Below are positions 1-46,150 of a stretch of DNA of 46,150 nucleotides, piece after piece (position 1 is the stretch's first letter; each line of letters begins with the position of its first letter). Source of the stretch: Desulfovibrio sp. (GTDB taxonomy: Bacteria; Bacillota; Dethiobacteria; DTU022); NCBI GenBank assembly GCA_020060545.1, contig JAGUZX010000122.1, forward strand, positions 1 through 46,150, read 5' to 3'. A program made the translations under genes and the position numbers. The notes below the pieces were generated by a model, which ran no database searches, had not been told where the DNA came from, and saw nothing but the letters and a program-made list of their open reading frames with translations.

Positions 1-244
1 ACTTTTAATTTTTGTCCAGTACTTTTTGCGAAAAAATTTTTTAACAAGGTTCGAAAAACCTTTATATACCTGCGCGGCTACCCCCGTGCGTCAGCACTGG
101 CTACCTGGGTAAGATTTTTATATGAGTTGACACGGCTAGCGGCTAGCCGCAGGTGTGGCAAATACTGCGGCGCAATACGCCACTTGGCCCCGGCAGGAAA
201 ACACGGCCCTGGAGGATAGAAAGCTGTTTTGCCAGGCCGTCACG
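1..244. other. left-edge non-coding stretch
   Basis: This stretch lies downstream of the ychF stop codon. It begins AT-rich and contains a 12-bp perfect palindrome (GCGGCTAGCCGC, 139-150) inside a longer CGGCTAGC-repeating segment. There is no convincing ORF and no T-tract that would make a clear terminator for ychF. I see no recognisable RNA gene. Confidence 0.4.
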
Positions 245-1321
245 CTAATTTCTAAAGCGGAAAAGGAGGACATCGCCGTCTCTGACCGGGTAATCCCGCC
301 CTTCAACCCGGAGAAACCCTCTGTCCCTGGCGCCTGCTGTTGACCCCGCCTCCAACATCCCCTCCCAGGGGAGCACCTCGACATTAATGAAACCGCGGGC
401 CATATCGGAGTGAACTTTGGCCGCCGCCTCGATTGCTCTTGTTCCGGCGGGGACGATCCATGCCCGTGCTTCCGTTCCTTTGACCGTGTAAAAGGTGATC
501 AGGCCCAACAGGTTGTAACATTCTTTAAGCAGCAGCTGCACCCGGGATTCCTTTAGACCGTATTCATCCAGGAAGACGGCCCTCTCCGCAGCGGGCAATT
601 CCGTAATTTCCGCTTCCAGGCGGGCGCAGAGAGTAAAAACGGGGCTTTTTGCATCTTCAGCCAGGCGGGCCAGGGTTGCGGGAGGAGCGTCAGTTAAATT
701 TTCTTCCGGCTGGTTCAGCACGTAGATCATCTGCTTGGCGGTAAGAAGAAAAAGGGCGTTGTAAATCGCTTTTTCCTCGGGCCGAAGAGGATACAGCCGC
801 GCCGGAGCCCCATAATTGAGATGGGCTGCCAGGCGGTCCAGGAACGCGGCCTCGCAGAAAGCTTGTTTTGCCCCGCTTTTGCTTTTAGCGAGCACTTTTT
901 GCTTCCGCTTACTGACCGTGTCCAGGTCGGCAAGGCCAAGCTCGATGTTCACGATTGCAGCCCTGAATGAAAGATCGGCTTCAGGGTCAAACCCGCAATC
1001 AAAGCCGGCCACAACATGGATCAGCAAATCGGCTTCCCGCAGCTCCCCCAGGAACTGATTCCCCAGGCCTTCACCACGGCTGGCTCCTTTGACCAACCCG
1101 GCCACGTCCACAACCTGAATTACCGCCGGAGTAATTTTGGAAGATGCGCATTGCGCCGCCAGGGTTTCCAGGCGCCGGTCCTGCAGGGGGACTGCGGCCT
1201 TGTTCGGATCGATCGTCGAAAAGGGGTAGCTTTCGATGGTCACATCCAGGGCGGTTATCGCTTTAAAAAGCGTAGACTTGCCGGCGTTGGGCAAGCCCAC
1301 GATCCCACAACTCCAGGCCAC
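245..1321 (-). CDS. ychF: Obg-family ATPase YchF
   Basis: Ribosome-associated P-loop NTPase of the Obg/YchF family, which binds ATP rather than GTP. The 358-residue product has a P-loop GLPNAGKST at about residues 9-17, a G3 region DVAGLVKGASRGEGLG near residue 72, and NQPE in the G4 position, matching the NxxE that replaces NKxD in YchF proteins. The C-terminal TGS-like domain ends in the typical DGDVLLFRF pattern, so the protein is complete and near the usual 363 residues. The start codon is GTG (1319-1321), fixed by the family N-terminus (CGIVGLPNAGKST). It is the last gene of a minus-strand group with a DUF951 gene and adk. The ychF-DUF951 pairing near parB/noc is also seen in Bacillus. 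Confidence 0.96.
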   Translation of the reverse strand: MAWSCGIVGLPNAGKSTLFKAITALDVTIESYPFSTIDPNKAAVPLQDRRLETLAAQCASSKITPAVIQVVDVAGLVKGASRGEGLGNQFLGELREADLLIHVVAGFDCGFDPEADLSFRAAIVNIELGLADLDTVSKRKQKVLAKSKSGAKQAFCEAAFLDRLAAHLNYGAPARLYPLRPEEKAIYNALFLLTAKQMIYVLNQPEENLTDAPPATLARLAEDAKSPVFTLCARLEAEITELPAAERAVFLDEYGLKESRVQLLLKECYNLLGLITFYTVKGTEARAWIVPAGTRAIEAAAKVHSDMARGFINVEVLPWEGMLEAGSTAGARDRGFLRVEGRDYPVRDGDVLLFRFRN

Positions 1322-1337
1322 TCAAGCCGCCCCCTCA

Positions 1338-1538
1338 TTAGGCAAGGTCAATCGCTTCGGGCGGCATAATTTGCTTGACCCGGCGTTCGAAGCGGGTCCG
1401 CGGCAGCATCACGCTCCGCCCGCATTTCACGCACTTAATCCGGAAGTCCATTCCGACCCGTAAAATACGCCATAGATCGGACCCGCAAGGGTGGCCTTTT
1501 TTTAGCCGCACAACCTGCCCGATCTGATACTGCGACAT
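1338..1538 (-). CDS. yyzM: DUF951 family protein (YyzM-like)
   Basis: Small 66-residue protein of the DUF951 family; function unknown. It shows the family hallmarks: an N-terminal small beta domain with VRLKKGHPCG, then a CxxCG knuckle (CVKCG, about residue 36) followed by a basic segment with RTRFERR. The two cysteines plus the earlier HPCG cysteine suggest a minimal metal or nucleic-acid binding fold, but that is inference. It sits 16 bases upstream of ychF on the same strand, the arrangement known from Bacillus (yyzM-yyaF), so co-transcription is likely. Confidence 0.9.
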   Translation of the reverse strand: MSQYQIGQVVRLKKGHPCGSDLWRILRVGMDFRIKCVKCGRSVMLPRTRFERRVKQIMPPEAIDLA

Positions 1539-1564
1539 GGCAACTGCCCCGTTTCAATAATTAA

Positions 1565-2215
1565 TTATTCCATCGCGTCGAGGATGGCGCAAATTTGGGT
1601 AAAAATCTGCTCAATTTCCTGGTTGCCGTTGATTGTTGACAGTAAATCCTGCTGCCGGTAATATTCGATCAACGGCTCCGTTTGCTTGCGGTAAACAGCC
1701 AGCCTTTCGGTTACCGTAGCCAGGGAATCGTCCTCCCGTTGATATAGTTCCCCGCCGCATTGATCACAAACATTGCGCACCCGGGGAGGGTTAAACTTGG
1801 TGTGGTAGGTGGCGCCGCATTCGCGGCAAACACGCCTTCCGGTCAACCGGGCGATCAGCTCTTCTTCATTTACGGAGATGTGAACAACCCGATCCAGCGG
1901 TTTGTCCATCGCTGCGAGCACCTGGTCGAGCGCCCGGGCCTGGACAACAGTACGGGGAAAGCCGTCCAGAAGCGCCCCGCCTTCACAGTCCGGTTCAAGC
2001 AGGCGTTCGTTCACAATGCCAACCACAACATCGTCAGGAACCAGCTGGCCCTGTTCCATATACTGGCGGGCTTGTTGGCCGAGCGCGGAACCGCTTTTAA
2101 TGGCCCCCCGTAAAATATCCCCTGTCGCAATATAGACAAGCCGGTACTTATGGACCAGCCTTTCCGCTTGGGTTCCTTTACCGGCTCCGGGAGGGCCCAA
2201 CAAAATAATCAGCAT
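1565..2215 (-). CDS. adk: adenylate kinase
   Basis: Catalyses ATP + AMP = 2 ADP in the cytoplasm. The 216-residue product begins with P-loop GPPGAGKGT (residues 7-15), has the AMP-binding ATGDILR segment and the DGFPRTVVQA motif. It has a long LID domain carrying two CxxC pairs (CREC and CDQC) about 16 residues apart, the zinc-binding lid typical of Gram-positive adenylate kinases. Length and motifs are complete, so it should be active. The unusual point is location: in most Firmicutes adk sits in the secY-adk-map part of the ribosomal protein cluster, whereas here it lies between a CvpA-like gene and DUF951-ychF. It may be relocated or a second copy. Confidence 0.96.
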   Translation of the reverse strand: MLIILLGPPGAGKGTQAERLVHKYRLVYIATGDILRGAIKSGSALGQQARQYMEQGQLVPDDVVVGIVNERLLEPDCEGGALLDGFPRTVVQARALDQVLAAMDKPLDRVVHISVNEEELIARLTGRRVCRECGATYHTKFNPPRVRNVCDQCGGELYQREDDSLATVTERLAVYRKQTEPLIEYYRQQDLLSTINGNQEIEQIFTQICAILDAME

Positions 2216-2314
2216 CTCTCTCCCTCACTTTATGGGACGATTAAGGGTATTATAAACATATATTGTTCTTCTTCATCCTCCCAATTCCTGCTTAAAAAAA
2301 TAATAAAACGGCCC

Positions 2315-2959
2315 CTACCTCCACCAGATGCCTAAATAGTTAAATAATAAAAGGGCCCAGCGGGCCAAGACCGCCTCCTCAAGACAGAGAATTTCTTGCG
2401 GCAGCCCGGCCAGCCAGGTTAAAGGCACCGCTGCCCCCAGCACCAGCGTCACCAGCAGGGCTTGCCGGAACACGCCCAGCAAAGCCCCCACCCAACAAGC
2501 ATCCGCGGCGCTTTGCCGCTCAAGCCAGACCAAAGCAATCAGGCATGCAAATCCCCACCACAAGGCCATCGCGGCGCTAAAAGAAAGCGCATTAAAGATG
2601 ACCCGGGACAGGAGCTCCGCCAGGAAGCCAAAATCAAAATACGCCGAAAATGAAAGCGCCCGCAGCAGCGACTGGTGAAGCGCCCGCGGAAAATCCAGAG
2701 CGGCTAAAAGAACCGGGGCGGGCGGAGCCGCGACGCCTACCGGAACAGCCAGGCGATTATAGACAACTGTTCTTATTGCCTCTTCGGCGGGTAAATACCG
2801 GGAAATTACCGCTTGCAGATCTCCCTGCAACAAAACGGCGGCACCGGCGGCTGCCATGACAGCGGCAAAGCGGCCGGCCATCTTTCTCCAACCGCAAAGA
2901 TAGCCGGCTACGCCTCCCCATACCAGCAGGCAGATTACCGCCAAATCGAGCCAGGCCAT
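2315..2959 (-). CDS. CvpA-like integral membrane protein
   Basis: A 214-residue, very hydrophobic protein with four or five predicted membrane segments (about residues 5-25, 30-48, 110-140 and 160-185) and an N-terminal pattern (DLAVICLLVWGGVAGYLCGW) resembling the start of CvpA / colicin V production proteins, which have a D..I......G...G.. first helix. CvpA family members are small inner-membrane proteins of poorly defined role in envelope homeostasis. The start ATG (2957-2959) has only a weak upstream GGGTG. It lies 99 bases upstream of adk on the same strand. Assignment is by topology and the first helix only. Confidence 0.6.
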   Translation of the reverse strand: MAWLDLAVICLLVWGGVAGYLCGWRKMAGRFAAVMAAAGAAVLLQGDLQAVISRYLPAEEAIRTVVYNRLAVPVGVAAPPAPVLLAALDFPRALHQSLLRALSFSAYFDFGFLAELLSRVIFNALSFSAAMALWWGFACLIALVWLERQSAADACWVGALLGVFRQALLVTLVLGAAVPLTWLAGLPQEILCLEEAVLARWALLLFNYLGIWWR

Positions 2960-3076
2960 GGGCGCACCCGCTTTGCTGGAGCTGACTAAGTTCTTTTATA
3001 CATATTTAGACCGGCCTTTTAATATAACTAAAATGTGCTTTGCCAGCCAGAAGTCAAGCCCCGAGAGGAGGATTTA

Positions 3077-3136
3077 ATGCCCTGTTTTTTTCCGCCAGGA
3101 TCCAGCCGCCAGAGGGCAAAGGGGTGCTCAGGGTAA
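3077..3136 (+). other. short out-of-frame ORF with strong SD before yyaC
   Basis: AGGAGG at 3066-3071 is followed after 5 bases by ATG at 3077, opening a 19-codon ORF (MPCFFPPGSSRQRAKGCSG) that ends with TAA at 3134-3136. It overlaps the proposed yyaC GTG start (3124) in another frame. A run of seven T (3084-3090) lies inside it; one extra T would join this ATG to the yyaC frame. It is either a leader ORF coupled to yyaC, or the true yyaC start separated by a one-base indel. Confidence 0.5.
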
Positions 3137-3750
3137 GCTGCAAAGATCCCCGGGCCACGGATCTTATCACCGCTACCCTCTCCGCCATGATCAGCGATTA
3201 CGACCGGACCGGCAGGCCCAGCCTTCGGCTGATCCTGTGCATCGGCTCCGACCGCTCCACCGGTGACTCGCTGGGCCCTTTGGTAGGCGCCCGCCTGGCC
3301 GAGCTGCGGTTGCCCCGGACCACCGTCTGGGGAACCCTGGCTGACCCTGTTCATGCCCTAAACCTGGAATTTCACCTGGAGAAACTGCAGCGCTCTGCTG
3401 GCCGCTTTCTGGTCATTGCCGTAGACGCTTCCTTGGGGAATCCTGGCAGCATCGGAGTGATCGAGGTGGGAAAGGGACCGCTTTTCCCTGGCGCCGGAGT
3501 GAACAAGTCGCTGCCTCCCGTAGGGCATATCTATCTCAGCGGCATCGTCAACGTAGGCGGTTTTATGGAACAGATGGTCCTGCAAAGCACTCGCCTCTTC
3601 CAGGTCATGGAGATCGCTACAGTCATCGCCCGGAGCCTGCAGCAGGTCCTGTCGGAAAAACAGGCGGCGGAATTTACCGGCCTGGCGCCGGAACACAGCC
3701 ATACGAACTCGACGGCGCCGCTTTCCCTGTTTCCGCTGCCGGATCTTTGA
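3124..3750 (+). CDS. yyaC: YyaC-like spore protease-fold protein (DUF1256)
   Basis: Homologue of YyaC, a sporulation-associated protein related to the germination protease Gpr. The sequence has the family core CIGSDRSTGDSLGPLVG, then DPVHALNLEF, a VDASLGNPGSIG segment and a conserved VGHIYLSGIVNVGGFMEQ block. I choose the GTG at 3124, giving 208 residues that begin LRVSCKDPRATDL, close to the usual length of about 205. The frame is open upstream to a TTG at 3040, but without a ribosome binding site there. The best Shine-Dalgarno (AGGAGG, 3066-3071) serves an ATG at 3077 that is out of frame. It is the only plus-strand gene left of the origin and converges on the bactofilin gene. Confidence 0.85.
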   Translation: MLRVSCKDPRATDLITATLSAMISDYDRTGRPSLRLILCIGSDRSTGDSLGPLVGARLAELRLPRTTVWGTLADPVHALNLEFHLEKLQRSAGRFLVIAVDASLGNPGSIGVIEVGKGPLFPGAGVNKSLPPVGHIYLSGIVNVGGFMEQMVLQSTRLFQVMEIATVIARSLQQVLSEKQAAEFTGLAPEHSHTNSTAPLSLFPLPDL

Positions 3751-4149
3751 TTATCGACCCTTTTCCCTTTTTGCCATAATGCTGCGCCAAAAAAATCACC
3801 CTTTTTCTGCAGGGCAGATCGGCAAATCCTGACGCATGCCCGCCGGAATAAGATCATTTTCGAGGCGATCGGCGGTTCCTTTTACCGCCTGCCGGGAGGA
3901 GGGGCGACTGCCTGGAAAAAGACTATGGCTGCAGGGCTCATTTCGGCAAGAGGGCGGCTCGCGCGCCGCCGGCGCAACCGGGAAGGGAAAAGAGCGCAAT
4001 TTACCGTGACCTTACAAGGTTTACCCGTTCGCTGTTTTCAGTCAAAAGGGTCGCTTGCCCTTCCGCGCAAAAAGCCCCGGAATGAAAAACGGGCGAAGCT
4101 CACCCGCACCGTTATACCACAATCACCGCTTTAACGCGGCCGGAAACCG
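3751..4149. other. convergent intergenic spacer
   Basis: 399 bases between the convergent ends of yyaC and the bactofilin gene. No family-like protein is seen in any frame. It contains two clean GC-rich hairpins: GGCGGT / ACCGCC with a 7-base loop (3871-3889) and GGCGGC / GCCGCC (3953-3970), neither followed by a T-tract. I do not recognise 6S, SRP, RNase P or tmRNA signatures here. Confidence 0.4.
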
Positions 4150-4563
4150 CTACTGCTTTGCCGCTTCTGGATGAGACTGGTGTCCTTTAGGCGGCTGTTT
4201 TACAGCCTGGTCCTTCCGTTTCATTTCCACATTGCCGGAGAAGATCGCGCCGTCATCAACCAGCAGGCCGTTTGTTTTTACACCGCCGATCACGATTCCG
4301 GTGCCCCTTATCTCCAGTTTCCCTTCCGCTTCAAGGTTGCCCTCAAAGCGCCCGGCCACGGTAATATTCCGTGCTTTTAAATCAAGCGTTACCCTTCCAT
4401 TTTCAGCGATCACCACATCGCCTTGAGTGACAATATCCCCTTCCATATCCCCATCAATACGAATCAAGCCTTTGGCCCGGATTGAACCCTTGATGTGCGT
4501 GTCTTTGCCGAGGACCGTATTTACTTTATCGGGCGGTGTTTCCAATTGATCTTTTTTAAACAT
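4150..4563 (-). CDS. bactofilin
   Basis: Bactofilin (polymer-forming cytoskeletal protein) that assembles into non-polar filaments at the membrane and often positions cell-wall enzymes. The 137-residue product has a short N-terminal tail (residues 1-17), then about 95 residues of beta-helix repeats (IKGSIRAKGLIRIDGDMEGDI, then VVIAENGRV, ITVAGRFEGNLEAEGKLEI, with recurring G and hydrophobic positions), then a charged Lys/Gln-rich tail. The ATG at 4561-4563 is preceded by GAGGAGG at good spacing. It follows the M23 peptidase gene by 24 bases. Bactofilin and M23 peptidase genes are known partners in several bacteria, suggesting joint work in envelope shaping. Confidence 0.93.
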   Translation of the reverse strand: MFKKDQLETPPDKVNTVLGKDTHIKGSIRAKGLIRIDGDMEGDIVTQGDVVIAENGRVTLDLKARNITVAGRFEGNLEAEGKLEIRGTGIVIGGVKTNGLLVDDGAIFSGNVEMKRKDQAVKQPPKGHQSHPEAAKQ

Positions 4564-4587
4564 TTGAAAGTGCCTCCTCTAAAGTGA

Positions 4588-5514
4588 TTACCGCATGTAA
4601 TTCAAAGGGTTAACGGCAACACCGTTTACATGAACCTCGTAATGCAGGTGAGTTCCGGTAACATTGCCGGTCCGGCCCATAAACCCGACTACCTGCCCCC
4701 GGCTCACCCATTGTCCGGCTGAAACGTTAACACCGGAAAGGTGGGCGTAATAAGTTTCAAATCCGTAACCGTGGTTGATGATAACCAGGTAGCCGTAACC
4801 GCCGCGGTAACCGGCAAAGGCTACCCTGCCGTCCGCGGTGGCATAAATATAACTGCCATGAGGCCCGGCGATATCAATACCGTAATGAAACTCCATGACA
4901 TTATAATTAAAGGGGGAGCGCCTCATCCCAAACCCCGAAGTAAAGTAGCCATGGGCCGGCCAGATCGAGGGTGTGGCGGCCAGCCTCCGGAGGTACTCTA
5001 CGACTTCCTCCTTGAGCACCGTCAGGGAATCGGTTTGTTCCGGCATCAGGTATTGGAGGAGGGAAATGTTGTCGGCCGCCCGTTCCAGCACCCGCCCTTC
5101 CCCGGAACGCGTGGCATAAATCCGTTCCGTGACATTTTGCGGCGGCAAAGAGGAACTGTTCGAATCGCCGCTACTTTCTTTTTCAACCCTGATGCCTGCT
5201 TTTTCCAGCTTTTCGGCGACAAATTCGGCCAGGTTCTCGATCTGGTCCATCCAATCGAGGATCTTTTGCGTTTCATGGGCAAATGAGTTTATCTCATCTT
5301 GCTGGGCCTGAATTACCTGGCGGAGGATGCGCACCTCACCGGCCTCTTCCCGGAGATTACGGTAAGCATAGGCCAGGATCAGCGAGCCTGCCAGGAGGAA
5401 CACAAATAGAACCACAAGCACCTGTCCGACAAACAGAGGCAGCCGGATACTGTAGGTCGCTTCCTCCGAGTGGGGTACAATCATGATGGTGAAACAACGC
5501 CTTCTTTTTCTCAT
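4588..5514 (-). CDS. membrane-anchored M23 family metallopeptidase
   Basis: Peptidoglycan endopeptidase of the LytM/M23 type. The N-terminus is short and basic (MRKRRRC), followed by one membrane segment at about residues 28-50. A coiled-coil stalk (about 52-110) and a Ser/Asn-rich linker lead to a C-terminal M23 domain (about 185-308). Zinc and catalytic motifs are all present: HYGIDIA (the HxxxD motif), YAHL and HLHYEV (HxH). The start is taken at ATG 5512-5514, which has AGAGGAG at 9 bases; the in-frame TTG at 5520 would be too close to that site. It overlaps or abuts the DUF4446 stop and precedes the bactofilin gene, so the three are probably one transcript. A structural role like SpoIIQ is possible, but intact zinc ligands favour an active enzyme. 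Confidence 0.92.
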   Translation of the reverse strand: MRKRRRCFTIMIVPHSEEATYSIRLPLFVGQVLVVLFVFLLAGSLILAYAYRNLREEAGEVRILRQVIQAQQDEINSFAHETQKILDWMDQIENLAEFVAEKLEKAGIRVEKESSGDSNSSSLPPQNVTERIYATRSGEGRVLERAADNISLLQYLMPEQTDSLTVLKEEVVEYLRRLAATPSIWPAHGYFTSGFGMRRSPFNYNVMEFHYGIDIAGPHGSYIYATADGRVAFAGYRGGYGYLVIINHGYGFETYYAHLSGVNVSAGQWVSRGQVVGFMGRTGNVTGTHLHYEVHVNGVAVNPLNYMR

Positions 5515-5516
5515 GA

Positions 5517-6071
5517 TCAACGGCTCCTCTTTGGGCGTCCCTTTTTTTGAAATTGCACTTTTTGCCGCGCTTCAGCGAGCGCCTGGCGCTCTTCGTCGCT
5601 CAAGTGGTGTATTGACTCTCCGCCGCTCACCGGTTTGCCGTAACATCTGCTTTCCTCCCGGCCGTAGATACTGGTTATGACCACACCGTCCAGGTTGTAA
5701 TCAAGCAGGGCCAGGGAAAAGCTCAAGTCACTGCCGGTATCCCGAAAAGCATTGTAACGGACAAGCCCTATCCCCGCCAGTGAACGCTGCAGTTTTTGCT
5801 CCACCGTTTTTACGCGAAGCTCCGTTTGGCGCTGTTGTTCCAAACACCCTGCCACTATCCCTCCGTAGTGATTGAGCAGCTCTTCCAGGTCCACGCCGCA
5901 CCGGCCCAGCATCAACTTGCGATAGCGCTTTTTCAGAGACAAGGCCATGCCCATACTGGCAACGCCGGCGATAAACGCAACCAGCGACAGCAGGGCCAGG
6001 GCCGATAAAGCCTGCGGAAGAAAAGAAGTAACGACATGATAGGCCTGATCCCAAAACAATGGCCGCGGCAC
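5517..6071 (-). CDS. DUF4446 family membrane protein
   Basis: A 184-residue protein with one N-terminal membrane helix (about residues 17-45), a coiled-coil-prone middle (about 65-95) and the DUF4446 signature: GIGLVRYNAFRDTGSDLSFS followed by LLDYNLDGVVITSIYGREESRCYGKP. Function is unknown. The family is commonly encoded beside parB near the origin in Clostridia, which matches this position. The start used is GTG (6069-6071) with only a weak AAAGG upstream; a TTG four codons later is an alternative. The stop overlaps the region of the M23 start, suggesting translational coupling. Confidence 0.85.
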   Translation of the reverse strand: MPRPLFWDQAYHVVTSFLPQALSALALLSLVAFIAGVASMGMALSLKKRYRKLMLGRCGVDLEELLNHYGGIVAGCLEQQRQTELRVKTVEQKLQRSLAGIGLVRYNAFRDTGSDLSFSLALLDYNLDGVVITSIYGREESRCYGKPVSGGESIHHLSDEERQALAEARQKVQFQKKGRPKRSR

Positions 6072-6137
6072 CGCCTTTTGGAAAGTCTTTAAGAAAATTT
6101 AATATAAATTTAAATTCGCCTTAAAGTCTGATTTCCC

Positions 6138-6156
6138 TTTTTTTGCGCAAAAAAAA
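6138..6156. terminator. T-run / GCGC / A-run palindrome, possible bidirectional terminator
   Basis: Seven T, GCGC, then eight A form a self-complementary element between parB and DUF4446. On the minus strand the adjacent parS1 inverted repeat is followed by a run of eight T from here, which resembles an intrinsic terminator downstream of parB. The two roles could be combined. Confidence 0.4.
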
Positions 6157-6161
6157 TGGTT

Positions 6162-6177
6162 TGTTTCACGTGAAACA
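6162..6177. promoter_or_regulatory. parS: parS centromere site 1
   Basis: Exact 16-bp consensus TGTTTCACGTGAAACA, the palindromic ParB/Spo0J binding site. It lies just beyond the 3' end of parB. ParB loads here as a CTP-dependent clamp, spreads along DNA and recruits SMC and ParA for origin segregation (family knowledge). Confidence 0.97.
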
Positions 6178-6187
6178 AAAAACCCGC

Positions 6188-6203
6188 CGTTTCACGTGAA
6201 ACA
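6188..6203. promoter_or_regulatory. parS: parS centromere site 2
   Basis: CGTTTCACGTGAAACA, 15 of 16 matches to the parS consensus (first T replaced by C). Its centre is 26 bases from that of parS1, and it ends 5 bases before the parB stop codon. The two sites form a compact tandem pair. Confidence 0.93.
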
Positions 6204-6207
6204 AGCC

Positions 6208-7071
6208 TCAGGCAATCCCACCGGGCAAGATAAGCGATACCAGGCGATCCAGGTCGTCGTCACTGTAGAAGTGAATTTCGATCAAGCCGCCTTTTTGAGC
6301 GCGGTTTATTTTGACTTTGGTCCCCAGCCGCCGCTGCAAGCTGGACTGCAGTTCTGTCCAGAGCGGATCGGGCGTGCCTGGGGCCTCGACCGCGGAAATT
6401 TTTTTCTCGCCCCGTGTAAGATTGCCCACCATTTTTTCCGCGTCACGAGCCGATAAACCTTTGGTGATAATTTGCATCGCCAGCCGTTGCTGCTGCTGCT
6501 CATCCGGCACAGCCAAAAGCGGGCGTGCCTGCCCGGCGCTTAAATCGCCCCTGATCACCGCCGCTATTACCGGTTGCGGTAAAGAAAGGAGGCGGACGGT
6601 GTTGGCGATGGCGGAACGGCTTCGCCCAACGCGGCGTGCCAGTTCTTCCTGGGTGAGCGTGAATTCTTCCATCAGGCGGCGATACGCAGTGGCTTCTTCG
6701 ATGGGGTTTAAATCTTCGCGCTGCAGGTTTTCGATAAGGGCGATTTCCAACATGGCGCTTTGGTCCAAGTCGCGCACTACCGCCGGGATTCTGGCCAGCC
6801 CGGCTATGATCGCGGCCCGGTAACGCCTTTCGCCGGCAACAAGAAAATACTCGTTTCCGCCGGCCGGGGTAACGATTACCGCCTGGACTACACCATGCTC
6901 GCGGATCGACTCGGCCAGTTCTTTAAGCTTTGTTTCGTCAAAGTTGGTGCGGGGTTGAAAAGGGTTCGGCTTGATCCTTTCCACGGGGATCTCGTGCGCT
7001 TCGGAGCCGCTTTCCGTTGCTTCCGGAATGAGCGCCCCCAGGCCGCGGCCCAGCCTCCTCTTTTCATTCAT
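6208..7071 (-). CDS. parB: chromosome-partitioning protein ParB (Spo0J)
   Basis: CTP-dependent DNA clamp that binds parS and loads SMC. The 287-residue protein starts with the characteristic basic segment MNEKRRLGRGLGALIPE, the ParA-ATPase-stimulating tail. The N-terminal CTPase domain follows (IKPNPFQPRTNFDE, then GERRYRAA and ENLQREDLNPIEEA). A helix-turn-helix region comes next (LTQEELARRVGRSRSAIANTVRL), and a C-terminal dimerisation domain ends near GLIEIHFYSDDDLDRLVSLIL. All CTP-binding motifs are intact. The ATG overlaps the soj stop by 4 bases (ATGA), so the pair is coupled. Two parS sites lie directly beyond its 3' end. Confidence 0.97.
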   Translation of the reverse strand: MNEKRRLGRGLGALIPEATESGSEAHEIPVERIKPNPFQPRTNFDETKLKELAESIREHGVVQAVIVTPAGGNEYFLVAGERRYRAAIIAGLARIPAVVRDLDQSAMLEIALIENLQREDLNPIEEATAYRRLMEEFTLTQEELARRVGRSRSAIANTVRLLSLPQPVIAAVIRGDLSAGQARPLLAVPDEQQQQRLAMQIITKGLSARDAEKMVGNLTRGEKKISAVEAPGTPDPLWTELQSSLQRRLGTKVKINRAQKGGLIEIHFYSDDDLDRLVSLILPGGIA

Positions 7072-7826
7072 CGCCTGATCACCTCCCGGGCAAGTTCAAG
7101 ATAGAGCTCCGCTCCTCTGCCGCGCGGGTCATATTCCAGGATATGCTCCCCGTGGCTGGGTGCTTCACTCAGGCGCACATTCCGCGGGATCACTGTCCGG
7201 TAAACATATTCTTTAAAATAATCTCTGACCTCCCCCGCAACCTGCTCGGAAAGATTGGTCCGCGAATCGTACATGGTCAGGAGCACTCCTTCGATAATCA
7301 GGTTTGCATTGAGATGCTTGCGCACCAGCGTGATCGTATTCATCAGCTGCCCCAACCCTTCCAGGGCATAATACTCGCACTGGATCGGGATCAACACGCC
7401 GCCGGCCGCGGTCAGGGCATTCAATGTAAGCAGCCCCAGCGACGGCGGGCAATCGATCAAGATAAAAGAATAGTTGTTTTTGATCGTTTCAAGCGCCTGT
7501 TTCAGCTTTACTTCCCGGGATACGGTCGGAACCAGCTCGATTTCCGCACCGGCCAGCTGAATTGTAGCCGGCACCACGAAGAGGTTCTCCCAGCGGGAAG
7601 GCAATGTAACCTTTTCCAGGGGCATTCCGTTGATCAGGGTGTCATAAATACAGGACTTAATCTCCCTCTTATGCAGGCCGATCCCGCTGGTGGCGTTCCC
7701 CTGGGGATCAATATCCAGCAATAAAACTTTTTCGCCCAGCTGGGCCAGGCCGGCGCTTAAATTAACCGCGGTGGTGGTTTTGCCTACCCCGCCTTTTTGG
7801 TTGGTAACAGCGATAATTCTCGGCAT
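7068..7826 (-). CDS. soj: chromosome-partitioning ATPase ParA (Soj)
   Basis: Walker-type ParA/MinD ATPase that works with ParB to segregate origins and, in Bacillus, also modulates DnaA. The 252-residue product has a deviant Walker A motif KGGVGKTT near residue 11, the switch I/Walker A' region DIDPQGNATSGIG and Walker B-like FILIDCPPSLG. The start is the ATG at 7824-7826, preceded by AAGGAG at 8 bases; a GTG one codon upstream is also possible. It lies between noc and parB and is coupled to parB by an ATGA overlap. Basic residues near the C-terminus (EVIRR) fit non-specific DNA binding in the family. Confidence 0.97.
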   Translation of the reverse strand: MPRIIAVTNQKGGVGKTTTAVNLSAGLAQLGEKVLLLDIDPQGNATSGIGLHKREIKSCIYDTLINGMPLEKVTLPSRWENLFVVPATIQLAGAEIELVPTVSREVKLKQALETIKNNYSFILIDCPPSLGLLTLNALTAAGGVLIPIQCEYYALEGLGQLMNTITLVRKHLNANLIIEGVLLTMYDSRTNLSEQVAGEVRDYFKEYVYRTVIPRNVRLSEAPSHGEHILEYDPRGRGAELYLELAREVIRR

Positions 7827-7868
7827 CACGTGTTCTCCTTATCTCTATTGGCAATAAGGGCGCATCAA

Positions 7869-8693
7869 TTATTGTTTGGTAAGGCGAATCGTAACCTGGA
7901 TATACCCGGGCTCGTTTTTTTCCTCCACTTCCGGAGAAAGACCTGCCGACTCGATCATTTTGACCGCTTCACGAATGGTGTTCAAAAATATCCTGATATC
8001 CTTGATGACGCTGCGCTGCCGCCTGTCAGGGACGGCGCTCTTCTCTGGCCCGATCAGCCGATCGATTTTTTGTTCCGTCTGGTTGACTGTAAGCCCCCGT
8101 TCAACGATCTCGAGGGCCATTTTTCGTTGAAGGTTTTCCGAGTTCAATTTAAGCAAGGCCCGGGCATGCCTTTCGGTCAGGTTTTCATTGAGAACCATCT
8201 GTTTTACCGATTCGGGCAGTCTCAGCAGCCTCAGTTTGTTAGCGATGGTAGACTGGCTCTTGCCGAGCCGTTGGGCCAGCACCTCCTGGGTCAGGTTGAA
8301 GGACTCCATCAGCCGGGCGTAGCCTGCAGCCTCTTCAATGAAGTTCAGGTTTTCCCGTTGCAGGTTTTCAATCAAGGCGATGGTAGCCATGGCGCTGTCG
8401 GAAATTTCTTTCACCACTGCGGCTATCTGTTTCCAGCCCAGGCTTTTGCAGGCCATTAGCCTTCTCTCGCCGACAACCAGTTCATACCCCCGGCCGGCCC
8501 TGCGGACAATAACCGGTTGCAGCAACCCGTATGTCTTAATCGATTGGGTCAGCTCCCGGATCTTATCCGGAGAAAATGTGCGCCTGGGTTGATATGGATT
8601 GGGTTCAATCTCGTCTATCTTGATCAAGGTTACTTTATCCTTTCCGGGGTCGCCTTCCAGCAAGGGGAACTTGTGGTCCCAGGTCTCTTTCAC
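7869..8693 (-). CDS. noc: ParB-like nucleoid occlusion protein Noc
   Basis: Second ParB-family protein, upstream of soj in the position of Noc in Firmicutes; Noc binds NBS sites and inhibits division over the nucleoid. The CTPase core is present (IEPNPYQPRRTFSPDKIREL, GERRLMACKSLG, ENLQRENLNFIEEA). The HTH segment with LGKSQSTIANKLRLLRLP is typical of Noc rather than Spo0J, as is the absence of the LGRGLGAL ParA-interaction tail. The GTG at 8691-8693 is chosen because AGGAAGG lies 11 bases upstream; the frame is open to a TTG at 8753 without a ribosome binding site, which would add 20 residues. Some clostridia have this paralogue without proven nucleoid-occlusion function, so the role is inferred. 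Confidence 0.87.
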   Translation of the reverse strand: MKETWDHKFPLLEGDPGKDKVTLIKIDEIEPNPYQPRRTFSPDKIRELTQSIKTYGLLQPVIVRRAGRGYELVVGERRLMACKSLGWKQIAAVVKEISDSAMATIALIENLQRENLNFIEEAAGYARLMESFNLTQEVLAQRLGKSQSTIANKLRLLRLPESVKQMVLNENLTERHARALLKLNSENLQRKMALEIVERGLTVNQTEQKIDRLIGPEKSAVPDRRQRSVIKDIRIFLNTIREAVKMIESAGLSPEVEEKNEPGYIQVTIRLTKQ

Positions 8694-8749
8694 GATCTTC
8701 ACCGCCTTCCTGATATGGAAATCTATTTGACAACCGGAAGGACATTCCT

Positions 8750-9490
8750 TCAAAAAGAAAAAGTTTTATGCCCCAGTGGTTTTTGGGCCGGCTTCCCCGG
8801 CGGCCTGGGGTAGTCGTCCGGCGTTGCTTTAATTTTCTCGATCAGAAAAAGGGTCCTCCCCTCTCCGGAGGGCAGTCGGTAGGCCCAGCTTTTCCTCACC
8901 TGCCCGCCGCATGCGGTTATGGCATCACCGGCCTGCTCCACTTCGCATAGCCCTTGCGCCCCTTTGTACATGATTAGCTCCCCGCCCGTTTGGAGAAGAG
9001 GCAGGGCCAGCTCCGCCAGGACCGCTGCGCCCGCTACGGCGCGGCAGGTGACATAGGCAAACCTCTCTCGATAAAGATGATTACGGCCCCAAGTTTCAGC
9101 CCGCCCCGGCAAAAAATAAACCTCCCGGAGCTTCATCATCGCAGTTGCGCGCCTTAAAAAATTTAGCTTGCGGCGGTTGGCGTCCATTAAAAAGAGGGGA
9201 CAGCGGGGCAGCCAAATCTTCAGGGGAATTCCAGGCAGGCCCGCACCCGTCCCCAGGTCAAGCAGTTCTCCCGGGGCCAGGTCAAGCACCGTAAGCGGAA
9301 AGAGGGAATCAAAGATATGTTTTCCAATCAGATCCGAAGCGTTGCGATCCCCCACCAGGCGTTGAGTTTGCAGGCCCTCCAACACCAGCGCCACAAAATG
9401 CAGCAGCTGCTCCTTCTGCATGCTGTCGGCCGCCAAGGAAAGTTTTTGAAGGGCCGCGTCGAGCAGCGGCGCCAACTCTTGCCGGGGCAT
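8750..9490 (-). CDS. rsmG: 16S rRNA (guanine-527-N7)-methyltransferase RsmG
   Basis: SAM-dependent methyltransferase for G527 of 16S rRNA (GidB). The Rossmann-like motif I LLDLGTGAGLPGIPLKI (about residues 77-93), the motif after it FLMDANRRKLNFLRRA, and CRAVA are all clear. The ATG at 9488-9490 has GGGGAGGAG at 10 bases, giving 246 residues; the frame extends to TTG 9511 but that is not needed. The C-terminal extension after IEKIKATP is Pro/Lys-rich (about 25 residues) and atypically long. It lies between mnmE and noc. The usual neighbour mnmG is absent from the 198-base gap upstream. Confidence 0.94.
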   Translation of the reverse strand: MPRQELAPLLDAALQKLSLAADSMQKEQLLHFVALVLEGLQTQRLVGDRNASDLIGKHIFDSLFPLTVLDLAPGELLDLGTGAGLPGIPLKIWLPRCPLFLMDANRRKLNFLRRATAMMKLREVYFLPGRAETWGRNHLYRERFAYVTCRAVAGAAVLAELALPLLQTGGELIMYKGAQGLCEVEQAGDAITACGGQVRKSWAYRLPSGEGRTLFLIEKIKATPDDYPRPPGKPAQKPLGHKTFSF

Positions 9491-9688
9491 ACCCTGATTA
9501 CTCCTCCCCAAACGCTTTCTTTGCCTTTACTGTTCAATGATTCAGGATTCGGGATGTTTCGAAAAATTTAAACCCCGAACATGTGTGCTTTTGGCCGTAC
9601 CGGTAGCCTTGCAACTGTATAATCGGTTACCTCACCGGGCGCAGCCCGTTCCAGCTCCACATTCCGGCTCCTGACTTCTGAGAAATTG

Positions 9689-11074
9689 CTATTTGCCGAG
9701 GCAAAATTCACTAAAAATCCGGTCCAATAACGCGTCCGAAACGGTCTCTCCGGTAATCTCACCCAGTTTAACCCAGGCGGAGTGAAGATCCAGGCTTACC
9801 AGCTCCAGCGGCTGTACATCGACACCGGCGAGGGCCTCCTCAATGCACTGCAGCGCCTCCCGGACAATCGCCTCGTGCCGCATCGAAAGAATGACCGCGC
9901 TTTCACCGCCGCCGCCAAGTTCCCGGTCGAGCAGCGCTACCACCGCCTCTTCCACCTTGGCGATCCCTCTGTTTTTAATCACCGCTGTTTCAACAACAGC
10001 GATCCCCGGGAAGCGCCTTCCCAGTTCCTGCCGGTTCAATTTCTGCTTCAGGTCGGTCTTATTGACAATAACTAAAACCATCTGCCCCGGTTGGATCAGC
10101 CTGGCAGAGGCCTCGTCCGCCTCATCCCAAACCGTGGAACCGTCCAGCATAATTAACAGCAAGCGTGCTCCAGCCGCGGCGGCACGCGAGCGCGCAATGC
10201 CTTCCTTCTCCACCGGATCCCTGGTTTGGTGAATCCCCGCCGTATCGATCAGCCTGAGGGGATATCCCTCGAGCAATAAATAACCTTCCAAAAGATCCCG
10301 GGTAGTACCGGGTATTTCATGAACAATGGCTTTTTGCTGCCTGAGCATGCCGTTAAGCAAAGATGATTTACCCACGTTAGGCTTGCCGATGATGGCAGTC
10401 GCAATCCCTTCCTGGTATAATCTGCCTCGCTCCGCGCCCTGAATCATCTCGCGCAGAGAAAAGCTCAACGCTGACAGTTTTTCACTGATCTCACCGCACA
10501 GGCCGGGATCCGGCGCCAGGTCTTCCGGAAAATCCAACGTCGCCTCGATTTTGGCCAGGAGGTGAAGGATTTTAGCTCTTAAATCACTCGTTTCCCGGGA
10601 TAGCCTTCCGCTTAAATTTTGGGCCGCATTCTTTACCGCCTGTTCCGAGCGGGCGCGGATAATCTTCAAAATACTTTCGGCCTGGCTGAGGTCAATCCTC
10701 CCGTTGGTATAGGCGCGCCGGGTAAATTCTCCCGGTTCGGCCAGGCGGGCCCCGGCCTGCAGGACCAGGCTCAGGATCATTTTCAAGGCGAACATCCCGC
10801 TGTGGCAATTAATTTCAACGGTGTTTTCCCGGGTATAGGTGCGGGGCGCCGGCATAAATGACACCAAGACTTCATCAATAACCTCTTTCCGGTCATTAAT
10901 GATATAGCCGTGATGGAGATACCTTGACTTTGGAAAACCGGGTTTTTCCCTGCGCCCGGAACTAAATATTTTTGCCACAATATTAAAAGCATCGCTGCCG
11001 CTGATGCGGATTATCCCGATTCCGCCTTCGCCCAAAGGAGTACCGATGGCGGCGATGGTATCTTCACGCGACAA
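9689..11074 (-). CDS. mnmE: tRNA modification GTPase MnmE
   Basis: GTPase that with MnmG installs the cmnm5 group at U34 of certain tRNAs. The N-terminal THF-binding domain starts with EDTIAAIGTPLGEGGIGIIRISG; the G domain carries IIGKPNVGKSSLLNGML (P-loop) and DTAGIHQTRDPVEKEGI (switch II); NKTD is the G4 motif; and the C-terminus ends in the catalytic CLGK tetrapeptide (CxGK). The start is the TTG at 11072-11074, which has AGGAGGGG 6 bases upstream; 461 residues is the normal length. A terminator hairpin lies only a few bases upstream of its ribosome binding site. The obligate partner MnmG is not encoded next to it, so it must be elsewhere. Confidence 0.96.
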   Translation of the reverse strand: MSREDTIAAIGTPLGEGGIGIIRISGSDAFNIVAKIFSSGRREKPGFPKSRYLHHGYIINDRKEVIDEVLVSFMPAPRTYTRENTVEINCHSGMFALKMILSLVLQAGARLAEPGEFTRRAYTNGRIDLSQAESILKIIRARSEQAVKNAAQNLSGRLSRETSDLRAKILHLLAKIEATLDFPEDLAPDPGLCGEISEKLSALSFSLREMIQGAERGRLYQEGIATAIIGKPNVGKSSLLNGMLRQQKAIVHEIPGTTRDLLEGYLLLEGYPLRLIDTAGIHQTRDPVEKEGIARSRAAAAGARLLLIMLDGSTVWDEADEASARLIQPGQMVLVIVNKTDLKQKLNRQELGRRFPGIAVVETAVIKNRGIAKVEEAVVALLDRELGGGGESAVILSMRHEAIVREALQCIEEALAGVDVQPLELVSLDLHSAWVKLGEITGETVSDALLDRIFSEFCLGK

Positions 11075-11093
11075 GTTTTTCCCCTCCTGAAAG

Positions 11094-11118
11094 AAAAAAC
11101 CGCTCCCCAAAGGAGCGG
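11094..11118 (-). terminator. rho-independent terminator between jag and mnmE
   Basis: On the minus strand a perfect 7-bp stem (CCGCTCC / GGAGCGG, loop of 5) is followed directly by six T. It begins 17 bases after the jag stop codon and ends 5 bases before the mnmE ribosome binding site. It should separate or attenuate transcription between the rpmH-jag and mnmE-parB gene groups. Confidence 0.85.
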
Positions 11119-11135
11119 CCGCTTCAATGATCGCT

Positions 11136-11756
11136 TTACCGTGGGGCGATGATTACTTTCCGGTAAGGTTCTTCTCCTCTGCTGTAGGTAATCACTTCGT
11201 CATGCTCCTGCAGCGCCAGGTGAATAATTCGCCTTTCCTGGGGCGTCATCGGCTCCAGGGCTTGTTCGTGCCCCTCCTTGCTGACCTTCCTGGCGATACT
11301 ATATGCCAGTTTTGTCAGCGTTTGCTCCCTGCGGGCGCGGTAGTTTTCTACATCCACAACCACAATTTTATGGAACCCTTCAAATTGCCGCCTCAGAACG
11401 GTATTGGCGAGGTATTGCAGTTCGTTCAAGGTTTTCCCTCGCCGCCCGATCAAAACCCCGGTCTGTTTACCGTTGACGGAGGCATAAATTTTTTCTTCAT
11501 CCTCAGAAAGCGCGACTTTTCCTTCTACACCCATCCTCTCCAGCACTCCCTTTAAAAAATGCTGCAGGTACTGTGCCGGTTCATAACGGACCTTTACTAC
11601 CACACGAGCGTTTTTGCCGCTGATAAAACTGAACAGCCCCTGCCCCGGCTCGCTGATAATATCGATATCAGCATTTTCCGGTTTTATGCCGAGAGACGAG
11701 AGCGCTTTATCAACCGCTTCTTGGGCGGTGCGGCCCGTTGCTTCTGCTTCTTTCAT
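11136..11756 (-). CDS. jag: RNA-binding protein Jag (KhpB)
   Basis: Jag/KhpB RNA-binding protein of 206 residues. Domains in order: the Jag N-terminal domain (about 1-50, with GRTAQEAVDKALSSLGI); a type II KH domain with the GxxG-like loop GRRGKTLNELQYLAN near residue 110; and a C-terminal R3H domain (about 140-206, RRIIHLALQEHDEVITYS). The family forms KhpA/KhpB complexes affecting cell elongation and envelope gene expression in Gram-positives. It follows yidC by 8 bases, the standard rpmH-rnpA-yidD-yidC-jag order. Confidence 0.95.
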   Translation of the reverse strand: MKEAEATGRTAQEAVDKALSSLGIKPENADIDIISEPGQGLFSFISGKNARVVVKVRYEPAQYLQHFLKGVLERMGVEGKVALSEDEEKIYASVNGKQTGVLIGRRGKTLNELQYLANTVLRRQFEGFHKIVVVDVENYRARREQTLTKLAYSIARKVSKEGHEQALEPMTPQERRIIHLALQEHDEVITYSRGEEPYRKVIIAPR

Positions 11757-11764
11757 TAATCTCC

Positions 11765-12472
11765 CTATTCTCCCTTCTCTCCCTTTTTCCCGCTATCCTT
11801 AGCCTGTTCTGCTTTCATTTTTCCCACCCGCACAACTAAATAATGCTGCCCCATGGAAAAAACATTGTTCATGATCCAATAAATTACCAGCCCCACCGGA
11901 AAGCTGAAACTAAAAAAAGTAATCATGGCCGGCATCATATACATCATCATCTTCTGGCTGGAGTCGGTCATGGTCAGTTTTTGATAGATGTAAGTGGTTA
12001 TACCCGCCAGCAGCGGGAAGAGATAGAGAAAATAACTCTCATTTGACATACTCAGTAAATTGATATACCCGCCCTCTCCTACCGGGATTAGATAGGGATT
12101 AAAGACAAATCCTGGCATCAGCGTTTGAACGTCTCTCAGCAGTCTAAAAATACCGATTAAAATGGGAAATTGAATCAACAGGGGCAGGCATCCGGCCATG
12201 GGGTTCATCTTGTTTTCCTGCATGAATTCCATGACGGCCTTGTTTTGTTTTTCCTTGTCGTTCTTATACTTGGCCTGAATTTTTTTTAGCTCGGGCTGCA
12301 GCTCCTGCATCCGCCTGGCCGACTCGATCTGTTTATTATTCAAGGGGTAGGTTACAATTTTAACTAACAGCGTCAACAGGATTATGGCGATGCCAAAGTT
12401 TGGAATAACTCCATAGATATAACCCAATACATTGCCAAAAAAAACAGCAATTGCTTCGATCATCTGGCCCAT
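11765..12472 (-). CDS. yidC: membrane protein insertase YidC
   Basis: YidC/Oxa1/Alb3 insertase that integrates proteins into the cytoplasmic membrane. The 235-residue short form has the 60KD_IMP core: a first helix followed by LLVKIVTYPLNNKQIESARRM, the cytoplasmic coiled hairpin rich in Lys/Gln (about residues 55-85), and later helices including MNPMAGCLPLLIQFPILIG and FFSFSFPVGLVIYWIMNN. The N-terminus lacks the lipobox of Bacillus SpoIIIJ/YqjG, as in many clostridia. It is preceded by GTAGGAGG. Its long basic C-terminal tail is expected for ribosome contact. Confidence 0.96.
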   Translation of the reverse strand: MGQMIEAIAVFFGNVLGYIYGVIPNFGIAIILLTLLVKIVTYPLNNKQIESARRMQELQPELKKIQAKYKNDKEKQNKAVMEFMQENKMNPMAGCLPLLIQFPILIGIFRLLRDVQTLMPGFVFNPYLIPVGEGGYINLLSMSNESYFLYLFPLLAGITTYIYQKLTMTDSSQKMMMYMMPAMITFFSFSFPVGLVIYWIMNNVFSMGQHYLVVRVGKMKAEQAKDSGKKGEKGE

Positions 12473-12496
12473 GCTTAATCCTCCTACTCACTTTGT

Positions 12497-12760
12497 TTAC
12501 CGGACCGGATCATAACCGCCCGGGCAAAAAGGGTGACAGCGCAAGATTCTTTTTAAGCCCATGGTACCCCCTTTAATCAACCCGTAGCGTTGGACCGCTT
12601 CGTAGCAATAACGGGAGCAGGACGGATAAAACCGGCATGTCGGTTTTTTTAACGGTGAAATTACAACCTGGTAGATACGGACCAATCCCAAACACAGCAT
12701 GCCGGGAGCGCGTAAAAAAAACTTGACCATTTCTACTTGAGAAGATTTCCTTTTTTGCAC
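12497..12760 (-). CDS. yidD: membrane protein insertion efficiency factor YidD
   Basis: Small membrane-associated protein thought to aid YidC-dependent insertion. The hallmark cysteine motif [15 protein letters not shown] is present together with [13 protein letters not shown] and the C-terminal GGYDPV. GTG at 12758-12760 gives 87 residues and has GAGGAG 11 bases upstream, overlapping the rnpA end by 28 bases; the ATG at 12728-12730, just after the rnpA stop, would give 77 residues but lacks a clear ribosome binding site. Confidence 0.93.
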
Positions 12761-13065
12761 AGGTAAATTAACTCCTCTACCGCCTTGTTAAATGACATGT
12801 CTACCGCCGGCTTGCGGGCCACCAGCACAAAATCATATCCCTGTTTCAAACAATCCTGGATCCGGATCAACGATTCCCGGTAAATCCGTTTAATCCGGTG
12901 CCGGGCCACGCTTTTGCCTACTTTCTTACTGATGGAAAAGCCGATCCGGTTCATCCCTTCCCGGTTGGCACAGTAATAGAGGACAATATTCCGGCTAACC
13001 AAGGTTTTCCCACCGCGGTAAACACGCTTAAAATCCCAGGGGTTTTTCAGCCGGCCAGTGCTCAT
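12733..13065 (-). CDS. rnpA: ribonuclease P protein component
   Basis: Protein subunit of RNase P, which with the RNA subunit matures tRNA 5' ends. The 110-residue product includes the conserved [20 protein letters not shown] start, [23 protein letters not shown] and the downstream [11 protein letters not shown]. In the RNR signature helix the central Asn is His here (ARHRIKR), a conservative but notable variant. It starts 7 bases after the rpmH stop without an evident ribosome binding site, so translation is probably coupled to rpmH. Confidence 0.95.
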
Positions 13066-13072
13066 TCAATAA

Positions 13073-13207
13073 TTAAGCGCTGAGCTTCTTTCTCATTTTT
13101 TGGCGCCTGCGCTTGATTACCAAACGGCCGGCCGTAGTGCTCATCCTCCTGATAAAGCCGTGTATCTTTTTTCTTTTACTTTTTTTCGGCTGATATGTCC
13201 TTTTCAT
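13073..13207 (-). CDS. rpmH: 50S ribosomal protein L34
   Basis: A 44-residue, highly basic ribosomal protein. The sequence starts [14 protein letters not shown] and continues [20 protein letters not shown], then ends KLSA, matching the L34 family along its whole length. ATG at 13205-13207 is preceded by AGAGAGGAACG. It is the first gene of the minus-strand group running away from the origin and has a strong promoter upstream. Confidence 0.97.
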
Positions 13208-13252
13208 CGAAATCGTTCCTCTCTAAACATTTTTTGTTCAGAATATAAAAAA

Positions 13253-13282
13253 ATTATACCGTAAAAAAATTAACAATGTCAA
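13253..13282 (-). promoter_or_regulatory. rpmH operon promoter
   Basis: On the minus strand: TTGACA, an 18-base spacer and TATAAT, a perfect match to both vegetative sigma-A hexamers, about 45 bases upstream of the rpmH ATG. Confidence 0.88.
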
Positions 13283-13334
13283 GATAACAGCACTGTAAGG
13301 GTAATATCAGCCTTTTTTATGTGCTTGTGTCTCA

Positions 13335-13363
13335 TTGCAGGAAGAACTTAGATCTGTTAATAT
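13335..13363 (+). promoter_or_regulatory. candidate dnaA promoter
   Basis: TTGCAG, 17 bases, TAATAT: a reasonable sigma-A promoter. The downstream leader contains DnaA boxes at 13405 and 13440, which would allow DnaA autorepression (inference). Confidence 0.5.
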
Positions 13364-13404
13364 ATTATGTGGATGCCATCGCGGATCGAATCCATAATAC
13401 CCGC

Positions 13405-13413
13405 TTATCCACA
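13405..13413 (+). promoter_or_regulatory. DnaA box
   Basis: Perfect consensus TTATCCACA in the dnaA leader. Confidence 0.88.
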
Positions 13414-13439
13414 GAACCTGTTTATAACTCTGTAATCAT

Positions 13440-13448
13440 TGTTGATAA
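13440..13448 (-). promoter_or_regulatory. DnaA box (8 of 9)
   Basis: TTATCAACA on the minus strand, one mismatch to TTATCCACA, 27 bases beyond the perfect box and in opposite orientation. Confidence 0.65.
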
Positions 13449-13499
13449 CTTGATGAAAAACAGCGCCGGTATGGAGGTTCAACTTGGGGGGTTCGATTA

Positions 13500-14858
13500 A
13501 TGGATCGTAATTTAGCAGAAATTTGGCAGCTTACCCTGTCTGAAATGAGCAGCGACTTAAGCAAGCCCAGTTTTGAGACCTGGTTTAAGTCCACCCGGCC
13601 TGTTTCTTTAAAAGACTGTTGTATCGTGATCGAGGTTCCTAATGATTTCGCCAAAGAATGGATCGAGACACGCTATAAAGAGATGATCGTTAAAAAACTA
13701 AAAAGCATTACTTCCGTTGATTATGATCTTATTTTTATTATCTCTCCCAACAGCATGGACTGCGACGAGATCTATGAGCCGCCTCCGGTTGCCGCTTTAA
13801 ACCCAAAAAGCAGTACGCCGTTTGATCCCAATGTATCGGTATTCAACCCGCGCTATACTTTCGATACTTTTGTCGTCGGTTCTTGCAACCGCCTTTCCCA
13901 TGCCGCTTCACTGGCTGTCGCGGAAACTCCTTCGCGGGCTTACAACCCCCTTTTTATCTACGGTGGCGTTGGGTTGGGGAAAACCCATCTCCTGCATGCT
14001 ATCGGGCAATACATGATTAAAAATCACGGATTTTCACGAGTAATTTACTGCTCTTCCGAAAAATTTACTAACGACTTTATCAACTCGATTCGCGATAATA
14101 AAACCGTAGAATTCCGCAACAAATATCGCAATATGGACGTGCTTTTGATCGATGACATCCAGTTCTTGGCCGGCAAGGAACAGACCCAGGAGGAATTCTT
14201 CCATACCTTTAACGCTCTTCATGATTATAACCGCCAGATCGTGATTTCAAGCGACCGGCCGCCAAAAGAGATCCCGACGCTTGAAGACAGGCTCCGTTCA
14301 CGCTTTGAATGGGGGTTGATTACCGATATTCATCCACCCGATCTGGAAACACGGATCGCTATTCTGAGAAAAAAAGCTCAATCCGACGGCCTCAATATCC
14401 CCAATGAGGTCATTCAGCACATCGCCGGTAAAATTGAAACCAATATCCGGGAGCTTGAAGGAGCTTTAATCCGCATTGTCGCGTGCGCTTCATTGCTTAA
14501 TGCCCAAATCGATCTCAGGCTTACCGATGAAGCGCTGAAAAATATACACTATACCAGTAAAAGAAATATTTCGATCAAAAATATAATCAAAGTCACCGCC
14601 GGCTGCTTTAATCTTACCCCTGAAGATTTGCAAGGGAAAAAAAGGACACAAGATATCGCTCTCACGCGTCAAGTGGCCATGTACCTGGCCCGTGAGCTAA
14701 CGGATCTTTCCTTTCCTAAAATTGGAGAGGAGTTCGGGGGGAGAGACCATACCACTGTTTTGCACGCCTGTAAAAAAATTGAACACACTCTCCTCGATAA
14801 CGCCGAATTCAAAATTAAGCTTGATATGATCCGTAACGATATTCTAAATGAGCGTTAA
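13500..14858 (+). CDS. dnaA: chromosomal replication initiator protein DnaA
   Basis: AAA+ initiator that binds DnaA boxes and melts the origin. The 452-residue product has domain I (about 1-85, with [13 protein letters not shown]), a short linker and a AAA+ domain beginning near [20 protein letters not shown]. Walker A is [13 protein letters not shown], Walker [10 protein letters not shown], sensor region [13 protein letters not shown] with the arginine-containing [11 protein letters not shown]. Domain IV ends with the DnaA-box binding signature [19 protein letters not shown] at 13500 is preceded by a GGGGGG ribosome binding site at 8 bases. Base composition is visibly more AT-rich than in the gyr, ilv and leu genes downstream. 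Confidence 0.98.
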
Positions 14859-15100
14859 TATTTTGTGGACAACCTGTTGCTTCCAAAACAAATAATGTTC
14901 GTATTTGGGTAAATGCCCCCATATACACCGGCCCATCCACTGCTTGTCCAGGATCGGGCCAGGGGTAGAACAAGCGGTGGTAAGCTTTGCCGGTGATATA
15001 CACAGTTTCCACATCCTCTACTACTGTGACGATCTTAAATTTAACCGGTACTCTTTTTTTACTGTTGGGGAAATCATAAGCAAGGGAGGCTTCAATTAAT
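14859..15100. promoter_or_regulatory. dnaA-dnaN spacer with DnaA-box-like sites
   Basis: 242 bases with no convincing gene. It has a DnaA-box-like TGTGGACAA at 14864-14872 (8 of 9 on the minus strand) directly after the dnaA stop, and a weaker GTTTCCACA near 15005. A minus-strand ORF of 97 codons crosses it but has no ribosome binding site. In Bacillus the corresponding spacer contains the unwinding element of oriC, so this may be the second half of the origin. Confidence 0.5.
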
Positions 15101-16204
15101 TTGTTCATTACGCTTAAAAAAGAAGTTCTCAGCAGATGCCTGAATATCGCGGCGAAAGCGCTTCCGCCTCATTCAACTATCCCGGTCCTTGAGAATATTT
15201 TGTTTGAAAGCTGTGACGGGAAGCTAACTTTTACGACCACAAACCTGGAGCTTGAAATAAAGGTGGCGCTGCCTTACAGCGACACCGAAACCGGTAAAAT
15301 ACTCCTGCCACGGAAAACGGTGGATATTATTCACCACTTACCGGCTCCCGACGTGGAAATGAATATCAACCTTGAAAGCCTGCGGTTTGATTTGAACAGC
15401 GGCCCGACCAAGTTTAACCTTTATGGCGCCGATGCGGGAGAATATCCGATCATTGAAGCAATTTTGCCCGCGAAAGATGCCGTTTCCATTAACCGGCTGT
15501 TAATGAAACAGGTTTTAAAAACAGTGGTATTTGCCGCTTCTACGGATGATTCCAGGCCCGCGTTCAACGGGGTTCTTTTTTTATTTAAAGAAAAAGGGAT
15601 TACCTTGATTTCTTCCGATACCTACCGCCTGGTGGTTAAAAAAATCAGCGATGAGAGATGGGATTTTGAAGAGAAGAAATACCTGGTTCCGGCCAGATCT
15701 CTGCGCGAACTGCTGAAAATATTGGATGAAGAAAGCAGTGAAGTAACCATTTTCCCGCACCAGAAACAGGTTGCCTTTAACCTGGGGCCGGTTTATTTTG
15801 CCACGCGGGTGCTGGAAGAAAAATACCCTGATGTCAGCGGTGTCATTCCGGCCAGGCGTACCACCAGGTTGATCGTGGAAAGAAAGCTTATGGATGAAAC
15901 GATCGGGCGGGCCGCGCTGCTGGCGGAGGGAGTAAATCAGCCGGTACAGCTTTCAGCCGGCAACAACCAGCTTTCAGTGAGAGTTTCTTCGCAGGTTGGG
16001 AGGATGGAAGAGATTTTACCCGTGCACCAGGAAGGGGAAGAGATTGAGATCTATGTGAATTCACGTTTTATTGCGGATATCCTGAAAGTAGTGGATTTAA
16101 AAGAGATCATCATCGATTTTCATGGGAAAAACGGCCCAATCATATTCCGCATGATCGATGATGAAACATACCTTTATCTGGTGTTGCCGATTAAAATGGA
16201 ATAA
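15101..16204 (+). CDS. dnaN: DNA polymerase III beta sliding clamp
   Basis: Sliding clamp that tethers polymerases to DNA. The 367 residues fold into three related domains; recognisable blocks include STIPVLENILFES (domain I), TDDSRPAFNGVLFLF (domain II), EEKYPDVSGVIPA and the C-terminal YLVLPIKM(E) that lines the protein-binding pocket. The start is the TTG at 15101, with AAGGGAGG 11 bases upstream. The 20-base gap to recF lacks the S4-domain gene yaaA often found there. Confidence 0.97.
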   Translation: MFITLKKEVLSRCLNIAAKALPPHSTIPVLENILFESCDGKLTFTTTNLELEIKVALPYSDTETGKILLPRKTVDIIHHLPAPDVEMNINLESLRFDLNSGPTKFNLYGADAGEYPIIEAILPAKDAVSINRLLMKQVLKTVVFAASTDDSRPAFNGVLFLFKEKGITLISSDTYRLVVKKISDERWDFEEKKYLVPARSLRELLKILDEESSEVTIFPHQKQVAFNLGPVYFATRVLEEKYPDVSGVIPARRTTRLIVERKLMDETIGRAALLAEGVNQPVQLSAGNNQLSVRVSSQVGRMEEILPVHQEGEEIEIYVNSRFIADILKVVDLKEIIIDFHGKNGPIIFRMIDDETYLYLVLPIKME

Positions 16205-16224
16205 AGCAGCGGAGGCCGCTATTT

Positions 16225-17355
16225 TTGCGCCTTGAATCGATTAGTCTTACCAATTTTCGCAATTATGATGGCCAGGAGATCTTATTTCACCCGCGGTTCA
16301 ATTTCTTTGAAGGGTTGAACGGGCAGGGCAAGACAAACCTTCTGGAAGCGATTTATTACCTGGCGGTTGCTCATTCTTTCCGCACAGGCCAGGATCATGA
16401 GATCGTCAACTGGAACGAAGAGTACTTTTTCCTGAAAGGCGTTTTTACTCAAGAAAAAGGCCGTTCTCTGGTTGAAATCGGCTATCAGCAGCCGCCAGGC
16501 TTAAAAATCAAAGTAGACGGTAAGGCAATCAGGCGCTCTGAATATATTCACCGCCACCCGGTGATTATATTCTCGCCGGATGACCTGCGCCTGGTTAAAG
16601 AGGGACCGTCCGTCAGGAGGCGATTTATGAACCTGGAAGGATCCCGCTTGAAACCGCGCTATTACCGCCAGTTAAAGGAGTATCACCGTGTTTTACAGCA
16701 GCGCAACCGCCTGCTAAAAGATATGAAAAACGCTGCCGTCAACCAGGCGTTGTTTGAGCCGTGGGATCACGCTTTGGTGGCGCTGGGCGGTGATTTGATC
16801 AGGCAGCGGCTGTCGCTGCTGCAAACGCTGGAGAAGCAGGCCTGTTTCTTTTACCGGCAGCTATCCGCTTCGGCGGGAACGCTTTCTTTGCGCTATCTTG
16901 CCACTGTGGAGGTCGGCAATGATCCGGCCTTGATTGAACGATCTTTCTCGGACCGCCTGAAAAAAACCCGTTCGGTCGAGTCTAAAAGAGGCTGCACGAT
17001 GATCGGCCCCCACCTGGATGATTTTGCCTTGTTGGTCGACGGCTACGATGCGAAAAAGTTCGGCTCCCAGGGACAGCAGCGTGCCGCAGCGCTGGCTTTA
17101 AAAATGGGTGAAGTAAACCTTTTTCGAGTTTCCACGAAAGAAACACCCGTTGTTCTCCTGGATGATGTGTTTTCCGAATTTGATCTTGAACGCCGCAAAC
17201 AGCTTTTGCAGTTTATATTGGACGGTGAAGGGCAGTCTTTTATTACCTCGTCAACCCCGATCGAGCAGCTTGTCCGGGGTTTAAACGGCGGAAAAAAAAT
17301 TTTTTTTGTCCACAAGGGGAAGATTACTGTTGATCGAATTGAGTCAGTTAATTGA
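16225..17355 (+). CDS. recF: DNA replication and repair protein RecF
   Basis: SMC-like ATPase that with RecO/RecR loads RecA at gaps. Walker A is GLNGQGKTNLLEAIYYL near residue 31; the signature region GSQGQQRAAALALKMGE and Walker B VVLLDDVFSEFD occur near the C-terminus; and the family motif HPVIIFSPDDLRLVKEGPS is present. The start is the TTG at 16225 with GGAGG 9 bases upstream; 376 residues is normal. Its 3' end overlaps the following DUF721 gene by about 26 bases. Confidence 0.97.
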   Translation: MRLESISLTNFRNYDGQEILFHPRFNFFEGLNGQGKTNLLEAIYYLAVAHSFRTGQDHEIVNWNEEYFFLKGVFTQEKGRSLVEIGYQQPPGLKIKVDGKAIRRSEYIHRHPVIIFSPDDLRLVKEGPSVRRRFMNLEGSRLKPRYYRQLKEYHRVLQQRNRLLKDMKNAAVNQALFEPWDHALVALGGDLIRQRLSLLQTLEKQACFFYRQLSASAGTLSLRYLATVEVGNDPALIERSFSDRLKKTRSVESKRGCTMIGPHLDDFALLVDGYDAKKFGSQGQQRAAALALKMGEVNLFRVSTKETPVVLLDDVFSEFDLERRKQLLQFILDGEGQSFITSSTPIEQLVRGLNGGKKIFFVHKGKITVDRIESVN

Positions 17356-17647
17356 AAGTATGCTTCGCCGCAAAAATATGTGGCGGGAGTATAAAAAAAA
17401 TCTTATAGTTGAAGCATGGGGCAAGGTCACCGGGCGGGAAATTTCCGCCGTTTCGCGCGCCAGGCTGTTGAGAGATAAAACCCTTTTGGTCACGGTCAGG
17501 GATTCAACATGGGCGTATCACCTTTCCCTGTTAAAGCCCCAGTTGCTTCAAAAATTGAATGCATACGCCGGGGAAAGGGTGGCCTACGATATTTTTTTTG
17601 AAATCGGAGATTTGGAGGCGGACGATCTGGAAGTGAGGGCAAACTAG
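17330..17647 (+). CDS. DUF721 family protein (DciA-like)
   Basis: A DUF721-domain protein of about 105 residues. Family members are DciA-like and, in several bacteria, load or recruit the DnaB replicative helicase. The conserved core IVEAWGKVTGREISAVSRARLLRDKTLLVTVRDSTWAYHLSLL gives the assignment by its W..V.G..I...T and V.D..WA..L pattern. The TTG at 17330 is chosen because AAGGGGA is 7 bases upstream; the frame is open to TTG 17306. It overlaps recF, so translational coupling is likely. Confidence 0.85.
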   Translation: MIELSQLIESMLRRKNMWREYKKNLIVEAWGKVTGREISAVSRARLLRDKTLLVTVRDSTWAYHLSLLKPQLLQKLNAYAGERVAYDIFFEIGDLEADDLEVRAN

Positions 17648-17748
17648 CAATCCGGGCGGCAGTTCAGCAAAGGTTTTTAGAAAATGAAGGTCCTTAATCA
17701 GGTTATCAATATAACAGCCGGGAGGCCTACCAGTTAAGGGGGATACAC

Positions 17749-17988
17749 ATGTTTTTGCATGTCGGGGGCGGGAAAATCATTTTTCACCGGGATATCATCG
17801 GTATTTTTAATCTCAACCTCAGAGAAAAGCCGGTCAACAAGCAATTCCTGGAATCGGCGCTGTCTTCAAGGTTCATGAAAGCAAGCGATTTTGAGCGGTA
17901 CAAGTCTTTCATTGTTACAGACGACACCGTTCATCTCTCACCGATCGCGCCGGTGACGCTGTCCCGCCGTAAAAACGCCACCCTTTAA
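17749..17988 (+). CDS. remB: RemB-like (DUF370 / YaaB) regulatory protein
   Basis: 79-residue protein starting MFLHVGGGKIIFHRDIIGIFNL, the pattern of YaaB/RemB, which with RemA influences extracellular-matrix gene expression in Bacillus. It lies between recF and gyrB, exactly the Bacillus yaaB position. AAGGGGG precedes the ATG. The tail (TVHLSPIAPVTLSRRK) also matches the family. A DNA-binding role is inferred from RemA structure knowledge. Confidence 0.87.
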   Translation: MFLHVGGGKIIFHRDIIGIFNLNLREKPVNKQFLESALSSRFMKASDFERYKSFIVTDDTVHLSPIAPVTLSRRKNATL

Positions 17989-18020
17989 CCGGCAAAAAAG
18001 GGGCCGGCAGCCGCTTTTTA

Positions 18021-19978
<1,958 letters not shown>

Positions 19979-19995
19979 GAAGCAGGGGTGAGTCA

Positions 19996-20511
19996 ATGCT
20001 GAGGATGATCATACCCTATCTTTTACTTGCGCTTTTGGTTTTGGCCTACCTGGCCTACCGGAGGAGAAAGATGGGCCGGGTGGTCCTCAAGGTTGAGCGG
20101 ATTTTGTTCAGCCGGGCCAGCACCGATGTTTTCTTGTCCCTGGCCTTATTTGCGGTGGTATGCGCACTATTTATCCGCTATGAACTGAAGCAGCTGCCGG
20201 GCGTTGTAATCCTCTCCAAGACGTTCCTGCTGGACACTAACATCCTGTTTTACGTGGTGTTGTTCCTGGTTTTTGCCTTGCGGCAAACGGAAAAGCCGGC
20301 CCTGCGGGAGCACGGCGTCTCTTCATCGCGGGGAAACTGGCGCTGGGAGAGGATCGCCTCCTACCGCTGGGCCGGCGAAACAGTGATGCTGCAGATCACA
20401 CAGGGAAAGAAGGCAAGGACGGAAATCTGGCACATCCCGCCGCGGCGCAAGAAAGAGCTGACAGCCGCGTTGAAGAACGCGCTTAAGGAAGCAAACCGAA
20501 AGCGGCAGTAG
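19996..20511 (+). CDS. small membrane protein, possible DUF5673-type
   Basis: A 171-residue protein starting at ATG 19996 with AGGGGTG upstream. It has three hydrophobic segments (about residues 5-20, 38-56 and 72-90), a short basic loop, and a C-terminal soluble part (NWRWERIASYRWAGETVMLQI, IWHIPPRRKKELTAALKNAL). The Trp-containing beta pattern followed by IPP...K.EL resembles the PH-like DUF5673 tail of some Firmicutes membrane proteins, but I cannot confirm the family. It is inserted between gyrB and gyrA, 17 bases after the gyrB stop. Function unknown. Confidence 0.75.
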   Translation: MLRMIIPYLLLALLVLAYLAYRRRKMGRVVLKVERILFSRASTDVFLSLALFAVVCALFIRYELKQLPGVVILSKTFLLDTNILFYVVLFLVFALRQTEKPALREHGVSSSRGNWRWERIASYRWAGETVMLQITQGKKARTEIWHIPPRRKKELTAALKNALKEANRKRQ

Positions 20512-20733
20512 CGAGACCGGGCCCAACATTAAATCTTTTCCACCTTCCCCGGCTATGGTAAAATAAAAATGTTATCTTTTTAACACCTGATACTCAAATT
20601 CTGCCAGGCGCCGCCGCGGCATGGGCTTGACTAATCTTCCGGGGCTAGGCTCACAATATTTTCAGGCAGGTTCAAGTCATAAGACAATCTGTGCCTGCAG
20701 CCCGCTGGCGCTGTACCAGGAGAGAGGGAAATT

Positions 20734-23151
20734 ATGGCCGATAAGCACAGGATCATCCCCATTAATATTCATGAGGAAGTAAAGAACTCCTTTCTTGATT
20801 ACGCCATGAGCGTGATCGTCAGCCGGGCCCTGCCGGACGTGCGGGACGGACTGAAGCCGGTGCACAGGCGGATTCTTTATGCCATGATGGAGATGGGCTC
20901 CACCCCCGATAAGCCGCACCGCAAATCGGCCCGGATCGTTGGCGAAGTGCTCGGCAAATATCACCCGCACGGCGATGTCGCTCTTTACGATACCCTGGTC
21001 CGGATGGCCCAGGATTTTTCCACCCGCTACCCCCTCGTGGACGGGCACGGTAACTTCGGCTCCCTGGACGGTGACGCCGCGGCGGCGATGCGCTATACTG
21101 AAGCCCGCCTTTCAACCATCGCCATGGAGCTGCTCACAGATTTACAGAAAGAAACCGTGGACTTCAGGCCCAACTTCGATGAAAGTTTGTCGGAGCCGGT
21201 AGTGCTCCCCTCGCGATTCCCCAACCTGCTGGCCAACGGTTCTTCCGGGATTGCCGTGGGTATGGCTACGAATATACCGCCGCATAACCTGGGCGAACTG
21301 ATCGGTGCTTTGCATCACTTGATCGACAACCCCGCGGCTCCGTTAAAAGAGCTGCTGCGTTTTGTCCACGGCCCCGATTTTCCCACCGGCGGCATTATTG
21401 TCGGCCACGAAGGGATCAGGGCCGCCTATCAAACCGGCCGGGGCATCATTAAACTGCGCGGCCGGATCCAGCTCGAAAAAAAGGACAAGGGCCGTAACCA
21501 GCTTATCGTGAGCGAGGTGCCCTACCAGCAGAACAAAGCGAAACTGGTGGAAAAAATAGCCGAACTGGTCAAAGAGAGAAAAATGGAAGGGGTCACCGAC
21601 TTAAGGGACGAGTCCGACCGTTCCGGGGTGCGGATCGTCATCGAAATAAAGCGAGACTACGAGCCGCAGGTGATCATCAACCAGCTTTACCAGTACACCC
21701 CTCTCCAGCAGACTTACGGCATCATTATGCTGGCCCTGGTAGACGGCCAGCCCCGGGTCCTCAACCTCAAAGAGATGTTGGGTTTTTATCTTGAATATCA
21801 AAAAGAGGTGATTGTCCGCCGCTCGCGTTTCGATTTGAGACGGGCCGAAGAGCGGAGCCATATCGTGGAAGGGCTGCGCATCGCCCTCTCCCGCTTGGAT
21901 GAAGTAATCGCCCTGATCCGCCGCTCCCGCGATGTCCAGACCGCCCGCAGCGGGTTAATGGAGCTGCTTTCCCTTTCTGAAAAGCAGGCCCAGGCAATCC
22001 TGGAGATGCGTTTGCAGCGGTTGACACAGTTGGAGATCAGTAAACTGGAAGAAGAATACCGGGGCCTTCTGGAGCGGATCGCTTATTTGCGCCGTGTCCT
22101 TGAAGACGAAACCCTGGTGCTGAAGATTATCCGGGATGAGCTGCAGGAAATCAGGGATAAGCATGCTGACGAGCGGCGCACCCAAATCGTGGCCGATGAA
22201 GGCGATCTCGAGCTGATCGATTTAATTTTCCAGGAAGACGTGGTGATTACCCTGACAGACCGCGGCTATATCAAAAGGCTGCCCCTGGCCACCTATCGCA
22301 GCCAAAGGCGCGGCGGGAAAGGGATTATCGGAATCCAGCCCCGGGAGGACGACCGGGTGGAGCAGTGCCATGTGGCCTCCACCCATGACCAGCTGCTCTG
22401 CTTCAGCAACCGGGGCAAGGTTTACCTGTTAAAAATTCACGAGATCCCTGAGTCGGGACGCCAGTCCCGCGGCACCGCCCTGATCAACCTGCTGCCGCTG
22501 GAAGAAAAAGAATATATTTCCGCCACCCTGCCCATCCGCGACTTCGACACGGGCCAATACCTGCTGGCGGTAACGGCGCGCGGCCAGATCAAAAAAACTT
22601 CCCTCAAAGAGTTCAGCAATACGCGGAAAACCGGCCTGACGGCGATTACGCTTTCGGGCGAAGACGAGCTGATTGCCGTAAAGCTGACCGACGGGCGGCA
22701 GGAGATTATCATCGGGACCGACGAAGGTTACTTTGTCCGCTTCCCCGAGGAAGACGTCAGGCCGATGGGAAGAGCGGCCCGTGGCGTTAAGGCGATCACC
22801 CTTTCACGGGGCGGCCGTGTTGTCGGCGCCGACCTGATCACAAGCGGCCAGGCCGTTCTGATGGTTTCCGCCGCCGGGTTTGGCAAGCGGGTTGCGGAAG
22901 AAGAGTTCCGCGCCCAGCGCCGCGGCGGCAAAGGGGTAATCGGGATTAAAACAACCCTTGCCAGCGGCCCGCTGACCGGATTTATCATCGCTCAAGAGCA
23001 TGAGGACGACTTTATTATCATTACCGCCAAGGGCCTGGTCATTCGCCAGAAGGTGGAGCAGGTTACTCTGCTGGGGCGCTATGCCCGGGGGGTAACGTTG
23101 ATCCGGATGGACGAGGGAGATCGGGTTGTCGATGTAATCAGCCTGGCCTAG
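20734..23151 (+). CDS. gyrA: DNA gyrase subunit A
   Basis: Breakage-reunion subunit of gyrase, 805 residues. The catalytic tyrosine is Tyr121 in [10 protein letters not shown]. The N-terminal winged-helix domain has [22 protein letters not shown]. The C-terminal beta-pinwheel carries the GyrA-box QRRGGKG, which appears twice (near residues 527 and 728). At the quinolone-resistance position equivalent to E. coli Ser83 the residue is Val82 ([10 protein letters not shown]). The ATG at 20734 has GAGAGAGGG upstream. The 222-base gap before it holds no gene; TAAAAT at about 20560 is a possible -10. Confidence 0.98.
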
Positions 23152-23167
23152 AACAGGAGCGAGGCGG

Positions 23168-24466
23168 ATGCGCATTTTTAAAATAGCGGTTCCGGCGCTG
23201 CTTGCGGCGGGAGTTCTTTTATCCCTTTCCGGCTGCGGCCATCAGCCTGCTTACCGGGACAGCGGTCCGCAGACCTTAAGCGGCGACGTGATCGTGGTGG
23301 GAGACAGCCTCGCCGGGCTGGTTGCGGCCCTGGAGGCGGCCCGGCAGGGCGCCGCGGTAATGCTTTTTTACGGCAAAGTAAATGAAGACAGTTGGATTTG
23401 GAACGAGGGCGCCGTCATGCCGGAGGCTTCGGAAAAAGAAGCGGTGACCGCACTGCGGGCCGCGCTCGGAGAGCACGGCGGCGGCCATGGCAAAACATGG
23501 CATTTCGAGCTGCTGGCGCGCCGCGCCGCGTCCGATCTGGCCTGGCTGGCCGGGGAAACAGGGTTGATCCTGGCCCGGGATGGCGATTTTCGTTACCGGC
23601 CGGAAAACATATCCCTGACCCATGCCTACGCCCAACTGGTGGAAGCGGCTTTACGTGAAGGAGTCCGCTTTTTCAAGGGTGTAACCGTGCGGGAGCTGAT
23701 CATGGCCGGCGACGGGGCCGCGTCGGGGATTCTTTTTGAAAGCCCACCCGGTGTTTTGCGCGCCGCTTACGCGCAGGCGGTGATCCTGGCCGACGGCGGG
23801 TACCTGGGCGACACGGAGCTGCTGGACGAATACGCCCCGCCAGCCGTGATCCCGGCTTCCTGGCGCAGCGGCCGGGAAGCCGCAGGGTTGCGCCTGGGGC
23901 TGGCCGCGGGGTTGGATCTGGTGGGCGAAGATCTCTTTTCATACGCTCCCGCTTTTGAGGAAAACAACCGGTGGGTTAAAGCCTCGTGGCCTGCCGGGAC
24001 GGTGCTCATTGTTGACGGCCAGCTTGTCTCCCTGGATGATCTGTCAGAACAGCAGGCCGCCGCGCTGCTGCTGTCCGGCAGGGATAATGAAGGGTTTCTG
24101 CTGGTAGGGGAGGCTTTCTTGGGGCCGGATCGTGATTTGCATTGGCCCCGTTTCGACGGCATCGAGGCTTTTATGGAAACTTACCGGCTGGAGATCCCGG
24201 CGCTGCGGGGCTGGTTTGCCCAGCCCCGGGGAGTTTTCCTCGGCCGGCCGGTCAGGGCGGTGGCGGAATACTGCCTGGGCGGCCTGGCGGTAAATGAAGC
24301 GGGAGAAGCGCTAAAGGATAACGTGCCGGTGCCGGGGCTTTACGTGATCGGCGAAGCCGCGGGAGGGCTGCACGGGCTGAGCCTGATGCCGGGAGCGGCA
24401 CTGACTGAAGCAGTAGTGTGGGGACGGTGGATCGGCCGGGAGGCGGCCCAGCCGGCACGGCGCTGA
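23168..24466 (+). CDS. lipoprotein-type FAD-dependent flavoprotein (fumarate reductase-like)
   Basis: A 432-residue protein with a lipoprotein signal peptide: basic start, hydrophobic core and lipobox LSGC with Cys23 as the predicted lipidated residue. It is followed by an FAD-binding fold related to fumarate reductase/succinate dehydrogenase flavoproteins and 3-ketosteroid dehydrogenases. The dinucleotide motif is degenerate (VVGDSLAGLVAALEAARQG, with Ser at the second conserved Gly). The C-terminal FAD motif VPGLYVIGEAAGGLHG is intact. It lacks FMN-binding or haem domains and is shorter than typical fumarate reductases (about 500). It starts 16 bases after gyrA. It should act outside the cytoplasmic membrane; the substrate is unknown. 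Confidence 0.82.
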   Translation: MRIFKIAVPALLAAGVLLSLSGCGHQPAYRDSGPQTLSGDVIVVGDSLAGLVAALEAARQGAAVMLFYGKVNEDSWIWNEGAVMPEASEKEAVTALRAALGEHGGGHGKTWHFELLARRAASDLAWLAGETGLILARDGDFRYRPENISLTHAYAQLVEAALREGVRFFKGVTVRELIMAGDGAASGILFESPPGVLRAAYAQAVILADGGYLGDTELLDEYAPPAVIPASWRSGREAAGLRLGLAAGLDLVGEDLFSYAPAFEENNRWVKASWPAGTVLIVDGQLVSLDDLSEQQAAALLLSGRDNEGFLLVGEAFLGPDRDLHWPRFDGIEAFMETYRLEIPALRGWFAQPRGVFLGRPVRAVAEYCLGGLAVNEAGEALKDNVPVPGLYVIGEAAGGLHGLSLMPGAALTEAVVWGRWIGREAAQPARR

Positions 24467-24508
24467 GCATCAGGGATTACATCTGTTTTGGGGAGGGGGA
24501 GGCCCTGC

Positions 24509-26005
24509 ATGAACGAGAAAAGAAAAACCGGGATTACCGATACCTCTTTGCGTGACGCGCACCAGTCACTGCTGGCTACGCGAATGCGGTTGGAAGATAT
24601 GCTGCCCGTAGCGGAGCTGATGGACGAAGTGGGCTATCATTCCCTGGAAGTATGGGGCGGCGCCACTTTTGATGCCTGCATGCGTTTTCTCGATGAAGAT
24701 CCCTGGGAAAGGCTGCGCCGGCTGCGGCAGGCTTTCCGGAAAACCAGGCTGCAAATGCTGCTGCGCGGCCAGAATATAGTCGGGTATCGGCATTATGCCG
24801 ACGACGTGCTGGAGGAGTTTATCAAGCGGACTGTAGCCAACGGGATCGATATCATCCGGATTTTCGATGCCTTAAATGACCTCCGCAATATGGAGCAGGC
24901 CATGCGCTACACCAGGGCGGAGGGGGCGCATGTGCAGGGAACGATCAGCTACACCATCAGCCCCCTGCACAATATCGACCATTTTGTCGCCATGGGCAGG
25001 CAGTTAAAAGAGCTGGGCGCCGATTCGATCTGTATCAAGGACATGGCCGGGCTGATCGCGCCTTACGACGCCTACGACCTGGTGCGCGGCCTCAAGGAGC
25101 AGGTGGGGCTGCCCGTTCAGCTGCACTGCCATTATACCAGCGGGATGGCCTCCATGGCCTATCTCAAGGCGGTTGAAGCCGGGGTTGACGTGGTCGACAC
25201 CGCCAACGCGGCCCTTTCCCTGGGCTCCAGCCAACCGCCCACCGACAGCGTCGTCGCCGCGTTACAGGGCACTCCTTACGACACCGGGCTTGACCTGGAG
25301 ATTCTGGCCCGGGTCAGCGACCATTTTAAAGCGGTGGCGCAAAAATTCAGCATCCCGCGGGAGATCATCATGGGGGTCGATACCAACGTCCTCAGTTACC
25401 AGATCCCGGGCGGGATGATTTCCAACCTGGCTTCCCAGCTGGCGGAGCAGAAAGCGCTGCACCGGATGCGGGAGGTTCTGGAAGAGGTGCCCCGGGTCAG
25501 GGCCGATTTGGGCTACCCGCCCCTGGTCACGCCCAGCAGCCAGATTGTAGGCACCCAGGCCGTGGTCAATGTCCTGCTGGGGGAGCGTTACAAGATGGTT
25601 TCCACGGAAATTAAGAACTACCTGCGCGGCCTGTACGGGCGGCCGCCGGGCCAAATTAACGAGGCGGTGCTCAAAAAAGTCCTGAAGGACGAGGCGCCGG
25701 TCACCGTCCGCCCCGCCGATCTGCTGAAGCCCCAGCTGGCCGAGGCGCGGCGGGAGATTGCCGGGCTGATGATGCAGGAAGAAGACGTCCTCTCTTACGC
25801 CATTTTTCCCAATGTGGCCCTTGACTTTTTTAAACGGCGCCAGGGGCTGCTGCCGCCGCTGCCCCGGGAGGGCGAACCGGCGGGCCAGGCTCCGCCGAAG
25901 GGGAACCCGGCCGCCGCGGCGGTGGGGCCGGACCTGTCCGCCCTTTACCGGGTCGATCTTTCCCTGGCCTGGTTTGACGGCGTCCATATGATTTACCCGG
26001 CCTGA
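24509..26005 (+). CDS. pyruvate/oxaloacetate carboxyltransferase subunit (no biotin domain)
   Basis: Carboxyltransferase of the PycB / oxaloacetate decarboxylase alpha family, 498 residues. The TIM barrel starts ITDTSLRDAHQSLLATR and contains the metal ligands D and HxH (LHCHYTSG) and the active-site lysine in CIKDMAG. After the conserved post-barrel region (ends near DVLSYAIFPNVALDFF) the sequence becomes a Pro/Gly/Ala-rich tail and stops, with no AMKM biotinyl domain. It therefore needs a separate biotin carrier protein. ATG at 24509 has GGGGAGG upstream; the open frame before it is ignored. Pyruvate carboxylase subunit and decarboxylase alpha subunit cannot be told apart here. Confidence 0.88.
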   Translation: MNEKRKTGITDTSLRDAHQSLLATRMRLEDMLPVAELMDEVGYHSLEVWGGATFDACMRFLDEDPWERLRRLRQAFRKTRLQMLLRGQNIVGYRHYADDVLEEFIKRTVANGIDIIRIFDALNDLRNMEQAMRYTRAEGAHVQGTISYTISPLHNIDHFVAMGRQLKELGADSICIKDMAGLIAPYDAYDLVRGLKEQVGLPVQLHCHYTSGMASMAYLKAVEAGVDVVDTANAALSLGSSQPPTDSVVAALQGTPYDTGLDLEILARVSDHFKAVAQKFSIPREIIMGVDTNVLSYQIPGGMISNLASQLAEQKALHRMREVLEEVPRVRADLGYPPLVTPSSQIVGTQAVVNVLLGERYKMVSTEIKNYLRGLYGRPPGQINEAVLKKVLKDEAPVTVRPADLLKPQLAEARREIAGLMMQEEDVLSYAIFPNVALDFFKRRQGLLPPLPREGEPAGQAPPKGNPAAAAVGPDLSALYRVDLSLAWFDGVHMIYPA

Positions 26006-26028
26006 GCCGGGCGGCATAAATTTTTTGA

Positions 26029-26057
26029 TTGACACGCCTGCCGTGAAAAGGTATAAT
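26029..26057 (+). promoter_or_regulatory. ilv-leu operon promoter
   Basis: TTGACA, 17 bases, TATAAT: exact sigma-A consensus with ideal spacing, immediately ahead of the T-box leader. Transcription should start near 26064. Confidence 0.93.
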
Positions 26058-26063
26058 TTTAAG

Positions 26064-26325
26064 CAATATTTTTGGGATAAAAAGCCGTGAAGGGCAGGAG
26101 TAAGCAGGCTTCTTTCACAGAGAGCCGGGGAAGCTGGAAACCGGTACTGGATGCTGCTGAAGGTCGGCCCGGAGCCGCCCGGCTGAAATGGATTTAAGTA
26201 AGCCGGGCCGGGAAGCTGCCGTTACCAGAGCAAAAGTAAGCCGGAAACCCTCGTTTTGAGGGAGGATGGAAAAAGGGTGGTACCGCGGAGGAAAACCTTT
26301 CGTCCCTTTGGGCGAAGGGTTTTTT
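26064..26325 (+). promoter_or_regulatory. T-box leader, probable valine specifier
   Basis: tRNA-sensing leader upstream of ilvE. The conserved T-box AGGGTGGTACCGCGG is at 26274-26288, so the antiterminator bulge can pair with an uncharged tRNA 3' end. Stem I has the AGTA element at 26099-26102 opposite GAA at 26159-26161; pairing AGCAG with CTGCT (above) and GGGC with GCCC (below) places codon GTC at 26163-26165 in the specifier loop, indicating valine. The specifier is deduced from this hand folding. A terminator hairpin follows. Low charged tRNA-Val would thus switch on the ilv-leu genes. Confidence 0.9.
26296..26325 (+). terminator. T-box regulated terminator
   Basis: CCTTTCGTCC pairs with GGGCGAAGGG (G-U pairs included) followed by six T. 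It ends 33 bases before the ilvE ATG and is the off-state structure competing with the antiterminator. Confidence 0.9.
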
Positions 26326-26357
26326 GTATAGCTTAAACTTTGGGGAGGGTTATAAAC

Positions 26358-27230
26358 ATGGGCAGAGTCATCTTTATGAACGGCCGGATGGTCCCGGAAG
26401 AAGAGGCGAAAATTTCCGTGTTCGATCACGGCTTTCTTTACGGGGACGGGGTATTTGAAGGGATCCGCGCCTATCACGGCCGGGTCTTTCGCCTGGAGGA
26501 GCATATCAACCGCCTGTTTGAATCGGCCCACTCGATCATGTTGCCTATACCCTTCGACCGTAACGGCATGGTCGACGCGGTAGTCCGAACGGTGCGGGCG
26601 AACAACCTGCGGGACGCCTACATCCGGGTAGTGGTATCCCGGGGCTGCGGGGACCTGGGGCTGGATCCCCGCAAGTGCCGCGAGAGCCAGGTTGTAATTA
26701 TCGCCGACAAGATCGTCCTTTACCCCGGCGAACTCTACGAGAAAGGCTTGACGGTCATCACCGTGGCCACCCGCCGCAACATCGCCGCCGCGCTGGATCC
26801 GAAAATAAAATCGCTGAACTACTTAAATAATATCCTGGTCAAAATCGAGGCCAACCAGGCCGGGGTGATGGAAGCGCTGATGCTGACCGGGGACGGGTAT
26901 GTCAGCGAGGGCTCGGGAGACAATATCTTCATTTACCGCAAGGGCGTATTGATGACACCGCCGCCCTACCTGGGGATCCTGGAAGGGATCACCCGCGCCG
27001 CCGTGATCGACCTGGCCCGCGGGGAAGGAATCACCGTCCAGGAAGCTCCTTTTACGCGCCACGACCTTTATGTTTCCGATGAATGTTTCCTCACCGGCAC
27101 CGCGGCCGAGGTGATCCCGGTGATCGAAGTCGATGCCAGGGCCATCGGTTCCGGCAGGCCCGGCCCGGTGACACGGCGCCTGATGGAGCTTTTCCGTAAC
27201 CTTACCGCAACGGAAGGGGTCCCCCTGTAA
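26358..27230 (+). CDS. ilvE: branched-chain amino acid aminotransferase
   Basis: PLP-dependent class IV aminotransferase for the last step of Ile, Leu and Val synthesis. The 290-residue product shows [20 protein letters not shown] (N-terminal), the PLP lysine in [17 protein letters not shown], and the cofactor-binding EGSGDNIF and [11 protein letters not shown] motifs. ATG at 26358 is preceded by GGGGAGGG; the upstream GTG-like in-frame extension is not needed. It is the first gene under the T-box, followed by the ilvD remnant. D-amino-acid transaminase is the only close alternative and the context argues against it. Confidence 0.95.
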
Positions 27231-27279
27231 AGCGCTGCTGATTGGACCAGCAATTTTGAAGTTTTCAAGGAGGCATAAA

Positions 27280-27669
27280 ATGCGCAGTCATAAAGTCACC
27301 AGGGGGCTAGAAAGAGCCCCGCATCGTTCCCTGTTTTGGGCGGCGGGCTTCCACCCGGAAGAGCTGTCCCGGACCGGCATGGGCCTGGATGAAAGCGTGG
27401 CGCTGATAACCGGCGGCCGCTTTTCCGGCGCGACCCGGGGGGGCGCCATCGCCTTGATCGAAGAAGGCGATCCGGTGCGAATCGATATCCCCGGCCGCCG
27501 CCTGGAACTGCCGGTGGCGGAAGCAGTGCTGGCCCGCCGCCGGGCGGCCTGGCAAAGGCCTTGCCCCAAGATCGAGCACGGCTACCTGCGGCGTTATGCC
27601 GCCCAGGTAACCTCCGCCGGCCGCGGTGCGGTCCTGGTGCCGGGGGGAGAGGCGGGTGGCGGCGAATGA
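27280..27669 (+). pseudogene. ilvD: dihydroxyacid dehydratase remnant with internal in-frame deletions
   Basis: A 129-codon open frame that joins the first about 30 residues of IlvD ([20 protein letters not shown]) to its C-terminal region ([22 protein letters not shown], then [21 protein letters not shown] and [19 protein letters not shown]). Some 400 residues between are missing, including the iron-sulfur cysteines. A second gap removes the short segment normally between SGATRG and the IALIEEGD block. The reading frame is kept throughout. AAGGAGG precedes the ATG, and the stop overlaps ilvB in ATGA. A normal enzyme has about 550 residues, so catalytic activity is not expected. A collapsed assembly is an alternative. 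Confidence 0.88.
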
Positions 27670-29351
27670 AAATGAAAGGTGCGGCGATGGTCATTGCGGC
27701 GCTGCAGCAGGAGCAGGTCGATCTGGTCTTCGGCTTTCCCGGGGGCACGGTGCTGCCGCTCTACGACCAGCTTTACCATAGCGGCCTCAAGCATATTTTG
27801 GTCCGGCACGAACAGGGCGCCGTCCACGCCGCGGACGGGTTTGCCCGGGTGACCGGTAAGCCGGGAGTGGTTTTCGCCACCTCCGGGCCCGGCGCCACCA
27901 ACCTGGTCACCGGCATCGCCACCGCCTATATGGATTCGGTGCCGCTGGTTTTAATCACCGGGCAGGTGGCGACCCGCTTTATCGGCACCGATGCCTTTCA
28001 AGAAGCCGACATTACCGGGATCACGCTGCCGGTTACAAAGCACAATTACCTGGTCAAAGATGTAATTGATCTGCCCGACATTTTGGCCGAGGCCTTTTAT
28101 ATCGCCTCCACCGGCCGTAACGGGCCGGTGCTGGTGGATATCCCCAAAGATATCTTTGACCTGGAGGGTCCCTTTAATTACGACCGGCAGCGGGAGATCC
28201 CCGGTTATAAGCCGACTTACGAAGGGCATGCCGGCCAGGTCGCCCGGGCGGTCAAGGCGATTAAAGCGGCGCGGCGGCCGCTTATTTTTGCCGGAGGAGG
28301 GGCCGTTCGCTCCGGTGCGGCCGGGGAGCTGCGCCTGCTGGCCGAACGGGGGCGGATCCCCGTTTCGCTTTCCCTGATGGGGCTGGGCGCCTTCCCCGGC
28401 GACAGCCCCCTGTTCCTGGGGATGCCGGGGATGCACGGCACGGTGACGGCCAACTATGCCCTCACCGAAGCCGACCTGATTATCGCTGTGTGCGTGCGCT
28501 TCGATGACCGGGTGACGGGGCGGCTGGAGAACTTTGCCGAGCGGGCTGAAATCATTCATATCGATATTGACCCGGCGGAGATCGGTAAAAATGTAACTAT
28601 CCAGATCCCGATCGTGGGAGATGTCCGCCTGGTCCTGGAAGCGCTGCTGAAACGGCTTGAGCCCGGGGATACCGCCGCCTGGCTCCGGCAAATCGAGGAA
28701 TGGCAGGTGAAATACCCCCTGCCTGCCGGCAACGGCGGTGATGGAGGCAGGCTTAAGCCCCAGTTTGTGATCAGAGAGATCAATCGCCTTACCCGCGGTG
28801 AAGCGGTGATCGCCACCGACGTCGGGCAGCACCAGATGTGGACGGCGCAGCATTACTGTTTCCGGGAGCCGCGCACCTTTATCTCTTCCGGCGGGCTCGG
28901 CACCATGGGCTACGGTTTCCCCGCCGCCCTGGGCGTCAAGCTGGCCCTGCCTCAGCGGACCGTTTTCTGTGTCACCGGCGACGGCAGCTTCCAGATGAAT
29001 ATCCAGGAGCTGGCCACGGCGGTCGGCAACAAGATCGATGTCAAGGTGGCGATTATCAATAACGGCTACCTGGGCATGGTCCGGCAGTGGCAGGAGCTTT
29101 TCTATGCCGGGCGCTACTCCCATACGGCCCTGACAGGGAACCCCGATTTTGCCCGGGTGGCTGAAGCCTACGGGGCGAAAGGCCTGCGGGCCTCGACCCC
29201 GGCGGAGGCGGCGGCGGCATTGGAAGAGGCCATGGCCGTCGCAGGGCCGGTGGTGATCGATTTTATGGTGGACCCGGAAGAGAATGTTTTCCCGATGGTT
29301 GCGCCGAACCGGCCGATTAACGAGATCATTACGGGGGGGAACAACGGATGA
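27666..29351 (+). CDS. ilvB: acetolactate synthase large subunit
   Basis: Thiamin-diphosphate and FAD-dependent enzyme for the first common step of branched-chain synthesis. The 561-residue product has the N-terminal [13 protein letters not shown] and [18 protein letters not shown] (catalytic Glu), the [14 protein letters not shown] segment, and the ThDP motif [15 protein letters not shown] ... [12 protein letters not shown]. The ATG at 27666 overlaps the ilvD-remnant stop by 4 bases; the open frame further upstream is a by-product. It pairs with the regulatory subunit gene ilvN downstream. Confidence 0.96.
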
Positions 29352-29842
29352 AGCATCTGCTCGCGGTGCTGGTCGAAGACAAGCCGGGTGTCTTGACCCG
29401 CGTGGCGGGGCTTTTCAGCCGGCGCGGCTTTAATATCGAGAATATCACTGTGGGTGAAACCGTCCTTCCGGGCGTTTCCCGGATGACCATCACCGTGGAA
29501 GGCGACGAAACGGTGCTGGAGCAGGTGATGAAGCAGCTGAACAAGCTGATCAACGTGATCAAGATCAGCAACCTCTCCCATGAACCGGTTGTGATGCGCG
29601 AGTTGATGCTGATCAAGGTCCGGGCTGAGTCGCAGACCCGGAACGAGATCCAGCAGATCGTGGAGACCTTTCGCGGCAAGGTCGTGGATGTTTCGCTGGA
29701 CTCCATGATTATCGAGGTAACCGGCAATGATGAAAAGCTGGAGGCAATCAAGCAGCTGCTGCATCATTTCGGGATCAGGGAGATCGTCCGTACCGGGAAG
29801 ATCGCCCTCTTAAGGGGCTCCAAAATTTCCCGCGACCAGTAG
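29348..29842 (+). CDS. ilvN: acetolactate synthase small subunit
   Basis: Regulatory subunit that binds the large subunit and mediates valine feedback inhibition. The 164 residues begin [30 protein letters not shown] in the ACT domain and continue with the second ACT-like half from about residue 80 (ELMLIKVRAES...). The ATG overlaps the ilvB stop in ATGA, so the subunits are translationally coupled. The stop TAG is followed at once by a perfect palindrome. Confidence 0.96.
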   Translation: MKHLLAVLVEDKPGVLTRVAGLFSRRGFNIENITVGETVLPGVSRMTITVEGDETVLEQVMKQLNKLINVIKISNLSHEPVVMRELMLIKVRAESQTRNEIQQIVETFRGKVVDVSLDSMIIEVTGNDEKLEAIKQLLHHFGIREIVRTGKIALLRGSKISRDQ

Positions 29843-29862
29843 GGGCGACGCATGCGTCGCCC
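29843..29862. repeat. 20-bp perfect palindrome
   Basis: GGGCGACGCATGCGTCGCCC starts immediately after the ilvN stop codon, with GTA before it. A closely related element with one arm mismatch occurs at 45754-45773, also preceded by GTA, indicating a dispersed short palindromic repeat family. There is no T-run, so it is not a typical terminator. The spacer from 29863 to 29959 holds nothing else recognisable. Confidence 0.8.
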
Positions 29863-29959
29863 GCAGGCAACGGAACAGGTTTTTGCTCCTGGATGGCAGG
29901 GGTTGAAGCGCGGCTTACGCCCGCGGGCAAAGCAAAGAACGAGAGGGGCTGAAGCTTAA

Positions 29960-31225
29960 TTGGCCGGACAGACCATGATTGAGAAAATCCTGGCCCGGGG
30001 AGCAGGACAAAAGAGCGTCCGCCCCGGGGAGCTGATCAGCGTCAAGGTCGACCTGGCCCTGGGCAACGACATCACCGCCCCCGTGGCGATTAGAGAATTT
30101 GAGCGCCTGGGCGTGGAAAGGGTCTTTGACCCGGAAAAGATTGTCCTGGTGCCGGATCATTTCACCCCGAACCGCGATATCGCCGCCGCGGAGCAGGCGC
30201 TGGCCTTGCGCCGCTTCGCGGAGCGTTACGGGATCAAGCATTATTTCGAGGTGGGACGGATGGGCGTGGAGCATGCCCTCCTGCCGGAGCAGGGGCTGGT
30301 GTGGCCCGGCGCCGTCGTGATCGGGGCCGATTCCCATACCTGCACCTACGGCGCCGTCGGCGCTTTCGCCACCGGCGTCGGGAGCACCGACCTGGCCGCG
30401 GCCATGGCCCTGGGCGAGGCTTGGTTCAAGGTGCCCGAGACCATCCGTTTCGAGTACCGCGGCGTACTGCCTCCCTTCACCGGGGGGAAGGATCTCATCC
30501 TTTACATGATCGGGCGGATCGGCGTGGAAGGGGCCCGTTACCGGGCCATGGAATTCGGCGGCGATACGATCGGGCGGCTATCCATGGACGGGCGCCTGAC
30601 CATGTGCAACATGGCGATCGAGGCGGGAGGCAAATGCGGCTACATGGAGCCGGACGAGGTAACCTTCGACTACCTGCAGGGCCGGGTGAAGCATCCCTAT
30701 GCCGCCGAATTCAGCGACAGCGACGCCGCCTACGAGCGGATCTTCAGCTTTGAAGTGGCATCCCTGCAGCCCCAGGTCGCGTTTCCTCCTTCTCCTGACA
30801 ACGTGCGTCCCGTCGGCGAGGCGAAAGGGATCCGCATCGACCAGGTCGTGATCGGCTCCTGCACCAACGGCCGCCTGGAAGACCTGCGGGCGGCCGCCGC
30901 GGTGATCAAGGGGCGCAAGGTCCACCCGAAGGTGCGGCTGCTGGTAATCCCGGCCACCCAGCAGATCTACCGCCAGGCCATGGCGGAAGGGCTGCTCGAC
31001 ATTTTTATCGAGGCGGAAGCGGCGGTGAGCACGCCGACGTGCGGGCCGTGCCTGGGAGGCCATATGGGGATTTTGGCGCGGGGAGAGAAGGCGCTCTCGA
31101 CCACCAACCGCAATTTTGTAGGGCGGATGGGGCACCCCGAAAGTGAAGTATTTCTTTGCAACCCGGCGGTCGCGGCGGCCTCGGCGGTAGCCGGGGAGAT
31201 CATTCATCCCGGGGAGGTGGCCTGA
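29960..31225 (+). CDS. leuC: 3-isopropylmalate dehydratase large subunit
   Basis: Aconitase-family [4Fe-4S] enzyme that isomerises isopropylmalate in leucine synthesis. The 421-residue product has the cluster ligands in GADSHTCTYGAVG and the later CGPC motif (TPTCGPCLGGHMG), plus the family GSCTNGR and NRNFVGRMGH. The start is TTG at 29960 with GAGAGGGG upstream; an ATG five codons later is possible. It overlaps leuD by one base. LeuC of this short type can also be a homoaconitase-like enzyme, but neighbours favour leucine synthesis. Confidence 0.95.
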   Translation: MAGQTMIEKILARGAGQKSVRPGELISVKVDLALGNDITAPVAIREFERLGVERVFDPEKIVLVPDHFTPNRDIAAAEQALALRRFAERYGIKHYFEVGRMGVEHALLPEQGLVWPGAVVIGADSHTCTYGAVGAFATGVGSTDLAAAMALGEAWFKVPETIRFEYRGVLPPFTGGKDLILYMIGRIGVEGARYRAMEFGGDTIGRLSMDGRLTMCNMAIEAGGKCGYMEPDEVTFDYLQGRVKHPYAAEFSDSDAAYERIFSFEVASLQPQVAFPPSPDNVRPVGEAKGIRIDQVVIGSCTNGRLEDLRAAAAVIKGRKVHPKVRLLVIPATQQIYRQAMAEGLLDIFIEAEAAVSTPTCGPCLGGHMGILARGEKALSTTNRNFVGRMGHPESEVFLCNPAVAAASAVAGEIIHPGEVA

Positions 31226-31722
31226 TGATCCTGGAAGGGAAAGTATGGCTTTTCGGCGACAACGTGGATACCGACGCGATTATCCCGGCGCGTTACCTGA
31301 GCGCCGTGGATCCGGCCGAATTGGCCGCGCATTGCCTGGAGGATGTGAACCCGGATTTCCCCCGCCTGGTACGGCCGGGAGACCTGGTCGTCGCGGGAAA
31401 GAATTTCGGCTGCGGCAGCTCCCGCGAGCATGCCCCCCTGGCGCTCAAAGGAGCGGGCGTAAGCTGCGTGGTGGCGCAAAGTTTTGCCCGCATCTTTTAC
31501 CGCAACGCCATCAATATCGGGCTGCCGATCCTGGAGTGCCCGGCGAACCTGGCCGGCTCGCTCGCGCCCGGCGATATCCTGCGCGTGGACCTGGAACAGG
31601 GCCTGATCACTGCTCCGCGGAGCGGCGGGCGGTTCCAGGCCGTCCCCTTCCCTCCTTTTATGCAGGAAATTATCAAAAGCGGCGGCTTGATCGAGTATGT
31701 CCGCTCCCGCCTGAACTACTGA
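31225..31722 (+). CDS. leuD: 3-isopropylmalate dehydratase small subunit
   Basis: Swivel-domain partner of LeuC. The 165-residue product has NVDTDAIIPARYL, then the conserved FGCGSSREHAPLALK and AQSFARIFYRNAINIGL motifs. The ATG shares its first base with the leuC stop (TGATG). It is the last gene of the ilv-leu group; leuB and leuA are not next to it. Confidence 0.95.
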   Translation: MILEGKVWLFGDNVDTDAIIPARYLSAVDPAELAAHCLEDVNPDFPRLVRPGDLVVAGKNFGCGSSREHAPLALKGAGVSCVVAQSFARIFYRNAINIGLPILECPANLAGSLAPGDILRVDLEQGLITAPRSGGRFQAVPFPPFMQEIIKSGGLIEYVRSRLNY

Positions 31723-31731
31723 GTTATTGTT

Positions 31732-31759
31732 TTGCTTTTTCCGCTATTTAAGCTATAAT
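31732..31759 (+). promoter_or_regulatory. candidate promoter for the EF-G paralogue gene
   Basis: TTGCTT, 16 bases, TATAAT, downstream of leuD. The -10 is perfect; the -35 has two mismatches. It gives a leader of about 120 bases to the next ATG, which I see no regulatory motif in. Confidence 0.6.
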
Positions 31760-31886
31760 GATTAGTGTCCGGCCCGGCATGCCGTGCAGGCAAGTTTAAA
31801 GGCATAATTCTGTTTACCGGGACCGCAAAGTATAACCGGCTGTCCGGCCGATCCGCTTGGCCGGGCCGCTTTTGAGGAGGGTTTTC

Positions 31887-33971
31887 ATGAAAAAGTATCC
31901 CAGCGAGGCGATTCGTAATGTGGCCCTGATCTCGCACGGCGGGGCCGGGAAGACATCCCTGACCGAGGCCATGCTTTATTCCGCCGGCGCGATCAACCGC
32001 CTGGGGAAGGTGGAAGCGGGAAACACTACCACCGACTACGATCCCGACGAGATTAAAAAGCAGGTCACCATCAACGTCGGGCTGGCTCCCCTGGAGTGGG
32101 ACGGCGTCAAGATTAACCTGCTGGACACGCCCGGCTACTTTGATTTTATCGGCGATGTCCTGGGCGCCCTGCGCGTAGCGGACTGCGCCATCATCGCGGT
32201 ATGCGCGGTTTCCGGGGTGGAGGTGGGGACGGAAAAGGTGTGGAGTTATGCCAACGATTTCCGGCTGCCCCGGGTTATTTTCATGAATAAACTGGACCGG
32301 GAAAACGCCGACTTCGAAAAGACCCTGGACCAGCTGCAAAAACATTTCGGCCATGCCGTCGTCCCCTTGCAGCTGCCCATCGGCAGGGAATCCGCCTTCA
32401 AGGGCGTGATCGACCTGGTCGAACAAAGAGCGTTAATTTTCTCCGACGACGGGTTGAAACCGCAGGAGCAGGAGATCCCGGCGGATCTCCGCGCGAAGGC
32501 GGATACATTACGGGAAAAGCTGGTGGAAGCCGCCGCTGAGTCCGACGACGAACTGCTGCTGAAATACCTGGAAGGGGAGCCCCTGGAGCAGGAAGAAATA
32601 CGCCGCGGGCTGCGGCAGGGGGTGCTGAGTCAAAAAATAACCCCGCTTCTGTGCGGTACCGCGGCCAGGAATTACGGCATCCAACCGCTGCTCAACCTGA
32701 TCAAGAACCACCTCCCCTCTCCCATTGACCGGGGTGAAATCGAGGGGCGACTGCCGGAAAGCGAAACAAAAGTGACCCGCAAACCCTCCCCGGAGGAACC
32801 CTTTGCCGCGCTGGTTTTTAAAACCCTTGCCGACCCTTACGTGGGGCGGATCAACTATTTCCGTGTTTATGCGGGGAAGGTCAAGCCCGATTCCCAGGTT
32901 TTCAATGCAAGCAAGGGGAAGATGGAGCGCATCGGCCAGCTTTTTTCGATGCGGGGCAAGAACCAAATCCCCATGGAGGAGGTGGTGGCGGGGGACATCG
33001 CCGCTGTGGCGAAGCTGCAGCAAACCGCCACGGGGGACACCCTGTGCGACCGCAGCCACGCGATCACTTTCCCGCCCCTGGATTTTCCCGAACCGGTCAT
33101 CTCTTTTGCCGTCGAGCCGAAAACCAAGGGCGACGAAGAGAAGGTCAGCACCGGCCTTTCCCGTTTCCTCGAAGAGGATCCCACCTTCCGGCTGGAACGC
33201 CGTGTCGATACCAGGCAGACCGTTATCTCCGGCCTGGGAGAGCTGCACCTGGAGATTATCGTCAGCCGCCTGGCGCAGAAATTCGGGGTGGAAGTGAACC
33301 TCTCCACACCGAAGGTGCCTTACAAGGAAACGATCCGCGGCCAGGCCAAAGTGGAAGGGAAGCATAAAAAACAGACCGGCGGGCGCGGGCAGTACGGACA
33401 TGTTTTCCTGGAGCTGGAGCCGCAGGAACCGGGAGAAGGCTTTGTCTTTGAAGACAAGATTTTCGGCGGCGTGGTCCCCAAGCAATACATTCCCGCCGTG
33501 GAGAAAGGGATCCGCGAGGCCCTGGAGGAGGGTGTTGTCGCCGGCTACCCGGTGGTGGACATCCGGGTCAAGCTGGTGGACGGTTCTTACCACAACGTGG
33601 ACTCCTCCGAAATGGCCTTCAAGATCGCTTCCGGGATGGCGTTCCGGAAAGGGATGGAGCAGGCCCAGCCGGTCCTGCTGGAGCCGATCATGAACGTGGA
33701 AATTACCGTGCCCGAAGCGTTCATGGGTGACATCATGGGTGACGTTAACAGCAGGCGGGGTAAAATCCAGGGGATGGAGCCTTCCGACGGGCTGCAGAAA
33801 ATCCGGGCCCAGATTCCCCTGGCCGAGATGTTCAAGTATTCGATCGACTTGCGCTCAATGACGCAGGGGCGCGGCTTCTTTACCATGGCTTTCTCTCACT
33901 ACGAGGAAGTACCGTTCCAGGTGGCCGAAAAAGTGGCCGCCGCGGCAAAAGCGGAGAAGGAGAAAGATTAA
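31887..33971 (+). CDS. elongation factor G-like GTPase (EF-G2 type)
   Basis: Translational GTPase of EF-G domain architecture, 694 residues: G domain (about 1-280), domain II, domains III-V. Its G domain differs from canonical EF-G: P-loop SHGGAGKTSLTEAM instead of AHIDAGKTT, and DTPGYFDF in place of DTPGHVDF, so the catalytic-loop His is Tyr. NKLD is intact. Domain IV keeps GGRGQYGHVFLELEP, and the C-terminus TQGRGFFTMAFSHYEEVP is typical. These traits match the EF-G2 / FusA-like paralogues of unknown specialised role. ATG at 31887 has TTGAGGAGG upstream. Its stop codon overlaps the stop of the convergent FemX-like gene. Confidence 0.92.
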   Translation: MKKYPSEAIRNVALISHGGAGKTSLTEAMLYSAGAINRLGKVEAGNTTTDYDPDEIKKQVTINVGLAPLEWDGVKINLLDTPGYFDFIGDVLGALRVADCAIIAVCAVSGVEVGTEKVWSYANDFRLPRVIFMNKLDRENADFEKTLDQLQKHFGHAVVPLQLPIGRESAFKGVIDLVEQRALIFSDDGLKPQEQEIPADLRAKADTLREKLVEAAAESDDELLLKYLEGEPLEQEEIRRGLRQGVLSQKITPLLCGTAARNYGIQPLLNLIKNHLPSPIDRGEIEGRLPESETKVTRKPSPEEPFAALVFKTLADPYVGRINYFRVYAGKVKPDSQVFNASKGKMERIGQLFSMRGKNQIPMEEVVAGDIAAVAKLQQTATGDTLCDRSHAITFPPLDFPEPVISFAVEPKTKGDEEKVSTGLSRFLEEDPTFRLERRVDTRQTVISGLGELHLEIIVSRLAQKFGVEVNLSTPKVPYKETIRGQAKVEGKHKKQTGGRGQYGHVFLELEPQEPGEGFVFEDKIFGGVVPKQYIPAVEKGIREALEEGVVAGYPVVDIRVKLVDGSYHNVDSSEMAFKIASGMAFRKGMEQAQPVLLEPIMNVEITVPEAFMGDIMGDVNSRRGKIQGMEPSDGLQKIRAQIPLAEMFKYSIDLRSMTQGRGFFTMAFSHYEEVPFQVAEKVAAAAKAEKEKD

Positions 33972-35077
33972 CGCGCCGCCCCCCTGTTTTTGAAGGCCGT
34001 GGCGCGCACTCCGCCCCGGAACAGCTTTGTCAGCCGCAGGAGCGCCCGGCGATAAGCGGGGAATAAACGGGTCCAGAAAAAGTAGTAAAAACTGGAGAGG
34101 ACCAGGTCCTTTTCTCCGACGAAAGCATAAAAATCGCCGCCGAAGCTCTTTTTGAAGTGATAAATCCCGTATAACGGGTGATCCTCCCCGATGTGGCCGG
34201 GGACTCCGTAAAAGTCGAACCACCGGGCGCCCCGCTCTTTGGCCCATTTAATCTGCTCCCAGATCAGGGCCTGAAAAGCGTAGATGTTGCGGCTTACGTT
34301 TGATTGGCCGCTGTACATATTCCAGGATTTATCGCCGAAGGCGAGGGTGATGGCCGCGGTAGTGACTTTGCCGTCGAGATAACCCAGCGTAATGGCGGCG
34401 GCGTTACGGGGAGCGAGCAGTTGATAAACCTTTTGGTAGTATGATTTAGGCCGGATGACGAAGTTGCCCCGCCTGCTTGTCTCTACCAATATTTCCATAA
34501 AACCGTCGATGCCTTCCACTCCCGGGCGTTCAAATCTTAACCCCTGCTTGTAGGCGTAGTTGATTTTATACCTTAGCTTGTGATGAAAATTGTTCAAGAT
34601 TAAGTCCAAGTCCGGTTCAATGTTCAGGCGGAAGGTATACCTTGGCTGCAAGCCGCCGAATTCATGCTCGCTGCCGGCGGGAATAAAACCGGCGGCGTCA
34701 AAGAAGGAAGCCGCCGGTTCCTGGCCTTCCAGGATGCAGGGATCGATCTTGATGAAAAACGCCCGGTGTTCCCAGGCCAGCTTTTTCAAATAGGAAACAA
34801 ACAATAAAAAGTGCGTTTGATTATGCCAATCCTTCAGGACCGGCCCCCGGGGCAGGTAAAAAAAACTTTTACCGAGGAAAGGAATTTTACGCTTTAATAT
34901 CGTTGCGGCGGCCACGATCTCGCCCGCCTCATCCTCACCGGCAACGCGGATCGGTTCCCATTCCGTCTTTTTAACTTCACCCCACCAGTAAGACTGAAAG
35001 ATGTGGCCGTTGGTTGTGCTCTCCAAAAAATGATCGAAGCGTCCGGCATCGGTTTCCTTGATCAGGCGGAAATACAT
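33968..35077 (-). CDS. FemX/FemAB-like peptidoglycan bridge aminoacyltransferase
   Basis: Protein of the FemABX family (tandem GNAT folds), which transfers amino acids from aminoacyl-tRNA to the lipid II stem peptide. The 369-residue product starts MYFRLIKETDAGRFDHFL and shows FQSYWWGEVKKTEWEPIRVAG, FLPRGPV-like YLPRGPVLKDW, NFHHKLRYKINYAYKQGL and the C-terminal FDFYGVPG....PLYGIYHFKKSFGG. The ATG at 35077 has AAGGAG 10 bases upstream; the frame opens to 35128. It is the only minus-strand gene right of the origin. The adjacent D-Ala-D-Ala ligase gene supports a cell-wall role. Confidence 0.9.
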   Translation of the reverse strand: MYFRLIKETDAGRFDHFLESTTNGHIFQSYWWGEVKKTEWEPIRVAGEDEAGEIVAAATILKRKIPFLGKSFFYLPRGPVLKDWHNQTHFLLFVSYLKKLAWEHRAFFIKIDPCILEGQEPAASFFDAAGFIPAGSEHEFGGLQPRYTFRLNIEPDLDLILNNFHHKLRYKINYAYKQGLRFERPGVEGIDGFMEILVETSRRGNFVIRPKSYYQKVYQLLAPRNAAAITLGYLDGKVTTAAITLAFGDKSWNMYSGQSNVSRNIYAFQALIWEQIKWAKERGARWFDFYGVPGHIGEDHPLYGIYHFKKSFGGDFYAFVGEKDLVLSSFYYFFWTRLFPAYRRALLRLTKLFRGGVRATAFKNRGAAR

Positions 35078-35213
35078 AGTGCCAACACTCCTTCGCGGCA
35101 GCATCCGTTGTGGTAATAGATCTATCACGTTGGCTATATTACTATTCTATATCACAGCGAAAAACCCTTTTCAACGGCGAAAGGAATAAACTGGCAGGCG
35201 CGCTGTGAGCGTA

Positions 35214-35243
35214 TTGTGATCAAAATCTCTTGTATGTTATAAT
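35214..35243 (+). promoter_or_regulatory. candidate ddl promoter
   Basis: TTGTGA, 18 bases, TATAAT in the 293-base gap between the divergent FemX-like and ddl starts. The rest of that gap holds no gene. Confidence 0.6.
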
Positions 35244-35370
35244 CATTTCAACCGGAATCGAGCCGTTTTCTTCCGCAATTAAAGTTGACGGGTAATTCTC
35301 AAGCAGACGCACCTTCCGCTGTTTTGATCCGGTTATACTTTTTTGGGGCGCAAAAAGGAGGCCGTCTCTG

Positions 35371-36477
35371 GTGGGTCGAAAAAAGGTGGCGGTTCTATTC
35401 GGCGGACGATCCGGGGAACACGTGGTTTCCCTGCGTTCCGCCGCCTCGATTATGGAGGCTGTCGACCGGGAACGCTACCAGATTATACCAGTGGGTATTT
35501 CGAGAGAAGGCAGTTGGTTGACCGGCGATAACATCTGGCAGATCCTCTGGGAGCGGCGGCCGCTGGAAAAGGCGGCCCGGGCCGTACTGTTAACGGACCC
35601 CTTAAGGCCCGGGTTGATCATTGAAAACAAAGGCGCCGCTTCCATCTGGGAGTTTCAACCGCTTGATCTGGTTTTTCCGGTTCTGCACGGGCCCTACGGC
35701 GAGGATGGAACGGTACAGGGATTGCTCGAACTGGCCGGAATCCCTTATGTCGGGTCCGGCGTCCTGGGTTCGGCCGTGGCCATGGATAAAGCGATCATGA
35801 AAACGTTATTCCGGGAAAACAATATCCCGGTGGGGGATTTCCTCTCTTTTTTCCGCTGGGACTGGGAGAAGCGGGAAGCCTACTGGCAGGAACAGGTCGG
35901 CCGCCGCCTGGGATTCCCCTGTTTTGTCAAGCCGGCCAACCTGGGTTCCAGCGTGGGGATTACGCGAGTGGCGAACGCAGCACTGCTTCCGGAGGCGGTG
36001 CGGGAAGCGCTTCTTTACGATGACAAGGTAATCGTCGAGGCATTGCTTAAAGGACGGGAGATCGAGTGCAGTGTGCTGGGGGACCTGGAGCCGAGGGCCT
36101 CCCGTCCGGGGGAGATTATTCCCTGCAACCTTTTCTACGATTACCGGGCCAAATATATCGACGATCGCTCCGAACTTGTCGTCCCGGTCGAGTTGGACCC
36201 ACTCCTTGAGGCAAGGATCCGGGAATTGGCCTGCGGCGCCTTCACCGCCGTGGAAGCCAGCGGCCTGGCCCGGGTCGACTTTTTTGTCGACACGGACACG
36301 GGAAAGGCCGTCGTAAATGAGATTAACACCATGCCCGGCTTTACCAGTATCAGCATGTACCCAAAGCTGTGGGAAGCGAGCGGAATCGGCTATCGCGAAC
36401 TGATCAGCCGGCTGATGGACCTGGCGGTAACCCGGTTTCAACGCCGCCGGGGGCTGTTGACCTCTCCTCCGGAGTAA
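35371..36477 (+). CDS. ddl: D-alanine--D-alanine ligase
   Basis: ATP-grasp ligase making D-Ala-D-Ala for peptidoglycan. The 368-residue product begins KVAVLFGGRSGEHVVSLRSA, has VFPVLHGPYGEDGTVQGLLEL, the ATP-grasp stretch FVKPANLGSSVGITRV and the metal ligands near the end in NEINTMPGFTSISMYP. The Y/K context (YDYRAKYI) agrees with normal D-Ala ligases rather than D-lactate types. Start is GTG at 35371 with AAGGAGG 9 bases upstream. It lies opposite the FemX-like gene and before the class V aminotransferase. Confidence 0.95.
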   Translation: MGRKKVAVLFGGRSGEHVVSLRSAASIMEAVDRERYQIIPVGISREGSWLTGDNIWQILWERRPLEKAARAVLLTDPLRPGLIIENKGAASIWEFQPLDLVFPVLHGPYGEDGTVQGLLELAGIPYVGSGVLGSAVAMDKAIMKTLFRENNIPVGDFLSFFRWDWEKREAYWQEQVGRRLGFPCFVKPANLGSSVGITRVANAALLPEAVREALLYDDKVIVEALLKGREIECSVLGDLEPRASRPGEIIPCNLFYDYRAKYIDDRSELVVPVELDPLLEARIRELACGAFTAVEASGLARVDFFVDTDTGKAVVNEINTMPGFTSISMYPKLWEASGIGYRELISRLMDLAVTRFQRRRGLLTSPPE

Positions 36478-36507
36478 AAATGCATTCAAAGCAGGAGGTT
36501 AATAAAA

Positions 36508-37665
36508 ATGAAAAAAGAGTTTCTTTTAATTCCCGGCCCGACCCCGATTCCGCACGAGGTGGCGCAGGCCATGTCCACGGAGATGTTCAACCACCGCGGG
36601 GCCCGGTTTAAAGCGCTGCTGGATCAGCTAACTGCTTCGTTGAAGGAAGTTTTTCAAACCGAGGGGCGCCTTTTCATCCTGACCGCCTCCGGAACCGGAG
36701 CGATGGAAGCGGGCATTGTTAATTTTCTCTCACCGGGCCAACACGTTATATCCCTGGTGAACGGCGCCTTCGGAGACCGCCTGGCCAAGATTGCCGAGGC
36801 ATACGGCATTGTCGTGGAGCGGCTTGAAGCGGAATGGGGCCGGCCGCTTGATTATGCGGCCCTGGGTGATTTGCTGCAAAAAGATCGGGACGGCAGGATC
36901 AAGGCGATTACCGTTGTGCACAATGAGTCTTCCACCGGGATGATGAACGACGTGGAGGCGATCAGCCGCCTGCGCGGCGGGCACCCGGCCCTGCTGATTG
37001 TGGATGCGATCAGTTCGATGGGGGCGGTGGATATTCCCGTCGATCGCTGGAACATCGATGTCTGCCTGACCGGCTCGCAAAAAGCGCTGATGCTGCCGCC
37101 CGGCCTTGCTCTAATCAGCGTCCGCGAAAAGGCCTGGGAAACTGCCGCGCAGGCGGGCGCGCCCAGGTTTTATTTCAGCCTGCACAAAGCGCAGGAGTTT
37201 TTGGAAAAGGGGCAGACGCCTTTTACGCCGGCGCTCTCCCAGATGGTAGCCATGCAGAAAGGGTTGGAGCTTTATTTTGCCGAGGGAAGGGAACAATGTT
37301 ATGCCCGCCACCGCCGTATGGCCGGGGCGGCCCGGGCCGCCGCCCGTGCGCTGGGCCTTGAACTGCTGGTGGATGACCGCTACGCGTCGATGACGGTAAC
37401 CGCCTTTAAAAAGCCGGAGCGAATCGATGTGGCCGAACTGAGGGCGGCCATGCGGGGGCGGTTCGGGGTGGAAATCGCCGGGGGGCAGGGGAAGCTGAGC
37501 GGGCAGACTTTCCGCTTCGGGCACCTGGGGGCTGTTTCCGAGATGGATGTTATCCTCGGAGTGGCGGCGCTGGAAATGGCCTTAAAGTCGCTTGGTTACC
37601 CGCTTGATCTGGGCAGCGGGGTGAAGGCGGCGCAGGAAGTAATCATGGCCGGACCGCAGGGATGA
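36508..37665 (+). CDS. class V PLP aminotransferase (alanine-glyoxylate / serine-pyruvate type)
   Basis: A 385-residue aminotransferase of the SGAT/AGAT (PucG/SgaA-like) branch. The N-terminus LLIPGPTPIPHEVAQAMS and TASGTGAMEAGIVN are typical, VVHNESSTGMMND and DAISSMGAVDI follow, and the PLP lysine is in TGSQKALMLPPG. Substrates cannot be told from sequence; relatives act on alanine/glyoxylate, serine/pyruvate or aspartate, and in some clostridia a similar gene stands in for serC. AGGAGG precedes the ATG at 8 bases. Confidence 0.9.
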   Translation: MKKEFLLIPGPTPIPHEVAQAMSTEMFNHRGARFKALLDQLTASLKEVFQTEGRLFILTASGTGAMEAGIVNFLSPGQHVISLVNGAFGDRLAKIAEAYGIVVERLEAEWGRPLDYAALGDLLQKDRDGRIKAITVVHNESSTGMMNDVEAISRLRGGHPALLIVDAISSMGAVDIPVDRWNIDVCLTGSQKALMLPPGLALISVREKAWETAAQAGAPRFYFSLHKAQEFLEKGQTPFTPALSQMVAMQKGLELYFAEGREQCYARHRRMAGAARAAARALGLELLVDDRYASMTVTAFKKPERIDVAELRAAMRGRFGVEIAGGQGKLSGQTFRFGHLGAVSEMDVILGVAALEMALKSLGYPLDLGSGVKAAQEVIMAGPQG

Positions 37666-37718
37666 AAACCGCCGGCGAAGCAAATGACCCGTCTTAACGG
37701 CCCGGTGAGGTGGAGACA

Positions 37719-38363
37719 TTGGAGGACCAGCAATCTCTTTTCGACCTGCTCGCTAACGGCGGCAGCGCCGCCGGCGGCGCTGAGGATCAGGGTGTGCAGC
37801 TTGGACTGCTTGAGCAGGAGTGCCTGCGGTGCGCATCGTGCGGTTTAAGAAGCGGCTGCCGGCAGGTCGTCTTCGGGGAGGGGAGCCCCCGCGCCCGCCT
37901 GATGCTGGTGGGGGAAGGCCCCGGGGCCGATGAAGACAGGCTGGGCAGGCCTTTCGTCGGCGCGGCGGGCCAGCTGCTGGACCGGATCCTGGAGGCGGTG
38001 CGGCTGAAGCGGGACGAAGTCTATATCGCCAATATCGTCAAATGCCGGCCGCCGTCAAACCGCCTGCCGGTCCCGGCCGAAGTGGAGCAGTGTTTGCCTC
38101 ACCTGAAGCGGCAAATCCAGGTAATCAATCCGGCCATTATTGTCTGCCTGGGGGCCCTGGCGACACGGACCCTCGTTGACCGGAGCGCTTCAATTACCGC
38201 CGTGCGCGGCCGGTGGAAGCAGCTCGGGGGGCGGTGGTACATGCCCACTTTTCATCCGGCCGCCTTGCTGAGGGATCCCGGCAAAAAAAGGCCGGCTTGG
38301 GAAGACTTTAAAGAGGTGGAAAAACGCTACCGCCAGTTTACGGATGGAGGAATCCCGGGATGA
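37719..38363 (+). CDS. family 4 uracil-DNA glycosylase
   Basis: Removes uracil from DNA; iron-sulfur type UDG of about 214 residues. The cluster-type cysteines are in CLRCASCGL, CRPP and VCLGALA regions; the active-site motif is GEGPGADEDRLGRPFVG, and motif 2 is HPAALLRDP. TTG at 37719 has GAGGTGGAG just upstream; the frame is open to a GTG at 37710 inside that site. The stop overlaps the response regulator ATG in ATGA, an unexpected pairing of base-excision repair with a signalling operon. Confidence 0.92.
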   Translation: MEDQQSLFDLLANGGSAAGGAEDQGVQLGLLEQECLRCASCGLRSGCRQVVFGEGSPRARLMLVGEGPGADEDRLGRPFVGAAGQLLDRILEAVRLKRDEVYIANIVKCRPPSNRLPVPAEVEQCLPHLKRQIQVINPAIIVCLGALATRTLVDRSASITAVRGRWKQLGGRWYMPTFHPAALLRDPGKKRPAWEDFKEVEKRYRQFTDGGIPG

Positions 38364-39052
38364 CCAAAGAAAAAATATTGATCGTCGATGACGAGAAGAC
38401 GCTGGTCAAGGCGCTAAAATTCAACCTGGAAAAGGAAGGATTCCGGGTGGAAGAGGCTTTTGACGGTGAAGAGGCGCTGCAGAAAGTTCTTGAAGCAAGC
38501 CCCGATATCGTGGTTTTGGACTTGATGCTGCCCGGGCTGGACGGGTTTGAGGTTTGCCGCCAGATCCGTAAAAAGCAGGAGATCCCGATTATCATGCTGA
38601 CGGCGCGGGGCGACGATATCGACAAGGTACTCGGCTTGGAGCTGGGAGCCGACGACTATATGACCAAACCGTTCAACCCCCGCGAGCTGGTAGCCCGGAT
38701 TAAAGCCATCTTAAGGCGCAGCGGCGCCCGGGAAGAGGGGTTGAAAAAACATATTCATACCGGGAACCTCCAAATCGATCTTTTGCAGCACCGGGTTCGA
38801 GCCGGGGACAAGGAGATCGATTTAACCTCCAAGGAATTCGCGCTTTTGAGTTTTCTCGCTGCCAACGCGGGCCGGGTCTATTCCCGGGAACAGCTCCTGG
38901 AGCAGGTTTGGGGCTATAATTACTATGGTGATGCGCGGACCGTGGATGTGCATATCCGGCACCTGCGCGAAAAAATCGAGGCAGAACCGGGCAACCCGGA
39001 GCTGATTATTACGGTGTGGGGGACCGGCTACAAGTTTAGGGAGGAGCTTTGA
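38360..39052 (+). CDS. OmpR-family response regulator
   Basis: Two-component response regulator, 230 residues: receiver domain (1-120) with acidic pair DD (10-11), phospho-acceptor Asp54 in VVLDLMLPG, conserved Thr and Lys in LTARG and MTKPF. A winged-helix DNA-binding domain follows (about 135-230), with EIDLTSKEFALLSFLAANAGRVYSREQLLEQVWGY and TVDVHIRHLREKIE. The overall pattern is PhoP/WalR-like. It overlaps the UDG stop and the kinase start, so all three are coupled. Its regulon is unknown. Confidence 0.94.
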   Translation: MTKEKILIVDDEKTLVKALKFNLEKEGFRVEEAFDGEEALQKVLEASPDIVVLDLMLPGLDGFEVCRQIRKKQEIPIIMLTARGDDIDKVLGLELGADDYMTKPFNPRELVARIKAILRRSGAREEGLKKHIHTGNLQIDLLQHRVRAGDKEIDLTSKEFALLSFLAANAGRVYSREQLLEQVWGYNYYGDARTVDVHIRHLREKIEAEPGNPELIITVWGTGYKFREEL

Positions 39053-40464
39053 TGTTCAGATTCCGCAGCATCCGCTCCCGCCTGACGGTTACTTTTCTGG
39101 CGATTATCGTGGCGGTAATGTTTATTATCAGCCTTTTTTTATATAATTTACTGCAGCGTTATTATCAGAACGGGCTGCAGGACAGCCTCACCCGTTCCGG
39201 GAACCTGGCGGCGGAATTCGTGGCCGGCCACCTGCGGGAGCAAACGGACCCGTCGGTAAGTTTGAGCCGGTTTGCGGCAAACTTCAGCCGCCAGTCCCGC
39301 GCCCGGGTCATTTTTATCAACCGCCAGGGCATCGTGGTCGGCGATTCCGAGCGCATCGGAGGGCTCCTCGGCCAGCCGTTAAACCGCGACGAGGTATTGA
39401 GCGCCCTCGAAGGCAGGGTGGGCACCAGTGTCCAGTACAGTGCGACGCTCCGGCAGCGGGTGATGCAGGTAGCCGTACCGGTTCAGGGTGAAGGAGGCGA
39501 CCTGGTCGGCGCGGTTTTTCTGTCGGCTTCCATGCAGGAAATTAACGTGATTTTAAGCGCGGTCTTGCGTTTTCTGTTTTTTACTACTTTAGTTGCCATG
39601 GCGGTGGTCGGGGGAGGCTCGGTGATCCTGGCGCGCCGTTTTACCGGGCCGCTGGAAGTGCTGACCGCGGCGGCCGGCCGGATGGGAGAGGGGAAGCTCG
39701 ACCAGCGGGTTGAAGTCTCTTCCCGGGACGAAATCGGCCAACTGGCGGCGCAGTTGAACATTATGGCGGAACGGCTTAATTTTTATACCAGCAATTTAAA
39801 GCATTTTGCCGCCAACGTCTCTCATGAACTGCGCACCCCCCTGACCTCGTTAAGCCTGCTGGCCAAGTCCCTGCAGGAATATGAGATGGAGCCGGAGCAG
39901 CGCCAGGAGTTCCTGGCGGACCTGGACCGGGAGCTGGACCGGTTGATTGCGCTGGTCCACGACCTGCTGGAGCTGACCAGGCTGGAAGAAGGGGAGATCC
40001 AGCGGGAAAAGATCGCCCTGGATGAACTGCTGCGGGAGATCATCAACCAGGTTTCCCCGCGTTTTGTCCGGCAGGGCCTGCGCCTGATCAGCGATCTGCC
40101 GGCAAAAGGCGTCTTTGTTGCCGGTTCGCCCCCGCATTTGCGCCAGGCGGTGCACAATCTCCTGGACAACGCCCTCAAATATACCTCTCCGGGCGGTTGG
40201 GTGAGGGTGTCGCTATGGCTGGAAAAGGACAAGGCCGGTGTAAAAATCGAAGATACAGGCCACGGGATCCCGGTGAAAGACTTGCCGCATATCTTCGAGC
40301 GGTTTTACCGGGTCGACCAGGCCCGTTCGCGCGAAATGGGGGGGACGGGACTGGGCCTGGCTATCGTCAAGGAGACGATTGACGCCCATGGGGGAAAAGT
40401 TTGGGCTGAAAGCAAAAAGGGCCAGGGAAGCGCTTTTCATTTCACTTTGCCCCTGGTTTATTAA
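39052..40464 (+). CDS. sensor histidine kinase (HAMP, HisKA, HATPase)
   Basis: Membrane sensor kinase of 470 residues paired with the preceding regulator. TM1 is about residues 12-33, an extracytoplasmic sensor loop about 34-165, and TM2 about 168-190. A HAMP domain follows (about 193-243). HisKA has the phospho-acceptor His258 in NVSHELRTPLTSL. The ATPase domain runs from about 355, with DNALKYTSPGG (N box), EDTGHGIP and GTGLGLAIVKETIDAHGG. ATG at 39052 overlaps the regulator stop by one base. It resembles PhoR/WalK kinases; the signal is unknown. Confidence 0.93.
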   Translation: MFRFRSIRSRLTVTFLAIIVAVMFIISLFLYNLLQRYYQNGLQDSLTRSGNLAAEFVAGHLREQTDPSVSLSRFAANFSRQSRARVIFINRQGIVVGDSERIGGLLGQPLNRDEVLSALEGRVGTSVQYSATLRQRVMQVAVPVQGEGGDLVGAVFLSASMQEINVILSAVLRFLFFTTLVAMAVVGGGSVILARRFTGPLEVLTAAAGRMGEGKLDQRVEVSSRDEIGQLAAQLNIMAERLNFYTSNLKHFAANVSHELRTPLTSLSLLAKSLQEYEMEPEQRQEFLADLDRELDRLIALVHDLLELTRLEEGEIQREKIALDELLREIINQVSPRFVRQGLRLISDLPAKGVFVAGSPPHLRQAVHNLLDNALKYTSPGGWVRVSLWLEKDKAGVKIEDTGHGIPVKDLPHIFERFYRVDQARSREMGGTGLGLAIVKETIDAHGGKVWAESKKGQGSAFHFTLPLVY

Positions 40465-40565
40465 CGATAATTAATTTATTTTTAAAATACGAGTAAATTA
40501 ATCGGCTGTGAAAAGTGATACAATGCTAGTGCCCATTAAAGGCAGTATCTACAGGGGGCCGGCAC
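40465..40565. promoter_or_regulatory. AT-rich gap, possible promoter for the GerMN gene
   Basis: Short AT-rich spacer. GATACAAT at 40517-40524 could be a -10 element; it also resembles the CATACAnT -10 of sporulation sigma-E, but no convincing -35 sits at the expected spacing, so the sigma factor cannot be assigned. ATG of the next gene is at 40566. Confidence 0.35.
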
Positions 40566-42608
40566 ATGAAGCGGATCCAACCTTACTATTTTTTGATCGC
40601 TCTGGCAGCCCTGTTTTTGATCGGCGGCCTGTTTCTCTTCATGATGCGCCATTTCCCCTCCACCTTACAAAAAGGCGCGCCGGTGGAACCGAAAATCCTT
40701 CTCCACGACAACAGCCTGTATGAGTTTTGGTTTGCCAACGCCGATCTTTATGACCTAAGCGTTGACCGCAACGTCACCGGCATTTTATTCAGTTCCAGCG
40801 CCAAAAAGGTCAGCCTGCTGGATCGGGAAAGGAGACTGCGCTGGGAGAAAAATTTTCATACGGAACCGCTGCAGGCCAAAATTTCTGCATGCGGGAATTA
40901 TCTGGCCGTGGGAACCGCGGGCGGCAATCTTTTTTTCATGTCCACCAACCAGCAGCTTTGGTGGGAGAAAGAGCTGGGCGATCCCGTATACCAGCTGACA
41001 GTATCCGCCAACGGCAAATGGGTCGCCGCCGGGCAGGGGAGGCAGGACTCACCTGAGCACCGCCTGGACCTGTACGATCAAAACGGTGTTTTGAAAAGCA
41101 GTATTGAGACGGGGCCGCTGCTGAAAGTGTTTTTGGTAGGAGAGCAGCCGGACCAGGGGAGAATCTTTTTCAGCTGGCTTAAGGGAGATACAGTCATTAC
41201 CGCTGCCGCCAGCCTGGAAGGGGAGCTTTTATGGTCGCAGGAGGACGCCGCCCTGGCCGCGATTTCGCGGACTGGAAACAGGCTGGCGGCTGTACAAGGC
41301 CGAAAACTGGTAATTTTCAACCACCTCGGCCAGTTTCTTTGGGAAGAAACGCTGCCATTTAAAATAACGGCGCTGACCTTTAACCCCCAAAACCACAGTA
41401 TCCTGGTCTACGGTGACGGGGAAGGCGGCTTCGCCAATTTTTATTCCTTTAACGACGCCGGAGATCTGCTGTGGCAAAAGCGGATCGCCGACGGATCCCT
41501 CTTTGCCTTTACGGCTGACGGCCGCCGGATAATCACGAGCTCATGGCGGCACTACAAGGATGATTTCAGCCGGATGGTGCTTTACGACGAGAACGGCGAC
41601 GAGTTGAACCGTTGGGAAGTGGCCATCAGGGTGGAATACCTGGTAGTGGCCGGAAACCGCCGTTTCGTGGTCTTGGGCGGCGAAGACGGCTACATTGATC
41701 TGATTGACCTTGAAGCCCAACCGGGCCGGGCGGAGAATACCGCCCCGGCGCCTCCCTTTTACAGCCCCGTGGTGGTTAAGCCTGCGGATGATCAATCCTG
41801 GGTAACGCTCTATTTTTACGAGACTTCTTACCTCGTTCCTGTCGCCAGGTCGATCAGCCAAACTGAAAACCGGATCCGTGCCGCCATTGACGAACTGATT
41901 CGCGGCCCCGCCAGGGACAGCGCTCTTTACCGGACCATCCCCGACAAGGAGATGCAGATCGAGGTGCGCTTTAATCAAGAAACGGGGCAACTTACCTTGG
42001 AACTTCCGCCGGAGCTGGCCCAGGTCGCCGGAGCAGCCCAGAGCATATCGATCCTGGACTCGCTGCGCCTGACCATGGCCCAATTCGCCGAAATACGGGA
42101 GATCTTTCTGACTGTGGCTCACAAACCGATCGAGATTTTCGGCGACGGGCTCTCCCTGGAGCAGCCCCTGCTTCCCTACCGCTGGCGCCAGCCGGTCTTT
42201 ATTCCCGTGCGGCTGGGAGAGCGCTATTACCTTGTCCCCCGGGAAGCACGGGAACTGGAAATCGAGCAAAGAGACCTGGACGGCTTGCTCCAGGCGGTGG
42301 TACGCAAATGCCGCGCTTTGTACTTTATCCCGGGTGACCTGCGCCTGCTTGGCGTCCAGATCGCCGCCGGCAGTGTCAAAATCAATGTCAACAGCTCTCT
42401 GAAGATGCTTTTCCCCGAAAAAGGAGGGGAAGAGGAGAAGCTGCAGGCGGCGCTGCTCCTGGAGGCGCTCTTTTTGACCGCATTTGAGAACAGCAGCTTC
42501 GGTAATCTCGAAATTCTCGTGGAAGGTGAAAGCTGGATCCCCCCCCAAGGCTATCCTTCGCTGAGCCGTGTCTTCCACCGCCCTTATTATTTAAACCCCG
42601 AACTGTAA
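40566..42608 (+). CDS. membrane-anchored beta-propeller protein with GerMN domains
   Basis: 680-residue protein with an N-terminal membrane anchor (about residues 8-30). A repetitive PQQ/WD-type beta-propeller region follows (about 60-390), with recurrent LLW..EL, GDLLWQKRI and ISACGNYLAVGTAGG type blades. From about residue 400 comes a GerMN domain (VTLYFYETSYLVPVARSI ... LTLELPPEL) and then a second GerMN-like segment (about 540-680). GerMN domains occur in the spore germination protein GerM and in lipoproteins beside WalRK/LpqB-like kinases; LpqB itself combines GerMN with a propeller and sits with the MtrAB kinase. The position after the two-component pair supports a similar accessory role, which is inference. 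Confidence 0.82.
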   Translation: MKRIQPYYFLIALAALFLIGGLFLFMMRHFPSTLQKGAPVEPKILLHDNSLYEFWFANADLYDLSVDRNVTGILFSSSAKKVSLLDRERRLRWEKNFHTEPLQAKISACGNYLAVGTAGGNLFFMSTNQQLWWEKELGDPVYQLTVSANGKWVAAGQGRQDSPEHRLDLYDQNGVLKSSIETGPLLKVFLVGEQPDQGRIFFSWLKGDTVITAAASLEGELLWSQEDAALAAISRTGNRLAAVQGRKLVIFNHLGQFLWEETLPFKITALTFNPQNHSILVYGDGEGGFANFYSFNDAGDLLWQKRIADGSLFAFTADGRRIITSSWRHYKDDFSRMVLYDENGDELNRWEVAIRVEYLVVAGNRRFVVLGGEDGYIDLIDLEAQPGRAENTAPAPPFYSPVVVKPADDQSWVTLYFYETSYLVPVARSISQTENRIRAAIDELIRGPARDSALYRTIPDKEMQIEVRFNQETGQLTLELPPELAQVAGAAQSISILDSLRLTMAQFAEIREIFLTVAHKPIEIFGDGLSLEQPLLPYRWRQPVFIPVRLGERYYLVPREARELEIEQRDLDGLLQAVVRKCRALYFIPGDLRLLGVQIAAGSVKINVNSSLKMLFPEKGGEEEKLQAALLLEALFLTAFENSSFGNLEILVEGESWIPPQGYPSLSRVFHRPYYLNPEL

Positions 42609-42616
42609 ATAATGAT

Positions 42617-42645
42617 TTGTCATTTCCATAATTTTGGGCTAAAAT
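42617..42645 (+). promoter_or_regulatory. argS promoter
   Basis: TTGTCA, 17 bases, TAAAAT, with the -10 ending 28 bases before the argS ATG. One mismatch in each hexamer. Confidence 0.75.
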
Positions 42646-42673
42646 AGTAAAAAACAGCAAAAAGGGGCAACCC

Positions 42674-44383
42674 ATGTTCAAAGCCAAGGAAGAAATCGGC
42701 GCGCTCCTGGAGCCGCTGGTAGCGCTGGAGGCATCCAGGATTAGCGAACTGCTGGAGGTTCCGCCCGACCCGGAGTTCGGGGATCTTGCCTTTCCCTGCT
42801 ATGTCCTGGCTTCCCGCAGGCAGCAGGCCCCGGCCTCCATCGCCGCTTCCTTAAGCCAGGTTTTATCCGGCCGGCGGGGTGTCTTCTGGGAGAAGGCGGT
42901 GCCGAAGGGGCCGTACCTTAACTTTTTCATCGACCCTCTCTCTTTCGGGCGGGAGGTGCTGCGGCAGGTTTTGTCCCGGCGGGCGGATTACGGCAGGAGC
43001 AGCCGGGGCAGAGGCCAAACGGTGGTCATCGATTACTCGTCGCCCAATATCGCCAAGCCTTTCGGGATCGGGCATATCCGCTCGACGGTAATCGGGCATG
43101 CCCTTTACCTCATCTTTGAGGCTTTGGGCTACCGCTGTATCGGCATCAATCACCTCGGCGACTGGGGGACCCAGTTCGGGAAGCTGATCGTCTCTTTCAA
43201 GCGCTGGGGCGATGAGGAGAGGCTCAGCGAGGATCCGGTTAACTATCTCTACCAACTTTATGTTAAGTTTCACCAGCGCTCCGAAACGGATCCCGCCCTG
43301 GAAGACGAGGCGCGGTTATGGTTTAAAAAACTGGAGGAGGGCGAAGCGGAAGCGGTTGCCGCCTGGTCGCGCTTCCGGCGCCTCAGCCTGGAGAATTACG
43401 CCGGCATTTACGATCTGCTGGGCATAAAGTTCGATTACTTTCACGGCGAGAGTCACTATAACGATCTCCTGGATGATACAATCCGGCTGGCCTTAAGCAA
43501 AGGGATCGCCCGGGAAAGTGAAGGGGCGCTCATCGTTGACCTGGAGAAGTACGGCCTGCCCCCGGTAATGCTGCGCAAGAAGGACGGGGCCACCCTCTAT
43601 ATCACCCGGGACCTGGCCGCGGCAATCTACCGTTACGAAACCTTCGGGTTCGCCAAGGCGCTTTACGTGGTCGGTGCCGAACAGAAGCTGCATTTCCAGC
43701 AGCTCTTCAAGATCCTGGAGCTGCTCGGGTTCGAGTGGGCGCATTCTTGCGTCCATGTGCCTTTCGGCCTGATCCGTTTTAAAGAGGGCCGCATGTCCAC
43801 CCGGGACGGGAATATCATTTTCCTGCAGGAGGTCCTCCAGCGTTCGATTAACCTGGCCCGCGAGATCATCGAAGATAAAAACCCGGACCTGGCGGACAAA
43901 AGCGCCGCCGCCCTGGCGGTGGGGCTGGGGGCTGTCCGCTTCGGGGACTTAAGCAACGACCGGATTAAAGATGTTGAATTCGACTGGGACAAAGTCCTTG
44001 ATTTTTCTGGAGAGACGGCGGCTTATATCCAGTACGCCCATGCCCGTATCTGCAGCATCCTGCGCAAAGCCGCGGGAGCCGACCTGGCCTGGGAGGAGGG
44101 CCTGGCCGATTTATTGCAGCAGGAAGAAGAGAAAGCCTTGATCAAAGCGCTGGCAGTTTTGCCGGAGAAGGTGGAAGCCGCGGCGGAAGGGTACCGCCCT
44201 TCAGTGATCGCCCGTTACCTGGTCGAAGTGGCCCGGGAATTCAACCGGTTTTACCACCAGTGCCCCGTGTTGAGCAGCGATTCGGCGCTGCAGAAAGCGC
44301 GCCTCCTTTTAATCGACGCTGCCCGCCAGGTGCTGGTCAACGGGCTGGGGCTGCTCGGGATCGCCGCTCCCGCAGAGATGTAG
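42674..44383 (+). CDS. argS: arginyl-tRNA synthetase
   Basis: Class I aminoacyl-tRNA synthetase for arginine, 569 residues. The N-terminal Add-1 domain is followed by the HIGH-like motif (here FGIGHIRST, usual FHVGHLRST), NHLGDWGTQFG, the KMSKS-equivalent GRMSTRDGNIIFL and a C-terminal anticodon-binding domain ending VNGLGLLGIAAPAEM. AAAGGGG lies upstream of the ATG. It is followed by serS and, farther on, by a tRNA-Arg gene. Confidence 0.97.
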   Translation: MFKAKEEIGALLEPLVALEASRISELLEVPPDPEFGDLAFPCYVLASRRQQAPASIAASLSQVLSGRRGVFWEKAVPKGPYLNFFIDPLSFGREVLRQVLSRRADYGRSSRGRGQTVVIDYSSPNIAKPFGIGHIRSTVIGHALYLIFEALGYRCIGINHLGDWGTQFGKLIVSFKRWGDEERLSEDPVNYLYQLYVKFHQRSETDPALEDEARLWFKKLEEGEAEAVAAWSRFRRLSLENYAGIYDLLGIKFDYFHGESHYNDLLDDTIRLALSKGIARESEGALIVDLEKYGLPPVMLRKKDGATLYITRDLAAAIYRYETFGFAKALYVVGAEQKLHFQQLFKILELLGFEWAHSCVHVPFGLIRFKEGRMSTRDGNIIFLQEVLQRSINLAREIIEDKNPDLADKSAAALAVGLGAVRFGDLSNDRIKDVEFDWDKVLDFSGETAAYIQYAHARICSILRKAAGADLAWEEGLADLLQQEEEKALIKALAVLPEKVEAAAEGYRPSVIARYLVEVAREFNRFYHQCPVLSSDSALQKARLLLIDAARQVLVNGLGLLGIAAPAEM

Positions 44384-44401
44384 CGGGGAGGAATCAGAAC
44401 C

Positions 44402-45673
44402 ATGCTGGATCTCAAGTTTGTCCGGGCGCATCCCGGAAAAGTGATAGAAGCGATGACGCTCAAAGGCGAACCGGCCGATCTGGACGGTCTCCTGGCATAC
44501 GACCGCGAGCGCAAGGGGCTGCTGCAGGAGGCCGAAGAACTCAAACAGCTGCGCAACCGCGTTTCCAAGGAGATCGGCCTCTCCGGGGGCGACGGCGCGG
44601 CGGCGGAGCAAAAAAAAGAAGAGATGCGCCGGGTTTCGGATCAAATCAAAGCGTTAGACGAAAAGCTGCGCCGGATCGACGCCGCGATGGAAGAAAATTT
44701 GCTGCGGCTGCCCAACCTTCCCGATCCCGCGGTTCCCCCGGGAAAGGACGAAGCCGACAACGTGGCGGTGCGCGCCTGGGGGCGCCTGCCTGAATTTACT
44801 TTCAACCCTCGCCCTCACTGGGATATCGGCGAGGCGCTCGGAATCATCGATTTTCCCCGGGCAGGTAAAATTACCGGCAGCCGCTTCGCCCTCTACGCGG
44901 GGGACGGCGCCCGGCTTGAGCGCGCCCTGATCAACTTCATGCTCGACCTGCATACCGGCGAACACGGCTACCGGGAGATATTTCCGCCCTTCATGGTCAA
45001 CTCCGCCAGCATGACCGGGACCGGCCAGCTGCCGAAGTTCGCCGCAGACGCCTTCAGGGTGGAGGGTACCGATTACTGGCTCATTCCCACGGCGGAGGTG
45101 CCGGTGACCAACCTGCACCGGGACGAGATCCTCGAGGGGGACCGGCTGCCCCTTTACTACGCCGCCTACAGCGCCTGCTTCCGCTCGGAAGCGGGGGCCC
45201 CGGGGCGCGATACCCGCGGCCTGATCCGCCAGCACCAGTTCAACAAGGTCGAACTGGTCAAATTTGTCCGCCCGGAAGACTCCAATCAAGAGCTGGAAAA
45301 GCTGGTGGCGGATGCGGAAGAGGTGCTGCAGCGGCTGGAGCTGCCCTACCGGGTCGTGCTGGTGTGCAGCGGCGATCTCGGCTTTGCCGCGGCCAAAAAA
45401 TACGATCTTGAGGTTTGGCTCCCTTCCGCCGGGGTTTACCGGGAGATCTCCTCGTGCAGCAGCTTTACCGATTTCCAGGCCCGCCGGGCCGGGATCCGTT
45501 ACCGCCCCGCGCCGGGACAGAAAACCGAATTTGTGCATACCCTAAACGGTTCGGGGGTGGCCATCGGCCGGACGGTCGCGGCAATCCTGGAAAACTACCA
45601 GCAGGAAGACGGCAGCGTGATCATCCCCGCCGTCCTGAGGCCTTACTTCAAGGGGCAGGAGAAGATCACCTGA
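44402..45673 (+). CDS. serS: seryl-tRNA synthetase
   Basis: Class II synthetase for serine (and selenocysteine tRNA), 423 residues. The N-terminal helical arm (about 30-110, coiled coil rich in Glu/Lys) is followed by the catalytic domain with motif 2 [19 protein letters not shown] and motif 3 [22 protein letters not shown] at 44402 has GGGGAGG upstream, 18 bases after argS. Two serine tRNA genes follow about 200 bases downstream. No T-box leader is visible ahead of it. Confidence 0.97.
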
Positions 45674-45753
45674 TGCACGGCCCCAATTCGTCGTTGCTGT
45701 AGATTGGTAATTGCGGTTATCAATGATGATCTAACGTTTGGACAAGTCCTGTA

Positions 45754-45773
45754 GGGCGGAGCATGCGCCGCCC
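45754..45773. repeat. imperfect 20-bp palindrome
   Basis: GGGCGGAGCATGCGCCGCCC, one arm mismatch, preceded by GTA. It shares the centre GCATGCG and GGGCG/CGCCC ends with the palindrome at 29843-29862. It lies 80 bases downstream of serS. Confidence 0.75.
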
Positions 45774-45777
45774 GAGA

Positions 45778-45819
45778 CGCAAGTGCTCGCACACAAGTGC
45801 TCGCACACAAGTGCTCGCA
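45778..45819. repeat. 14-bp tandem repeat, three copies
   Basis: Three successive copies of CACAAGTGCTCGCA (first copy starts CG instead of CA), directly beside the palindrome and ending a few bases before the tRNA promoter -35 element. Period is exactly 14 bases. Confidence 0.88.
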
Positions 45820-45824
45820 CGCAA

Positions 45825-45853
45825 TTGACAAGAAAGGGCGCCTTTGTTATACT
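45825..45853 (+). promoter_or_regulatory. tRNA cluster promoter
   Basis: TTGACA, 17 bases, TATACT: near-perfect sigma-A promoter placed 23 bases ahead of the first tRNA. Confidence 0.9.
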
Positions 45854-45876
45854 ATTTATGCTTTACTGCCTGATGG

Positions 45877-45963
45877 GGAGGGGTGTCCGAGCGGTTTAAG
45901 GAGCCGGTCTTGAAAACCGGTGACCCGAGAGGGCCGTGGGTTCGAATCCCACCCCCTCCGCCA
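45877..45963 (+). tRNA. tRNA-Ser (UGA)
   Basis: 87 nt including encoded CCA. Acceptor GGAGGGG/CCCCTCC, anticodon loop CTTGAAA (anticodon TGA), long type II variable arm, T-arm GTGGG-TTCGAAT-CCCAC. Confidence 0.97.
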
Positions 45964-45974
45964 GGAGACAATCC

Positions 45975-46068
45975 GGAGAGATGGCCGAGCGGTCGAAGGC
46001 GGTCGCCTGCTAAGCGATTAAGTGGGTAAAAACCTGCTTCGAGGGTTCGAATCCCTCTCTCTCCGCCA
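45975..46068 (+). tRNA. tRNA-Ser (GCU)
   Basis: 94 nt including CCA. Acceptor GGAGAGA/TCTCTCC, anticodon loop CTGCTAA (anticodon GCT), long variable arm, T-loop TTCGAAT. Confidence 0.97.
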
Positions 46069-46071
46069 CAT

Positions 46072-46149
46072 GCGCCCGTAGCTCAGTCCGGATAGAGTAA
46101 CTGACTACGAATCAGGAGGCCGCAGGTTCAAATCCTGCCGGGCGCACCA
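46072..46149 (+). tRNA. tRNA-Arg (ACG)
   Basis: 78 nt including CCA. Acceptor GCGCCCG/CGGGCGC, anticodon loop CTACGAA (anticodon ACG, A34 normally edited to inosine by TadA), T-arm GCAGG-TTCAAAT-CCTGC. The anticodon stem outer pair is an A-G mismatch. Confidence 0.96.
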
Positions 46150-46150
46150 G

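Follow-up and report, generated by a model that had tools for sequence, protein, structure and literature searches.

The window analysed here, a stretch of 46,150 nucleotides, encodes directly after a sensor histidine kinase (HK) a conserved protein in which a membrane anchor and an eight-bladed β-propeller are joined to two GerMN domains; we call this accessory protein PROP. We consider it likely that PROP serves, on the outside, as the third component of a Dethiobacteria-specific two-component system of the WalK family, and that PROP touches the Cache sensor of the adjacent HK and tunes its kinase/phosphatase balance. According to this model, PROP would be held outside the cell by a transmembrane helix in the window genome, or by a lipid as in the majority of the other families, would probably contact the sensor, most likely through the propeller, and would probably bind the wall or other envelope proteins through its GerMN pair. 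We favor the kinase-accessory reading because of the strict linkage between the two genes (56 of 56 loci) and the pattern of natural losses of PROP. Overall, the comparisons indicate that PROP is a genuine kinase accessory, conserved and novel in architecture, whose mechanism is suggested by co-loss. The architecture, the conserved order of the genes, the lack of a tie to a sporulation marker, the presence of canonical WalRK alongside and the pattern of losses are observed; what we infer are the contact with the sensor, the direction of regulation, the ligand and an envelope regulon. Open-licence PMC papers yielded no account of such a GerMN or propeller protein in Dethiobacteria, which is no proof of absence in print.

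Domain architecture and fold of PROP

The reading of the locus made from the sequence alone had proposed a membrane anchor, a propeller, a GerMN domain and a second GerMN-like part, and Pfam and AlphaFold2 agree on this arrangement within a genuine open reading frame encoding 680 residues (40566–42608, forward strand, as are its parts and the neighboring genes between 37710 and 44383 given below). The N-terminal transmembrane anchor (residues 7–29, 40584–40652) is a helix in the model. It is followed, just outside the membrane, by a PVEP motif (residues 39–42, 40680–40691), the P42 of which is invariant in 31 of 31 sequences; PVEP-like motifs follow the anchor in the orthologues as well. The propeller occupies residues ~51–386 (40716–41723) and is supported by Pfam, with a PQQ_2/DUF5711-type match from about residue 74, by the model and by matches to PDB structures. 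GerMN domain 1 (residues ~411–540, 41796–42185) gives a Pfam match at 414–522 with an E-value of 2.3e-15 in the scan of the whole protein and scores 41.8 bits (cut-off 23) when scanned alone. GerMN domain 2 (residues ~543–680, 42192–42605) is barely over the same cut-off when scanned alone (24.0 versus 23 bits), and the AlphaFold2 model agrees with the assignment. This domain has a conserved NPE end, in which N677 and E679 are invariant among the 31 sequences.

The AlphaFold2 model of PROP, built with 31 sequences (mean pLDDT 85.6, pTM 0.79), has 31 propeller strands at residues 61–381 and a short strand at 55–56, which we interpret as eight blades with four strands each; its GerMN domains, at 411–540 and 543–652, both have the order β-β-α-β-β-α-β. 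PDB propellers align to residues ~51–384 of the model, the best with a Z-score of 33.7 and an rmsd of 2.4 over 313 residues. These matches represent generic WD40/PQQ folds, BamB included, and the best PDB match of the GerMN part is 6gzb.

The tether differs between families. None of the 17 orthologues fetched from families f1 and f4 has a lipobox; a hydrophobic stretch at the N terminus takes its place. Among the 39 orthologues from outside these two families, 29 fit the strict lipobox pattern, nine have a hydrophobic stretch that ends in a Cys, with a looser lipobox, and one has its start cut off. LpqB, too, has a lipoprotein anchor. Promoter-like sites were noticed at 40461–40488 before PROP (9/12) and at 42617–42645 before argS (10/12), so PROP may also be expressed separately from the kinase.

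The two-component system next to PROP

A conserved upstream neighbor is uracil-DNA glycosylase (UDG; 37710–38363; Pfam UDG, 7.9e-38). Next come an OmpR-family response regulator (RR; 38360–39052; Response_reg 3.1e-33, Trans_reg_C 1.6e-32), whose best NCBIfam model is YycF at 296 bits, under the cut-off of 340, and the HK (39049–40464). The HK is listed with a TTG start, an ATG at 39052 being also possible, and according to Pfam and the AlphaFold2 model (mean pLDDT 81.9) it has the architecture TM1-Cache_WalK-TM2-HAMP-HisKA-HATPase. Its extracytoplasmic sensor (residues ~36–168, 39154–39552) matches Cache_WalK at 78–160 with an E-value of 5.4e-08 and 33.6 bits (cut-off 27), and Pfam detects no PAS domain in the kinase. 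The kinase had been described beforehand as PhoR-like. The position of PROP directly after it is correct, but the label is a loose one, as the sensor is of the Cache_WalK type and none of the 25 NCBIfam kinase models listed for the HK reaches its cut-off. Downstream of PROP lie argS (42674–44383; identified by Pfam and by neighborhood comparison) and then serS.

The window genome has, on contig C21, a separate complete WalRK-YycH-YycI-HtrA locus, so the system next to PROP is a second one; a match to a canonical-type WalK sensor (E < 1e-40) is likewise present in most genomes of the class. In the tree, 25 window-type rows (100/100) and 18 WalRK rows (100/99) form separate groups that are joined only at 89/53. 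The possibility that the window system is the WalRK orthologue of its genome was rejected on account of both the separate locus and the separate groups. The first tree was computed without W_L041, W_L044, W_L053, W_L054, W_L067, oth_L199 and own_L139, whose H-box had been missed by the motif search, and the second tree included them.

Distribution and linkage

Of 97 genomes from the class of the window (G000–G096), 79 contain PROP, by matches that either take in the propeller or belong to a full-length copy that is split, contig-end fragments being counted. Across 398 genomes sampled from the phylum, full-length matches are found only inside this class, probably Dethiobacteria; outside it, E < 1e-20 was reached only by GerMN-only matches and one propeller-only match. 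Scanning 84,980 species genomes with a pattern gave 42 loci with titles naming Dethiobacter, Dethiobacter alkaliphilus (class Dethiobacteria according to NCBI), Syntrophomonadaceae, Clostridia/Clostridiales/Clostridium, Bacillota, Firmicutes and, in one case, Desulfovibrio. A single-sequence PROP scan of genome contigs gave no match, and neither did the plasmid collection.

The 57 neighborhoods fetched cover 56 of the 79 PROP genomes and one GerMN-only case. The HK lies immediately 5′ of PROP in all 56 orthologue loci, and the RR is also present in 54 of them, the contig beginning inside the HK in the other two. Thus, the co-occurrence of the three genes among relatives, proposed as the check on the initial idea, is observed, and the lack of linkage that would have spoken against it is not. 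The conserved order is UDG-RR-HK-PROP-ArgS-SerS. An HK without PROP does occur, whereas PROP without the HK was found in none of the 56 loci. Of 20 loci from other Bacillota (19 selected by a GerMN match and one by a propeller match), none had an RR-HK pair at hand, and nearby RR-like matches were weak, with at most 36% identity. At two Dethiobacteria loci, an extra lipoprotein-like, GerM-like gene with two GerMN domains lies between PROP and argS (L065:10073-11050 and L083:5561-6604); it encodes 325 residues in G089 and 347 in G074. The fused GerMN pair of PROP may have come from this gene or may be assisted by its product.

Conservation of order extends to the housekeeping neighbors argS and serS. 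Linkage by itself is therefore weak evidence for a partnership with the kinase. The order would also suit a PROP with a general function in the envelope or in wall binding, or a BamB-like assembly factor, that lies in this operon for the sake of joint expression and does not touch the kinase. The PQQ/BamB-like character of the propeller also fits such a role.

Natural losses of PROP and divergence of the kinase sensor

PROP is absent from 18 of the 97 class genomes, although the losses are read from mostly fragmented assemblies. In six genomes (G012, G049, G056, G060, G067 and G068), UDG-RR-HK is followed directly by argS, so that PROP alone is gone. In G092 (a single genome), PROP is gone and the HK is reduced to 371 residues without a sensor, TM1 being joined to TM2. 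In G047 (also a single genome), RR, HK and PROP are all missing and argS directly follows UDG. The contig stops in the HK or within about 330 bases of it in G021, G044, G064 and G082. Neither a PROP nor an argS match was found in G019, G042, G084 and G086, so the absence of PROP there is uninformative; this argS check covered the PROP-less genomes other than G041 and G069. On the tree, the three PROP-less rows amount to three changes. The sensorless kinase, seen at L226:4386-5501 with argS still next to it, is possibly a constitutive or cytoplasmically controlled form.

A signal in the sensor comes from genus g29, which counts as one event in five genomes, including G064, where the contig ends about 190 bp after the HK and PROP could not be judged. 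The ratio of sensor to core identity in the g29 HKs is 0.68–0.81, compared with 0.96 ± 0.04 in 15 PROP-containing f5 relatives. The kinase core itself is unchanged (identity of 0.67–0.71 versus 0.62–0.74 in PROP-containing relatives). Against an outgroup panel (n = 37), the identity of the g29 sensor is 0.382 versus 0.454 ± 0.016, and that of the core 0.455 versus 0.453. Moreover, the WalK sensor of the same genus is not accelerated, having 42–45% identity to WalK of the window genome, compared with 41–47% in other f5 members. G049 has sensor divergence of the same kind, if milder, relative to G045. In G012, on the other hand, PROP was lost without extra sensor divergence (ratio of 0.97 versus 0.88 ± 0.025). 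Faster evolution of the sensor, and not of the kinase core, is thus seen in two of the three lineages with PROP-only loss. G045, with its less diverged HK sensor, encodes a PROP of 392 residues that consists of the propeller only, hinting that it is the propeller that faces the kinase. Mirror-tree distances are not specific for propeller and sensor: with ArgS taken into account, the partial r is 0.40 for these two and 0.47 for propeller and core.

Taken together, the natural losses point to the outside sensor of the HK as the partner of PROP. The unchanged sensor of G012 would fit a general envelope protein that shares only its expression with the kinase. However, PROP was seen without the HK in none of the 56 loci, and the HK sensor is accelerated or deleted in most PROP losses, which makes this explanation rather unlikely in our estimation.

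Relationship to LpqB-MtrAB

The initial comparison had drawn a parallel with the actinobacterial LpqB-MtrAB system; such an arrangement is otherwise most familiar from the mycobacterial lipoprotein LpqB. In its general plan this parallel stands. The Nocardia and Tsukamurella loci have the order mtrA-mtrB-lpqB, that is, RR-HK-accessory; the PROP gene likewise directly follows the kinase gene, its product is tethered outside the membrane, both accessories combine GerMN with a propeller, and both kinases lack PAS. Family searches and domain order, on the other hand, speak against PROP being an LpqB. Against NF010141, the equivalog model of LpqB (cut-off 602), genuine LpqBs reach 739 and 666, whereas among five PROPs one scored 13 bits and four had no match at an E-value of 1. 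No LpqB/Gmad1 match reaches threshold in PROP, and the hhalign probability between LpqB and PROP is 6%. The reversed domain order noted earlier is confirmed: in Nocardia LpqB, GerMN (184–304) precedes the Gmad1 propeller (338–605), whereas in PROP the propeller precedes two GerMN domains. LpqB also differs in having a single GerMN domain, with ~180 residues without a Pfam match before it. These results rule out PROP as a member of the LpqB family. LpqB was not among the Foldseek or VIA matches listed for PROP, although this proves nothing.

Could the whole module still be a divergent MtrAB-LpqB homologue, related by common descent and reshaped by domain shuffling? The shared layout and domain types would be accounted for, the MtrB model aligns along nearly the full length of the PAS-less window HK, and a single clade of window-type kinases and MtrAB is not rejected (AU p 0.264, with only two MtrAB rows on a long branch). 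We nevertheless regard common descent as improbable. In addition to the reversed order, the second GerMN domain and the family searches, the best tree places the window system next to WalRK, even if weakly, and the absence of PAS looks secondary. Orthologous kinases of family f8 (L071, L072, L074 and L077) are ~595–600 residues long, a size that fits a PAS domain, which is present in the one checked (L072), and three f8 rows branch first inside the window-type group. PAS was thus probably lost later within the window-type kinases. The earlier idea of an independent kinase accessory is supported by linkage and losses as regards the accessory role; independence is likely for the accessory itself but only possible for the system, whose kinases may share a recent origin with MtrAB.

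We hold with moderate confidence that PROP works like LpqB. Nguyen 2010 and Hoskisson 2006 are cited in the literature on LpqB as a modulator and, to our knowledge, the mechanism by which LpqB acts on MtrB is still open. LpqB modulates MtrB in M. smegmatis (PMC13189361), and a 2025 preprint describes it as a likely periplasmic modulator (PMC12338722).

Other propeller and GerMN proteins

WalRK-YycH-YycI of Bacilli resembles the window system in having a Cache_WalK kinase and, farther down the operon, genes for outside accessories. However, YycH and YycI share no Pfam family with PROP, and the WalRK kinase has a cytoplasmic PAS domain. GerM has a role in sporulation and is not known to have a propeller; it shares tandem GerMN domains with PROP, in which these are fused after a propeller and have no tie to the sporulation marker SpoIVA. 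The nearest Firmicute precedent, to judge from its description, is WalA-WalRK of C. difficile, in which a PAS-less WalK is accompanied by an operon lipoprotein with a predicted propeller, and the authors themselves draw the MtrAB parallel (PMC9210968). There, walA precedes walR and WalA serves the essential WalRK itself, and the passages describing it make no mention of GerMN (PMC9210968). According to a commentary, homologues of WalA are known only from C. difficile (PMC10601699).

These likenesses suggest that WalK-type kinases repeatedly gain outside propeller partners (LpqB, WalA and PROP). More tentatively, propeller plus GerMN might be a sensing module of the cell exterior that recurs because WalK/MtrB-type kinases of two phyla each recruited it on their own, with the domains in a different order; the propeller would dock on the sensor and GerMN would read the wall. 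We find this conceivable but by no means the expected outcome. If it is true, the Dethiobacteria protein allows the working of LpqB to be examined in a separate evolutionary line. With a module of reversed order in a distant phylum, the propeller-only PROP, the PROP-only losses and the co-loss of PROP and sensor, one can ask by experiment which of the domains contacts the kinase and what GerMN contributes.

That PROP is instead a spore or germination factor standing next to a kinase by chance, as was also suggested at the outset, is very improbable. GerMN takes its name from GerM, and the window genome encodes double-GerMN proteins at other places too, but SpoIVA (found in 49 of the 97 class genomes) is unrelated to PROP. 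Among genomes of the class with a completeness of 90% or more, those with PROP comprise 32 that have SpoIVA and 21 that do not, and those lacking PROP comprise 6 and 2 (Fisher p 0.70); several genera without SpoIVA keep full-length PROP. A vegetative signaling role is thus likely for a protein whose top-scoring Pfam family is named for sporulation/germination.

Wider setting of the locus

Ddl lies upstream of UDG-RR-HK-PROP and, farther out, there is a FemAB-like gene on the opposite strand. The window covers the origin region, with dnaA, dnaN, a recF-like gene, gyrB, gyrA, parA and two parB-like genes. The products of the latter (6208–7071 and 7869–8753, reverse strand), on either side of ParA, are presumably ParB and Noc.
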